Origin: Anniella stebbinsi
Lineage: Eukaryota > Chordata > Lepidosauria > Squamata > Anniellidae
Reading direction: 5' to 3'
Length of the DNA: 64,000 bases
NCBI GenBank assembly: GCA_029215795.1
Contig: JARDYH010000004.1
Span: forward strand, 33,298,001 to 33,362,000
Of this stretch, positions 1 to 64,000 are shown piece by piece. Position numbers and translations under genes: made by a program. Within the stretch, counting starts at the first letter, position 1. Each line of letters begins with the position of its first letter. Below the pieces are notes generated by a model. That model searched no databases and was not told where the DNA came from. It saw only the letters and a program-made list of their open reading frames with translations.

Positions 1-828
1 GAGTGCTGTTGGGAGACTTCTGAAACTTCTTGCTTCCGATTGTATTAATTAGTGTGCAGCTTCTGAACTGGCAAAGCATTTTTTGATTGAGCTGTAACTC
101 CAAACTAATAAGTACAAATGTACACAGTACTTCCTTTGGCCCTGCTGCTATGTTACAGATCAGGTGGACTTTATGGAATTTAGCATTGGCAGCGTGACCG
201 ATCGGCTTAATTTTGTCTGGTGGGGGGGGGACCAGACACTCTGCAACCTACTGTGTGAGTAACCACAGATAAGCTACAAACACACATCAGACTATGGGGA
301 AGGACTTCCAGAACTGAGAATAAGGCAACCAGAGAGACTTAAGCTTTCACAGTGTTCATTAAAAAAAAAAACCAATTTAAGACTTATAGTTGGTGATTTG
401 TGCAACTGTTAGACCTACCTTTTTCTAATAAAATAGTTTAAAAAAACACAAAGTAAAAACAAGCAGCAGTACAAGATCTAAAAAGCACTTAAAAATAACA
501 GTTATGGTGGCCCAGCAGGATTCAATCAAAATTTTCATTGTTTGTCTAGGGGTAGGGGTGGGTACAAGGTAGGTTGGAAGCTGCTGGTAGATGTCTGAGT
601 GATTTGCAATAGAACACAAAGTATTTTTTGATTCCTAATAGGTTAGGAATAGGAACACTTTTATTTTATTTCTATTTTTTAGATAAGGTTGCTGAAACGG
701 GGAAAGCTTGGGGGGAAACCAGGACTGGATTTTTGTGTGTAACAGCTGTGAGCTCGGTTCTGGTAATGGAAACAGGTTCCTGGACTGAGGTGCATTAAGA
801 AAGGCCCTGTTCCTTAATTTTAAATCAG

Positions 829-962
829 GGGTAGGATAACTGTGGTTCTCCAGATGCCATTGGACTACAGCTCCCATAATCCCTGTCCATTGGCAATGCT
901 ATCTAAGGCTGATAGAAGATTGATTCCAACAACAATTGGAGGGTCACAGATTCCCCATGCTT
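829..962. mobile_element. Palindromic MITE, degenerate copy
   Basis: The left half (ggttctccagatgccattgg, then ctacagctcccataatccct) is mirrored by a decayed right half containing aattggagggtcacagattc. The pattern is a common foldback of lizard genomes built around cuccagatg and actacaactcccat. It looks related to the better copies at 7.88, 24.9 and 36.3 kb. No clear target duplication is visible. Confidence 0.55.
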
Positions 963-1853
963 GTTAACCGCATGTCCACCCTCTTTCTAATCCCTTCTTT
1001 TGCACTTTTTATTCAGTAGCTGAATGCTGGAATTCTAGGGGGAAAACCCCAAAAGTAGTTCCCAGAGCAGGCCGCATGCTGTGCATACCTGCCCTATATT
1101 CATGATATGAATAGCTTTTTTTAAAAAGACCATTTTTGATGCATATGCTTCGCAGTAGCAGCAACCAATCAGATTTATAGTCTGAAGTCTCCTACTACCT
1201 TATTTTTCCAAGGAATATAATTTAGAAGGAAACACTCTCCCCTCCCCCAGTTCTTAAACGGTTCAGTTAATTGGATTTTTCTCTCAGGTACTGTCTTGCT
1301 CATTGGCAGGAATAAGCGGTGTGGGGTGGGGTGAGGCTTAAAATGTCATCAACAATTGCAAAAAATATGGTGTTGTACTAATTGCCTTTTTGTCATTTCC
1401 TGACAGTTTGTTTCGCTTGTGGTTGAGCACAATCTGTCTCAAGGCAATAAGATGTGCGTACAGCCAGGCGAGGGGAAAACACTACCACAACAGATTTTTT
1501 TGGCTCATACAACAGCACAGGATTCCTTATTCTGATAAAAAAACACACCAACAAACCAAAATCCTAGTTTAAATTGTTTTAAATACACACATGTCCTTTT
1601 ATTTTTCCTGGTTTAAAAATTAAAAATAGATATCTGGGAATATTAGAGCTGAGAGGGGGAAACTCCATGGATAGGGATAACATTAGTTGAAGAAGTAGGT
1701 TTCCAGAAGTACAAGAAAACAGAACACGATGAGGAAAGGACAACCACAGCTGAGTTGCCAGATCCCCACCCTTTTTTCCCATGGTGTTTAAAACCACCAG
1801 GAAATGCCTCACTCATTCCTTAGGGTTAAATTAGATCACAGAAGTCCTATTTC

Positions 1854-2472
1854 TAGGCTGACCAGGTGGCTCGGGATTTCCTGGTCCTAACCGGGAATCC
1901 AGGGGCCAACCGGGGGAGGCGGGGGAAAACCGGGGTGGTGGGGGGTCACGCGGCGGTGGCAGCGAGACCCGGCAGCGGCGGCGAAGGCGGCGGCGGCGCC
2001 CGGGAAACGGATGCCCCTGCAGGTAAGCACGAAGGGGGGCACTTACCTGCTGGGGCGGCTGCTTCCCGGGCTCCGCCGCCGCCTTCGCCGCTGCTGCCGG
2101 GCTCGTAAGGCCAGAGGCCGCGCGGAAGAGGCGGGAGAGGGCCGGCTACATCACTTCCGGATCCGGCCCTCTCCCGCCTCTTCCGCGCGGGCGGCGACGG
2201 AGGACCCCGCGCCGCCGTGCGGGCGGCGGAGGACCCAGTGCGGCCGCACGGGCGACGGAGGACCCCGCGTGAGCGACGGAGGACCCCGCGCGGCCGCGCG
2301 GGCGGCGATGGAGGACCCCGCGCAGGCGGCGGAGGAACCCGCCGGTAGGTCCAGGCTCGTTTTTTTTGGGGGGTGGGGTGGCTTGGTGGGGGGTTGTTTT
2401 TGGTGGGGGGGTTGTTTTTGGTGGGGGGGCGGGGGGGACCGGGATTTTGATTTTTTAAATCTGGTCACCCTA
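1854..2472. mobile_element. GC-rich non-autonomous hAT-type transposon
   Basis: The left end is TAGGCTGACCAG and the right end CTGGTCACCCTA, forming terminal inverted repeats. The flanks 1846-1853 and 2473-2480 are both CCTATTTC, a perfect 8-bp target duplication. The 8-bp duplication and a terminus starting TAG fit the hAT superfamily. The 619-bp body is extremely CpG-rich, unlike the AT-rich flanks. It contains a large foldback (arms 1967-2006 and 2063-2103), a 28-bp perfect hairpin (arms 2118-2145 and 2163-2190), a GC-rich degenerate repeat (2199-2345) and a G/T-rich tract near 2360-2440. The open frames across it are composition artefacts with no transposase. Confidence 0.88.
2199..2345. 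repeat. Degenerate GC-rich tandem repeat inside the hAT element
   Basis: The core ggaggac followed by a C-rich run recurs at about 2199, 2228, 2257, 2278, 2310 and 2331, with spacing of 21 to 32 bases. Several copies share gacggaggaccccgcg. Frames through it give Arg/Ala/Pro-rich noise. Confidence 0.75.
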
Positions 2473-2508
2473 CCTATTTCAATCTAGAGTTTCATTTCCT
2501 TCTTAATG

Positions 2509-2515
2509 GTGTGTA

Positions 2516-2558
<43 letters not shown>
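2509..2558. repeat. Compound (GT)n(GA)n microsatellite
   Basis: A run of GT dinucleotides, interrupted once by AT, passes directly into a GA run. Confidence 0.95.
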
Positions 2559-2587
2559 ACGAACAGACCAGGAATAAATACATCAGT

Positions 2588-2811
2588 GCGGTGTAGTAGT
2601 TTGAGTGTTGGACTGGGATTTGGGAGATCTTGGTTCTAGTTCTCACTTGGCCATGGAAACTCACTGGGTGACTTTGGACCAGTCACAGACTCTCAGCCCA
2701 ATTTACCTCTCAGGGTTGTTGTTATGAGGATAAAATGGAGGATTATGTATGCTGCCTTGGGTTCCTTAAGGAGGGAAAAAGGTGGGATATAAATGAAATA
2801 CATAAAAAATG
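2588..2811 (+). mobile_element. Sauria-type SINE
   Basis: A tRNA-like head (gcggtgtagtagtttgagtg, gactggg) is followed by the diagnostic body: gggtgactttgg, ccagtcacagactctcagcc, tacctctcagggttg. It ends in gtgggatataaatgaaata, the BovB-like tail of this squamate SINE family. A second copy lies at 16.7 kb. Confidence 0.85.
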
Positions 2812-2846
2812 TAATGCATAATACATACATCAAGGGAGGCTGCTCA

Positions 2847-2882
2847 TTAATAATATTAATAATATTAATAATAATAATAATG
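2847..2882. repeat. ATT/TAA trinucleotide repeat
   Basis: Interrupted run of AAT/ATT units about 35 bp after the SINE tail. Confidence 0.85.
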
Positions 2883-2883
2883 T

Positions 2884-4390
2884 ATTTTCTTATAGACAAC
2901 ATTCACAGTGTTTGTGCGATATTATAACCATAAAGGAACCCAATAATAATAATATGGTATAGGTGTGGGAAACCTGTTTTTTTTTGTTTATTTGTTTGTT
3001 TTTGTCTCAAGGGCCATATTGCTTCCAGGGAACATGTTGGAGGCCACATACTAGCAATGGGTGAGCCACAGCCCAAAGCAGATAGGGCTACCTCACTGCT
3101 TGCATCCGCCTCCTCCATGTGCTTTCCCAGTAACACACACACAAAACCATTCATGCATCCTATTCTTTCTCACACATACAGAATGCTCCCTCTGCTGCTC
3201 ATGTGGTGAAAAGGGAGCTGTTCCTTCAGAAACTGCTGCTTCAAGGCACTCTTAAGTACCTTCAAGTGGCAGTTCCTGAAGGCCCCACACCTGTAGTGAA
3301 ATGTATTCCAATATCTCAGTGTTCAATTGAATTATTGTATTAGAAATAAATCAGTCCACTTGGGGATAAAATGGGTGCTTAAGACGAGCGCCGGTCTCAA
3401 TAGGAAATGTAGAATTGTGTTTTGAATTTGCACACCCATATTCCCTCTAAAACTTCCATATCCAAGCCAGATATCACATTACAATATATTTTGCATCGTT
3501 CCCTCCCCTTTCCCACACTTACACAGAGCAAATGTTCATACCTCAAATGAAGAATTGGGTTCTTCACAATTTTACATTCCATGTTTTACCACGATCTCTC
3601 AAATTAATGCTTGAGAGGGAAAAAAGAAACCTTACAAACAGAATACCAAACAGTTGAGTTAAACCAAAGGCCTCATTTCACTTAGTTAATAATAATCATA
3701 TAGTGCTTAAATGAACTAGGGATTTAACTGGTAATCAAACACCAGGCATAGGAGGCTGTGCCAATTGCATATCTCTGGGTCCAGTTGTTAAATAATTCCC
3801 TTCAAATCATTCAGGAAGCTGCTGGATTATTATCTATTTAGGTTTCTTAGTTTATATAGTCTATAATTCATTTAAATGTATTAATTAAATTCATTTAATT
3901 AACATGGAACAAGCTCCAAGCATATGTAAACTGTTCTTCTCCAGAGGGTTCCTTCTGTTATATATGCCAGTAAGAATGTCAGATGATTTAAAGAGCTTCC
4001 TTACCTTCTAGAATGCTAAAATGTTTCAGAGCTGTTATGGTGTACTTAATATATAAGATGTCTACAGGTTGGAAGCCAGTGATTTGTACAATACCTGAGC
4101 AGCATGTAAGCTGCTTTAGCATGACTGTATCCCACAGCACGCTGGTAACATGTGTAAGGACAGTGCTAAGCATTTATTGAGATATTTCAGTCTTCTTCAG
4201 TCTTCACAGCCACTCTATCGTTATTCCCATATTGCAGAACCGAACCTGAAGTCACTTAGTGAGATGTGAACATGTAGGAGCCGATCACTTAGCAGGGCCA
4301 GGTGATATGGCTGCTGCCCAAGCTAAGATCTCCAGCAACTGCCAGAGGCTCCTGAAGAGGCTGTGTCTGCTTCAGTGGATGGGAACAATC
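2884..4390. other. Intronic sequence without identified genes
   Basis: AT-rich. 3004-3060 (gggccatattgcttcc, ggaggccacata) resembles part of a DNA-transposon family but is too short to classify. No exon or RNA gene seen. Confidence 0.5.
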
Positions 4391-4573
4391 TCTGAGGCTA
4401 AGTGGTAGAGCATCTGCTTTGAATGCAGACAGTACCTGGTTCAATGCCTGGCATCTGCTGGAAAAAAATCCTGCCTGAAACCCTGGAGAGTTGCTGCCAG
4501 TCAGTGTCAACAATACTGGCTAGATAGATCAATGGTCTGACTCAGTTTAAGGTAGCTTCTTACGTTCCTATGA
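4391..4573 (+). mobile_element. tRNA-Ala-derived SINE, diverged
   Basis: The head reads gtggtagagcatctgctttg with a TGC-type anticodon loop now mutated, then acctggttcaatgcctggca. The body has cctgcctgaaaccctgg, tgccagtcagtgtcaacaat and ggtctgactcagttt. It ends with ttccta-tg. It is the same family as the copies at 22.8 and 26.5 kb. Confidence 0.8.
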
Positions 4574-4989
4574 CTGCTGAATGTGCCATATTTTGCCCTC
4601 GTGGCTGCTGGTCTCTGGCCTCTCCCACCTGAATTAGGGTGGGAACTTGACTGATACTTGCAGACAAGCCATACCAAGTGTATGATAGTATTTAAGGGGT
4701 AGTAAATGGATTCATGATGGTGCTTCGAGTCATGGTTGGTGTTCCTACTGTTGATATAGGCTGCTTAAAGCATCTGGATTTCCTTTTGTATAGGGGTTCA
4801 TGGGCATTAACTTTTTTTGTAGAGTGTGGGAGTGAGTGGGATGTTCTGGGATAATATTAGCAAAGGGAAGGTTGTGGAGGAAGGTCTAATAACTGTGGTG
4901 ATGGGGAGGAAATATATGATGCCAAGAGAGGAATGTGTCATTGGATTCAAAGGGGACATAGATGAGTGATCTGGTTGTGCGGTTACTGG

Positions 4990-6790
4990 GCCTTCTGGTC
5001 TGGTGGTTCTGCTGTTTAACACCAGATTGGGCTGTAATAAGATGATTTAGTCATGGATGAAGGAGATGACCTGGCATATATTACAGAGATCTGAGTGGAG
5101 TTGACCTGACCCACTTGTGCCTGGTGGGGTACTTGGTGCAGCATCTCAAATGGGTTATACTCTATGTTGGGTCAAAGAAGCAGATTGGAGCTATTGTTGG
5201 TGTACTACTTACCCTGCTGCCTTAATAGAGCTTGCTAGGGTGATTTTGGATGTGGTGTTGGAGAACCCTAGCATTACTGTTCTTAGCAACTTTGGCATCC
5301 AAACTGAGGGTGCCCTAGGAGAGCTAGCTGTGTACTTGATGGTCTCCATTACAGCCAAGGGGGCTGTCTCAAGTGATAATCAGCCCAACTCATAGGGAAG
5401 GATTTGCTCTTTGCCCCAGAGGGTGGGAGGGGTGGTCTGGATATAGCAGAGAATTTAATGATCCCATTGTTATAGTCAGACCACTCCTTGGTTAAATTTG
5501 CTCTCATGACAGTTGTTTCTCCCTGCGGGAATAGAAGACCCGCTAAATTCAGATACTTATGGAATCAAATGGACTTCTGAATGCTCTGCAGGATTTCCAA
5601 GTACCTAGAAGTGGTGATCCTGCTGATGTCCTTGCCTCACTAGTGACATGCACTGGGATATTTGCACAATTGCTCCTGGGTGCCCCCCCCCCCCGGTTTT
5701 CAGGAGAGCTCTGCCCAATGAATCAGTCTGGATGATTGCTAGAGCACAGTTAGCATAAGACCTGTTGTGAAACTGATCAAACGTAAGTCAAAGTACATAA
5801 TTGCATCTACATTGTGGTAGTGAGACAGCAAAGAAGGCTTACTTTGCTGCCTTCATTGCATCCTCAAGTAGCCTCCCATCAGATTCTGTGTATTTTATGG
5901 AGAATATTAACAGCTACCCCGATGAATAGTATGTTGCAACTGTCAGAGGTCTGCTGTGACAATTTTGCAGAGCACTATGAGGATAAAATCACCCATTTTC
6001 ATTATGAGTGCAACACTGCTATTATAACAGGTCCCACTGAGGTGTCTAAAGCACCTTCTTGTCCAGTTTTCTGGGATCAGTTCTAGCTGTTGAAGCCTGA
6101 GGATGTGGACAAGTATCTTGAAGAGGTTCGGCCAACCACATGACTTCTCAAACCTTGCCCATCATGGCTGATTCAAAGTAGCCAAGGAGGGTTGACCAGG
6201 TGGGCCTAGGAAGTGGTAAACATACTATTATGCTGTGGGAGGGAGTGCTGTCCACTGCCCTTAAACAGCCAATGGTGTGATCACTCCTGAAAAAGCCTTC
6301 ACTCAACTTGGAGATTTATGATAACTCTTGCTTGGTTTGGGGCAAGGTGCTCTAGTGCATTTTGGAGACCAAGTGCAGACATTCTTGGAAGATGCTGATT
6401 ATCTGGACCTATTCCAGTTTCAATTCCAGTCCAGAAATGAAAGAGAATTGGCCTTGGTCACCCTGATGGAGATCTTTATTGAGAGAAGTGCAGAGGGAGC
6501 ATGACCCTGCTATTCTTTCTCAGTGGCATTTGATATTGTTGACAATGGTGTCCTCCCGGGCTGGCTCTGTAGATTGGGAATTGGGTCACTGTATTACAGT
6601 GGTTCCACTCTGCAGGGTACGATCCAGAGAATAGCATTGGGTGGCTGTAGCTCAGGCTCTGGGCAATTATGTTGTTCAGTGCTGCAAGGTGCTATTTGTC
6701 CCCAATGCTATTTAACATATTTATGAAGCTATTAGGTACAAGCATTAAGTACTTCAACATGATGCAGGATAATTGAAATGCACTAGGGCC
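4990..6790 (+). pseudogene. Ancient L2 LINE ORF2 remnant (endonuclease and RT)
   Basis: Broken + frames keep the order of an L2 ORF2 protein. Endonuclease-like text at about 5040-5400 (tcatggatgaaggagatgac, ggtacttggtgcagcatctc) is followed by the RT region at about 6270-6740. The latter preserves cctgaaaaagccttcactc, tttgatattgttgacaatgg and ccccaatgctatttaacat, matching the LKK, AFDTIDH and PMLFNIYMK blocks of the 51-kb copy. Many stops and indels make it non-functional. The limits are approximate and the 3' tail is lost. Confidence 0.7.
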
Positions 6791-7362
6791 AGGAATGTCG
6801 GAGACATCTGAAATGGATTCAAATTACTTCAGATCTCTATGAATACAACCTGCAGATTCCATACTGGACTGGCACCTTCCAGGTTGCGTGGATTCCAAGG
6901 ACTTGCTGACATTTTTTTTTTTACTTTGCAGATTGTATGCAAATTTACAAAACATATGAAAGTTATATATATGCCTTAAACCCCCCCCCCCTCCAATATT
7001 TTATACAGCCTCCTCTGTGTTGTACTCATTTTGGTGTGCTCTGTTCATTGACTGTACACTGAGCTAAGAAAAATATTCAAATTGTTACTTGCCAGTGAAA
7101 GATAGGAAAATTGCTGTGGACATATTTACGTACTTCTCTGAAAGGGGGGGAAATCCAATTCTGTCAATGAGCAGATACAGGAATGAAAGATGCCTGACAA
7201 TCCGTGAAACACAGATGGAAGGGATGAATCAAAATATGTAAAACCCTAGGTAGCACTTCATTGGGTCCTTGGCATGATGCTGTTTGCATAGTTCTGAGTA
7301 CTGGAGAGAGCCTCTCAATGCAACCCTTTGCTTGTGTGATTTCTTTTTCAGTTAGAAATCAG

Positions 7363-7371
7363 TCTCTCTCC

Positions 7372-7413
<42 letters not shown>

Positions 7414-7414
7414 A
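7363..7414. repeat. Compound (TC)n(AC)n microsatellite
   Basis: A CT run passes directly into a CA run. The Ser/Leu/His/Thr open frame across it is a repeat artefact. Confidence 0.95.
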
Positions 7415-7881
7415 ACTCACTCTCACGAGAAGTGCCTTATGAGTGAGCATATAAGAACCTTTTATGACACAATAAGGGAAATACTTTCTCAGATCTTTAC
7501 ATTTAAAAATTATCTAGGCTTTGAGATGGACTATATGTGAAGCCTGTAAGTTCTGAAGAGTTCCCACCTTCAGAGGCTTTGATCTCTCCTTCCGACAGGA
7601 GAGAATTTTCTCCTAGTACATCTAAAGATCCTGAGCACTTTTTCACTTTTACAGTTACTGGACTTTAAATGAATCTCAGTTTGAGCTACTGGAAGGAGAA
7701 AATGGGTTAGTCTTCATGGCAAGTTAAATGCTCTAAGCCAGCTGTTAGGGAATATGAATACTAAAATCCAATAAGAGACAACCTATTGCTACCTTCTGCT
7801 GAAAACAGTAACATAAAATGCAAAGGGTCCAGAACATCAGTACTCTTGTGCATGTTCCATCCTAATTCCATATGTCTAGAT

Positions 7882-8003
7882 CAGTCTTCCCCAACCTAGT
7901 GTCCTGCATACATTTTGGACAACTCCCAGGATTCCTGACCATTGGCCATGTTGGCTGGGGCTGAATCCACACCATCTGGAGGACACCAGGTTGGGGAAGG
8001 CTG
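7882..8003. mobile_element. 122-bp palindromic hAT-type MITE
   Basis: Terminal inverted repeats CAGTCTTCCCCAACC and GGTTGGGGAAGGCTG bound a near-palindrome centred on gaccattggccatgttggct. The flanks 7874-7881 and 8004-8011 are both GTCTAGAT, a perfect 8-bp target duplication, so I assign it to hAT. It is too short to code for anything. Confidence 0.85.
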
Positions 8004-8863
8004 GTCTAGATGTTCTAGATTGCAGGAGAGCTGTCCAGCAAGGCATCAGAGGAAGTGCAGGATAAGGTGTTGCTTCAGCATTGGTTAGTCCTCAGCATTG
8101 TTATAGCTGATTCTGCTGCTCTCCCATTCCTGAATGTATAACTTCCTCCTCATGAGTAGGGCTCAGGAAAAGTAGATTTTGTGCTGCTACACAGGCACTG
8201 TGCGTTTAGTTTTGGACAGACACACTATTACCTCTGCTCTTGGGGTTTATCATGGCAGGAATGGAGCTGGGAATGTTGGGACTAGTTGGGATGCATTGGC
8301 TTTATGATCTGATCTGAATCTGGCAACTTCTACAGGGAATTTCTACAGGTGATGATCTCAGGAGGAGAGGGTAACAGTATCTACTGATTCTGTGTAATAC
8401 TACGGCTGGCAGTTCCTTCAAAGCTTCTTATAATTCTGGGCTGATCCTGTGAGGAAATGGTGGGACATGACAATATCAGATGCTGGGGAGAGAGATCAAG
8501 TCATAAAAGGCAGGCTCAGACTAGCTTCTTGTTTAGTTATCTGTGATGGGCAGGGGTCCATCTACAGGACAGAGCTTGTTAATTGGATCAGCTTGTTTGG
8601 TCATCTGAAAAATAAAAATAACAGTATGCCACATAATGATTAAACTAGATAGGTGAGGCATTGAGGGTAGTTAAAATATAACTTTTAGAGTCCTGAATGG
8701 GGCTGAACAAATGCACATTTCTCCTACAGTTAAGCAATGGAGGTATGGCTGTATGTAAAACCATTTCATACCTTGAATCTTATTGGAGTGTTTAAAACAA
8801 CAATAACAACAAATCAACAAAATAGTGTGGTTTACATGCCACAACAATACTGTGAGTGTGTGT

Positions 8864-9199
8864 GTTTTAACTCTGGCTTGTTGTGAACAAGCGAGTGTGC
8901 TGGTGCACTCTGCCTGATTGCTTTCACTGTGAGTGGGAGTGGCTAAACAACCCAGGAGAGGAAGATGTTCCAACCCTGGTTGTTTGTAATGGCATGCAAA
9001 CCAGGAACTCTGGCTTGTCTCTTCCAAGCCAGAGAAATAATCCAACATCAAACTGTGGATTATTTCTTTGACTTGTTGATAGGGAGACAAACCAAAGTTC
9101 CATTCCTGGGTTGTCTAGTCACTCCCACTCACAGTGGGAACAATTAGGCAGTGTTGCACTTGCATGCCTACTTGTTCGCAACAAGTCTGGGTTAAAAAC
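8864..9199. mobile_element. Palindromic foldback element, about 336 bp
   Basis: The left arm (gttttaactctggcttgttg, then tgaacaagcgagtg) is mirrored by the right arm (cttgttcgcaacaagtctgg, then gttaaaaac). Internally, cactgtgagtgggagtggct is mirrored by agtcactcccactcacagtg. The open frames on both strands are shadows of the palindrome. Confidence 0.7.
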
Positions 9200-9702
9200 A
9201 AAACAAAAATATGAATTGTGACATGTTGTAGTGAGTTGGTTAGTGATCGAAAATGTGGACTTCACAGAGTCCACAAAAACCTATGTAATTTGGCCTAGCC
9301 AGCTGCTTTTTACTTAAAAGTAGGCTGCCTCACATGGGAAAGTTGGTACCAGGCAAGGCCAGTTTTGCAGGCATGAAGCTATTTGATTCATGCCAGGTCA
9401 CTCTGGTCTTTCAGATAAGAGCATAGCATTAAGTCTCAGACTGGAATTTGGGGGCCTCTTTCTTTTGAGGAAGAAATATGTATTGCCTTGACTGTGATTC
9501 TTTGTTTATAAGCATTGTTTAAGTCACGCCAAGTTGGTCTCACTCCAAGGGGAATCCATACCCATACAAACTTGGAGAATTGATTATCAGTCCGTGGAGA
9601 GACATCCTGTATATCTTGATTGGCACCCAGATACACGTGTGGCGGTGGTTGAAATTGCCAGCTTCTGTCAGCACAAGGGACATGCCAGGTTCTTTGCTTT
9701 GC

Positions 9703-10362
9703 TATTTATTTATTTATTTATTTATTGCATTTCTATACCGCCCAATAGCTGAAGCTCACTGGGTGGTTCACAAAAATTAAAAACATCAAATACAATTCAC
9801 AATATAAAACAAACCACAACATAAAAAGCACAATATAAAAGTACAATATAACAGCACAACCAGGATAAAACCAAGCAGCAATGCAGAGATTTATTCAGAT
9901 TTAAAATAAAGATTTTAAACAGCAAAGTTAAAGGACTCAGATGATAAACTGTTAAAATACTGGGAAAATAAAAAAGTCTTCACCTGGCATCAAAAAGAAT
10001 ATAACGTAGGTGCCAGGCAACACTCTCTAGGGAGCTCATTCCACAGCCAGGGTGCCACAACAGAGAAGGCCCTCTTCCTGGTAGCCACCTGCCTCACTTC
10101 CTTTGGTAGGGGCTCATGGAGAAGGACCCCTGAAGATGATCTTAGGGTCCAGACAGGTACATATGGGAGGAGGCGTTTCTTCAGATAACCTGGCCCCAAG
10201 CTGTTTAGGGCTTTGAATGTTAATACCAGCACTTTGAATCAGGCAAGGACCTGGAGTAGCAGCCAGTGCAAAGAACTGGTGTAATGTGGTCTTGTTGGCT
10301 AGGCCCTGTTAACAATCATGCTGCCCTGTTTTGTACCAGCTGAAGTTTCTGGACCGTTTTAT
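9703..10362 (-). mobile_element. L2 LINE 3' fragment (type-i tail)
   Basis: On the minus strand the end is accgcccaatagctg-type hairpin sequence, then gcggtatagaaatgc, then a TAAA repeat. A minus frame at 9990-10232 gives the C-terminal segment with LTFKALNSLGPGYL and FSVVAPWLWNELP, typical of L2 ORF2. It is 5' truncated. Confidence 0.88.
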
Positions 10363-11628
10363 TTCTGCATCGATTTACTATCACAATCAATAAACACTGA
10401 ACTGATCCATTTGTGGTTTTATCTCACTTTGGCTTATCCCAAAACTATTTTGATAAGGATCTTGACAAGACCAGGACCTCAGATTAACACACATATGAAA
10501 TGGACCAATGGTTATCTTCTGAAGGCCACTGCTAAAGTTTTGCGGAGCTGCAAGATTTGGATTTGACAAGGTCAAGTTGAAAGTTTACTAGGTGGATCAG
10601 AATAATAAAGGCAATTCTGAGAGATGTATAGTAGTAGTATTTTGAACTGGAGAAACACAATTACTGAAGCTCCACAGGGATATTATCTACAACAACCCTT
10701 TTTGATTTTATAAAGTGGAAGCAGATTCAAACGCTGCAGTGAGGTGATAATCCAAGCTTTTTAGGTGACAGTCGGTAAAATCAAAAGAGAAATAAAATGT
10801 CAGAGACTTTGTTTGGACAGGAAAAGGAAGGAGCAAAGACTAGGTCATTTGGGGTGAAGGCATGTAATGGAATAAGTTGATAGCATCAAACAAAGCCACA
10901 AACTGAACAAGGAGCTCTAGTCTCAGCACTTGTACAGTAGGAAAGATTAATGGAGGGCAGAGGGTGAAACTGCTGCCTTCAAGCACAGTGCTGAAAAACA
11001 TTTTAAAAAGCCCATTACAAAAAGCAAATAATTCTGGAATTAATAAAACCAGCAACACTAAAGTGGAAGACACTATTCTAGCTCCATATTAAAGGGCTCA
11101 GGAGGTCATGTTTCTTGGTAAGCAATTTTACTGTCATAGAAACTGTATTGTAGAAGTTGAGTTGTCACAATAATAGGAACTGGAATAGAGTTGTGTTTGA
11201 TCATTTCTTGCAAAACAAACTTTGAGCCATTCTACAACTCTATTCAAACTGCTGTTGCCTTCTAAGGACCATTCAAAGTGCTGGTTATGATGACATGCAT
11301 CTGCCTTAGGATTGGTTCACAAAAGCAATTGCCACCTCCAAGGTTCTTTGAAAAAGTAGAAGCCTATCATTAGGATTGTGGCCAAGCAGCATTCAAAATG
11401 GAGGCACCATCTTATCATGAACTTGCACAACTATATGTGTGTTGTTTGCATAACTTGCTTTATTTGGATGATTTGCTGATACTTTTTCTAGCAGCTGTAA
11501 TTGACCATATCACAAGGGTTCACATGAACAGTACCCCTGCATGAGTGTAGTCTGAGGGCTTCATAGCAGCCCTGGATATTGCAAAGTTGCATGCATGTGT
11601 GCAGCCAACTAGTGCAAACCAGCCTTAG
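10363..11628. other. Intronic sequence without identified genes
   Basis: No repeat or coding signal recognised on either strand. Confidence 0.5.
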
Positions 11629-11790
11629 AATCATAGAATACTAGAGTTGGAAGGGGCCCATAAGGCCATTGGGTCCATCCTCCTTCTCCTCTATGCTCTA
11701 TTACAATCTCCAAGATAACTGACAAGTTTCACCAAGATCCCATAGTATGAACATGTGTAGAAGACTTCTTAGTAACTGTTCTACCATTAT
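11629..11790 (-). mobile_element. CR1 LINE 3' end
   Basis: The + strand reads agaatcatagaatactagag, then ttggaaggggcccataaggc. This is the reverse complement of the reptilian CR1 3' end with its ATTCTATG-type octamers. The right limit is uncertain because similarity fades. Confidence 0.75.
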
Positions 11791-12177
11791 GGAAAACACC
11801 TCACTTGAAAGACTTAGGACTTGATCATGCAAAGCCCATTGATAGCATGTAGGTTATTCACAAGATTCAGACATTTACTGGCAATAGAGATGGGCAAGCT
11901 CTCCAAGAATCTCCTTGCTTTGGCTTAAGTTTTTTTCACACCAGAATCCACCCCTACCAAAAATCTAGAAATGTTCTGGATCCAAACCAATCCCTCTGTC
12001 CCCACTGCTTTCTAACAGAAAATAACAGATTCTAGTCAACACTTGAAAATAGTTACCGTTTTAAAGGAGAGGGACCCACCCTGAAAAAGACCAGCTGCAC
12101 ATCATTATTGTTGATGTTAAAAACTTAATAACTCTACTTAGTCACTTTCTCCATAAATCTTATTGAGAAACAAATAA

Positions 12178-12820
12178 TCCAGCTGTGGCAGAATGCGGTG
12201 GCCAGGATGTTGAGAGGAGTTCCCTGGCCACACACAGCTGAGGCTGGTGTAGAAGTGACTACAGTAGCTGCCTATTAGCTACCAAGCTAGGTTCAAGGTG
12301 TTGTTGCTGGCATATAAGGCTCTGAACAGCTTGGAACCAGGTTACTGGTGGATTTCTTTCCCTGATATAGAACTGTTCTATCACGAAAATAATTGGAAGA
12401 GACTTTGCCACAATGTGCAGATTGCCATCTGGAAACATACATTCTCCATGGTGACACCCACTTGTGGTATGCTTCCTCATTTTTATACAGGAAGCACCAA
12501 CTGTGACATGTTTTAGGCACCAGTTAAAGATTTACCTTTTTACCCAAGCCTTCCCTGAGTGATTCTGGTGTCCAGTTTCTTGATTGTACATTCACTGATT
12601 GTAAATGTTTTAACTAAGGATTTTTCATTTGATTCAAAATGTTTTTAACTGAGACATTTTGTATTTTCCGTTCACAAATGTTTTAACTGTGGATATTTTG
12701 CATTTTAATTTTCTATGTTGTAAACTCCTTTGAGATGTCTTTGTAAACTGCCCAGAGAGCTGGTAAACCATCCAGAAAGCTTTGGCAATGGGGCAGTATA
12801 GAAATGTAATAAATGATAAT
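12178..12820 (+). mobile_element. L2 LINE 3' fragment (type-i tail)
   Basis: It begins in the QNAVARL-equivalent segment (cagaatgcggtggccaggat), continues through a decayed LLAYKALNSLEPGY block, and ends with aactgcccagagagctgg, caatggggcagtatagaaat and gtaataaatga. Frames are broken and it is 5' truncated. Confidence 0.82.
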
Positions 12821-15509
12821 TTAGATATAGTCAAGTGGTCCATAAATACATTAAAGAAATACAATAAAGAAATTTAGGGGAACAACAAGATCCTAAAGTT
12901 AATTTTATATAGATGACTTAGCCATGACTTCCCAATGATGTAGCTTAAAATGTATTTTTTTCTCTACTTTTGTAACGTATTCAGGTGTATGGACTCTTGT
13001 GTTAACCAGTGTTGATGAATATGAGTACAGACAAAAGAGGGAGAGGGTTATTTTATACTACATCAATTTAACTGATATAAAAAGGGTAGCATCTCATCCA
13101 AAGACCTGAAATTAGCATGTCCGTATTGCTCGTGATACATGGTTTCTACCTACATTATATGCTTGAGGATTCTGTCCAGTCTACTTGGGAGAAACTCAAG
13201 TGATGTGAGTTCCATAACTGCCCTTGGGTGATCATTTCACAGTCTAATAGACATCACTACCAAGGAGTATTTTGTGATAGCCAGCATAAATGTTTTTTTG
13301 CTCAGTTTCATCCATTTCCTCTTCGCTGCACCCATTTAGAACTGTTCATTTACCTTATGTCGAAAGCTTAAATTGGAGAGTTTTCCATGTTGCTTATGAA
13401 AGTGTGGGATACCTTGATAACAGTTTTTCCCCTTGTTGTTCATAAAAATATGAGTTTGGGAAGCATACACCTTGGTAGCAAGTTTTAGCACATCTATATG
13501 TCAGATAAAATAGGGAATGCCTTCTTCATTTAGAACAGCTATTGCTTTAAATTGACCTATTTGTGTAGGCAAGAAAGCCTGGCCTCAAATGGAAATGTTA
13601 GCCTTTTTAGCTCCTGTTTCTGTTTAAAGCAAGTGGAAATACAAGTGCCATTCAAGTTGTTTACAGTATTTTTGAAAAGGTTTCTTTGCTTAAGGGGCTT
13701 TTCTCCAGTTAATATGCTTAGTTTCTGAAGGTAAGTCCACCTGTATGCTTGGCAAAGAGAGCACTATGCGTGCTTATGGAGTTATGTCTTGAGACACATT
13801 CTATATTCAGAGGAAGGGTGGTGGGTCAATTCTATATCCCAATGAAACAGAGGGAATGTTTTCTTTTTCTTGCTTACCTTTATTTTGAATGTATTTAGTG
13901 GACAAAGGAAAAAAATGCTATGAGGAGATGGGATGGTCATAGAGCCAATGAATTAAAACATACAAAGAGTCCTACTAGATCAGGCAAAAAGGTCTAGCAT
14001 TTTGCTTCCTACTAGTGGTCAATTAGATGCTGCTAGAAAATCCACAAGCAGGGTGTGAAGGCATAGCCCTGCCCAACTGATGCTCATCACTATCTGCTAT
14101 TCTGTGGCATACTGCCTCTGAACGTGGAGATACTTCATAGCCATTATGACTAACAGATATTGATGGGCTCATTCTTCCATTATACTATGGAATAATTCCA
14201 GGAAATCTAGCTTGAAGCCATCTATATTCATTAGTGATGTCTCATTTTGACTACTACAATGTGCTTTACATGGGGCTGCTCTTCTTTCCCTGTTCCTCCC
14301 CCACCATGGTCATGCAATTCTACTGTTATTGAGCATTGTGGGAAGAAGCCAGGTTGCAGCAGTTCCATAGTGCTAAAGGTAATGTCAGCATGAAAGTTTG
14401 GCTAAGCAAAATGAGAATGACATTTCATTTGCCCATTTCTTTTATTTGCAATGCGATGATATCCCATTGCACATTGAGATGTCAACATCAAATTTGGTAC
14501 ACACATTCAGGGCACAATTTTATGTTTCAAGCTGGAATACCAATTTGTTACCTATGTCTAATTTCAGAGTGGAGAAGAAAATATATTGCTATGCAAATAT
14601 CTTCCTTGAAGATGGAAAGGGCAAAATGAAAGTTAGCATGTACGGTATATGTTCAGGGTAAAATTCTACCTTTTTTCTTCAAACCAGGAATGTTCTTCCC
14701 CTACCCCATTTTCAGGAGGGCTGGGAAAGATGCCAAAGAGATATTGCAAAAAAAATACGTACAATTTACAACATAAACAATTCACTGTTTGAAGTTCAAG
14801 AACCAAGTCAACCCCCTTAGGCATATAAAAGGAAGGCAGAGGGAGAAAAGATGTAAACCAAATTGAAATACAATATATTACATGAGGTCTCTCAGACACT
14901 TAGTTTTGTCACTTATTAAGCAAACTGCAATGAGATTAACAGTTAATTCTTGACAAATTGGTGAAGTTTCTAGAGCAGTTTTTTTTCTATTGAGTTTGCT
15001 ATCTATTGAGTTTACTGTCACTGCTGGGTGATCTACAGTCTTGAAGTGTGGTGGAATGTACACATGTTCTTTCATTAGGTTTGATGGGTGCAAATGCAAG
15101 GGGAAATTTAGGAAGTCCTTTTAAAAACTGCCCAGATTCAGAGTGGAATGAACCTATGGTGTGTGCATCCGTGTGTGGATCTGCAACCTCACATGCACAA
15201 GCTGTTGACTTTTCAAGAGGGTGTGTGTACTTTGAAAATTTCATGGTTTGTTTGGGGTTTTTTTTGCTTGAAAACTATTAGGGGGAAACAATATCCTGTT
15301 TGAAAAGTCTAATCTAAAACACTGTGTCAAATAGTCTGATTTAAGGGAGCAAGTTTCATTATTTGGATCTGTCAGTTTCACATATGTGATATACCAGAAA
15401 GTAAGGGCTAGATAAGATAAGAAGGGTTTGATATTGTGCACATGATGGATTTACAGTCTTCGTAAAAATAGTTTTTGCTTACTGTCAGTAGCTATCTACA
15501 AATCTATCA
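12821..15509. other. Intronic sequence without identified genes
   Basis: AT-rich. A segment at about 14340-14660 has two overlapping + frames and phrases such as aaatttggtacacacattca that look like an old dispersed repeat, but I cannot name it. No exon signal. Confidence 0.45.
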
Positions 15510-15935
15510 AGTTTGATTCTGCTCAGTGTCTCATTTTTCTTAAATTACGTTCTTCCTTCCCATTTTTACATCAGTTTGTTCATCATCCTTTTTAAGTCCT
15601 CATGAAAAATGGTATGCATTTTGTGTATATTTCTAAATGTACGTATTTCTCTATGCATTGTGTGAAATATACAGGTTTTTGTGTGCACTTTTCTAAATAT
15701 ACAAAATTTTTGTAAGCGAATTTCCCTAATATAGTGGGGATTGTGTGCCCTTTCCCGTAATGGATTTTTGTGTGTGCTCATTTCCCCCGTTATACACTTT
15801 AGTATGTTTTTTTTTTTAAAAAAAAAATGTGAGAACTGCATCACAAAATTCAGGAAAGTGCAGATATAATTACAGCATTCCATTTCAGTTTGTTCATAGG
15901 TTCAGGAAAGGCAAATTTCTCAGTCATCCCTAGCT
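15510..15935 (-). repeat. Unclassified dispersed repeat, copy 1
   Basis: It opens with gctcagtgtctcatttttct and ends with caaatttctcagtcatccct. Between them is a loose internal repeat of about 30-40 bases (variants of gtgcacttttctaaatatac). The same order occurs at 33125-33510, and inverted at 33625-34115. The minus open frame inside is low-complexity. Family unknown. Confidence 0.55.
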
Positions 15936-16693
15936 GTTCCCCTATCCTCCTAAACTGTGGCAGATGCAATACTGTTCTTTAGGTCTTCCGAATCAGCCAC
16001 AGCACCCATTTAGCCTGCTGAAGCAAATCTGTCCGAAACTGAATTTCAATTCCAATCACAGGAACGAAGGCTCTTTAGGGGATTCTGGTTTATTGCACAT
16101 GAGTACAATAAATTTTGTTTTGCTTAGGCTGGACTTAGATAGATCTAATTTCACTATATTGCCGCTGGGGCTTTCCTGTGCTGTGCTTTGGCATCACATA
16201 TTTATTGGGGGAAATGAAGGAACAAAATCAGCTTTGAGCAGAAAGGCAAATTCACCCAACAAGAAGCAACTATATAATATCTGCCTTGTGTTCTGAATTG
16301 GGAATGCAGCATCAGTAATTAACTCTGCGTATTGCATGGAATGCTGGTCCAGGTCTCAGCTGGTACTGAGGGTTTATAGTGTGGTGGGATATGTAATGTG
16401 GTGGGATATGTGATGGGATAGGCAGTTATGTACATAGATGTTGTGGCCTGGTCAGGCCAGCCATAGTTGTGGTTGGGCAGACCATGGGGCAAAAGTCAGT
16501 TTTGGGGTATAACTAAGCTCCCCCTTGTCCAATCTGCTCCACATTTTGCACATAGATAGCTACATAATTTTCCAATGGATTGGCTATGTTTGGTGCATAA
16601 CAAAGCTTATCATGGGAAAGCAAGCAGTACAAGGCCACTCAGACACGAAGGAGCAACTCTGATTTGGGCAGGATCTACAATACTGCTTTATAA

Positions 16694-16927
16694 TGGTGTG
16701 GTGTAATGGCTAAAGTGTTGGACTGGGAGTTGGGAGATCCGGATTCTAGTCCCCACTCAGCCATGGAAACCCAGTGGGTGACTTTGGGCCAGTCACAGAC
16801 TCTCAGCCCAACCTACCTCACAGGGTTGGTTTGAGGATAAAATGGAGAGGAGGAGGATTATGTATGCCACCTTGGGTTCCTTGGAGGAAAAAAAGTGGGA
16901 TATAAATGCAATAACAAATAAATAAAA
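16694..16927 (+). mobile_element. Sauria-type SINE, better-preserved copy
   Basis: The head ggtgtggtgtaatggctaaa continues through ttggactgggagttgggaga and gggtgactttgggccagtca to cctacctcacagggttg. The tail aagtgggatataaatgcaat is followed by an A-rich stretch. Confidence 0.9.
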
Positions 16928-16929
16928 CA

Positions 16930-17013
16930 ATATTGACAACTGTTGGGGCCCAGGACACATTCCATATACCATTTTCAAAGTGGTATATCCTGTTTGGTGT
17001 AGACCTGGCCTTA
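16930..17013. mobile_element. Half copy of the 57-kb palindromic MITE
   Basis: gacacattccatataccatt, tcaaagtggtatatcctgtt and tggtgtagacctggcct match one arm of the 57252-57505 element, with no opposite arm. It directly follows the SINE tail. Confidence 0.6.
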
Positions 17014-17607
17014 ATATGCTTAATATCTCACAGGTGCAAGCACTTAGGCTGTTGACCAATAGGACTCAGAGCCCTGTGGTTCAACAGTCACGCATGCATC
17101 CCAATGGGCTCTTTCTCTTCATCACTTGCTACGCATGTGCTAGACCCTTTGCCCAAGGCACATTGTGTTTTGAAAGGGGGCTGGTGCTATGGTTGTAAAA
17201 AATGATGTCCCAGCTTTTTTGTGTTCAGTTCAACCATAAGTCATGAATCACCATAGGTTGTGCCACTGGTATAGTTACCATAAGGCTTCTCAAGTCTTTC
17301 CCAGTCTACATTGCATCCAGGATTTTTTAACCATTTTCTTTACCTTTTAAAGGGTTAAAAATATTAATAAATAAGATGATGTTATGACAAAAATAAATAA
17401 ACTGAGGCTCTTTGTTCAGAAGTAAGTTTCGCTGCTGTCGTGATTGTTTGCCTATTTTATAGTAATTTGTGGAAAGTTTCCCTGCCCAATAGCCTAAAAG
17501 CAAATAACGCATCACAGTCCACCTGTTTGCAAGCCCAGTGAAGCTAATGAGGGTCCAGAGTAGGGATGGGGGAGAATTTTGTTTCAGTTCTTTATAGATA
17601 AGCATTT

Positions 17608-17619
17608 AATAATAATAAC

Positions 17620-17655
<36 letters not shown>

Positions 17656-18091
17656 CTATTTCTTACCCGCCTCTCCGTCTGGATCGAGGCGGGGAACAAC
17701 AACATGATAAAATACATAAAACTGATTAAAACATGACACACATTATTAAAACTGCATAAAAATCCTAAAACATCCTAAAAACATCCTTAAAACATTCTAA
17801 AATTCCACTGGATATGCCTGCCAGAAGAGAACAGTCTTTATGGCTTTCTTAAATTCTAAAAGACTGTTAAGTTGACGAGTCTCCTCCGGCAGGTCATTCC
17901 ACAGTCTGGGAGCGGCAGAAGAGAAGGTCCTCTGGGGAACGGTTGTCAGCCTAGTCTTGGCCGAATGCAGTAAGTTCTTCCCAGAGGACCTGAGCGTACG
18001 GGGCGGATTGTATGGGAGAAGGCGATCCCGCAGGTAACCTGGACCCAAACCATGTAGGGCTTTAAAGGTAATAACCAACACTTTATACTTG
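17608..18091 (-). mobile_element. L2 LINE 3' fragment (type-ii tail)
   Basis: The + strand opens with an AAT run, then cttacccgcctctccgtctg and gatcgaggcggggaacaaca, which is the 3' end of a minus-strand L2. The minus frame 17797-18081 encodes [20 protein letters not shown] and FSSAAPRLWNDLPEETRQL. The 3' hairpin stem is CCCGCCTC / GAGGCGGG. It is truncated on the right. Confidence 0.9.
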
Positions 18092-18575
18092 AAATTTTAA
18101 AATATATGAACGCAGGAGAAACCAAAATTAGATTTGTCCATCCAGGTCCAGGGCATTAATTTTTAAATGTGAAGAATCCCTGTCTGTTCAGCTATGTTAG
18201 TGATGCTAAATGAGGGATGCCATCTCTTTTTTCTGACAGGCTCCTCAATAATAACTATATGGTAGGTAGGTACAACATTGTCCTCTTCATTCTGGGATAG
18301 ACTGCAGCTATTGAATTTGACCAGGGCAGATGGGTGAGAATTTTGTTTCAGTCTATTTTGATTTTTAAAAAATCACAGTGTTCTTCATATTTAGGAAAGA
18401 AAGAATTTAAGGAGATTTTAAAAATCTGAAAGTGAAATGGACAGATTTGCCTGTCTCTAGTACAGATCTGCCAAACAGATTTGTGGGGGGATGTTGTTTA
18501 CAGTCATATTTTAGAGTCTACATATTTTTTGGCATCTGGCTTATAAATGAGGCCAAAAGATCTGAAAAAGCTGCT

Positions 18576-18716
18576 AAGGGTGCAATGCTATGCATATTTA
18601 GACAGGAAGAAAGCCCTACAGCATTGCTAAGGAGCTGTAGGATTTTTTTGGCTTGGTGGTGAATATTGGGAGTTGTAGGGCTTCTTTTCTGTCTAAACAT
18701 TCATAGGATTATGGCC
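18576..18716. mobile_element. Palindromic MITE, TTAA-flanked family, copy 1
   Basis: gggtgcaatgctatgcatat then tagacag on the left is mirrored by ctgtctaaacattcatagga then ttatggcc on the right, with gccctaca / tgtagggc inside. Related copies lie at 35.2 and 63.0 kb. Confidence 0.72.
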
Positions 18717-19599
18717 TAAGCCTTGTTACATTCTTGCCAATGCAGTTGGGAGGGACTGTTATGGTAAAGGCAGGGTGACATGACAGAGAATCCCACCCAG
18801 GCTACTAGGAGGAGGTCATATTATGTGGTGTGTCCAAGGCAACCAAGGTTCTTGATGGGTATAGTTCTCATGATCTCTGGATGACTCAGGTGTATTGCAG
18901 GATGTGAGGCTACATCTGAAGCTTTATTGATGCTTGGCTGGATGGATCCTTCTCTGCCAGCTCCAGTAAGGAATGCAAAATAGGGGAAATGGTAGGAAGG
19001 ATCCCAACCAGACTGGGATCCCAGTAGGCTCTCTACTACTCTAGATTCCAGGCAGGCTCAAAATCCAAGTGTCAGGATAGGCCCAGGCATTAAAGAAGAG
19101 TTGAGTCCAAGCATGTAATCCAAGTGTTAGAGACATTGTTTCCAGCATTATATTTCATGGCAAGGTCTTAATGTTACAAGTTGGAGTTCAGAGGAGGAGT
19201 GCTTCAGGCGCCTCAGAAGAGAGTACAACCAAGCCAGAAGGATTTCAGGCAGTAAAGATGAGATGTTCTGAGCAAAGTCCCCATTACTGATTTCAGTGCA
19301 AAGAAAGGGCTATCAGAGTCCTGTCGTTCTATCTGACAGGGGATTCAAGCCTATAAACAAGCCCTAAGCTGAAGGGGGTGTTTCTATTCTTCTTGTTTCA
19401 AAGTTGGCAGACTGCACCCCACAGACTCACACGGACTCTGCCTTACAAACAAACTTACATGTTTTCACTGAGCCTTTTCACTGAACTATCTGAGGCTGTG
19501 GCCTCTCTCTCCTCAGGCCAGAAGCAGTGTTGCCCTTAACTACTGGTTTCTCCCTGGGAGCACAACCCACTCAAGTTGAATCCAGCAGTTCTTTCCTAT

Positions 19600-20974
19600 T
19601 GTTACACCTCCCTCTTGAGTTGATGACTTCATCACTCAAGTCCGCTGCTTGGTTCCCATAGATTTCTCAGGTTGGAAAAACCAGAGGCTTGACCTAACTC
19701 CTTACCTTGCAGCTGTGGCCAAAAGGAAGTTTTGCTCCCATACAGTCTGTAATGAGATGGGAGTCCAGGCTGAGCCAGGCTCCCACCTGTAATGAGCTTG
19801 CCCATCCCCAGGCTTCTCCTCATGAACTGTGGCAAACTGACAAGACATTCAAGATGGTGAGACTCCTTTTATTGGCGAAATCACACGGTTACAAGCATTA
19901 CAGTTTCATTTTTGCATACATCCACTTAAAGCTGATAATGGACAGAAAGTTTTAGGCTCCAGTCTTGACTTGATTCTTTAGGCAGTCACTCGGGGGAGAG
20001 AAGTGTAGGGTTAGTCCCTATACTCTCTGAGCATTTCCAGACGCCACATTCGCTGACTCTTCAAGAGCACGGCTAAAGCCCAAGGAAGTGCTCCAGGCAC
20101 AGGGTTACCTGGAGCCCGGCAGAGACAGATCGGTGTCGCACTAATCATACCCAGCCTGCCGGAAACGCTGAGCTGACCAAAGTAAGCAAACCCCAGGGAA
20201 CGAACCTCATCAGCCTAGGAAACCTCCCCTGCACGTACTTTAGTTCCGAGGGAGGCTCTCTTGCAGGCCACTCACACACAATCCAGAACAGAGAACCTTG
20301 TCGGCTTAGGAAACAACCCCTGCACGTACTTAAGGTCCGGGGGAAACTCTCTCGCAGGCCACACACACACAATCCATAGCAAACACAAGTCCAAGTCTAT
20401 GAAAAGCCTCAGAGCACTTTCCATGGCAAAATCCTTAGAAATTCCAAGTCCAAATAGCAAATGAGCATGTACAGAGTGCTCCCAAAATCTCCAAACAGGT
20501 AGAATCCAAACATGGGGGGTTTCAGGCCAAGTGTTGAAAGATCATCTCTGGCAATTGTTCTTTACGCTATCTCCCCTCTCTTACAGACAGGAGGCCTGGC
20601 TTTTTCCAAGCCACTTGATAGGCAGGTCCTCAGACCTGTAAACCAAACACTTGTGCCAACAAGGCGGCACTGTTCAACCTCCTTTTGATGACACTACAAT
20701 GTGAGTGACTGCTTGTAAGAGAGGCCCCCTCCTTTTTCAAACATTCTTTGTTCCCAGGGAAACAATCTGCTTCAAGGCTCTGCTAGCAAACTCCCGTGGG
20801 AAACAGAGACAGATGATAATCTTACAGAGAAACAGGCTTTCTTAAAACAATCCCAAATTCTTCAACTTTCAATTCACAAGGCTTCTGGGCCTTGTGGTAC
20901 ACCTGACACCACCATTCTGGCATTCACAGCCAGAACAGCCTGAGCAGGCCCAAAACAATCCCCCCTCCCTCAGC
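19600..20974 (-). mobile_element. Probable LTR of a retrotransposon (copy A)
   Basis: A minus-strand AATAAA (TTTATT at 19868-19873) and colinear similarity to 29995-30766 show a repeated module. Shared blocks include cttaaagctgat, cagcctgccg, catggca followed by tccttagaaat, and aagtccaaatag. A reading with TG...CA ends (tgttacacc at 19600 to aaaaca ending at 20957) places a purine-rich tract (minus strand gagggagggggg) directly upstream on the minus strand, as expected for a 3' LTR. The outer limits are inferred. The left block 19600-19789 is not shared with the other copy. No gag or pol remains. Confidence 0.5.
20202..20383. repeat. Tandem duplication, 2 x 91 bp, within the LTR
   Basis: gaacctcatcagcctaggaa recurs as gaaccttgtcggcttaggaa 91 bases later. 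It is followed in both units by cctgcacgtactt, gcaggccac and cacacaatcca. The sister segment at 30 kb has no such duplication. Confidence 0.85.
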
Positions 20975-21845
20975 TAGGCATCAAATGAGACTGTAGCTTT
21001 CCAAGGGTTTTAAAGCATTCTGGTCCACTTCTGATTCCTATGTTGACTCTAAATAAAAAGGCCCACAGTGGTACTTTGACTGAGCCTGATGGCCCTCTTA
21101 ATTCATTTTAAATTGATCAAATGTGAATCAAATGTGGGGATCCACCTTTCAATACATAGAACCAATTTTACAAAAGGATCATACGAGTTTGCGAAGGAAC
21201 ATACTGATACATGCCCCTGTATCACTGAGAGTTACATTGATAATCCTCCCACCGTACCCAACCAGCAATCTCCAAGCCAAGCTGCATTCACATAAAGAAT
21301 TCCATGAAATTACTGTAAATTCACAGATGACAAGCTGTTGATAATGAGATGATTCATATGCATATGGGGGTGAGTGGGGAAGACTCTGATTTTGTTGGGC
21401 AAATTGCTTGATATGAACATCTTGCCTTGCTCTAGTCAAAACAATGAGTCACATTTTGCGCCACCATCTGTATGCTTCTCTGGGTTGTTGTTGTTGTTGT
21501 TTTTAAATGATGCTTTTGCTTAATACATTGGTCCAGGAAGGAATTTAACTGGAACTAGCATTCCTCTGTCTGCTTTATGCCAAGGAACAACACCTTGTGA
21601 TGTGATTCTGATTAACAGGTGGTGGTCCAAAATGGGCAGGGAGAGGAAGGGAGTTGGAATCAGTACATTCCTTGGCCCTAGCAAAGGCAGAGCCTGCTTT
21701 GGTATGGGCAAGTGGAAAAGAATGCAAAGTGTTTGTGAGCAAATGTGTGATGAGAGCATATGGAGCAATAGCATCACTGGGCTCTGTTTCTTTACCATAA
21801 ACAGTAGATGAGCAAGTTTCTTAATGGTGTTGATAATGATTGAAA

Positions 21846-21884
<39 letters not shown>

Positions 21885-22822
21885 TGATTTCTTCATGAAG
21901 TAATTTCTTTCGACTAAAAGAATCAATTCTTGGTCCTCTGTCTAGGGCAAATGATGCTGATGATATTGGTGATTTCATTAGCCTGCCAGGTGTGGACAGA
22001 TATGAGCAAGAGTTGGCAATGCCAAGGACTTAGCAGCCCCTTGTCTGGACTGTGCAACCTGAACCCAAGGGAATCCTTCCACCGCTGGCAAAGACAGGGA
22101 ATTGGAGAAGCTATAAAGCAGGTGTACAGAACCTCTTTCCGCCCAAGGCTTGAATTCCATTTTGCAATAACTTTCAGGGGCCACATTCCAGTGGTGGGAG
22201 GAGCTAAAGGTAAAAGGGGAGGGGTCAGATGCAAAAGGGGCAGGGGCAGAATTGTAAATGTACAAACATCTTTCAACCTAAAGCTCTTCCTGCTAGTAAC
22301 TAGGCCTTAGGGGAGGCATTCCAGCCGTTCAGAATGGGGGAAGAGCTTCCAAATAGCCAGGAAACCACGCAACATTCCATGGTTTGAGGGAAAGGGGGTA
22401 GGGGAATGGGGAATGACCATCTGGGCTGGACTGGCTGGAGGGCTGGAGGGCTGGACTGGCACTCCTTCTTACAGGCCAGACTTGGCCCCTGGGCTTCATG
22501 TTCTGCACTGCTGCCATATATTTGTGTGTTGTTGTTGTTGTTTGCATTTTTGCCATTGTTGCATCAAAAGGCAGATGACATGAACCACAGAAAAAGCCTG
22601 AAAAGTTGAATTGTTGAAGGCTTGGGGAAGTGTTTTGTATGTGTATCTCTAGGTAAAAATGGAAGTGGGAACACTAAGCAAAATTCAGAAGTCTGGAGAG
22701 AGCAGGGCAAGCCTGAGGGGAATTCTCAGGGGATTTCCTTTCAGCATATGACTGAATAATTTTCTTTATTCCTCTGTTTAGGAGCTAATCAGTATTTGGG
22801 AGTCATATCAAGGCAAGAAAGA
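20975..22822. other. Intronic sequence, mostly unclassified
   Basis: Contains the AAT run at 21848-21885. 22150-22260 (caggggccacattccagtgg, gggaggagctaaaggtaaaa) resembles a DNA-transposon family not further identified. Open frames of 70-126 codons on both strands overlap one another and lack splice support. Confidence 0.45.
21848..21885. repeat. AAT trinucleotide microsatellite
   Basis: About twelve AAT units. Confidence 0.95.
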
Positions 22823-22965
22823 GGGGAGGACCATAGCTCACTGGAAGAGCACATGCTTTGCATACAAAGGGTTCCAATTTCAATCCCTGCAACTCCAGGT
22901 AGGGCTGGAGATCCACTGCCAGTCAGCAAAGACAATATTGAGTTGGATGGATCTAATGAGATAAG
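22823..22965 (+). mobile_element. tRNA-Ala-derived SINE, 3' truncated
   Basis: catagctcactggaagagca, then catgctttgcatac, ttcaatccctgcaactccag and gtagggctggagatccactg follow the SINE at 26.5 kb. The tail beyond tggatggatctaatgag is lost. Confidence 0.78.
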
Positions 22966-22999
22966 CTTTGTCACATGTTTTGGGCAAAGCAAGACTTCC

Positions 23000-24894
23000 C
23001 CAATCCTCACCCTGCAAATGTCAGGAATTGATGTTATTCATGACTTTAATTGCAGGAAATGACATCAGGACGAGCTCCTTCCTGAAACCTCTCTCTATTG
23101 AAGTCCCAAGTTCGCTCCGCAGTACTTGTGGAGGAGGATTCCTCTCCACATTTTAATGAAATCTCCCCACTCTTCATTTACTGTATTAAGCAAGCCTTTC
23201 ATCAAAGTATTCTCAGACAGAAGAGTGACTTGTTATCAGAACTTGTTCAAATCTATCAACATACACAGCTGAAATAGGCAAATTAATATGGATGTAGAAT
23301 AAAATGGTATTACTGGTAAAAACAGGCAAAAAGTTACATGGATAGAAATACACAGATTTGTCCATTCTTAAAGGGAGAGGGAGAGGATACAATTTAGACT
23401 ACCGTCCTTTGGAGGACATGTTAGACTTCTCCCCCACCATTTTCCTGAGGAAAAAAATGCTTACCCCATAAACTATTGTTGGACCTTCCCAGCCATAGTT
23501 TTATGCCTCCCCCCACCTTCCATAAAATGCTCCTCCATTGCTTCTCAAGTTGATTTATTATTTCAGCCTGGATTTTGGTTTGTTGTAACAACGAAGGGTG
23601 GAAGTTGTTTAGGAAACTCAATAGCCTTACTGTTGGACAGAAATTCTATACAGTCAAGGGATTCTCTAGATGCCAGCCATGGCAATAAAGAAGATAATTC
23701 TAGCTCTGTTTCAACACTGTAGGAGTTTGGGTCAGATATCAGTTATAATCTCCAGAGATTAAGTGATGTTACATGGTAGTAATCATTAGGGGAAATCCTC
23801 TGATTATATTTCATAAAATAAAGTTGGTGGTAGGGATCTGTAGAAGTTTAAAGCCTCCAGAAAGCTTCTCAGACCTTGGTCTCCTTTGAAACATGTTGCT
23901 GCAGGAAGTTATACGTATCTGCTTCTTCAAAGAGGCAGCAAATCCCATGTGAATGTTCAATAACATATCCAGTGTTCTCTGTAGTGTAGTAACCTTTTTA
24001 TAATAAGCACATATTGAACAGAAATACTCCCTAAGGACAGTGAACATTTCCTTAGAGAAACCAATTTCTTTTACTTTGAAGTACAAAAAAATAGACCAAT
24101 ATTAGCAGCAGTGGTTACATTAATGGGTCCATCCAGTCTAAATAACCAGGCAATAACTGGTTTTATAACTTTTTATTGCAAGAAGGGGTTGATTGCAATG
24201 GGGATAATTTTATTTAAATAGTGGTTCATAGAGAGTATTTTTAATTGGCATTGAAATGTGGAAGGATGGGGCGACCCTCGGTTATGTTTGGGGCGACCCA
24301 TGGAGGTTGTGTATGTATTGATTGTAAAGGCCATTGTGCCATATGCAAATAAACTTTGACTTTGTTAACAGCTGTCGGGAGGTTACTTCTTAAATCTTAT
24401 CCAAAATAATAACTATTGCCTAATCATGGGGGTTACTTATACTGAATTTATTATCAGTTACTTGGAGTTGAGTGAAGTAATAAATTCTGAGCTTCAGAAT
24501 CTGAAGGCTGCTTCACAATGTGAACTAGCAGGTATACCAAGATATCTGTGAAAGATTCTGTAACATTCAAGGCAGATACTTATTTTCATATCACTGTACT
24601 ATATACTCATATATTTGCACTGTGGGAAACTGGAATCACTCTGTTACTTGCATACATAATGAAATTAACGTTTGTATCTGTCCCGTACACTACAAGACAT
24701 GCCTGCTAAATCTGTAGGATATGAAGTGGCCTTTGTAAGGTCTTAAGAGTCTCACATTACAGTGGTATTCAGGTGCATTACTCCCTGTACCATTCTTGCA
24801 CCTTGGAAGTAGAGGGAACTGCAGGTCAGATCTTGGCTGCACCATTGTGCCATCATTTCAGATTTCTCCAGCATCCCTAACGAAAATGGCTTAT
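23000..24894. other. Intronic sequence without identified genes
   Basis: Nothing recognised. The minus frame at 23421-23621 has no family features. Confidence 0.45.
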
Positions 24895-25022
24895 GACAGC
24901 CTTCTGCAACCCTCCAAGATTTTGGACTACTGTCAGCCCCAGCAAACATGATTGATCACCAGGTATGATAGGAATTATAGTCCAAACATCTGGAGGGCCA
25001 CCTGGTTGGGCAAGGATGCTCT
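24895..25022. mobile_element. Palindromic MITE, decayed copy
   Basis: cagccttctgcaaccctcca on the left mirrors ggagggccacctggttgggc on the right, with ttggactactgtcagcccca inside. It belongs to the 7.88-kb family. No target duplication found. Confidence 0.62.
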
Positions 25023-26237
25023 ATTAGGTCACCCATCTGGTGCTAAATGGAACTGGGTACCAAGTAGGTCCAATTATTTTCCTTGGTCCGCTTGACTTTC
25101 ACTGGCTTTTTTTTAAAAAAAAAATTTTTTGGTTTTTTACCGTAAATAGTCAAAGATTGTTTAAAAGGAGGGTTATCAAAAGACTCGCTGTCTTTCACCA
25201 AGTTTTGAGGGATTTTTAAAATATAAGAAATTACCATCTGTGATTTTGGCAGTCAAAGCAAAACTGCCACGAATAGCGTAGGAAGAAAAAAACCCAAAGT
25301 TAGAGAACACTTTTTTTGTCACAAGGATTGCTTAATGCTGTGTAAACAGTGGTTTTCAAGCCAGTCAGTGGGCTGGTTAGTATAGAACACTAAACCATAA
25401 TTTTAACATATAAATATGGGCCTAGACTCCCCACAGGCTCACACTCTCTTCCTCCAGTCCAGCTGTGAGAAGGAACATCCATTTTATGTGAAATGCAGAG
25501 AACAAAATGTGCTTAATCTTAACTGTGGTTTGTTTGAAACAAGCCAACTTTAAGCCATGGGTTATTAAACTGGCTTGTTTCAACAATCTCGTTATCTTTT
25601 TTAAAAAACTAAAAAACCTGATAGTATGTTGTTGCTGCTTTTGAATTATATTCATGTGTTTCATTATTGGTTTTATTGTATATGTTTTAACATCTTGAGA
25701 GGTTGAGCTATATGGAGATGCATACATTGAAACCATCTTCATCCTTACTGTTCTCATCATCCATAGTTACGAGTAACCCTAGCTGAGGGGTCAGTTAACA
25801 TGCTAAACTGCAGTTAGTCTAAAATGTAGGTGGGCAATATAGAATTTTAAAAAATAAAATAAACAGTCTGGAAGTGGCAGTTTATGATTTGGGGGTACGG
25901 GCTAAATCTCCCCCCCCCCCCATCTACCATGTGTGGAAAAGAACAGTGGGCGATATTGCAGGGTTGCTGTAAGCCACATTCAGCCTCAACAGTTGCAATA
26001 TAGAGATAATAATAAAACAGATTGGAGGATTTGTTAAAGATAAATGCCCTCAAATCCACCCCCTCCCCCAGCAATCCCTGACTCACATCCCCTTTTGTTT
26101 CAGTGTTGTTTAGTTTGGGGTGGGGGAGATACGCCTGTGGGCAGGATATGGTAAAATGAATGACAAACTGAAAGAAAGACAAGCCACAAATAAAACAAGG
26201 AGTAGATCCCAAGAGGGTGTGGAATGGGACACAGGGG

Positions 26238-26454
26238 CTGAATTCGGACGACACAATAAGCAACTGGGGTGGGGAATAATCGTCAGTTGTATTGACTATC
26301 CTGTTGTCCGAATGCTGCCATAGTCAACTTAGCGCTGATCCTAATCCACACCACAGTTGACTATTTATTACCAGGTTGTGTGGGGAGTACCCTCTAGAAC
26401 AACTGTAAAGTTGATTATTACCCCACCATTGACTATCGTGTTGTCCGAATTTAG
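26238..26454. mobile_element. MITE with CTGAATTCGGAC termini
   Basis: The left end ctgaattcggacgacac mirrors the right end gtgttgtccgaatttag. CAGGGG flanks both ends (26232-26237 and 26455-26460), a possible 6-bp target duplication. Internal gttgactat motifs repeat in both orientations. The same terminal motif recurs at 41.4 kb. Confidence 0.68.
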
Positions 26455-26534
26455 CAGGGGTTTCCCTCTGCCCCGTCCCTGGTGTCAGACTGGAGAGTGT
26501 CTTACTGTACTATGGGAGGGGCCATCATATGGGA

Positions 26535-26725
26535 GGGGGAATAGCTCAGTGTGATAGAGCACATGCTCTGCATGCAGGAGGTCCCTGGTTCGATCCTTGA
26601 CTTCTCCAGGTAGGGCTAGTAAAGGCATCCTGCCTGAAACCCTGGGGAGCTGCTGCCAGTCAGTGTCAACAGTACTGGGCTAGATGGACCAAGGGTCTGA
26701 CTCAGTATAAGACAAGCTTCCTAAG
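26535..26725 (+). mobile_element. tRNA-Ala(TGC)-derived SINE, best copy
   Basis: The head 26535-26608 keeps the tRNA-Ala pattern: atagctcagt box A, a TGC anticodon in gctctgcatg, box B ggttcgatcc, and a ctcca end. The T stem is mispaired and the D arm has an insertion, so it is not a working tRNA. The body follows with tgcctgaaaccctggggagc, tgccagtcagtgtcaacagt and ggtctgactcagtataagac. Confidence 0.9.
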
Positions 26726-28287
26726 CTTTCGACTGGGGGAGGGCATGAGCCCAAGACTCATTTTGGCTTGTTCTTGTAATGCTAAATATCATTTAGCTTT
26801 ATTTCCAAATGTAAGCACTACGATACAAAGGCAGCACAAAATCTGGCTAGCCACTACATATTTGTGCTTCAGTGACCTGCCTTTGGCACAGTTTATGGTC
26901 CCTGAAATCCATGTGGAAGTAGAAGACATACAGTCTCTGAAATTCATATAAGATTAAGTTGTAGTGCTAAAAAGATGTAACCCTTCCAAAAACTTCATAG
27001 AGGAAGAGCAGAGTATGTAAAATAAATAATAAAAAATAGCCACTGCGTATTTCCACAAGGGTCAAGAGCTTTCAAATGGCACAGTCAAGTCTGATCTGTT
27101 TCATGTTTGCCACAAGGATAGTTAACTTCAGCCAAGTTGTCCTCTGTGAAAACTGGATGGCAAAATTTAATATGCGACATAGGTTTAAGCTCTTCCAATT
27201 TTTGGTTTTGGTTTGGCTCTTCTCCATAATGTTTTTATTGAAGAGGATTTAATGTTGGCTCTGGGTCAAATTGTGAAAGTCTATTAACAGGATTTTACAG
27301 TTTTACAACCTGATTACATCTATGAATTTGGAACGTTGTTAAATGCTATCATCTTGCAAATGCCCGCAATAAAATGGCTCTGTTAAGGCATTGCTAATTG
27401 CAGCCCAAAATGTCTGCAGATAAAATAAGAGTTATGTTTGAGGCCTTGAAACATTTTAATCCCATCTCCTTTTTTTAGATTTTACTTAACTCAGTCTCTG
27501 ATGTCTTTGAATGGCTTGCCTTATTTATTTTGCAAATCTGTTGATTGCAAAGCAGATAATGTTGAATAATATCTCAAAAAATATAAGCAGTGTTATTATG
27601 TCATACCATTTGTTCCTTTGGTATTTGCTGACTAGCAAAAGCAATCCTAACAAAAATGTTTACCAGTTTTGTAATCCAAGGTCTGGAGTTAGCCCAAATT
27701 ATCCTTCATGTTTTACCTCATTTGCAATTCAAATACAAATCAAATTGCAGATTATCATGTTAGCCCTCTTCCCACATAAGCCTCCACACATTAAATAAAT
27801 GCATGGAGGGGACAGTGTCCATTTTAGTATACAACAGAAAATCTACAAATTGGCAGCTGCATAAATACAGCTTAGTTACATCAAGTGTAGGCACTCCTTT
27901 GCAGACATTCAGTTGAATATGTAGTTTTTTTAGCAGGACCAATGCAGAGCACCACTTCACTCATGGCACCAATGGGTGTGGTCTCTGTTCCCCTCCACAT
28001 ATCAACTTTATGTGTGAAGAAGACTATGATGTTCCATAAGCAGAAGACAATCGCTAAAGATTAATGAAATAATTCAGAAAAAATAACAAAAACCAACAAC
28101 ACCCAATCACTTCAACTAGCTCACCTGGGGAAAAATCTCCTTGACTATATCGTGATGAGTTGGATCAATGGTCTTTAATTACTAAATTCTTAAAAGGCTT
28201 AAAGTGGGTTATATTCTGGAATATATGTTATCAGAAGTGGCTGAATAAAGCACACTGAATCCAAAAGCAAAAGGCTTGGCAAACTGT
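26726..28287. other. Intronic sequence without identified genes
   Basis: AT-rich. No transposon hallmark recognised and no open frame with family features. Part could be conserved non-coding sequence. Confidence 0.4.
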
Positions 28288-28560
28288 ACTGAGTCTTATT
28301 ATTATTGTTATTATTATTGCACCATCAATGTACATGGTGCTGTACATAGTAAAACAATAAAACAGCAACATCCTGCCACATAGGCTTACGTTCTGAAAAA
28401 CTCAATAAAACAATAAGAAAGGGAAGGGAATGCACCAAACAGGTACAGGGGACAATAAAACTAACAATGGAAATGTCATAAAGAGATAGTCTCTTTGCTA
28501 AGCAGTTAGAAATATAAAACAGCAGAGCAAATCAGGCCAGACTTCTAACAGAATGAACCA
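28288..28560 (-). mobile_element. LINE 3' end, family uncertain
   Basis: A TTA repeat is followed by gcaccatcaatgtacatggt, gctgtacatagtaaaacaat and cctgccacataggcttacgt. I remember this layout as the reversed 3' end of an abundant reptile LINE. The coding part is absent and the right limit is a guess. Confidence 0.45.
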
Positions 28561-29035
28561 CCACTACTACTGAACATTCTGAACCTGCTGGTCCTTTTAT
28601 ATTGAAGAAAAAGAGGCTAAAAAGGAAAACTTTTTGGCTCCATCTAGTTGTTAGGTAACATCCCTTCCCCCATGACCCCTCTTTGTGCCCAGGGCTCTCT
28701 GATTCATCCAGAGCTGTTAATTAGCTCTACAGCCTGAGCAACCCTTGCTATTTTGGCTAATAACTGTTTTTAAAACTCTAAGAATGAATTATCCCTTAGC
28801 TTGCACTGTTTGTGTATGATCCCTGCCTTTCCAACATGAGTTACCACTGGGATTCTGCTCTACAGCCAATATGAGAAGCAAAATACATTCTGAGAGGCGC
28901 ACCCAACATGTTCTATGATGTCTCATGGGCTCCTAAAATACATATATTGGATTACTTACTGTAGCTGCTGGAGCAGCAAAATGTCTTCGGAGAGACTAGA
29001 TGAGGAATCCCCAAACTTTTTGGACCTGTGGGAAT

Positions 29036-29080
29036 TCCAACTCTACAATTCTATGATTCTATGATTCTACAGTGATTTTA
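29036..29080 (+). mobile_element. CR1 LINE extreme 3' end
   Basis: ttccaactctacaattctat followed by gattctatgattcta is the CR1 terminal octamer repeat. Only about 45 bp remain. Confidence 0.75.
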
Positions 29081-29994
29081 GGGGTTTGGAAGCAATTCTC
29101 TTCCTTTCTCTCCCTACTGTGCTGCAGGAGCTTGAACCATTTAGCCAGTTGTATACACTGGGGAACAACTCTGTTTCAAAGGTTTCTGAATGTGTAACCT
29201 GTAGTTGCTATTGCTTAAGAAAATTACTTATTAGAACATTAGCTTCGTAAAGATGATAAAACATTAAATGGAGCAGAGAGAGTTTTATGTAGAGGAATAA
29301 TATTTATGCTATTTTGCTTCTGTTTTCTTATAAGACAGAAGAGAATGCATGTAGTGCTCTGGATTCATAGCAGATGGAGAGCAGAAAATGCATTAGATCA
29401 TTAAGGAAAAAGACAACTTTTTCCAGGAAGGGACAAAAAAGCCTGGTTGCCTTCTTCCAAATTGCCTTAAGTGTCTGAGTGTGCATTTAGAGAACTAGTT
29501 CTTCCCCTTCATGCAATCATTTTTGTAATCATTTTGTAGTGGAAACCACACGAAACTGGGTGAAGAGATTAGCTCTGCAATCACCATCCTGTCAGGTCTA
29601 AACAACTTGATTGCCAAAAGCACAATTATGTGTCTAGCCCTTTAAACATGACCCAATTCCAATGGATCCTGTCACACATTTATGGCAAATTACCATCTGA
29701 TAGAAAGAACTGATTATTTGAATCCTATGAGGGTTCTACCCATAAAAGCAGCCTAAAAATCACTTTAAATTAATAAATGAAGAAAAATATCACCTTAGCA
29801 AAGTTAACAATCCTACATTTGGGCTGAGGTGGAACTACTACTGTTTTTTTTCATTCACATTTATGGCAGTAACAAAAACAAAATGGCTCTTGTGTATGAT
29901 GCTTTTTGGCATTTCATATACATATATATATATTTCTGAAGTTTATATAGCAGCCTTCAACGGCTATTTGGCATTTCCAGGGCCAGTGTCATGG

Positions 29995-30766
29995 ATTCCC
30001 ATTCCTTGTGCCGTTCACACATGCTAGCAAACTGGCACGGGACACCCAATCAGTGAAACTTCTTTTATTCAGGGAAATCTCACGGTGAAGAGTGTAATGG
30101 TTCCACACATCTAAAATACTTAAAGCTGATTCATGGTCAGAAGGCTTTAGGCTCTAAGATAGCATACAGTCACTACAATAACAACTTGGTTTTCCAGTTG
30201 CCATCTCAATGGTTCTAAAAACCGGGTTCTAAACCCGACCATGGGAGGGGAAAGATTGCTGATACGATCCTTCAGGCAATCACAATAGGGAATTCTTGAA
30301 AGGCTTAACTAACTATCCCATGGGAGCTAGTGCAAACGTGGCCGCAACTTGGTAACTCAGGGAACAAGGCTAAAGCTTAAACAAGGTCATGGGGTAAGTA
30401 AAAATCTCAGGCACAAGAACTCCTGTGGCACTGAGAACTCCCTGCCACCTGAGTCTGGCAGAGGAAAGTCTAACAGTCAATCCCAGCCTGCCGTGATACT
30501 GAGCAGACTACAAACACACAATGCAGAGCAAATGCAAGTTCAAAACAGTACTTTTCATGGCACAGTCCTTAGAAATCCAAAGTCCAAATAGAAGATAATC
30601 CACATGCAGATTGCTTTCAATGTCTCAAGTGAAGATAGATCCAAACAGAGAAGAGTTTCAGGCTGTGAGTTGAAAGACAATCTTAGCAAAGGCTCTTCAC
30701 CTTTGCTCCAGCTTATAAAAGGAAATGTAGGCCTGTTCAAAACCACTTGACAGACAGGGGCTCTGG
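29995..30766 (-). mobile_element. LTR-like segment (copy B), truncated
   Basis: Colinear with 19790-20650. It has minus-strand AATAAA (TTTATT at 30064-30069), cttaaagctgattcatggtc, cagcctgccgtgatactgag, catggcacagtccttagaaa and tccaaagtccaaatag. A minus-strand TATAA lies at 30714-30718. It ends abruptly at a MITE terminus at 30767. Confidence 0.6.
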
Positions 30767-30948
30767 TAGGGTGACCAGATAAAATCCAGGTCAGGGCTCA
30801 TGTAACTTTAACTGTTGTAGAGAAAAGGGAATTTCAGCCAGGGTCATTTGTATGCAATTAGTTCCTGGTGAAATTCCCTCTTCATCACAACAGTTAAAGG
30901 TGCAGGGGCCCTGCCTTCTTTTGTATATGGTCAGTCTAGTATAGTGCA
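30767..30948. mobile_element. hAT-type MITE, one arm only
   Basis: Starts TAGGGTGACCAGATAAAATC and runs through aatttcagccagggtcattt and tcttcatcacaacagttaaa to tatatggtcagtctagtata. This is the left half of the 320-bp element at 45.5 kb. The mirror arm is missing. Confidence 0.8.
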
Positions 30949-31946
30949 TATGAAAAAGGTCTTTGCCTGGTGCTAAAATGATGGCAGAATGGACACCAGG
31001 CAAGCTTCCTTGGGAGGTCATTTCACAGGTAAAGTGCTACTGTTTTAAAAGTTCTTTCCTAGGTTGCTACCCAGCTTCTGTTGGAGGGAGCATCTGGAGA
31101 AGTGCCTCAGATTTGCACTACCCTCTGTTCCTTTTTTTAAAAAAAACTTTTCCTCAGTGATCCAAATCTGATTAGATAAATTAGTGCACAATGTCATTCC
31201 AGTGATCAGTTAGAATCACCCATGTGACTAATTCAGGAAAGAGAAATAGACATCAGCCAGATTTGGGGAAGGGGTTGGCCTGGAGTGGCAGGGGTGGAGC
31301 ACAATGGCACAGACCAGGATTTTTGAAAAATATTTCTAACCCATCAAATTAGCTGATTTCAGCCTGAAAAATCAAAACTAGAGAATGGAAAAGTGATTGA
31401 GTTCTTGTTAGTCATCATTTCACAACATGGCCTATTTCTGTATAATCTTTGTTACGAGTCTTTAGGAAATAGTGTCTTTCTCACACTAACAATTCGTACC
31501 AGCATAACGTGCCTGGATTTCACTGTAACATACAACTTGGTGATATCAGAGTGTGGTGTGTTTTGATGTGTCCTGTTCTAAGCCCTGGTATGCTTGAAAG
31601 TTATATTTAATGGCCCAGAAAATTCAGGGAAATATGTCCCCAAAGTGGCAATATGATAAGCAAATGGTTTAACTTTAACTACCAGCTGTTTCCTTACCAT
31701 ATTATTACCACTGTTCCCTTTATTATTACTACTCAGGTACCAGAACCAAGCTCTGGCATTAAAACCTGTTTTGTGCCAGTGAGTTCAGTGTTAATAGGAC
31801 ATTGGGACTTTAGGTTAATCAAAGAATACTCGGTGGTACATTTTGAAGGTTTCCAAGGAAATGAGGGATATTTTCAAATAGCCCCCAAAAGTCAGCAGAT
31901 CAGTTCACCCTAGGGCTAACTTCATACTGCTGTTTATAAATAGACA

Positions 31947-32740
31947 TGTGGAAAGTCCATTACCTGCTCAGCCAGCACGGCTTGGGTGGGAAACTGGCCA
32001 TTGCGGTGGGGAGGAAGGGGAATAAAGGTCCCACGTGGAGCACACGTGGTCCTAGGTGACATAGGGACAAGGCCGAGCCTATAAAGGCTAGGCCCGCCCA
32101 TCATCCGGCCTCTCTGGATTTCGACTCCCACCCACCCTCCCTTCCTTCTTCTAGTATGGGATTTAGCCAGTTGCTCCCTTTGTAGGGAAGGCTGAGTAGG
32201 AATTTTCCTTTCCCATTGATGGGGTGAAGTTTTTTTGCCTACTTCATACTGGAGGTGTTATATGAGGGTGGTTAATTAGGTTAATTGGTTTAGTGGAATG
32301 TGCTGGAAATTGATGTAGCAGAGTAGGGACGGTGACCACTCTGGCACCTTTCGGTGATTGGCATGTCCGGAGTTCCTGCTCGACGTGATCTTTACGGCTC
32401 CCGTGTCAGGATATGGTATGCCTTTGGAGATTATCCTGCCTCATCTACTCAGAGTTTTACGGCTTTGCGTGGGGATGACGTGGGGTGGACTCCCCACACT
32501 ATGAAGTGTCGGATAAGCGAGGGGCCGGGTTTACCCGACTCCTGACTTACGAGAGTGGCTCACCCATATTGACAGGCCTGTTGCCTGAGGACGCCATATT
32601 GATTCCTGCACTTTTCACATGCGGATCCATGAAAGGGTGAATATTCCTTATTGTTAAATAAAGAGGCCCAAATTTTATCCATAACTCTGTTGTCCGTGTC
32701 TTTATTCCATGCATCCTTCTCCACTCGCAAACACACACCA
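31947..32740 (+). mobile_element. LTR-like promoter and poly(A) module
   Basis: Moderately GC-rich, unlike its flanks. It has TATAAAG at 32080-32086 downstream of paired cacgtgg motifs, and AATAAAG at 32657-32663 followed by T/G-rich sequence. A TGTG start and CACACA end are possible. This is the layout of an LTR or a DIRS-type terminal region. No retroviral protein is encoded. Confidence 0.4.
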
Positions 32741-33124
32741 TGATTTGTTGAATGAGTTTGGGTAGGTATTGATCAAGTTTCACCTCCAGATTTTTGTTTT
32801 TGTGTGTGTGTTTCTATTTCCTATTTCCTGATCTTTATGTTGACATAATTGGAGGAACTTTGCAACACAAATAGGTTCTTTTCGGCTTAGGGGTGGACAA
32901 ATCTGATTTTCATCCAGGGGAAGGTTGGGATATAGATGCATAGCTGGGATATGGATAGGAAGCTAAGGGCAATGAGTTAGACAGCAGGCAAACAGATTGT
33001 GCAGAATCCGTAGAGAGTCAGGACAGTGCAAGGAAAGGAAATAAAAGAACAAATTGAAAACATAGTAAAGAAACTCCTTTAACCAGCAGCCTCTTCCTGC
33101 TTCCTTTATTAGGGAGGGACAAAT

Positions 33125-33510
33125 ATGTCAAGATTGATTCCTCTCAGTTTCTCATTTTTCTAACATTAAGTTCCTTTCTATCTCATTTCTGTATCAGCTT
33201 GCACTTTTTTCTAAAATGTATGTACAAAAATTAATAAACATTTTCATAAACCCTTTCAATATATCTATTTTTGAACATACTTTTCCAAATATATGCATTT
33301 TGTACACGCTTCTCCAGCTACGCGTGTTTGACAATTTCCCCTAATATAATGTATTCTTGCATTTTCCTACTATATATGCTTGCTCATGTACTTTTTAAAA
33401 TTTACAACGTGCATTGCAAAATTAGAAAAGGTTTCCAGTTTGTGCACAAGTTTGGAAAATGCCAATTTCATATTAATATGTGAAGCCAAAGAATTCCTCA
33501 ATCATCCGTA
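33125..33510 (-). repeat. Unclassified dispersed repeat, copy 2
   Basis: Same order as at 15.5 kb: tctcagtttctcatttttct, then loose units (acttttccaaatatatgcat), gcattgcaaaatta, and a gaattcctcaatcatcc end. Confidence 0.5.
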
Positions 33511-33624
33511 TCTTTTATATTTGTACTGTAACTTTTGGGAGGCTGTAGCCACAAAGAGCTGATATTCTAAGGCAGAATGGAACAGAGAAGCTATTTCTGT
33601 CTATTCTGATTCCAAAAGCTGCCA

Positions 33625-34115
33625 GCACAAACTAGAGATGTGTGAGAAATTCATTTCAGTTCATTTTTAAAAAAGAAAATATACTAAATTTGCAACTTCC
33701 CAGACTAACGCAGAGCCAAATGCATTCTATGGTCTACAGCCATATATTTCCGAACTTGCAGTGTGACTTGCGGAACGTCAACATTTTTTAAAAAAGATAT
33801 ATACATTTGTACATTTGAAAAATGTACAAACGTACATTTGAAAAATGTACATTTGAAAAATGCATATGGACAGGATTTAATCAATAAGAGAAAATGTGTG
33901 CAGATATGCACAGAATTGATGTGCACATTTGGGAATGCGCATGAAAATACACACAAGTTTTCAAATGAAAAGAAAACAACAACAACAAACCTTGCAATGT
34001 GGTACAGGTGGGAGTTGGAACAAGCTTCAAGATGGAATTTGGAAAAATTCAGCAAGTTCGGTTTTGTTATTTCACACACAGACTCCCTTAATCATCAACC
34101 AGGGTTCTGCTAGAG
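33625..34115 (+). repeat. Unclassified dispersed repeat, copy 3, inverted
   Basis: Opens with agagatgtgtgagaaattca, the reverse complement of the end motif of copies 1 and 2. Includes three gtacatttgaaaaat units at 33809-33861, each a small hairpin. Open frames on both strands are low-complexity. Confidence 0.5.
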
Positions 34116-34884
34116 TAGTGTTTTGAGTCGTCTCTTGGAAACTGAAAAATCCCCAGTTCTTAAGGATATGGTGAGCTTTTGCCTTACTAAAAAGAAATAT
34201 AACTGCATATGTTAAAAGCAGGAGCTCCAAATCCACCATTACTAAAAATGGGTAGATGGGTTTTTAAGACAGGCTGTCTGTAGGTTGTGGAAATTGGATT
34301 CTTCTTCACAGGCAAATTTGCAAAGTAAATTATCAAAAAGGTGCCGGTTCAGATTCCTTCCATTCAGCAGCTCATATTGCGATGCCCACATGCCAATAGT
34401 AATAAAAGAGAAGAAACTTAGTGTATTTGGATTCTAAATGTTATTTTCGTACTTAAACCACAAAACAATAGTAGCCCATTTTGAGCAAATCCTCTGTTCA
34501 GTCACTGACACAATTCAGCTATGCTTTTGAGTTGAGAATGAAGTATCGACAAATGTTATCTTCCTAGGTATTTTCCTGTTAGCCAAAGCATATCCTCAAC
34601 AATTTTCAAAATTGGCATATGTAGTGTAAAATTGCTTTGTCTGAATGCTAAGCAGTGTGGGATTGGAAATACTAGAGAACCAAAACTTCTATAACATCAA
34701 AAAATAGTGGATCATCCCAGGGCAGGTAAGTGGTTGAGAGACTTGTGACTCAATAATTGAACCTGTGGCTGAATAATTGAACCAAAACAAATTAGTTCTG
34801 TGCTTCATGGCAGAATAACCATATGAAAAACCCTTGGTACTGCTCTTGGCTTCTTTCCATTTATATTGAGAACTCTGAATCCAA

Positions 34885-34950
34885 TGTTTAGGTTCTGTTT
34901 TCCTTCATACTTCATACTGTTTAGGTTCTGTTTTCCTTCATACTTCATAC
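34885..34950. repeat. Perfect tandem duplication, 2 x 33 bp
   Basis: tgtttaggttctgttttcct and tcatacttcatac occur twice back to back with no mismatch. Confidence 0.97.
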
Positions 34951-35158
34951 TGTGCCTTTGATATTCTTTGGTGGGCATAGTTTGGTGGTAGAAAGAATCA
35001 CACGTCTTGAATGAAGAAGGTCACAGGTTATTTCCTAGCATCTCCAGAGATAAAAGTACATCTTGTATATGCAGGTCTGGAAAATATCTCTGAGATCTTG
35101 GAGAACCACTGTACATGGGATAGACAGCCCAATAGTCTCCCACAGTTTAAGATAGCAA

Positions 35159-35284
35159 AAGTGCAATCCTATGCATGTTTAGACAGAAAAAAAGTCCTAC
35201 CACTCCCAGCATTCCCTATGGCTAGGTGAGGAATCCTGGGAGATTTAGGACTTTTTCTTTCTAAACATGCATAGAATTGTGCCC
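35159..35284. mobile_element. Palindromic MITE, TTAA-flanked family, copy 2
   Basis: agtgcaatcctatgcatgtt then tagacag mirrors tctaaacatgcatagaattg then tgccc. TTAA follows at 35285-35288. The inner arms include actcccagcattccc / aatcctgggag. Confidence 0.78.
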
Positions 35285-36327
35285 TTAATCAGTATTACGT
35301 GTTGTTCACGCATAATTCTTTTCAGATCTAAACTGCCAGAGGCCACTTACTTGAAAAATAGTAGGGATGCTTCTAAAATTTTCCTTATCCAGATTTCTCA
35401 TTGAAAAGCTAAACCTTCAAGTGGGACTAAGGTTTAGTACATGCTTGGTTTTAATTGTCATTGTATTGTGCATGTTGTTGTGGTCCATTTACAGGCACTA
35501 TGGAACATGCTGGCCTTGACCACTATAACCTTTTATGACTTGTTTGCAGGGTACATGAAGGACCTCCTGTCTTCAGATGCATCTGTCCATGCCCTTCCCT
35601 AGGTTCTTTTCTTATCTGAGGTGGTTACCAAGGCCTTTTCAAAGTTGCTTTGGATTGTTCTCCCCAGGGTGGCTCACCTGGTACACACTCTGATATCCTG
35701 TGGCACCAGGCTAATACCATTTTATATTCCCAGGCATTTTATCTTGTTAACTTTTGTTGATCTGTTTTATTTGGAAGTTGCATTTATAGAGTTGCAGTTT
35801 TAGCTTAATGTTTTATAGAGTGATTCTGAGTGGGGTGTTTGGGAGTGTGCACGAGAAACAGCGGGTCCTCCACTATTTCCAATGTCCTAATAGCTCATGC
35901 TGGCCGGGTGGTGGGGAGGTTTTCCCTTCCCTTCACTACATGGTTCAATCAGTGTCCATTATTCTCCACCTGATTGATTCCAATGGGAAGGAAATTTGTA
36001 TGCCAGCCCCAGTCTCATGGGACCCCTCTGGTGGATGAAGGGGTTTTAGATCCAGTGGATCCAAAGTCATCCCCATACCACCACTTCCGTGCCCATTTCA
36101 GGACTTGTCGCCTGCTTCTGCTGGCAGAAACACTGCTGGTGGTAGATTTATGCCTGCAGAGATATGCACAGGCATAATGAGGGCCTTTGTAGTGGGCACC
36201 TCTCTGGTTGCGGAGCCCTTCTCTGCCGGGGATGTATGGGGAGAACTTCTACATCACTTCTGGTGGTTGGTAACTTTTATTGCTATTTCATGTAGACCTC
36301 AAGATACAAAGGGTTTTGCATGAAGGA

Positions 36328-36465
36328 TGGAGGGTCTGTGAGCCTTCACATGCTATGTACTACAGCTCCTATCATCCCTTACTATTGGGCATGCTGGATG
36401 GGGTTGATGGGAGTTGGAGCCCAATAGTATTTGTGGGGGGCAGGGGTCCCACCTCTGGTCCAATG
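36328..36465. mobile_element. Palindromic MITE, decayed copy
   Basis: tactacagctcctatcatcc mirrors ggttgatgggagttggagcc around ttgggcatgctggatgg. This is the common foldback family of the 0.83- and 7.88-kb copies. Confidence 0.65.
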
Positions 36466-36635
36466 GTATAAGACCTACCATGTTCTGTGGATCTAGGGAG
36501 AGTTCAACAGTTCAACAGCTACCCTTTCATATACAGGTGCTGGTGTTTACTGATAAACTATTAAAAGCCTTAATAGCTATATACGACCTCCAGGATATGA
36601 GCTGGCATGACTCTGGATGTCAGTTGCTGGAGAAC

Positions 36636-37680
36636 AATAATAATAATAATAATTATTGTTCGATCGAGGCGGGGAACAACAACAATATAAAACACAAGAA
36701 TCACAAACAGATAAAATTTTAAAAACAAGGAAAAAAACATCATTAAAAACATCTTAAAATTCATCTGGATAGGCCTGCCGGAAGAGAGCAGTCTTCATGA
36801 CTCTCTTAAATTCATGAAGACTGCTAATTTGTCTAATCTCCTCCAGCAGACCATTCCATAGTCTGGGAGCGATGGAAGAGAAGGTCCTCTGGGTAACACT
36901 CGACAGCCTAGTTCTGGCTGACTTGAGTAAGTCCTTCCCAGAGGACCTAAGTGTGCGGTGCAGATTGTACGGGAGAAGGCAATCCCGCAGGTAACCTGGA
37001 CCCAAACCATGTAGGGCTTTAAAGGTAATAACCAATACTTTATACTTCGCCCGGAAACTGATTGGCAGCCAATGAAGCGATTTTAAAGCTGGTGTAATAT
37101 GGTCACCCCTAGGTGTACCGGTGACCAACCTGGCTGCCATATTTTGAACAAGTTGAAGTTTTCGGACTAGGCACAAAGGTAGCCCTATGTACAGTGCATT
37201 GCAGAAGTCAAGCCTCGAAGTTACCAGCGTGTGCACTACCGTCTTTAGGTCTTCCAACTCTAGGAAGGGGCGCAGCTGGCGTATCAGCCGAAGCTGATAG
37301 TAGGCACTCCTGGCCGTCGCATCTATCTGGGCTGTCATTTGGAGCGACGAATCCAGGAGTACCCCCAAGCTGCGAACACAGTCTTTCAGGGGGGGCGTAA
37401 CCCCATCCAGAACTGGTTGACACACCTCCAAACCCAGGTTGGGGCCTTTGACAGCAAGCACCTCCGTCTTGTCTGGATTCAGCTTCAGTTTGTTTTTCCT
37501 CATCCAGCCCATTACCGCCTCCAAGCATTCATTCAAAGGAGACACACTATCCTTAGCTGATGATGTTGTCGAAGGCATAGAGAAATATATTTGGGTGTCA
37601 TCAGTGTATTGATAGCACCCCGCCCCATGACTCCGGATGATCTCTCCCAGCGGTTTCATGTAAATGTTAAAAGTGGGAGA
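36636..37680 (-). pseudogene. L2 LINE 3' half with RT frame (type-ii tail)
   Basis: A 301-codon uninterrupted minus frame (36754-37659) covers the C-terminal part of the L2 ORF2 protein. It starts in the MKPLGEIIRS block, then the RT catalytic box reads YTDDT where the 51-kb copy has YADDT, followed by [42 protein letters not shown] and [14 protein letters not shown]. It lacks the endonuclease and RT motifs 1-4, so it cannot act alone. The 3' tail is partly deleted: the AAT repeat joins directly to cgatcgaggcggggaacaac, losing one arm of the terminal hairpin. At its 5' (right) edge it meets a CR1 fragment. Confidence 0.92.
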
Positions 37681-37683
37681 TGT

Positions 37684-37802
37684 CCCTCATGTTCTTCTGC
37701 TCATAAGCTTCCCAGCAGCATCTGGTTGACTTCTGTAGGAAACTGTTTGCTGCATCAGTTAGGCCTTGGTCTGGTCCAGCAGGCCTCCTCATTTCTTATA
37801 AG
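37684..37802 (+). mobile_element. CR1 LINE 3' UTR fragment
   Basis: cagcagcatctggttgactt, ggccttggtctggtccagca and a cttataag end follow the CR1 3' region seen more fully at 61.8-62.2 kb. Confidence 0.7.
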
Positions 37803-39096
37803 AAGCAAGTTAAGGAGCTGGTTACCCCACAAGTGACCTGCTGGTTTGCAGGAAGAATAAAAAGCCCTCGTGGTCAATGTAGAGATGGTGTTAGACTTCA
37901 GATGTCACTATGTGGATGGAAATGAGACCAATTTGAATCTTTGTTAAGATTTTCCCTTGCTTAAATCTCATCCTCAGTGTCTGGTAGAGTTCCTCCCTCC
38001 CCATATGCACATGTCAGTACTCTCCTTTCATTTGAGCGGAAGAGCTTGTGTCTTCATTACTGCTCTGTAATTTTGGATTAGGAGAATGACTTTAGATGTA
38101 GATCCACTTTCAATTTGCTGCCTTATTTGTCTATCCAACTAATTTAAGTTAATTTTATTTCATGATGAAAACAATATTAAAGAGCTCCTTTTTTTGCATT
38201 TTAATTGAATTCAGATTTTTCTCCAAATGCAGCTTGACAAAAAGCATTAGTAAAAGTTAATTATCTAGTAAATAACAGAGATTTTCTAACATAATGAGAA
38301 AAGTAGAAATTAATTACTGATTAAGCATATACTGTGCAAGGAATGTGTTCTCTATATGAGTGCAGGAAGGCATGGGGGGAGGGAACAGGCAATTCCACGA
38401 GATAAGTGGAAGTAGATTAAATGGATACATCTGTCAAATTAGTTTTGATTTACAGATTGTATGAGTTACAACTTTAAAAGTATGGCTTTTTAGTGTCTGA
38501 ATCTATCCTGAGAGAGCACCAGAAACTAGCAAATGTTCAAGGAATTTTTCCGCTCCTCATGACTGAATGGGGGTAGGAAGTTTCCTGTATGTTCACAGCA
38601 TGCCTCACTGCGACTTCCTCTGTGCAGTACATGGTTTGAACCCTTTCAGCTTTGCACCATTACATATTTTTCCAAATTAAATGTTATAATTGGTGAGAAA
38701 TTGAACGGGTAACTTTGTAAAAAAGAACAACTGTTTTTCAAAATTGTAGCAGTTCCGGGAAAAAAATCTGAAGCAGTCCAACAAGATTTTGTCCCATCAA
38801 ATTCCCACCGGAAATTATTCTGGATGTATGGAATTGCGAAATTCAAGGCAGAATGCAGTTGAGGTAATTCTGGTACCATCACTACATGGAATACTGTTTT
38901 CCACCCACAGTGGATTATCTGATGCTGCAGTTACCATTTTAAGTTTTTTTTAAATCTAAGAGTTAATACTATAGCAGATTTCTTAATATTAGAGTAATTT
39001 TGTAATAGCATGACTCAACAGCACATTAGGGAACAGGCAACAATATTTCAGTGTTTCATCTTGCATTTTCAAGAGGGGCAGCCATGTCCGTCTCTG
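37803..39096. other. AT-rich intronic sequence, possible conserved element
   Basis: No transposon signs. 38100-38340 is dense in TAATT and ATTA motifs and free of repeats, which suits a conserved non-coding element, but this is not testable here. Confidence 0.35.
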
Positions 39097-39100
39097 ATAT

Positions 39101-39250
39101 GAAAACAATAAGGAGTTTGAGGCACCACAAAGACTAACTGTTTTATTACGATGCCATGAGTGTTCGTGGGCTAAACCTAATCCCACAAAAATTTGTGCCT
39201 TAGTAATAAACATTGCTAGTCTTTAAGGTGCCACAGACTCTTTATTGTTT
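39101..39250. repeat. Inverted repeat of a dispersed element
   Basis: gaaaacaataaggagtttga then ggcaccacaaagacta mirrors tagtctttaaggtgccacag then actctttattgttttc. tgttcgtgggcta lies inside. Either a foldback element or two insertions head to head. Confidence 0.6.
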
Positions 39251-39969
39251 TCATCTTGCATTTGAGATTTTGACACAGTAACTGTTTCAGATTATACTTC
39301 CTCTACCTTAGCCCAATGGGTGGAGAGCATGCACATCTCCTACCCATCTCCACCTGTATATGCAGGGATGGACCATTCTGTTTCTGCCTATACACATACC
39401 AATTGTTGCATCTCATGATCACTTTGATGCACATGATGGAAATTGCTTATTCCATTCCTGCATATACAGTTGTGGCCAGCGGAAGCAAGGAGGAGCAGCT
39501 GCATGGCTTGCTCCTGTCCATGTGTGGGGTCCATCCTGTGTGTGTATGGGGAGGAAGTATATGAACTGGACATATATTTTACTGTGCTTCTGTTGCTTTA
39601 AATGTTGCTTCCACTTGTACCCAAACTCCAAGGAAACTTTTGTAAAGAAGACTATAATATCCTTTATTCATTTAATTGACTTATAACCATGTATCTGAGG
39701 ACATCTCTTCTTCCATCTGAAATTAATATGAAGATAAAATAAATTTCAGGTTGCTTCTTCTTTTCATGTGCCAATTTAATAATAGTTGCCTAGCCTGTTA
39801 AAGAAGCTGAGGGAGATATCTGAAACCCTAGAGCCCTGCTGTCAAGCATCATATGTAGTACTTGGCTAGATGGTCTGACTATGATTTGTACATGACACTT
39901 CCTCTTGATAGAACTACAGAGCAATTTGGTTGGTACAGGAATTGCTGGAACTGGATGCTCAGATTTCAT

Positions 39970-40325
39970 TAATTTATTCATTTCATTCATGTATTACATT
40001 TATATACCACCCAATATCCAAAGCTCTCTGGGTGGTTTACAAAGATTAGAACCCTCAAAATACACTATAATACCATAATAAAACCATTTTGATACAAAAA
40101 TATAAAAGAGTTTTAAACAATCAACAATTAAAAGCCTTATCATATGCTGTCAAATGGGAGTAGACAAAAGACTTAATTTGATGGTGGAAAGATGACAATG
40201 TTGGTGCCAAGTGGAATTCACTGGGGAGTGTGTTCCGTAATTGAAGGTGGCCCCATGGTTTTTGATGGATCATCTTTATACCTTTTTGGCATAATGTCTG
40301 GATCAGTGACTCATGCATCTCCAAT
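39970..40325 (-). mobile_element. L2 LINE 3' fragment (type-i tail)
   Basis: tacatttatataccacccaa, caaagctctctgggtggttt and acaaagattag are the reversed type-i L2 tail. The minus frame keeps LAPTLSSFHHQIKSFVYS from the ORF2 end. Confidence 0.85.
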
Positions 40326-40599
40326 ATAGTGTGATCTGTAAATTAGACATGAATCTAACACTAAATTTCTTCAGCTATTTACATTAAAAACATCAAACAG
40401 GATTCTTTGCATATTCTCCTTTTAGCACTTCCTGTAATGTATAAAACTGAGCTAGATTAATTGCTTTTATTAGCTATTGATGGCTAATTAAATCACAATC
40501 AGAAGCTGTTAATTAACCATTAATCCTCTAGGCTCTATAGTCAATACCATACAAATACTCACATTGAGGAGGAAACTTGGATATTTTCCTGGAAGCTTA

Positions 40600-40990
40600 G
40601 CCAGTGGTCCTGTTAAAGCCCTGCTTTCCACTTGAGATGCCTGGATCAGTGCCTGGATCTGGCTGCGCTACCCCGACCCCGTGTGAGTGTCGGCTGCAGG
40701 GTCCCATCTGTGGACTGGCATCTCTCCCTGGCAAGCTGCCCCTCTCCACCTCGTCTCCTTGGCATGTTCTGTGCCTTGCTCCCTGGTGGCGTGGCCTTGG
40801 CCATCCCCTCTTCACCGCTGTGCCTTCCAGCCACCTCTTCCTCCCTTCCCGGGGGCGCCTGTCCTTTCCGTGGGCTCAGCCCTGGCATACTGGTGCCCAT
40901 GTACCATCTTGCCCATGTCTGCCTTCCCTGCTGAATAAAGTTTTCCAAACCACCCCACTCTCGCCTTCTTTCCTGTGTGTGCGTAAGATG
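40600..40990 (+). mobile_element. GC-rich, possibly LTR-derived segment with poly(A) signal
   Basis: C/T-rich sequence ends in AATAAAG at 40934-40940, followed by ttttccaaaccaccccactc. Overlapping open frames on both strands are compositional. The LTR assignment rests only on layout. Confidence 0.3.
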
Positions 40991-40999
40991 TTCTAGGAG

Positions 41000-41345
41000 G
41001 GGGTTGGAGGCTGGGGGCTAGGGGCCGTGGGTCGTCCTGGTGACTGCCAGGTCCCCCGTGTAGGGTGGGTGGTGGGAGGCTCCCTGGGGCTTGGGTGCCA
41101 ACGTTGGAATTGCAGTGCGGGGTGAGGGTGTTGTATTGGTGCTGCCGTTGCTCCTGGCAGACTCTTTGCCCGAGGCTGCTGAGTTCCGGCCAGTGACTGA
41201 GGCAGCCAATGGGGTTTGGGAGGCGTGTCCTGCATCATCTAAGATGGCGGCGCCCATGGTTTTAGGCCACATTGCTTGCTGAGATACCTGCTGGAGGACT
41301 GCCGGAGTTTGGTAAGCGGGGAAAATGGCGGCCGAGCTGTCAGTC
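41000..41345 (+). promoter_or_regulatory. CpG-rich, promoter-like patch
   Basis: Two AANATGGCGGC motifs (41241-41251 and 41321-41331) match the YY1 site of many housekeeping promoters. Between them cggagtttg/gtaagc (donor at about 41311) is a good 5' splice site. CpG is frequent, unlike the surrounding intron. It may be a transposon-borne or cryptic promoter; no transcript evidence. Confidence 0.35.
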
Positions 41346-41407
41346 AGAACTGAGTACGTTATTAACCATCAGGGTGGTTAACTTAACTTTGCATCCCCTG
41401 CTGCATC

Positions 41408-41494
41408 GTGTCATCCGAATTGAGGCTGCCTTTTTAACACACCGTCAGTAGGTTAAGTCCTCTCAGTTGATTAATGTGTCGTCCGAATTGAGCC
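41408..41494. mobile_element. Terminal fragment of the CTGAATTCGGAC MITE family
   Basis: tgtcatccgaattgaggct and gtgtcgtccgaattgagcc occur 68 bases apart in the same orientation, with ggttaactta and ttaagtcc between. Both match the right end of the 26.2-kb MITE. Confidence 0.6.
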
Positions 41495-41907
41495 ATTGTG
41501 TGTGTGTGGTGGGGGGCTAATGGACAAGCTTGTTCTCATGCTCTGTTTGCCTGTGTTTGGTTTGGTTTCCCCTACTGTGCAGGCAGACCTCCTCCCTACC
41601 AGAAGACACTCATTCTGTCATTCTGTCCCAAATTATCAGTTGGTTGGAAGAAGCCAGTGAAAGATGCTGATGATTTAACAATGCCATTATTTAGCTGTCA
41701 GAGGCCTTTTAAAACCAGCATCCAGCTTGATAATACCTGTGATTGACCAGTGACCAGGCCTTGGAAGCTATTGAAAATGTCTGCAATCATTGCTCAATCA
41801 GGGGCATCTCCAAAGAACATCTGTGGGTTGCAATTATGAACCTGTGGGAAAGCTTGGATTCCCTAGTTCAAGTAATCTGTGAGGTTGCACATTTGAAAAA
41901 AGGATGG

Positions 41908-42173
41908 TACTGAGTGTTCAAACTGCTACGAAGTCAAACGATTTTGTGATTGCCTTATGAAATGACCTCACTTTTCTTAAGAACATGTGAAGACATCTCT
42001 TTGCCTTTTTCCTATTCACTCAGTTGGTGTTACTGTGACCAGTCAATGTCCTTCCTTTCTCCTCAGCCAGGGGATTCCTGAAGTGTTTTTTTAAAAAAAC
42101 AGAATGAATAGTGCTATTTACTGAGTGTGCAAACTGCTACAACATCAAATGATTTTGCGATTGCCTTATGAAT
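41908..42173. repeat. Local dispersed duplication, about 55 bp
   Basis: 41908-41962 and 42119-42173 share tactgagtg, caaactgctac, gattttg and gattgccttatgaa with a few substitutions, in the same orientation. The spacer is ordinary sequence. Confidence 0.85.
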
Positions 42174-42452
42174 ATCCATAATATATATTTTTTAAAATAA
42201 TATCAATATTGTGACACTTTTTGAATGAGTGCTGTGTGTATTTAGAAGGCCTCCAACTGTTGAATGGATAACAAAATCTCATGGCTTAAGAAGGGTGTGC
42301 TTAAATTGCTTGTATATAGGTAAGGATGTATAGCAGATCAAATCTTAATAGTTTGAGTAATTCAAATAAATATGTAAAGGTTTCATGAGTCCCTGATATC
42401 TAAAAACAAACATTATTTCAAGTTTTTCCCACTGGCATGTCTCATTATTCTA

Positions 42453-42468
42453 TAATAATAATAATAAT

Positions 42469-42503
<35 letters not shown>

Positions 42504-42618
42504 TTTATTTCTTACCCGCCTCTCCATTTGGATCAAGGCGGGGAACAGCAGTAAATATAAAATATGATAAAATACATCAAACTAATTAAAAACATGGTGC
42601 ACATGATTAAAATAGCAA
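42453..42618 (-). mobile_element. L2 LINE 3' tail (type ii)
   Basis: An AAT run, then cttacccgcctctccatttg and gatcaaggcggggaacagca, is the reversed type-ii L2 3' end with its hairpin. No coding part remains. Confidence 0.85.
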
Positions 42619-44820
42619 TATGGCCGGGGTGGGCTGCTGTGTAATTTCACACAGTGCTCAAAAGCTCTCTGCCTGTGGTCAGTTCAAACCTCTAACAAGA
42701 ATGACCTGTCCCTCCCCTGGCAGCCTTCTACATGGGAAAGGAGAGGGAGAGAAAGGGGATGGCAGAAAGACAAAAAAAGGAAGGCAGAAAGAGAAAAGGG
42801 GCGACCCACCCACTTATGTTTCTGGTCCTGCCCACTGCTGGTTCCAGTCCTTCTCACTGCCAACATGCAATGCCCAACAGATTACTCACAAGGGAATTGA
42901 AGGGGGAGGAAGGTTGCCTGCACTTGCTCTCTATGACAGGAAGGGTGGAGTTTGGATGGATGGACAGGAGAAACAGGTCTGAAGAATGAGCCTCACTTTA
43001 CACATGGTTTTGGCCCATATCTCCCCAAATTCATGAAATTTAGTAAGCACCTGTGACATTTAATGATGACTCTGGGTCCTGGCAAATAATTTTTTAGGGC
43101 CCTGGTTGGCCATTGGCCTGGCATTTCTTTTACAGGTCTGTCTTTTATTTGGGGCATTCCTTTTCCAGTGAAGCTTTCTTTGGTTATAAGTTATTTTGTT
43201 TAATTTGCTTTTGGTTGAATATTTATTCATCTTCCTTTGCTACAGCGTTTAGAGGAAGGAACAGTTTGGAATGACCAGGAGTATGGAGAGTATGGGAAGG
43301 TGCCTGGGAGGGCCAGCTCACCTGACAAGTGGGATGGGAGGACATTTGCAAGGCTGGAGCTGTTCATGAGTGAAGTGAATGTATGATATAACCATTGTGG
43401 TTGTGAGAGGCTATAGTAGGAAAAACACATAGCTATACCCACCAGAGGAATGTGTAATTGTCTAGGTTTAGCTTGTAAATGAACTGAGTTGTTACATTCT
43501 CTTTGGGATCTATGCCAGCTCTAGAGATTTGGTGTTAACCTCCCATATGTAGTACGCTTCTTGACGGCTATTTTCTTGACCTGTCCCTTTTATACATGTG
43601 TGTTGTGTTTATTGGCATCTGCTTGTCCTTGCAAATAATAAAGCAATCTTTAGGAGATACTTGTCCTATCTATATACACTTATCTAGGAGTAAGAACTGT
43701 TGAACATTGAGTTGGTTCATATGTAACTCTAACCCACTGTAGATTCATTAACCTGTAGAGCATTGCGGGTTGTGCTGGCCACAAGCCATGGTGGATGCGC
43801 ACCGTGGCTTGTTGTATTGTGCAAATCTGTATGGTGTGGATTATGTGAAGGTTAAAAAGCCCTCACATAACCCTAGAAAAACCTATCCGCAAAAGAATCC
43901 AAACATATTAAAGGGAAATGTTGTTATTTCAAAACTGCATTCTTGTCTTTTTTTTGGTAATGTTTGTAATTAAAGCCTCTCGTTGCCCTACAGGTTGTTA
44001 ATGATTATATCTGTTCAGGTTCTACAAACTGTAGGAGTTTAAATGTATGAACATTGTAGATTCATTAAGCCATACATTATCCAGTCATAACACAAAGGTA
44101 TGTTAACAATGTTCAGATTATTCATCTATCCTGTTTCATCATGGAAGGCAAAAATGCCTATCTATTAAATGACAGTATACAGTGAGGAAGTGGCTAATCA
44201 TATGTTTCTACATCCAAAGGGGTATGAATATCTCTGGTTAAATGCTTGAATACATTTGTTTGTGAAAATAGTCTAGTGATACAGTCCAGAGTATTAAGGT
44301 GTGTGTGAGGTGGGAGTTGAACAGGAGACTTCTGGAGCCTGCTCCCTGTATCCATTTAGGCCTTTTGGAGTCTGTGTCTGTATCTTGTGTGGACATGATC
44401 CAGCTTGTAAGCACCCTTCCAGCCCTTCCCCACTACTCTGTTCTATTCCCCAAATAGCAGTAAAGTGCTGGCTGTATTGAGTGTTTCACACACCATTAGT
44501 AAACAGCAGAGCCTTATGATTTAGTCCTATGCTTCCTTTCGGCCTCAGACACTGCTCTCTATGCTCACAGCCAGGGCCGAGGCCAGATGTCAGGATGGTG
44601 CTGCCAAAAGCCCTTGCCCCTCCTCTTCTTCCTCCGTGCTTTCACCAATATCACTGCTACCCACCCCTCCCCTCTGTTCACGGCCATTGCCCCCCCCTCC
44701 ACTTGCCTGGCTCTGGTGAAGTCCTTCCTCAGGATCAGGCATTGTGCAGACTGGAGAGGTTTAACACAGATCTAGCCCCCCCGCCCCCCCCCCCCAATGC
44801 TTTTGTGGCTTTCATTTCAT
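42619..44820. other. Intronic sequence without identified genes
   Basis: 42700-42960 is A/G-rich and gives 85-120-codon frames without family features. The rest shows nothing definite. Confidence 0.45.
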
Positions 44821-44878
44821 GATTCTCAAAAGTGGGTGGAGCTTGAATGGATTCTCAAAAGTCCGTTGAGCTTGAATG
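44821..44878. repeat. Tandem duplication, 2 x 29 bp
   Basis: gattctcaaaagtgggtgga then gcttgaatg is repeated with four changes (tccgt for gggtg). Confidence 0.92.
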
Positions 44879-45517
44879 GAATGGATTTTCCAGTGATGGA
44901 CAGCTCTGGTTGTTCTTGATGTTGTTGTTGTTGTTGGTGGTGGTGATGGTGATGCTGATGACTGTATTTTAATGCCAAGTACAGGTATGTGTGGAATTTT
45001 CTGCCTCAAGTGACAAAAGAACTTGGCTAGCCTTGGATATTATGCACCTTGATATGGGTGGATGGGAGCTTTGAGTGAGCCATGTGTATGCCTTTAAGGG
45101 GTTAAGTGCAAGTGGCGTTGTTGTGTTAACTCTGCAGGTGGTGGCAGTGTGCATGCTGGAGGCTTCTGGGGAGCTACTTTAAATTTTGTTTTAGTGGTGA
45201 AGTAACCCAGTCATTTCTGGTATTGAGAGTGATGTTTTGAGAACTGAAACTAGGGATGGTGCAGGCACCGGACTAGGAATGAGTAAGACCAGTGGAATCC
45301 CTCAATCCTGGACCCCACTCACTGAGCGACCCCACTCACTGAGCAATGGGGCGCTCGCACTTGTTGAGCCCCGCAACATCCAGGAGAAAAAGCACAATTT
45401 CTGCAACATCTAATATTGTGGAAATTATGGCTGCCATTTTGTGCAACATAATACAAGGATCAGAGCCCCAATCTTCTGTAAAAATGCCAGCTTTTACCTA
45501 GGAATGGGCAGCAGCAG

Positions 45518-45837
45518 TAGGGTGACCAGATAAAATCCAGGTCAGGGCTCATGTAACTTTAACAGTTGTAAAGAAAAGGGAATTTCAGCCAGTGTCATTT
45601 GTATGTAATTAGTTCCTGGTGAAATTCCTTCTTCATCACAACAGTTAAAGTTGCAGGGGCCCTGCCTTCTTTTGTATATGGTCACTCTAGGATAGTGCAT
45701 GCACCTTTAACTGTTGTGATGAAGAGGGAATATCACCAGGAACTAATTGCATACAAATGACACTGGCTGAAATTCCCTTTTCTCTACAACTGTTAAAGTT
45801 ACATGAGCCCTGACCTGGATTTTATCTGGTCACCCTA
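45518..45837. mobile_element. 320-bp palindromic hAT-type MITE, complete
   Basis: TAGGGTGACCAGATAAAATC at the left is mirrored by GATTTTATCTGGTCACCCTA at the right. The arms are near-perfect across the whole element (aattagttcctggtgaaatt with its complement). The flanks 45510-45517 and 45838-45845 are both AGCAGCAG, an 8-bp target duplication. No coding capacity. Confidence 0.93.
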
Positions 45838-45845
45838 AGCAGCAG

Positions 45846-48031
45846 GGTTCTCCCGGACCACTCACAGAGCCCACGCAGCCTGGTGGGTGGGGAGGAGTAG
45901 CAGCTACAGCTCATCGGGCACCCAGCAAATCCAGATGGGGATAGGTTTGTCCATCCCTATCAACTACCAAGGGTAAGAACAATAAAAACAGCTTTTTACC
46001 TAGCACAGAGGATCTGTTGATTGGGAAAGGGTTTGTTTTCCATTACACATTTGAATGGCCAGAGGGAAACTCCTTTGATGGGATTATATGTTTCTGTTTC
46101 TCTTTAAACAGGAAGCTCCTTTCTTCTGCCCTCATGGTGTCTGTCTTGAAGACAAATCAGACTGAGAATAGAAGTAGGAAGTAATGCTTCCTGCCTTTAG
46201 TCTGGCGTCTTCTGGACAAGAAAATTTTATTAGCTTGATCTCCTCTGTTTCACTTGCACTTGTGCAAATACCATATTCACATTCAGCAGTCAGATTAGCT
46301 ACTGAAAATCTCTGGGCAGAGTCTAAAGCTATCATTCAAGAATGGTCGAAGTAGGCCTTTTGGTATTGCCATCATTTTAAATTCACTGAACCATTGCAAG
46401 AATATATTTCCTAATGCAATTTATTGTGGTTTCCATTTAAGCAAACTTTTCATTTCGTCTTTAAGATAATGTATTAAACATTGAAATTAACAGGTCATCT
46501 GTTTTATCACAAAGCAATGTCAATGCAGTGTACAGGTTTACTGGTAGAATGGTCCTGCGTCCTACTTTACAGAGGACAGTCCTCTATTTGAAGCCATCTT
46601 CTATTTACAAGGCTGTATAGACCAAGACCGGCTGAAAGATAAAGAACCATAAGAAGGGAGAGCAGATGCTTTGAAGTTACTCATCCACAGGTAGTACCTG
46701 GACAGCAGATTGAGCAGATAGACAGGTCAAGTGGTCACACTATGACGAGATGTATTTCTATTTCTATTTCCTCCTTAAACTGTACATGTGAGGGCTAGAA
46801 AATAACTCCTCACATGTACAACTGAAGGAGGTAAGGAAGGAAAGTCCATAAAATGGTTTCCTTATTTGGTTATAATCATGTGAAGGTGCTGAAAATCATA
46901 TTTGTGCCTGAGTAATTTAACATCCCTACCCTAAAGTGTGTATTTTCTGTTCTGGTGTCTGCAATAATTTAGCCTTTAAGCAGTGTGGCAGCTGAAAGGT
47001 GATGCTGAAGCAGCCTCGACTGGGATCCGTCTGAGTTGGTCACGAGGGGTTCTTTTTTGGTGGCTCATTTCTTCAGCTGTCATCTGCAGGAACACAGTCA
47101 TGTAATCTTAATGAACAATGTGCAAAGCCATTAAAAACTCAATTATGGCTTTCTTTTTTACTGTAGACGTGAGAAAATGCAATCATAAAGTGCTGATGTG
47201 TAAACACAATAGGCACCATCTGCTACCAAGTACGATTTCAGCTCTGAAAAGAGGATATATGTTGCAGATGCATCAATAATAGGAGGCTTATCAAGGCATC
47301 ATTATGTACCAAGGAGCGGGGAAATGAAATTTATGGGCATCTAGAGAGCACTTCATGGTTTAATTCCCCAGTTTTAGTGGTATGCTCAGTAACAGGAGCG
47401 AGCACCATTTTATACTTCCTGTCATTTTAGAAGATTAAAAAAACCCCATCTTTCTCTTACTTAATCCAGAATGGCCAGAGCTTATAAAATTGTTGTTGTT
47501 GTTTCTGTTGTTATCTTCAGAAAACTGGCTGCAACAGTTAAGTATCAAGTTAGGAAACAGATTGACCATAGCATATTAAATTCAGTTGACCTGACATCTA
47601 ATCTGCTTGAAAGACCATGTGCCCCTGTTGCCACATTAATAAATACAGCCCCCTATTGGCCATTGTCAGCATGTAAACTGTCTCCTTTCCTCAGTTTTAG
47701 GATTAGATTGCCTGATTCCTTGACATGTTTGCAAATTTGTAGATGAAACTAGCAAATGGCAATATGAGCAGATTAATGTTTAATTCAGGGGAAATCATGA
47801 TAAAATACAATTGTCTTATCTTAAGGTTGCCTGTGTTCCAGGAAATTAGCAGTGTCAGAATTCCGAGGGAGAAAAAGTGATGTGCTGGTTAGTCGCTCGT
47901 TCCATCCTCATTCAGATAAACAGAAAATGAAGTTATTATTAATGATAGTAAAATTAAGAAATGTTTGAAAACCCTGCAATTTGGACAGATCTTTTGCCCT
48001 GTGACTGCAGTATAAGAGGTTTGTTCACTCA
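45846..48031. other. Intronic sequence without identified genes
   Basis: No repeats recognised over most of it. 47100-47330 is AT-rich, repeat-free and a candidate conserved non-coding element. Confidence 0.4.
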
Positions 48032-48137
48032 TGAGCCCAATTCAGACAATGCATTTATGTTGACTGAACATATGTGGGAATGGGATTGCATGCACTAGCT
48101 CTGGCCCCAGTGCCTAAGAATGTCTGAATCAAGCTTA
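48032..48137. mobile_element. Possible short MITE
   Basis: agcccaattcagacaatgca mirrors aagaatgtctgaatcaagct. The termini resemble the aattcggac family loosely. Weak. Confidence 0.4.
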
Positions 48138-48528
48138 CGCACAATCAGGAAGCAGATCTGGGCTAAGTTCTTGAGTTCAGGGGTGAGATTTTGTTCCACA
48201 AAACTGAGGTGTTGTTTTGGGTGTGGAGCCTGAACTGGCTCATTTGTTTTTAGGTGGGAGGAACATTTAACTGTAGTGGCAACTTGGCTTTCCTCCTCCT
48301 CCTCCTCCTTTTCCTTCTTCTTTTTTCCTATCTGCTGTGGTATGTGGGTGGCAACCTGTCCCTGATTGAAACTAGTCACAGTGGCCAAAGCGAGGACTCT
48401 GGCCGCAGACATGTTTTCCCATGCCTAGCATACTGGATTGATTGCAGGAATGATGCTAGGAGTGGGAAAACATGGTAGCAGCTGGAATTCTTTCTGAATG
48501 TGCAATGTCTTTAGTTTTCAAGAGCAGC

Positions 48529-48544
48529 GGGGGGGGGGGGGGGG
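48529..48544. repeat. Poly(G) run of 16
   Basis: Uninterrupted G homopolymer, a likely site of length error in the assembly. Confidence 0.95.
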
Positions 48545-49126
48545 AGCCTGCCATCACCACTGCTGGCGCACTCATTTCCCTCTGACTTCACTGCTTTCAC
48601 ATACCCTTAATGTGTTAGCAAAGTTTGAAAATGCTAAAGGTTCCATGTGTCTATCTGTTGTTGGTTTTTTGGGTGTGATTGTTTTTGAATTCTGTAATTC
48701 CTAAAAAAAATGCATTGCTTATGATACATTAAGAATTTCCTCCAGTTTAGTTCAATTATGTTTTTGCAATCTCTTCTAGATCAGCAAATAGATTTTAAAA
48801 AATCCTAGGTGGTTTTTTTTAAAAAAAAATCAACTGCATGTTACCCACAGTTAAGATAATGTTTAAACAATGTCCTTCCTTCAGTATTGAGGTTTTGGCA
48901 ATATCCATATTGAATTTAATATAATTAATTCATTTATTAAAAGTCAGATGATTACTAAAAAAGACGAACCTATTGACATCCCATACAAACACAAGCGTAA
49001 ACCCATGAAAAATCTGTGTAGTTTGTATTGGGGTAAATCAGATGTGCATCCACAGAACAATGTGCATCTCAGTTCCGATTCTTTCAATAGAATGTGCATA
49101 TGGGTACGCATTTGGATGTGCATCCA

Positions 49127-50509
49127 AGGCCCTTTCTACACCACACGGGTGTAGAGGGAGAGAGGGGCAGTGTCATGGCTCTGTCTGAAGAATCTTCCTC
49201 TGAGGAGGAAAAAGTTTTAGAGACTACAGCTTCACCCATTCCCCAGGACTTACCAGAGGAGGAGGAAGGGCAGGGAGGTTCCTCAGAAAAGCTGCAGTAA
49301 AGCCACCCTCTTCCACCCCCTGTCTCCAATGAGGAAGATTCTGGGCCTGAAGAGGTTCGTCCTTTAACTCCCCAGCAGAGGCGGCGTCTGAAGCGTGCGG
49401 AGCAAGTTCGTCCAACAAGACGCAGTATGAGATTGCAAAAACATGCACAGCAGATGCAAGCCTTAAATAAGATTGCGAAGGAATATGAAACAGCTGGGGA
49501 AGGGGCGAGGACAAGCTCAGGCAAGACATAAAAGACTTGAATGGGGAAGCAGGGGTTGTTGGGAACAACCGACGTAATCGGCTCCTAGCACTCCCGCCTG
49601 TTTCCGGCTCGTAGACTGAGGATTGAACACCCGGCTTGACTTTGGATTCTGGACCCTGGACTTCCCTAACACCTGGTTTGACCCTTGGCTTTGACAATTG
49701 GACTACTTGAATCTCTGGTGTGACCCTTGGCTTTGGCAACTGGACTTTGTGGACTTTCTGGTTTGACTTTGGATTCTGAACCTGGACTTGTGATTTACCT
49801 GCTTAGCCCCTGACTATCTTGGACCATGAACTGGGTATCTGGGACACTACTGCCTTGCCCTGTAAGTTTGGCACTCCTTGCAGGCTTGGAGTTAATCTCT
49901 TAGAACTAAATAAAAACATTAGACAGATAAGTTTGCTGGCGTGTTTCCCGGACATTCCTTGATAAGGGTTTGGATTGGCTGGTTTCCCAGACAGGAGTCT
50001 GGTAAATTACGACAGACAGTGATCCCGGAAGTGCCTGCTTCCGGGATCGTTGCTCTAATACACACAAGAATGTGCAATGACCCGGCTCCCTCCTGGGCCG
50101 TTGCACCATCGCAGCCGCCATTTCTTTAAAAAACGGAGCCGGGAAGAGAGCTCTTGCGCTCTGTCAAAAAGGCATGTTAAAAAATCGTGCTGAAATCGGG
50201 GAGGGGCATCTTAGGGATGGCAGGCTTCTTTTCTCCCCTCCCCTGATGGGTACAGAGCTGTGTGGTGGGCTCCATGACCATTTCTGCTGCTGCGCTTACA
50301 GCTGGGACGGGTGGCCCCATCTCCTGCAGTCCCGGAAACTTCCTGGGATTACGGTAATATTGGGATTTCCCAGGGATGCCTTATCCCTGGCAAATCCCAT
50401 GGCTGTCTGCCCACCCCGCCCCCAGGAGTCCCTGTGCATCACGTGAATGCACAGGGACCAGCTGAGGGTGATTCCAGGCAAAATGCTTGGTGTAGAAATG
50501 GCCCAAGTG
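49127..50509. mobile_element. DNA transposon, probably with a nested insertion
   Basis: aaggccctttctacacc at the left mirrors ggtgtagaaatggccc at the right. The right part (about 49970-50509) is GC-rich, with hairpins gatcccggaag/cttccgggatc (50021-50048) and ccctgtgcat/atgcacaggg (50433-50459). The left part (about 49155-49920) has a different composition, an acidic-to-basic open frame and AATAAA at 49907, suggesting another element inserted here. No clear target duplication. Confidence 0.55.
49175..49531 (+). pseudogene. Short transposon-like ORF with one internal stop
   Basis: From ATG at 49175 the + frame encodes 41 residues rich in Glu and Ser (EESSSEEEKVLETT, PEEEEGQGG). A TAA follows at 49298, then 76 more residues in the same frame to TAA at 49529. 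The second part is acidic then strongly basic (PLTPQQRRRLKRAEQ, RRSMRLQKHAQQ). Conservation of frame across the stop suggests one ancestral ORF of about 118 codons disabled by a single change. The charge pattern and nearby poly(A) signal suggest a Gag-like or accessory protein of a retroelement, but I do not recognise the family. Confidence 0.4.
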
Positions 50510-51004
50510 TACATTCCATTGAAAACTATGGGGTGCAGCTAGGCAGCATTTGCAACTCTGCACCCAGTGCACATCCAAATGTGCATTAGAGTGCAGGTGT
50601 TACCTCCACCATATTATGTTAAGCTACATGTTTGCTCAAAATAGTTGGATGCACATCTAAGTGAGCAATTAATTGAAAAGAATGCAGTGTGAATAGATCA
50701 CAGCTACAGCCAGATATTGTCATGTATATCAAATTTTATATGTGGCCCCATGAAGACGTTTTAAAGAATACTCTTCATACTTCCCCAAGCTATTTAGTTT
50801 ATGTGCTCACTGTTTATTTATTTAAAAGACTTATGTGCCACGCAACGTTTCACTTTGAAAGCTCTTGGGGCAGCTCCTATAAATTGACAAAAACAACAAT
50901 AAATGTCATAAAACCTAGCATTGGGCAGGGGGACCTACATTATGGGAGAGTGAATAACATTTATGTGCATAAGCAAATAGATTGAAAAAATATATTAAAT
51001 TATG

Positions 51005-52626
51005 TCCTGTCTCATGGAACGGTCATTAATGCCTCTCTGTGAGAGGGAGTGGTCCCAGACCATCTGAAAGAGGCAGTAGTGAGACCACTCCTGAAGAAAG
51101 CTTCCCTGGACCCAGAAAATCTTAATAACTATAGGTCGGTGGCAAATGTTCCATTTCTGGGCAAAGTCCTTGAGCGGGTGGTTGCTTGCCAGCTCCAGAC
51201 ACTCTTGGATGAGACTGGTTATCTGGATCCATTTCAGTCGGGTTTCAGGCTTGGTTTTGGCATGGAAACAGCCTTGGTTGCCCTGTATGATGACCTATGT
51301 TGGGAGAAGGACAGGGGGAGTGTGTTGATTCTTCTTGATCTCTCAGTGGCTTTCGATACCATCGACCATGGTATCCTTCTGGGACGACTGGCTGAGTTGG
51401 AAGTGGGAGGCAGTGCATTGCAGTGGTTCCGCTCCTACTTGATAGGTCGGCTCCAGAAGGTGGTTCTTGGGGGACATTGCTCAGCCCCGTGGATTCTCCA
51501 GTATGGGGCTCCACAGGGGTCAGTCTTGTCCCCAATGCTGTTCAACATCTACATGAAACCGTTGAGTGCGGTCATCCGGAGTTTTGGAGTGCATTGTCAT
51601 CAGTACGCTGATGACACACAACTCTATTTCTCCTTTTCATCTTCATCAGGTGAGGCTGTGGATATGTTGAACTGGTCTTTGGCTGCGGCAATGGACTGGA
51701 TGAGAGCTAATAAACTGAAACTCAATCCAGACAAAACTGAGATGCTTTTAGTGGGGGGTTCCTCTGACCGGATGGAGGGTGTTCAACCTGTTCTGGACAG
51801 AGTTGCACTCCCCCTGAAGGAGCAGGTTCAGAACTTGGAGGTTCTCCTAGAACCATCTCTGTCACTTGAGGCTCAGGTGGCCTTGGTGGCATGGACTGCC
51901 TTCTACCAACTTCGGCTGGTGGCCCAGCTACGCCCCTATCTGGACAGGGATAACCTGGCTTCAGTAGTCTATGTTCTGGTAACCTCCAAGTTAGATTACT
52001 GCAATGCACTCTATGTGGGGTTGCCTTTGAAGACAGTTCGGAAGCTGCAGCTTGTGCAAAATGCAGTGGCCAGATTGGTAACAGGGACCAGAAGGTTCGA
52101 ACATATAAGACCGATTCTGGCCCACTTGCATTGGCTGCCTGTATGTTTCCGAGCCCGATTCAAGGTGCTGGCTTTAACCTATAAAGCCTTACACGGTTTG
52201 GGACCACAATACCTGATGGAATGCCTTTCCCGACATGCACCTACCTGTACACTACGCTCAACATCAAAGGTCCTCCCCTGGGTGCCTACTCTGAGGAAGC
52301 TCGGAGGTTGGCAACAAGGGAGAGAGTCTTCTCTGTGGTGGCTCCCCAATTATGGAAAGATCTCCCCGATGAAGCCTGCCTGGCGCCAACACTGTTATCT
52401 TTTCGGCACCAGGTCAAAACTTTTCTTTTCTCCCAGGCATTTTAACAGCTTAAGCTGAGGTTTTAACTGACTTTGTGGCCAGGCTTAAAAGTTTAAAATG
52501 TTTTAAACTTCAGCTGTTTTATGTTTTTATGGTTTTAAATTTTGTATATTGACTTGTTAATGTTCAATCTTTTAATTTTTGTAAACCGCCCAGAGAGCTT
52601 TGGCTATGGGGCGGTATATAAATGTA

Positions 52627-52659
<33 letters not shown>

Positions 52660-52660
52660 T
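51005..52660 (+). pseudogene. L2 LINE with RT domain, 5' truncated, frameshifted
   Basis: The longest coding remnant of the window. The + frame 51049-52458 starts near RT motif 1 ([20 protein letters not shown]) and keeps DPFQSGFR, the catalytic [30 protein letters not shown] and the YADDT box at 51604-51618. [30 protein letters not shown] and [14 protein letters not shown] follow, all typical of the L2 clade. The proper frame shifts near 52260-52300: the true C-terminus ([34 protein letters not shown]) is in the frame of 52221-52445. The endonuclease is missing. The type-i tail (aaaccgcccagagagctttg, ctatggggcggtatataaat) ends in an AAT run, so the 3' end is complete. Confidence 0.95.
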
Positions 52661-55490
52661 CCTTCACTTCAAATGGCTGGAGAGGGTGAAAGGTGTGTGT
52701 GTCATTCTCCTACATTCTTTAAACGACAAGACACTTTGCACCTTTAAAAATTGCCATGGGGTAAGGGGAGAGGGTTACCCTCAGAGGGCAGCTTGAGTCC
52801 ATTGAGTTTAACTGGTGGCACAGTGCTTTGCTACCAAAATTCTAAGGCACCATGAAGTGCCTTGTTTCTAGTCAGGTTTAAAAGACATTTCCCTGCAAGT
52901 AGCAACTCTGACCCTCTCCCTTCTACTGTGCAGCTGTCCAGTGTGTATGTATTTGACATAGTCCACTTGAAAATATGGGGAGTCACACACCTACACAGCA
53001 TCCTTTCTGTGGTATAAGATTGTGCCCTGTGCAGTAGGAGAAAAAGCCTGTTTGGGCAAATGCTGCTAGATTCTGTTCCCCTAAATACAATACATCTGGC
53101 TGTTCACTGAGCAGAATTGATCAGGATGTTTATCTGGCTCATCTGGGTGTCTGTCACGCTGCTGCAACATGGCACACAAAAGAAAAAAAAGCAAACTTCA
53201 ATAGCTTAGAAGGGAGACAAGCCTTTCCAAACACAATCTTCTGTGAACTGCAAGAGGGCCAGCAGAGAAATACATTTGTAGCATGACTTGGCAGCAGCAT
53301 TGGAACTGAGAATGTCAAGAGGGCTGCATTTGATTAAAAATGTCTATGCCTGACTGCTAAAATGGATATTCCTTCTTCTCCAGCTCTGATCCCCTCCTGC
53401 AAACTCTTACTACCTTTTTCCTGATTTTCCTGATGACATGTGTGCACACATCCACAAAGCAGATTCTTTAAAGATAATTAAACTAATAATTTTCATTACT
53501 TTTAACGCCGGAGAAGCTTTCTTTTTTCCACCTTGGCACAAGCCTAAAGGGAGAAGTTTAGATGCCTTATTCAAAATAGGTTGTTGTGGGCTCCGATGAC
53601 TGCATTCCTGTTATTACTCAAACACATACCCAATGGCATGGGAACCACTTCCTTGCATGTGAGTGAATCTACTTTTCCACTGGACCCTAGTGGCACCCCA
53701 GAAAGCGGATGCATCTATCAGAGTACCTGTTTCCCCCATTCCTTTAAATTAGGGGAGGGTAACCTCTGGCCCACAAATCTAATCCAGCCTGCACTGGGGC
53801 CCAATCCTGCCCACAGGGAGTTGAACACCCTCCATGCCCTCCCACCACCTCCCCTTTTGAAAACCATACTACAAAAAGGTAATTCCTGAACTGGAATAAA
53901 CAGCTTTGTTACCATGCTTTCTCAGGTCACACATCTCTGTGCATCTGAATGTACCTTTTTGTGTTAGGTGAGTAAGCGCCTCTGGAATAATGGGTGACTG
54001 GGGAAATTTAGTCTGATGCTCTTCCTACTGCATCCTCTGGTTTTATTCCTTGTGGAAACCAGGCTGCTGTCAGCCTGGAAGACCTGGCCCAGAAAATAGC
54101 ACACTTTGTGAAATTAACAGGAGCACGTTTGGGATAACTTGGACTAGATAGGGGAACATCCTTTTAAAGCTCCCAGGAAGGGGAAACCAAGCTAAAAGTT
54201 TGGGAGAAAAGGGAGTTTTTATTAAAAGGTAATAATGGGCACAGTCACAGTTATGTTATTGAATGTTATCCCAGAAGGGAGAGAAGAGTGATGAGCATCA
54301 GCGAGCCAAGGCTGTGTGGCTGCATCCAGGTAGGGAAGAGATGAAGAGGAAGCAGAGCAAGGAGGAGAAGGATAGGGGGAGGAGGAGAAAGAAGCCTCTG
54401 GAAGGATCAGTAGGAGGAAAAGACGAACAAAGGGAATGAAAGAGATTTTTTAAACCTATCTTTAAATCTTCCAAGTTGCACAGAGGGTGGGAGGAAGGGG
54501 GAGAGGATTCTCAGCAGCAGGGTAAGACCAAAAACGGGAGAGCGGGTGTTTCCAGGCCATAGTAGAGCTGTTATCGGACAGGATTGTAGAATGCAGAGGT
54601 CCCAGAATGGGACCATCCTGGGGGCTGCAGAAAAGTGTCTCCCCAAAAGTACACTCCATTCGGGGCATCCACAAATGTGAGGGGGGGAATGGGGTGGGCT
54701 GCCATCCTCACTTTGATAGAAACCACAATTCTCCACTTAAATGACCGGGATACATTGTGCCTGCAAATCCTGAATCAATGTTGTGAACTGGACTTCAAAT
54801 GCAATCAAAATAAGGTTTTCCAAAGCTGAATAAATGGAGGGGTGCATTTAAGAGGCTCCTCATATAAGGTATCATTCAGTCTAGGGCTAGCTTCCTTGGC
54901 TTTATCTGGTGAAAATCCATAGTAAATCGATAGGCAAGTGAGCTGCTTGGCTCCCAGAGCTTCAATGCAATGGAGAAATCCCACACATTTGTATGCCTGT
55001 GAAAATTGCCCTTGTTCAATGATGCTTTGAAATCAATAGATTTGGCTATAAGGGCAACCAGTTTAATAGTGCTTGTATATGCAATTGGGAATATCTGGCC
55101 ATTTCCTAAGAGTTTAGTAGAATGAAGAAGAATGTGTATGCTATTTGTGCATGCTGTGAATATTTTACTGTCAACCAATTTGAAGTTCAGGTTGGACAGT
55201 TTGAAAATAGTAATAAATAACCCTCTTTAACTGGAGGTGGAGACAGTGGGTGTAAATTTATTTGTCACTCCTGTAATTTTGATGCCTTGCCTTTTTCAGA
55301 TAAATGCTGGCAGAAAATACTAGGCTTGAGTTCTTTGAGATGAATACCTGCTTTGTTTTCTGACTGCTGAGTAGATTGTTTAGAACTATTGACTCTTCAT
55401 CATGTTATTGTTCTGGGGGGAAGTCAAAAGAAACCATTGACCTTATTTTCTCTGCTATCTTCCCTCTTTTCATTTCACTTTTATCTCTAG
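52661..55490. other. Intronic sequence before the first MAM exon
   Basis: No repeats of note except 53750-53870 (aggggagggtaacctctggc), which may be an old DNA-transposon end. Frames at 53581-53889 and 54407-54736 have no family features. Confidence 0.45.
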
Positions 55491-55762
55491 GCTCCTTCAT
55501 GATGGTGAATAGCTCTGGGAGGGCGTCTGGACAAAAAGCTCATTTGCTTTTACCAACACTGAAGGAAAATGATACTCACTGCATTGATTTTCATTACTAC
55601 TTGTCCAGCCGAGACCGCTCCAGTCCTGGATCATTGAACGTTTATGTGAAAGTCAATGGTGGACCTCAAGGCAACCCTATCTGGAATGTCTCTGGGATTG
55701 TTACAGAAGGATGGGTGAAGGCAGAACTTGCTATCAGTACATTCTGGCCACACTTTTATCAG
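55491..55762 (+). CDS. PTPRT: PTPRT exon (probably exon 3), MAM domain core
   Basis: Internal coding exon of a receptor-type protein tyrosine phosphatase of the R2B class, a cell-surface adhesion receptor whose MAM, Ig and fibronectin III ectodomain mediates homophilic contact. Seen: a long pyrimidine tract ends in AG at 55489-55490, and the donor CAG/gtatgt starts at 55763. The exon is 272 nt: two bases finishing a Gly codon, then 90 codons ending at a codon boundary. Residues 1-10 read [10 protein letters not shown], the centre has [13 protein letters not shown], and the end is [11 protein letters not shown], all typical of this class's MAM domain. Three N-glycosylation sequons (NSS, NDT, NVS) lie at exon residues 6, 26 and 65. 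From memory the match is nearly identical to human PTPRT, including SSRDRSSPG and [11 protein letters not shown], and clearly less close to PTPRM, PTPRK and PTPRU. The open frame beyond both ends is intron read-through. Confidence 0.93.
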
Positions 55763-56918
55763 GTATGTTTAAGATTCCCCTTCCATTAAGGGTTGCACCA
55801 TTGTCATTGTTTGATTCAGGCACTTTGGTAATTCTGTGCTGATAACCACATCTCCCCTTTCCCCCTGCTGTTACAGAGAACTTCCTCTATGGATATGAAT
55901 ACTCTTGGCTCTCAGTAAATAACAGTAATACATAGTATTGCTCTGTGCTAGGTAAAAGATCAGGTAGTGGGTTTTGTTGCAAAAAGACAATTTGGTAGAA
56001 CTGAAATAGGTATTAGCAATGAACTTGTAAATTAGATCATATGCAAGTTCATGGGTCTGATGAAAGAATCAAACACCCAGAATACAGTTTTGAGGCATTT
56101 ATCATTTTTGTAGATGAGTGCCAAATTCCTTGATTCTGTACTTTTGCACAAGTTGCATTTGGACAAATGTCTCACTCTTAAATGCCAGGGAAGGCTGCAG
56201 ACTTTGAGAACAAAGGTTTTTCAGATTACAGTCCCTTTCCCCCTATATAAATTAATGGGATGCATTCACTTGTGGGGGATTAAGAGAAGTGCAAACTAAA
56301 GGTGACATTAATTGTGTCAAAGCAATTAATGGGCACAGTTTTGTTAAGTGAATAGCAGCTGCAGTACTGCAGCCATGGGACTGTTGATGGTGGGTGGAAA
56401 GGGGGAGTTTAACTCTCTCGCCTTGCCATGGCCCTGAAACAAATCTTTTCTCTAAAGCTGCCATTTGCATTTCAAGGGAAGTTCCCATTGGAAAAACGTG
56501 CATGTTCATTGCATTCACTCAATTAATATAACATCTATTTCGGCCCACATTAGACTACTGTTTTAAGTTCTGTTGCATTTATGGACATAGAAGTGGGTCC
56601 TCTTGGAGAAGGGGGAGTGTGTCTCTGTCTCTCCAAAGGTTTCCCAGATTACATACCTGTACTTGGAGATGTGATCTCTTACTTGGGCATCCACAGATCT
56701 TTTGGTAAATCCTGAGGAGATATTCACAGATATAAAGGCAAGCTTCACACATCCATATTGATAGGGTAAAATTGCCAGGGCATAATTTTACCTTGACAGT
56801 TAAGTATGTCATTGTACATTGTTCAAATGCTCTATAACATCATGAGAGTGATTGTCTAGCATGCTAGTGGGGATAACTGAATTTACTAAGGTCTGTTTTG
56901 GTATAGTGAATAAAAACC

Positions 56919-56932
56919 GGGGGGGGGGGGGG
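56919..56932. repeat. Poly(G) run of 14
   Basis: Uninterrupted G homopolymer. Confidence 0.95.
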
Positions 56933-57251
56933 AACATGTACACACAAAACTGATGTAGTAAAACTAACAGTTTTAACATCTCCAAACATAATAAAAGCAT
57001 CAAGTCTGGCTGGCAATACTGAACTCCTGTAACTCTGGATAACTGAGAATATTCTGTCACTTGAGGTAGATCCGGTTGAGATGTTTTTCTTCTACAGTCA
57101 GCATATTTATTTATGATGGTTTACTTTAGATTATTCTTTTTTTATCCTGTCTTTAGGGTAGAGGTGGGCAACCAGCAGCTATGGGGATGCATACAGCCCT
57201 CAGCCTCATTTCGAAAGTTCTCTGACAAAACAATATACACCTCTCCTGTCA

Positions 57252-57505
57252 GCCTAATTCACACCAAGCAGGATATTTCACTATGAAAACTGCATGAAAA
57301 CGGAATATAAAAGACAGGAGTCACACCAAGGTGGATATAGCACTATGAAAGAGTTTTGAAAACGGTATATGGAATGTGTCAATGGGCCCCAGCAGTTGTC
57401 AGTGCACTACAATACCGCTATAAAGCAGTAGTGTGGCTCCTGCCTTTTATATACTGCTTTCATACCATTTTCATTGTGCAATATCCTGCTTGGTGTGGAT
57501 TAGGC
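57252..57505. mobile_element. Palindromic MITE, about 254 bp
   Basis: gcctaattcacaccaagcag then gatatt on the left mirrors aatatcctgcttggtgtgga then ttaggc on the right. Inner arms include aaaagacaggagtcacacc / gtgtggctcctgccttttat. A half copy lies at 16.93 kb. Confidence 0.85.
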
Positions 57506-58352
57506 CAAAGAGAGAGAAAGGGTGGTAGAAAGGTGGGGGGAAAGGAGATGAGTAGCCAACTTCTGGCTCTGCCTACCACTGGCATTCCTTCTGCAAGGTT
57601 GCTCCCCAAGGACTGCGGACCTTAACAGAAAAGAAGGTTCTTCACCTTTGCTCTAGAGTTTGCAGCTTTTTCCATGACTTTCAGCATTGTCCCAAATTGG
57701 AGGGCAAAGTCACACCTAAGCTGTATTGCTCAGAACATCTCAAAATCCCAAGATATGACTAACAATTCATATTACAAAAATCACTTGCAACAACTAAATG
57801 GTTATAATAATATATTTAAATGCCTAACACTTCTCAAAAACCAGGGTACATCATTTTTTTTAAATTAGGCATATGCATATGAGTTAGCAGTAAGAGATAC
57901 ATTTATTTCATTTCTAATTATTAGTCTTTTATGCATAATTATATTTTGACAGAACGCTGAAAAGTAATAAATGAAATAAATGGGAAAGATGATACATCTT
58001 TCTTAAAAAACTGAATGGACTTCATTAAACTTTTTTTAAAAAAAATGATAAATCCATACGCAGCATATTAATTCAAAATTATTACAAGTTTTTAAGCTTT
58101 TGCAAGGTTAATTGGCAAACGTTCCTCCTTGTTTGCTGTAAGGTTAATGGTTCTGAAGGGTGGAGAAAAAAAACATTATGGGGCATTAAGAGAGTTGCCA
58201 TCTTAGCTTAATTTATTTTTAAGAACCACAAAACTAACTTCTGTGATCCCTTCCGGATTATCTCTTCAGGCAACAAGTAGGTATTATAGAAGACATGGAG
58301 GCTACTGCTGAAAACAAATTGCCCGTATGTAGTTTCCTTTCTCTCCTCTCTA

Positions 58353-58495
58353 ATATCTAGTGAAACTCACAGTGTGGGAATATAATTCATACTGTGAGTT
58401 TTCCCACCTCCATCAGTGTTAACTAAAGATGTGGAGCAGAGATAAGGAAATTCACTGTGTGACATGCCACCACACTGTGAGTTTCACTAGATGTT
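58353..58495. mobile_element. Short inverted-repeat element
   Basis: atctagtgaaactcacagtg followed by tgg has a perfect 23-bp complement (ccacactgtgagtttcacta, gat) 96 bases later. The middle is not palindromic. No target duplication seen. Confidence 0.75.
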
Positions 58496-59173
58496 ACAGA
58501 AGAGGGAGTGGTCTAGCCAAGATGTTTCTGGCAGCAGTTTGATGTCTTCTGTAATTCCAGGTTCCACCCTCACCCGCTTACTTTTGGGAGACATTCCTGC
58601 CTCTCAAGGCCTGACTTCCCAAATCCCAAAGATACTTTCGTAGTGGCTGTTCTAAACACATTCTTTCACTTCCTTATGATGAAGCATTTCAGTACAACAG
58701 AGGCTGTTCTTTGAACTCCATTTGAGCTTTGCTGTCAGAAATATCTGGGTCAATAATCATTCCAACATAGTCTGATTGTGGTAACAATATATTGTCACTG
58801 TTCGAACCTTACGTAAATTTGGGTTTTAGGCCTTGCACAGTTTAATGCTGGAATTAGAGTTGCTGTAGTGAAGGCTAGGACAGGGCTGTTATCAGTCCCA
58901 TGGGCTGTGAGGAGGATTTATAATCTGACTCGGTCTATCCCAGGAAGTTTCTCCAGGTTTGGACACACAAGGTCAGGGATTGCACAGTTCCCTTGCTCAC
59001 AGGGTCACAACTTTGGAAGTAAGGCGCTATGGAATCCCGAAGCTTGTGTGACTAAAGTTGGGGATGCTTTGTCCCCTTTATAACACCTCTCCACAACACA
59101 TGATAATGATAACAGGCCTGTCCTACCTCCACACTAGCCCTCACTACACCTTACCTGAGCTGTGTGCTAGCTT

Positions 59174-59201
59174 GGTGTGTGTGTGTGTGTGTTTGTGTTT
59201 G
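59174..59201. repeat. GT-rich microsatellite
   Basis: GT run with two TTTG interruptions. Confidence 0.9.
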
Positions 59202-59245
59202 TGCAGGATTCTATGCAACCTTAAATGTCAGCCTTTAGGGGCTTT

Positions 59246-59319
59246 TGCACAGCTCTTGAATCGCTTCTCGGCCTTTTGGCTAAGATCATGTGTAGTATCT
59301 GTTGTGTGCACAGCTCTTG
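59246..59319 (+). pseudogene. Truncated U2 snRNA retrocopy with target duplication
   Basis: 59260-59303 reads atcgcttctcggccttttgg, ctaagatcatgtgtagtatc, tgtt. This is the first 44 nt of U2 snRNA with one change (A to T at about nt 30). It stops inside the branch-site-recognition region. The 13-mer TGCACAGCTCTTG flanks it at 59246-59258 and 59307-59319, so it was inserted by target-primed reverse transcription. No A tail. It lacks the Sm site and every later stem, so it cannot be functional. Confidence 0.93.
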
Positions 59320-61172
59320 CAGAGCTGTGATTAGTGTCCAAGACTCGGATGAAAACCAGTTAATCACGTTTGCTTTTCATGCAACTTGCTTAGCAATTTG
59401 ACAAAAGGTTCTTCCTCATTAGCCATGCAAATTTTGACTTGAAAATCAAAATTCACGAAAATGTTAATTTTCACTGTAGCTAGTGAACGCGCTGTGGACG
59501 TGGGAGAAGATTACCAAAGAAAATGTCAAGAAATGAGCTTTTTTTTTTTTTTAAAAAAAAAGGGACTTGTTTTTTCCTCCACTTAAAATGCGCTGATTAG
59601 TTGGCCCAGCCCTAATTGTCACCATAGCAATCTAAATTGGTAATTTCAAGTTATATGTTGTCATAATGGAATGAGTAGCAAACCTCTCAGAACAGAACTG
59701 CACACTATAAGAAATGCATGGTAGTTCTCCCAAGTAGCTGTGCTGTATGGAGTTTCTGTTTCACCTTCCATTATGTGTAGCATATCATACCTCATGTCCT
59801 GCTATCAATACACCATGTGTTTCCCCATCTCCATTTCCTATTGGCAGCCAGTAGGGGTGGGGGGGGGACAAGGAACTATGGAATGTAGGACTCCAGAGGA
59901 ATACAAGGTAAGTTGTACTGTATGCCATGACATGGAGGACAATTCAAAATGGGTTTGTCATGTTTGCCGTGTTTCTTATAATACATTACAATCCTGGGTC
60001 TTAATTTATCTTTATGAGCATTTAAGACAGGTTAAAATATACCTGTCTTCGTGCTTACATTTTGTGTTAGATGTGGGTTCTGGTTCTGCCAGATCCAAGT
60101 CATCAATCAGGTTCTTTTAGGTTCCAAGATGAAACAAGGTACTTATGCAAAAAGATGGCAGCTTATTGTAGTGCTGTGCCGAAAATTTCGACCATTCCAT
60201 TTTTGGCATTTCATTGGGGGTGTGGGGGGGGGGAACCAAAACTTGGGCAAAAGAGGCTGGGAGAGGTAAAAGTTTCAGAGAATTTTCTCCTTGGGAAGGG
60301 TAACAGGGTTTCCAGGTACCTTTTTAAATATAGCCAGTTGTTGGGGAGTCTTCCTTCTTCTTTTTAAAACACCCCCAGCATTTTCAGGAGCCCAGGAGTT
60401 CCTCCTGAATGCTTATTGGAGAGTGCGAGGTCACATGTTCTCCTATAGTCATTAACTAAGAACTGCTGAGTGCCTCCAAAAGCCAGGGGCAGGGTTTTTT
60501 GTTGTTTGAAAAACTTAAAAAATAGAAAGAGAGCCTTTCAGCAACCAACTACACTTAAAAAAGGTATGTGGAAACCCTGTCCTCCCCATGGAGAGAATTC
60601 TCCAAATTCCCCCCTTCCTGCAAAAGAGGCAGAAAAAACAATGCCTCTTTCACAGGGAGAAAGTTCCTGATAATAGGGGGCAGGATTGAGCCCAGCACTA
60701 GTTTATTGGTAGAAAATGGATACAGAATATATACATGCAAAGAAAATTCACACCTCCCTCCAAGCTTTCATAGCTGGGTGTCTATCGGGTCCCCCATGAT
60801 AGATGGAACCCGTCACTTTGAGCCACAGCAGGCCGGATGTGCAATTCCTCTTGAAGCAAGACAGAAGCATGAAGTTCATGGATTGGATCTTATAAGCTCC
60901 TCTGCTAGATGCCTGCCTGTCTCCCTTTCAGGAGCAGACGGGCTGCATCCCTCCACACTCTCAGGAGAAGTCTCTCACAGGTTCTCAAAGCATCTCAGCT
61001 TGGAAAACTAATTGTTTTTCTAGTGCCTGGTTAGAAGTGAAAACCTCCCAGTTCTTCTATGAGGAAAGGGTGATATAACTATGAGAGGCCCATCCAAGGA
61101 ATGAGGCCTACTCTTGTCAGCTAAAGCCTGCTAAAATCGTTTTACTGTGTTAAGGTAAACAGGTCTCATAGC

Positions 61173-61492
61173 TAGGGTGACCAGATAAAATCCAGGTCAG
61201 GGCTCATGTAACTTTAACAGCTGTAGAGAAAAGGGAATTTCAGCCAGGGTCATTTGTATGCAATTAGTTCCTGGTGAAATTCCCTATTCATCATAACTGT
61301 TAAAGTTGCAGGGGCCCTGCCTTCTTTTGTATATGGTCACTCTAGTATAGTGCCTGCAACTTTAACTGTTGTGATGAAGAGGGAATATCACCAGGAACTA
61401 ATTGCATACAAATGAAACTGGCTGAAATTCCCTTTTCTCTACAACTGTTAAAGTTACATGAGCCCTGACCTGGATTTTATCTGGTCAGCCTA
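61173..61492. mobile_element. 320-bp palindromic hAT-type MITE, second complete copy
   Basis: Same length and structure as at 45518-45837. The flanks 61165-61172 and 61493-61500 are both CTCATAGC, a second independent perfect 8-bp duplication. The right terminus has one change (GGTCAGCCTA). Confidence 0.93.
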
Positions 61493-61804
61493 CTCATAGC
61501 AGCATTTTGGAACTCTATGAAATCCATACTTCTGCTCACTAACAAACTCACTACATGTGTTAAGAGCAAGTGTGTTATAAAAAAAACATGTTTGCCAATT
61601 ATATTTGTGATGCATGTTTAGCTGTGTTCTTTTCAGTGAATATATATTAGTAAGTGTGATGTTTGTCTTTTTCTCTCCTATATATGCAAGTCTAAATATT
61701 AGGGGGATTACTTTGGATAATCTGTGAAAACAGTAGATACAATTAGTTGTGAATCTCTATCTCCAAATGTGAATCTTGACTCCATTTTTCTCCCTCTCAT
61801 AATA

Positions 61805-62203
61805 CCGGATTGCAGGGCCATCCCATGAAGCTGATTGGTGGGAGATTCAGGACAGATAAAAGGAAATACTGCTTCACATAGCACATAGTTAAACTATGGA
61901 ATTCACTACCAAAAGATGTGATGGCCACCATTTTGGATGGCTAGAAAAGGAGGCTAAGCAAATCCATGGAAGACAAGGCTATCAGTGGCTTCTAGTCCTG
62001 TCGTCTATATGCTACCTCCAGTGTCAGCATCAGTTTGCTTATATAAGCAGTTGCTGGGGAATATGATTGGGAGGGTGCTATTGCAGTCACGTCCTACTTG
62101 TGGATTTCCACAGGCAGCTGGTTGGCCACTGTGTGAACAGAATGCTGGACTAGATGGACCCTTGGTCTGATCCAGCATGACTCTTCTTATGTTCTTATGA
62201 ATG
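61805..62203 (+). mobile_element. CR1 LINE 3' region
   Basis: aggacagataaaaggaaata, ctatggaattcactaccaaa, gatggccaccattttggatg and aggctatcagtggcttctag are the end of the CR1 ORF2. ctggttggccactgtgtgaa and cttggtctgatccagcatga are the 3' UTR, ending ttcttatgttcttatg. The terminal repeat is complete; it ends about 90 bp before the splice acceptor. Confidence 0.88.
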
Positions 62204-62292
62204 TTTTGAGCTTCAGCTATGCAAGAGAGACTAATGAAAAGATCATTTCAGATAGTTTGCTTAAGCATCTTGTTTTCCCCAATGTATTTCAG

Positions 62293-62374
62293 GTGATATT
62301 TGAATCGGTTTCATTAAAAGGACACCCTGGGTACATAGCTGTGGATGAAGTCAGAGTCCTTGCCCATCCATGCA
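62293..62374 (+). CDS. PTPRT: PTPRT exon (probably exon 4), end of MAM domain
   Basis: The next coding exon of the same gene. Seen: acceptor tttcag ends at 62292, and donor gtaagc starts at 62375. The 82 nt give 27 codons from [10 protein letters not shown] through [15 protein letters not shown], plus the first base (A) of a split codon. It starts in phase 0, matching the phase-0 end of the upstream exon, so the two join as FYQ-VIFES. The IAVDEVRVL strand and following HPC are the conserved end of the MAM domain in R2B phosphatases. The SVSLKGHPG stretch fits PTPRT better than the versions I remember for PTPRM (TSGHQG) or PTPRK (SGGRSG). The residues translated after HPC in an uninterrupted reading are intronic. 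A CR1 fragment ends only about 90 bp upstream of the acceptor. Confidence 0.92.
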
Positions 62375-63019
62375 GTAAGCAGGCTTTTTTTTCCCTTCTT
62401 TACCTTTCTTCCTAACCATAGTGATGTGTTACATTAGACATCAAGAGGAGTCATTCAGCCAATTCAATCAGTTCTGAAACATCTTCTTTTATCCTTTCCA
62501 AATGCTTACAGAGTGGAAGCAATCAGCCCTGAATAAATACATAATTTCTCAAGTCGTGCAACAGGCGGAACTGCTACAAATGTGCAGCTAGTGCCAAAAT
62601 TCTAGTCCATTATTAAGGGGATATAAAGCCCTGATTGTTAGCTCTGATTCAGACCATTGAAGGGGAAGAATTACAGGGTCTTGATGGTACCCTATAGAAC
62701 TAACTTAAAGAGAGAATGTGGCAGCGGATACGAGGGGGGGCTTTCATGGACACAACTAAGCAAATTAGTGCAACATTCACTCTGGAATCAATGCCCTGGA
62801 GTGTCTTTTCTTTAAAGGAATGTAAATCTTTTCAGTGCCTCTGTGAAAGCAATTAAAGAAATATGTATCGCTTTCAAAACATGCAACTCATACTGTGAAG
62901 TAGAGAAGTAAGTCAAAGATTGTTTCAATACATTTCCTAGGCTGCTGTATTTATCCAGATTTTTTAAAAGCATTTAATTAGGAATTTGTATCCAGTTTTC
63001 ATTAGAGATGTCACATTAA

Positions 63020-63122
63020 GGGCACAATCCTTGTTTAGACAGAAAAAAGTCCTACAACTCCCAGCATTCCCCAGCCAGCCATGCTGGGAGTTACAGGACC
63101 TTTTTCTGTCTAAACATGCACT
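63020..63122. mobile_element. Palindromic MITE, TTAA-flanked family, copy 3
   Basis: TTAA at 63016-63019 precedes gggcacaatccttgtttaga. aagtcctacaactcccagca mirrors tgctgggagttacaggacct, and ctgtctaaacatgca closes the right arm, which is slightly truncated. Confidence 0.8.
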
Positions 63123-63494
63123 AACAAACTTGTCCACACACAGGACTAGTTCAAATGTAACATTAGACTACTTTTTATGTTGTCCAGACATATCTGACCT
63201 CTATATTCCTTTGAAAAGCTTAATATTTGACACAACAAGGCCACAGGAATGCACATTTAAGCCCTACTGATTTCTATTGGAGAAAACTAGGTCCTTGACT
63301 TGCCAAGATTCACTGAAACCAAAAACTGCCTGGTTCCAAAATGGTTAATCCTTGAGTCAGATTGCCCTAGGTCTGCCTAGAAGCTTCCATCCTCTCATTG
63401 TATAATATTCCTATTAACCATGTGCAAACATGAGACTTTGTTGATGGCTCACATTCATGACATTATCAAGAGTAGAGCTACATGATGTCACAAT

Positions 63495-63600
63495 GTACAG
63501 AAGCCTTGTCCAACCTGGTGCCGTCCAGATGTGTGGGACCAGAACTGCTCTAACTGGGACTCCAGAATTCTGTAGAATATTCTGCAACAATTATACCATG
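63495..63600. mobile_element. Possible decayed MITE half
   Basis: cagaagccttgtccaacctg then gtgccgtccagatg resembles the 7.88-kb MITE terminus. The remainder is too diverged to confirm. Confidence 0.4.
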
Positions 63601-63690
63601 GGATTCTTAAACTGGGTGTGTGTGTGTGTGAGTGTGAAAGGGCTAAAATGAAGCTTGGGATCTGAAGGTGCTTTGTTGGGGGAACTTTTA

Positions 63691-63694
<4 letters not shown>

Positions 63695-63729
<35 letters not shown>
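63695..63729. repeat. (TA)n microsatellite
   Basis: About 17 TA units, translated as a Tyr/Ile run. Confidence 0.95.
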
Positions 63730-63732
<3 letters not shown>

Positions 63733-64000
63733 GAATCTCATGGTCTTACATGATTTCATACATCCATATGCTACTTTTTGGGCAAGGAGCTCGAAGTGGC
63801 ATACATGGTTCTTCTTCCCCTTTTTAACGTCACAGCAACACTTTGTGGTAGGTTAGGCTAAGAGACAGCAGCTGACCCAGAATCACCCAGTAAATTTCAA
63901 AGCTGGATGGTGATTTGAATCTGAGTCTCTACTCCTGTTCTAATCTGACACTCTGCATTGGATCCAGGCATAGCCATAGTTAGAGTAGACACGCTGCAAT

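What the first reader, a model, noticed from the sequence alone, without database searches (positions are those of the whole stretch)
1846..2480. A mobile CpG island: GC-rich hAT-type element with perfect 8-bp target duplication
A 619-bp block of very high GC and CpG content sits in AT-rich intron, between inverted TAGGCTGACCAG / CTGGTCACCCTA ends and two copies of CCTATTTC. The duplication shows it arrived by transposition. If methylation-free it would place a CpG island inside a brain-expressed gene. I know of no standard description of a hAT MITE with such composition.
Basis: partly seen in the sequence, partly recalled or inferred. Interest (0 to 1): 0.75.

Follow-up and report, generated by a model that had tools for sequence, protein, structure and literature searches.

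The report
GC-rich miniature hAT-type transposon copy
A short, very GC-rich piece of jumping DNA has inserted into a reptile-like genome region upstream of exons of a receptor phosphatase gene; the jump looks real, but whether it works as an unmethylated control island is untested and the sequence gives a weak hint against it.

Summary
Window 1854-2472 is 619 bp at 72.4% GC with CpG observed/expected 0.98, against 0.42 and 0.22 for the whole window. It has 12-bp inverted ends (11 of 12 matching) and two identical CCTATTTC copies. Two other intact insertions here, 45518-45837 and 61173-61492, have the same ends and their own perfect 8-bp duplications. A scan with no chosen motif found 4 such structures, 3 with this end, and 0 in 20 plus 100 shuffles. 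So it is a non-autonomous hAT-type transposon copy. Its GC-rich interior has no second copy in the window: two hairpins (fold z -13) plus a degenerate tandem array. Array units differ only at CpG columns (6 transitions and 5 transversions in 86 cells; 0 in 74 others): a weak sign of past methylation, so 'methylation-free' is not supported. 'Mobile CpG island' is already a name for SVA elements, and a GC-rich MITE is in print. No reptile genome could be searched, so copy number, empty sites and methylation are untested. A variant of a known kind, of modest interest.

The parts
1846..1853 (.). left target-site duplication CCTATTTC
   Evidence: identical to 2473-2480
1854..1865 (+). left terminal inverted repeat TAGGCTGACCAG
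   Evidence: 11 of 12 complementary to 2461-2472; 1 mismatch to TAGGGTGACCAG
1854..2472 (+). GC- and CpG-rich non-autonomous hAT-type element, 619 bp
   Evidence: GC 0.724, CpG o/e 0.98; no Pfam match up to E 0.01 in the eight open frames of 70 aa or more that overlap it mostly (five, three; frames)
1946..2345 (+). CpG-dense core, GC 0.785, CpG o/e 1.11
   Evidence: folds as single-stranded DNA with z -12.98 against 100 shuffles
1968..2101 (.). hairpin 1: arms 1968-2027 and 2042-2101, 60 nt, 88% complementary, 14-nt loop; splice-donor-like CAGGTAAG at the inner end of each arm, on opposite strands
   Evidence: (I1)
2118..2190 (.). hairpin 2: arms 2118-2145 and 2163-2190, 28 nt, 100% complementary; 17-nt loop holds ACTTCCGG (ETS-like word, recalled)
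   Evidence: (I2)
2186..2345 (+). degenerate tandem array, six units of the GGAGGACCCCGCG type in a hand alignment
2359..2443 (+). G- and T-rich tail; G-quadruplex-type motif at 2423-2443 (another at 1893-1945)
   Evidence: (D4)
2461..2472 (-). right terminal inverted repeat (TAGGGTGACCAG on the - strand); 2459-2472 (14 bp) is identical to four sibling places
2473..2480 (.). right target-site duplication CCTATTTC
45518..45837 (+). sibling 320-bp MITE with the same ends, TSD AGCAGCAG at 45510-45517 and 45838-45845; inverted-dimer build, arms aligned over 138 bp with 5 mismatches
61173..61492 (+). sibling 320-bp MITE with the same ends, TSD CTCATAGC at 61165-61172 and 61493-61500; arms aligned over 140 columns with 8 differences; 13 of 320 bases differ from the copy at 45518; its right end has the same single change as the left end of the GC-rich element
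30767..30938 (+). truncated copy of the sibling MITE: first 172 bp, 7 mismatches to the copy at 61173; likeness runs on about 9 bases; not listed by the duplication scan
55491..55762 (+). MAM-domain exon of a receptor tyrosine phosphatase (host gene)
   Evidence: Pfam MAM 4.7e-19; RPTP-mu chain 2.8e-53 for the two-exon piece; borders read by eye
62293..62374 (+). next MAM-domain exon of the same gene
   Evidence: Pfam MAM E 0.00082, 19.7 bits, below the curated cut-off of 26.4

Best explanation
The block is a non-autonomous (MITE-like) hAT-superfamily DNA transposon copy. SHOWN: inverted ends TAGGGTGACCAG (one change on the left), a perfect 8-bp target duplication, no Pfam-recognisable protein inside, and two further intact insertions with the same ends and their own 8-bp duplications in the same window. 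INFERRED: a hAT transposase made elsewhere in the genome cut it out by its ends and pasted it here with a staggered 8-bp cut. INFERRED: its GC-rich interior was picked up or built between the ends before this jump (from a CpG-rich host stretch, or from an autonomous relative) and was enlarged by inverted and tandem duplication, giving two strong hairpins and an array. Its high CpG content is best read as CpG-rich cargo that has not yet decayed, not as evidence of protection from methylation.
For: Ends and duplication. Motif-free scan: 4 hits, 3 with this end, 0 in 20 and 0 in 100 shuffles. TAGGGTGACCAG with up to 2 mismatches: 14 matches, expected 5.00, largest of 100 shuffles 11. Right end identical over 14 bp to sibling ends at four places. 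hAT features in print: 8-bp TSD, TIR 5-27 bp, under 4 kb (PMC3517528, passages). No Pfam match in eight interior frames. Hairpins: fold z -12.98. Tandem array. CpG-column transitions 6 of 86 cells against 0 of 74 (one-sided Fisher p 0.022); 3 of the 7 mismatches between the arms of hairpin 1 are CG against CA or TG.
Against: The GC-rich interior has no second copy in the window, so mobility of this interior rests on one insertion. MITEs are described as AT-rich inside, which is not met. Read by eye, the three TSDs fit neither the Buster consensus nnnTAnnn nor the Ac consensus nTnnnnAn (recalled). CpG-column transversions are also more frequent (5 of 86 against 0 of 74, two-sided p 0.06), on a hand alignment of six units whose cells are not independent, so the deamination sign is weak and undated. 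No transposase was sought genome-wide: the genome search did not complete.
Confidence: 0.8

Rival explanations
1. It is a true mobile CpG island: the core is kept unmethylated in the germline, acts as a promoter (ETS-like word, splice-donor-like CAGGTAAG) and adds a transcription start inside the host gene.
For: CpG o/e 0.98, core 1.11. One ACTTCCGG (17 of 500 dinucleotide shuffles have one or more) and two CAGGTAAG (0 of 500 shuffles reach two), both words picked after they were seen, and the two CAGGTAAG are arms of one inverted repeat. [quoted passage not shown]
Against: Differences among array units fall on CpG columns. The same mouse marker is hypermethylated in somatic tissues. GGGCGG words are as frequent as composition gives (5 seen, 4.68 expected); NRF1-, YY1- and TATA-type words were sought and none found. 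The two donor-like sites face each other on opposite strands. No expression or methylation data.
Confidence: 0.15
2. Origin of the cargo, reading A: the interior is captured host DNA (a Pack-TYPE hAT), a CpG-rich promoter and first exon of another gene taken up between hAT ends. Compatible with the best explanation; it names the source.
For: CpG-island composition, splice-donor-like CAGGTAAG, and Pack-hAT elements known in maize and rice (PMC8903248, passages). MITE interiors are often not homologous to the parent element (PMC3517528, passages).
Against: No source gene identified; interior frames have no Pfam match; the ATG at 2308-2310 in the fifth array unit stands where three sister units have ACG, so it is probably a changed repeat and not an inherited start codon.
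Confidence: 0.35
3. Origin of the cargo, reading B: the interior is a remnant of the autonomous hAT element's own CpG-rich 5' region. Also compatible with the best explanation.
For: MITEs probably originate from autonomous elements (PMC3517528, passages); shared 14-bp end with the siblings.
Against: No clear similarity beyond the ends to the sibling MITEs; MITE interiors are often not homologous to the parent; parent not available.
Confidence: 0.35
4. Chance: a native CpG island that happens to be bounded by a short inverted repeat and an 8-mer repeat.
For: One mismatch in the ends; single copy of the interior in the window.
Against: 0 hits in 120 shuffles of two kinds; two other insertions with the same ends and different perfect duplications.
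Confidence: 0.02

Closest known systems
hAT-superfamily MITEs (for example Mar and Vege of Drosophila, PMC3517528, passages seen)
   Same: 11-12-bp inverted ends, 8-bp duplication, similar size (619 bp against 610 and 884 bp), no coding capacity
   Different: Interior is 72-78% GC and CpG-rich, where Mar and Vege are AT-rich and MITEs in general are described as AT-rich inside
TAGGGTGACCAG MITEs of this window (45518-45837, 61173-61492)
   Same: Same ends (14 bp identical at the right end), perfect 8-bp duplications, palindromic build
   Different: About 41-44% GC with almost no CpG (1 in 381 and 0 in 371 bases, short flanks included); no clear likeness of the interiors
SVA retrotransposons, termed 'mobile CpG islands' (PMC6928650, abstract and passages seen)
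   Same: Mobile, GC- and CpG-rich, tandem repeat, G-quadruplex potential, preferentially at genic loci
   Different: Retrotransposons, found solely in primates; no hAT-type inverted ends and 8-bp duplications (recalled)
GC-rich PIF/Harbinger MITE in the Setaria italica Sh1 gene (PMC6060267, passages seen)
   Same: MITE with 66% GC, up to 90% in 50-bp windows, inside a gene
   Different: Other superfamily, plant, inserted in an exon
Pack-TYPE hAT elements of maize and rice (PMC8903248, passages seen)
   Same: Non-autonomous hAT ends carrying other DNA inside
   Different: Captured gene DNA is the defining feature there; no source identified here

Membership tests
hAT superfamily | 8-bp target-site duplication | tested here: met
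   CCTATTTC twice, identical; siblings AGCAGCAG and CTCATAGC
hAT superfamily | short terminal inverted repeats (5-27 bp) and length under 4 kb | tested here: met
   12 bp, 11 of 12 complementary; 619 bp; criteria from PMC3517528
hAT superfamily | mobilised by a hAT transposase recognising these ends | not tested
   genome search did not complete
hAT Buster or Ac subgroup | TSD consensus nnnTAnnn (Buster) or nTnnnnAn (Ac, recalled) | tested here: inconclusive
   by eye none of the three TSDs fits either consensus; three sites are too few
MITE | short, no coding capacity, inverted ends, target duplication | tested here: met
   619 bp; 0 Pfam families in eight interior frames
[quoted passage not shown]
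   GC 0.724, core 0.785
MITE | can be present in many copies | tested here: inconclusive
   ends present in two other intact insertions, interior in none in 64 kb; genome not searchable
CpG island (sequence criterion) | at least 200 bp with GC above 0.55 and CpG o/e above 0.65 | tested here: met
   segment 1781-2510
CpG island (functional) | unmethylated and promoter-active | not testable with these tools
   no bisulfite or CAGE data; indirect sequence evidence points weakly the other way
Pack-TYPE hAT | interior derived from a host gene | tested here: inconclusive
   no Pfam match; source gene could not be sought in the genome

The most novel reading that the evidence does not exclude
A vertebrate Pack-hAT family that copies a CpG-island promoter with a splice donor around the genome, each copy staying unmethylated in the germline and seeding a new transcription start inside the gene it lands in.
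Probability: 0.08. Interest if true: 0.75.

Novelty: new variant of a known kind. Interest (0 to 1): 0.33.

Why it matters
A cut-and-paste element loaded with CpG-rich DNA would be a natural experiment on whether CpG density alone keeps DNA unmethylated: if copies exist at many sites of known age, their methylation and CpG decay could be compared across sites. As it stands this is one well-formed insertion, and the idea of a mobile CpG island already has a primate precedent in SVA.

Tried and rejected
Other copies. The element was compared with the rest of the window by blastn with 7-base words: 17 rows came back, 4 of them the 14-bp right end at sibling places and 13 short matches of 16-36 bases with E 0.016 or worse, most of them in the G-rich stretches; none was taken as a copy. 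A 32-base exact pattern from the right end gave 0 in viral contigs and 0 in genome contigs, and a 22-base pattern of the sibling MITE gave 0 in viral contigs. These collections hold viruses and prokaryotes and may leave out the window's own genome, so the zeros say nothing about reptiles.

A second, internal right-end relic near 1873-1889 was considered (a composite origin). The left stretch scored no better than shuffles (118 of 500 reached it; 116 of 478 window segments too) and the idea was dropped.

A start codon followed by a donor-like site (2308-2346) first looked like a captured first exon; three sister array units have ACG where this one has ATG, so it was dropped as evidence of capture.

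GGGCGG words were dropped as promoter evidence: 5 seen, 4.68 expected in 500 dinucleotide shuffles.

Literature. The end sequence as text gave 3 papers, by title on the androgen receptor, and its other strand 2 papers, by title on other subjects; none was opened. From listings 16, 17 and 25 PMC4509998, PMC3517528 and PMC8903248 were opened by passages; from listing 30 (6 papers) PMC6928650 and PMC6060267; none was read whole. Nothing was opened from listing 13. Searches (hAT-Blackjack, a recalled name; a poorly chosen mix of terms) gave 0. A recalled likeness of TAGGGTGACCA ends to mammalian and turtle hAT families is a lead only; no call supports it.

Full report
What was checked. 1854-2472 is 619 bp, GC 0.724, 76 CpG, CpG o/e 0.98; the whole window has GC 0.419 and o/e 0.22; the rest without element and duplications has GC 0.416 and o/e 0.20; the flanking kilobases are 40.5% and 40.2% GC. 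Ends TAGGCTGACCAG and CTGGTCACCCTA pair at 11 of 12 positions, and CCTATTTC stands on both sides.

Is it more than chance? A scan that assumed no motif (identical 8-mers beside 12-bp inverted ends with at most one mismatch, at most 1500 bp apart, low-complexity words left out) found 4 places in 64 kb, none in 20 shuffles within 50-bp blocks and none in 100 dinucleotide-preserving shuffles within 500-bp blocks. Three of the 4 carry the end TAGGGTGACCAG with at most one change per end: this element, 45518-45837 and 61173-61492, each with a different perfect 8-bp duplication. The fourth, 7882-8003, has other ends. A truncated sibling lies at 30767.

What is inside. The core holds two hairpins: arms of 60 nt (88% complementary, 14-nt loop) and of 28 nt (perfect, 17-nt loop). 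As single-stranded DNA, 1946-2345 folds 13 standard deviations better than 100 dinucleotide shuffles. A degenerate tandem array fills 2186-2345, followed by a G/T-rich tail with a quadruplex-type motif. No Pfam family matches the eight interior frames scanned. Splice-donor-like CAGGTAAG stands in both arms of the first hairpin, on opposite strands facing each other, and ACTTCCGG in the loop of the second. Against 500 dinucleotide shuffles of the element the two CAGGTAAG are unusual (0 of 500) and ACTTCCGG mildly so (17 of 500), but both words were chosen after they were seen, and the two donor words are one inverted repeat; GGGCGG words are as composition gives, and NRF1-, YY1- and TATA-type words are absent. 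These are leads only.

The siblings. The two 320-bp MITEs are palindromic too (arms aligned over 138 columns with 5 differences and 140 with 8) but have almost no CpG (1 in 381 bases and 0 in 371, flanks included). They differ from each other at 13 of 320 bases. The right end of the GC-rich element matches their ends over 14 bp, and no clear likeness of the interiors was found. So the ends are a family; the GC-rich cargo is, in this window, a single instance.

Is the CpG island protected? The six array units were aligned by hand. At columns that are CpG in the majority there are 6 transitions and 5 transversions in 86 cells; at other columns 0 and 0 in 74 (one-sided Fisher p 0.022 for transitions, two-sided 0.06 for transversions). 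In the first CpG column the six units read CG, TG, CA, TG, CG, CA. Of 7 mismatches between the arms of hairpin 1, three are CG against CA or TG. Deamination of methylated CpG leaves such transitions; the transversions at the same columns are not explained by it, the sample is small, and the changes may be older than this insertion. As an inference: with siblings 4% apart and CpG decay several-fold faster than the rest (recalled), a methylated young element with a CpG-rich start could still show a high CpG ratio. High CpG content is therefore no evidence for a methylation-free state, and nothing here excludes one.

Host gene. Two exons downstream on the + strand (55491-55762, 62293-62374; borders read by eye) encode parts of a MAM domain (E 4.7e-19 for the first; 0.00082, below the curated cut-off, for the second alone). 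Joined, they match receptor tyrosine phosphatases mu (2.8e-53) and kappa (4.5e-41) among solved structures. I recall the sequence as PTPRT, which would fit 'brain-expressed', but no call named PTPRT. Recalled motifs on the + strand found no upstream MAM exon in the window, so the element's place in an intron is likely but not shown. A tRNA-type SINE, recalled as squamate, follows at about 2586-2790 (no Rfam match there at gathering scores). That the host is a squamate rests on recall.

What is known. hAT elements are described with 8-bp duplications, inverted ends of 5-27 bp and length under 4 kb, and MITEs as AT-rich inside (PMC3517528, passages). So the element meets the hAT structure and departs from the MITE composition. 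A GC-rich MITE is in print for another superfamily (PMC6060267, passages). 'Mobile CpG islands' is a term in use for SVA (PMC6928650, abstract and passages). A CpG-rich marker inserted by L1 or Sleeping Beauty in mice was hypomethylated in male germ cells and hypermethylated in body tissues (PMC4509998, abstract and passages), so either outcome is possible here. hAT elements with captured interiors are known in maize and rice (PMC8903248, passages). A GC-rich hAT MITE of a vertebrate did not show in the listings of searches, which cover open-licence papers only and no repeat database.

Verdict. A real, well-formed non-autonomous hAT-type insertion with unusual GC-rich, palindromic cargo. The functional half of the claim is untested and the sequence leans weakly against it. 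The missing test is a genome-wide copy search, which could not be run.

Noticed in passing
window 7874-8011: A 122-bp insertion-like stretch with ends CAGTCTTCCCCA / TGGGGAAGGCTG and identical 8-mers GTCTAGAT on both sides: a second hAT-type MITE candidate with other ends; a near-exact search for its end found no further copy in the window.
   Followed up: partly
window 45518-45837 and 61173-61492: Two 320-bp inverted-dimer MITEs (13 of 320 bases differ) with an internal end relic (TAGAGTGACCATAT on the - strand, 172 bp from the left end), suggesting that they arose by inverted duplication of a 172-bp element.
   Followed up: partly
window 51043-52458 (+) and 36754-37686 (-): Long open frames (471 and 310 aa) that look like LINE reverse transcriptase (recalled likeness, no family search made).
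   Followed up: no
window 59260-59361: U2 spliceosomal RNA match, 56.2 bits against a gathering score of 46, over 102 bases of a 192-position model; perhaps a pseudogene.
   Followed up: no
window 2586-2790: tRNA-SINE-like sequence just downstream of the element, recalled as squamate type.
   Followed up: no
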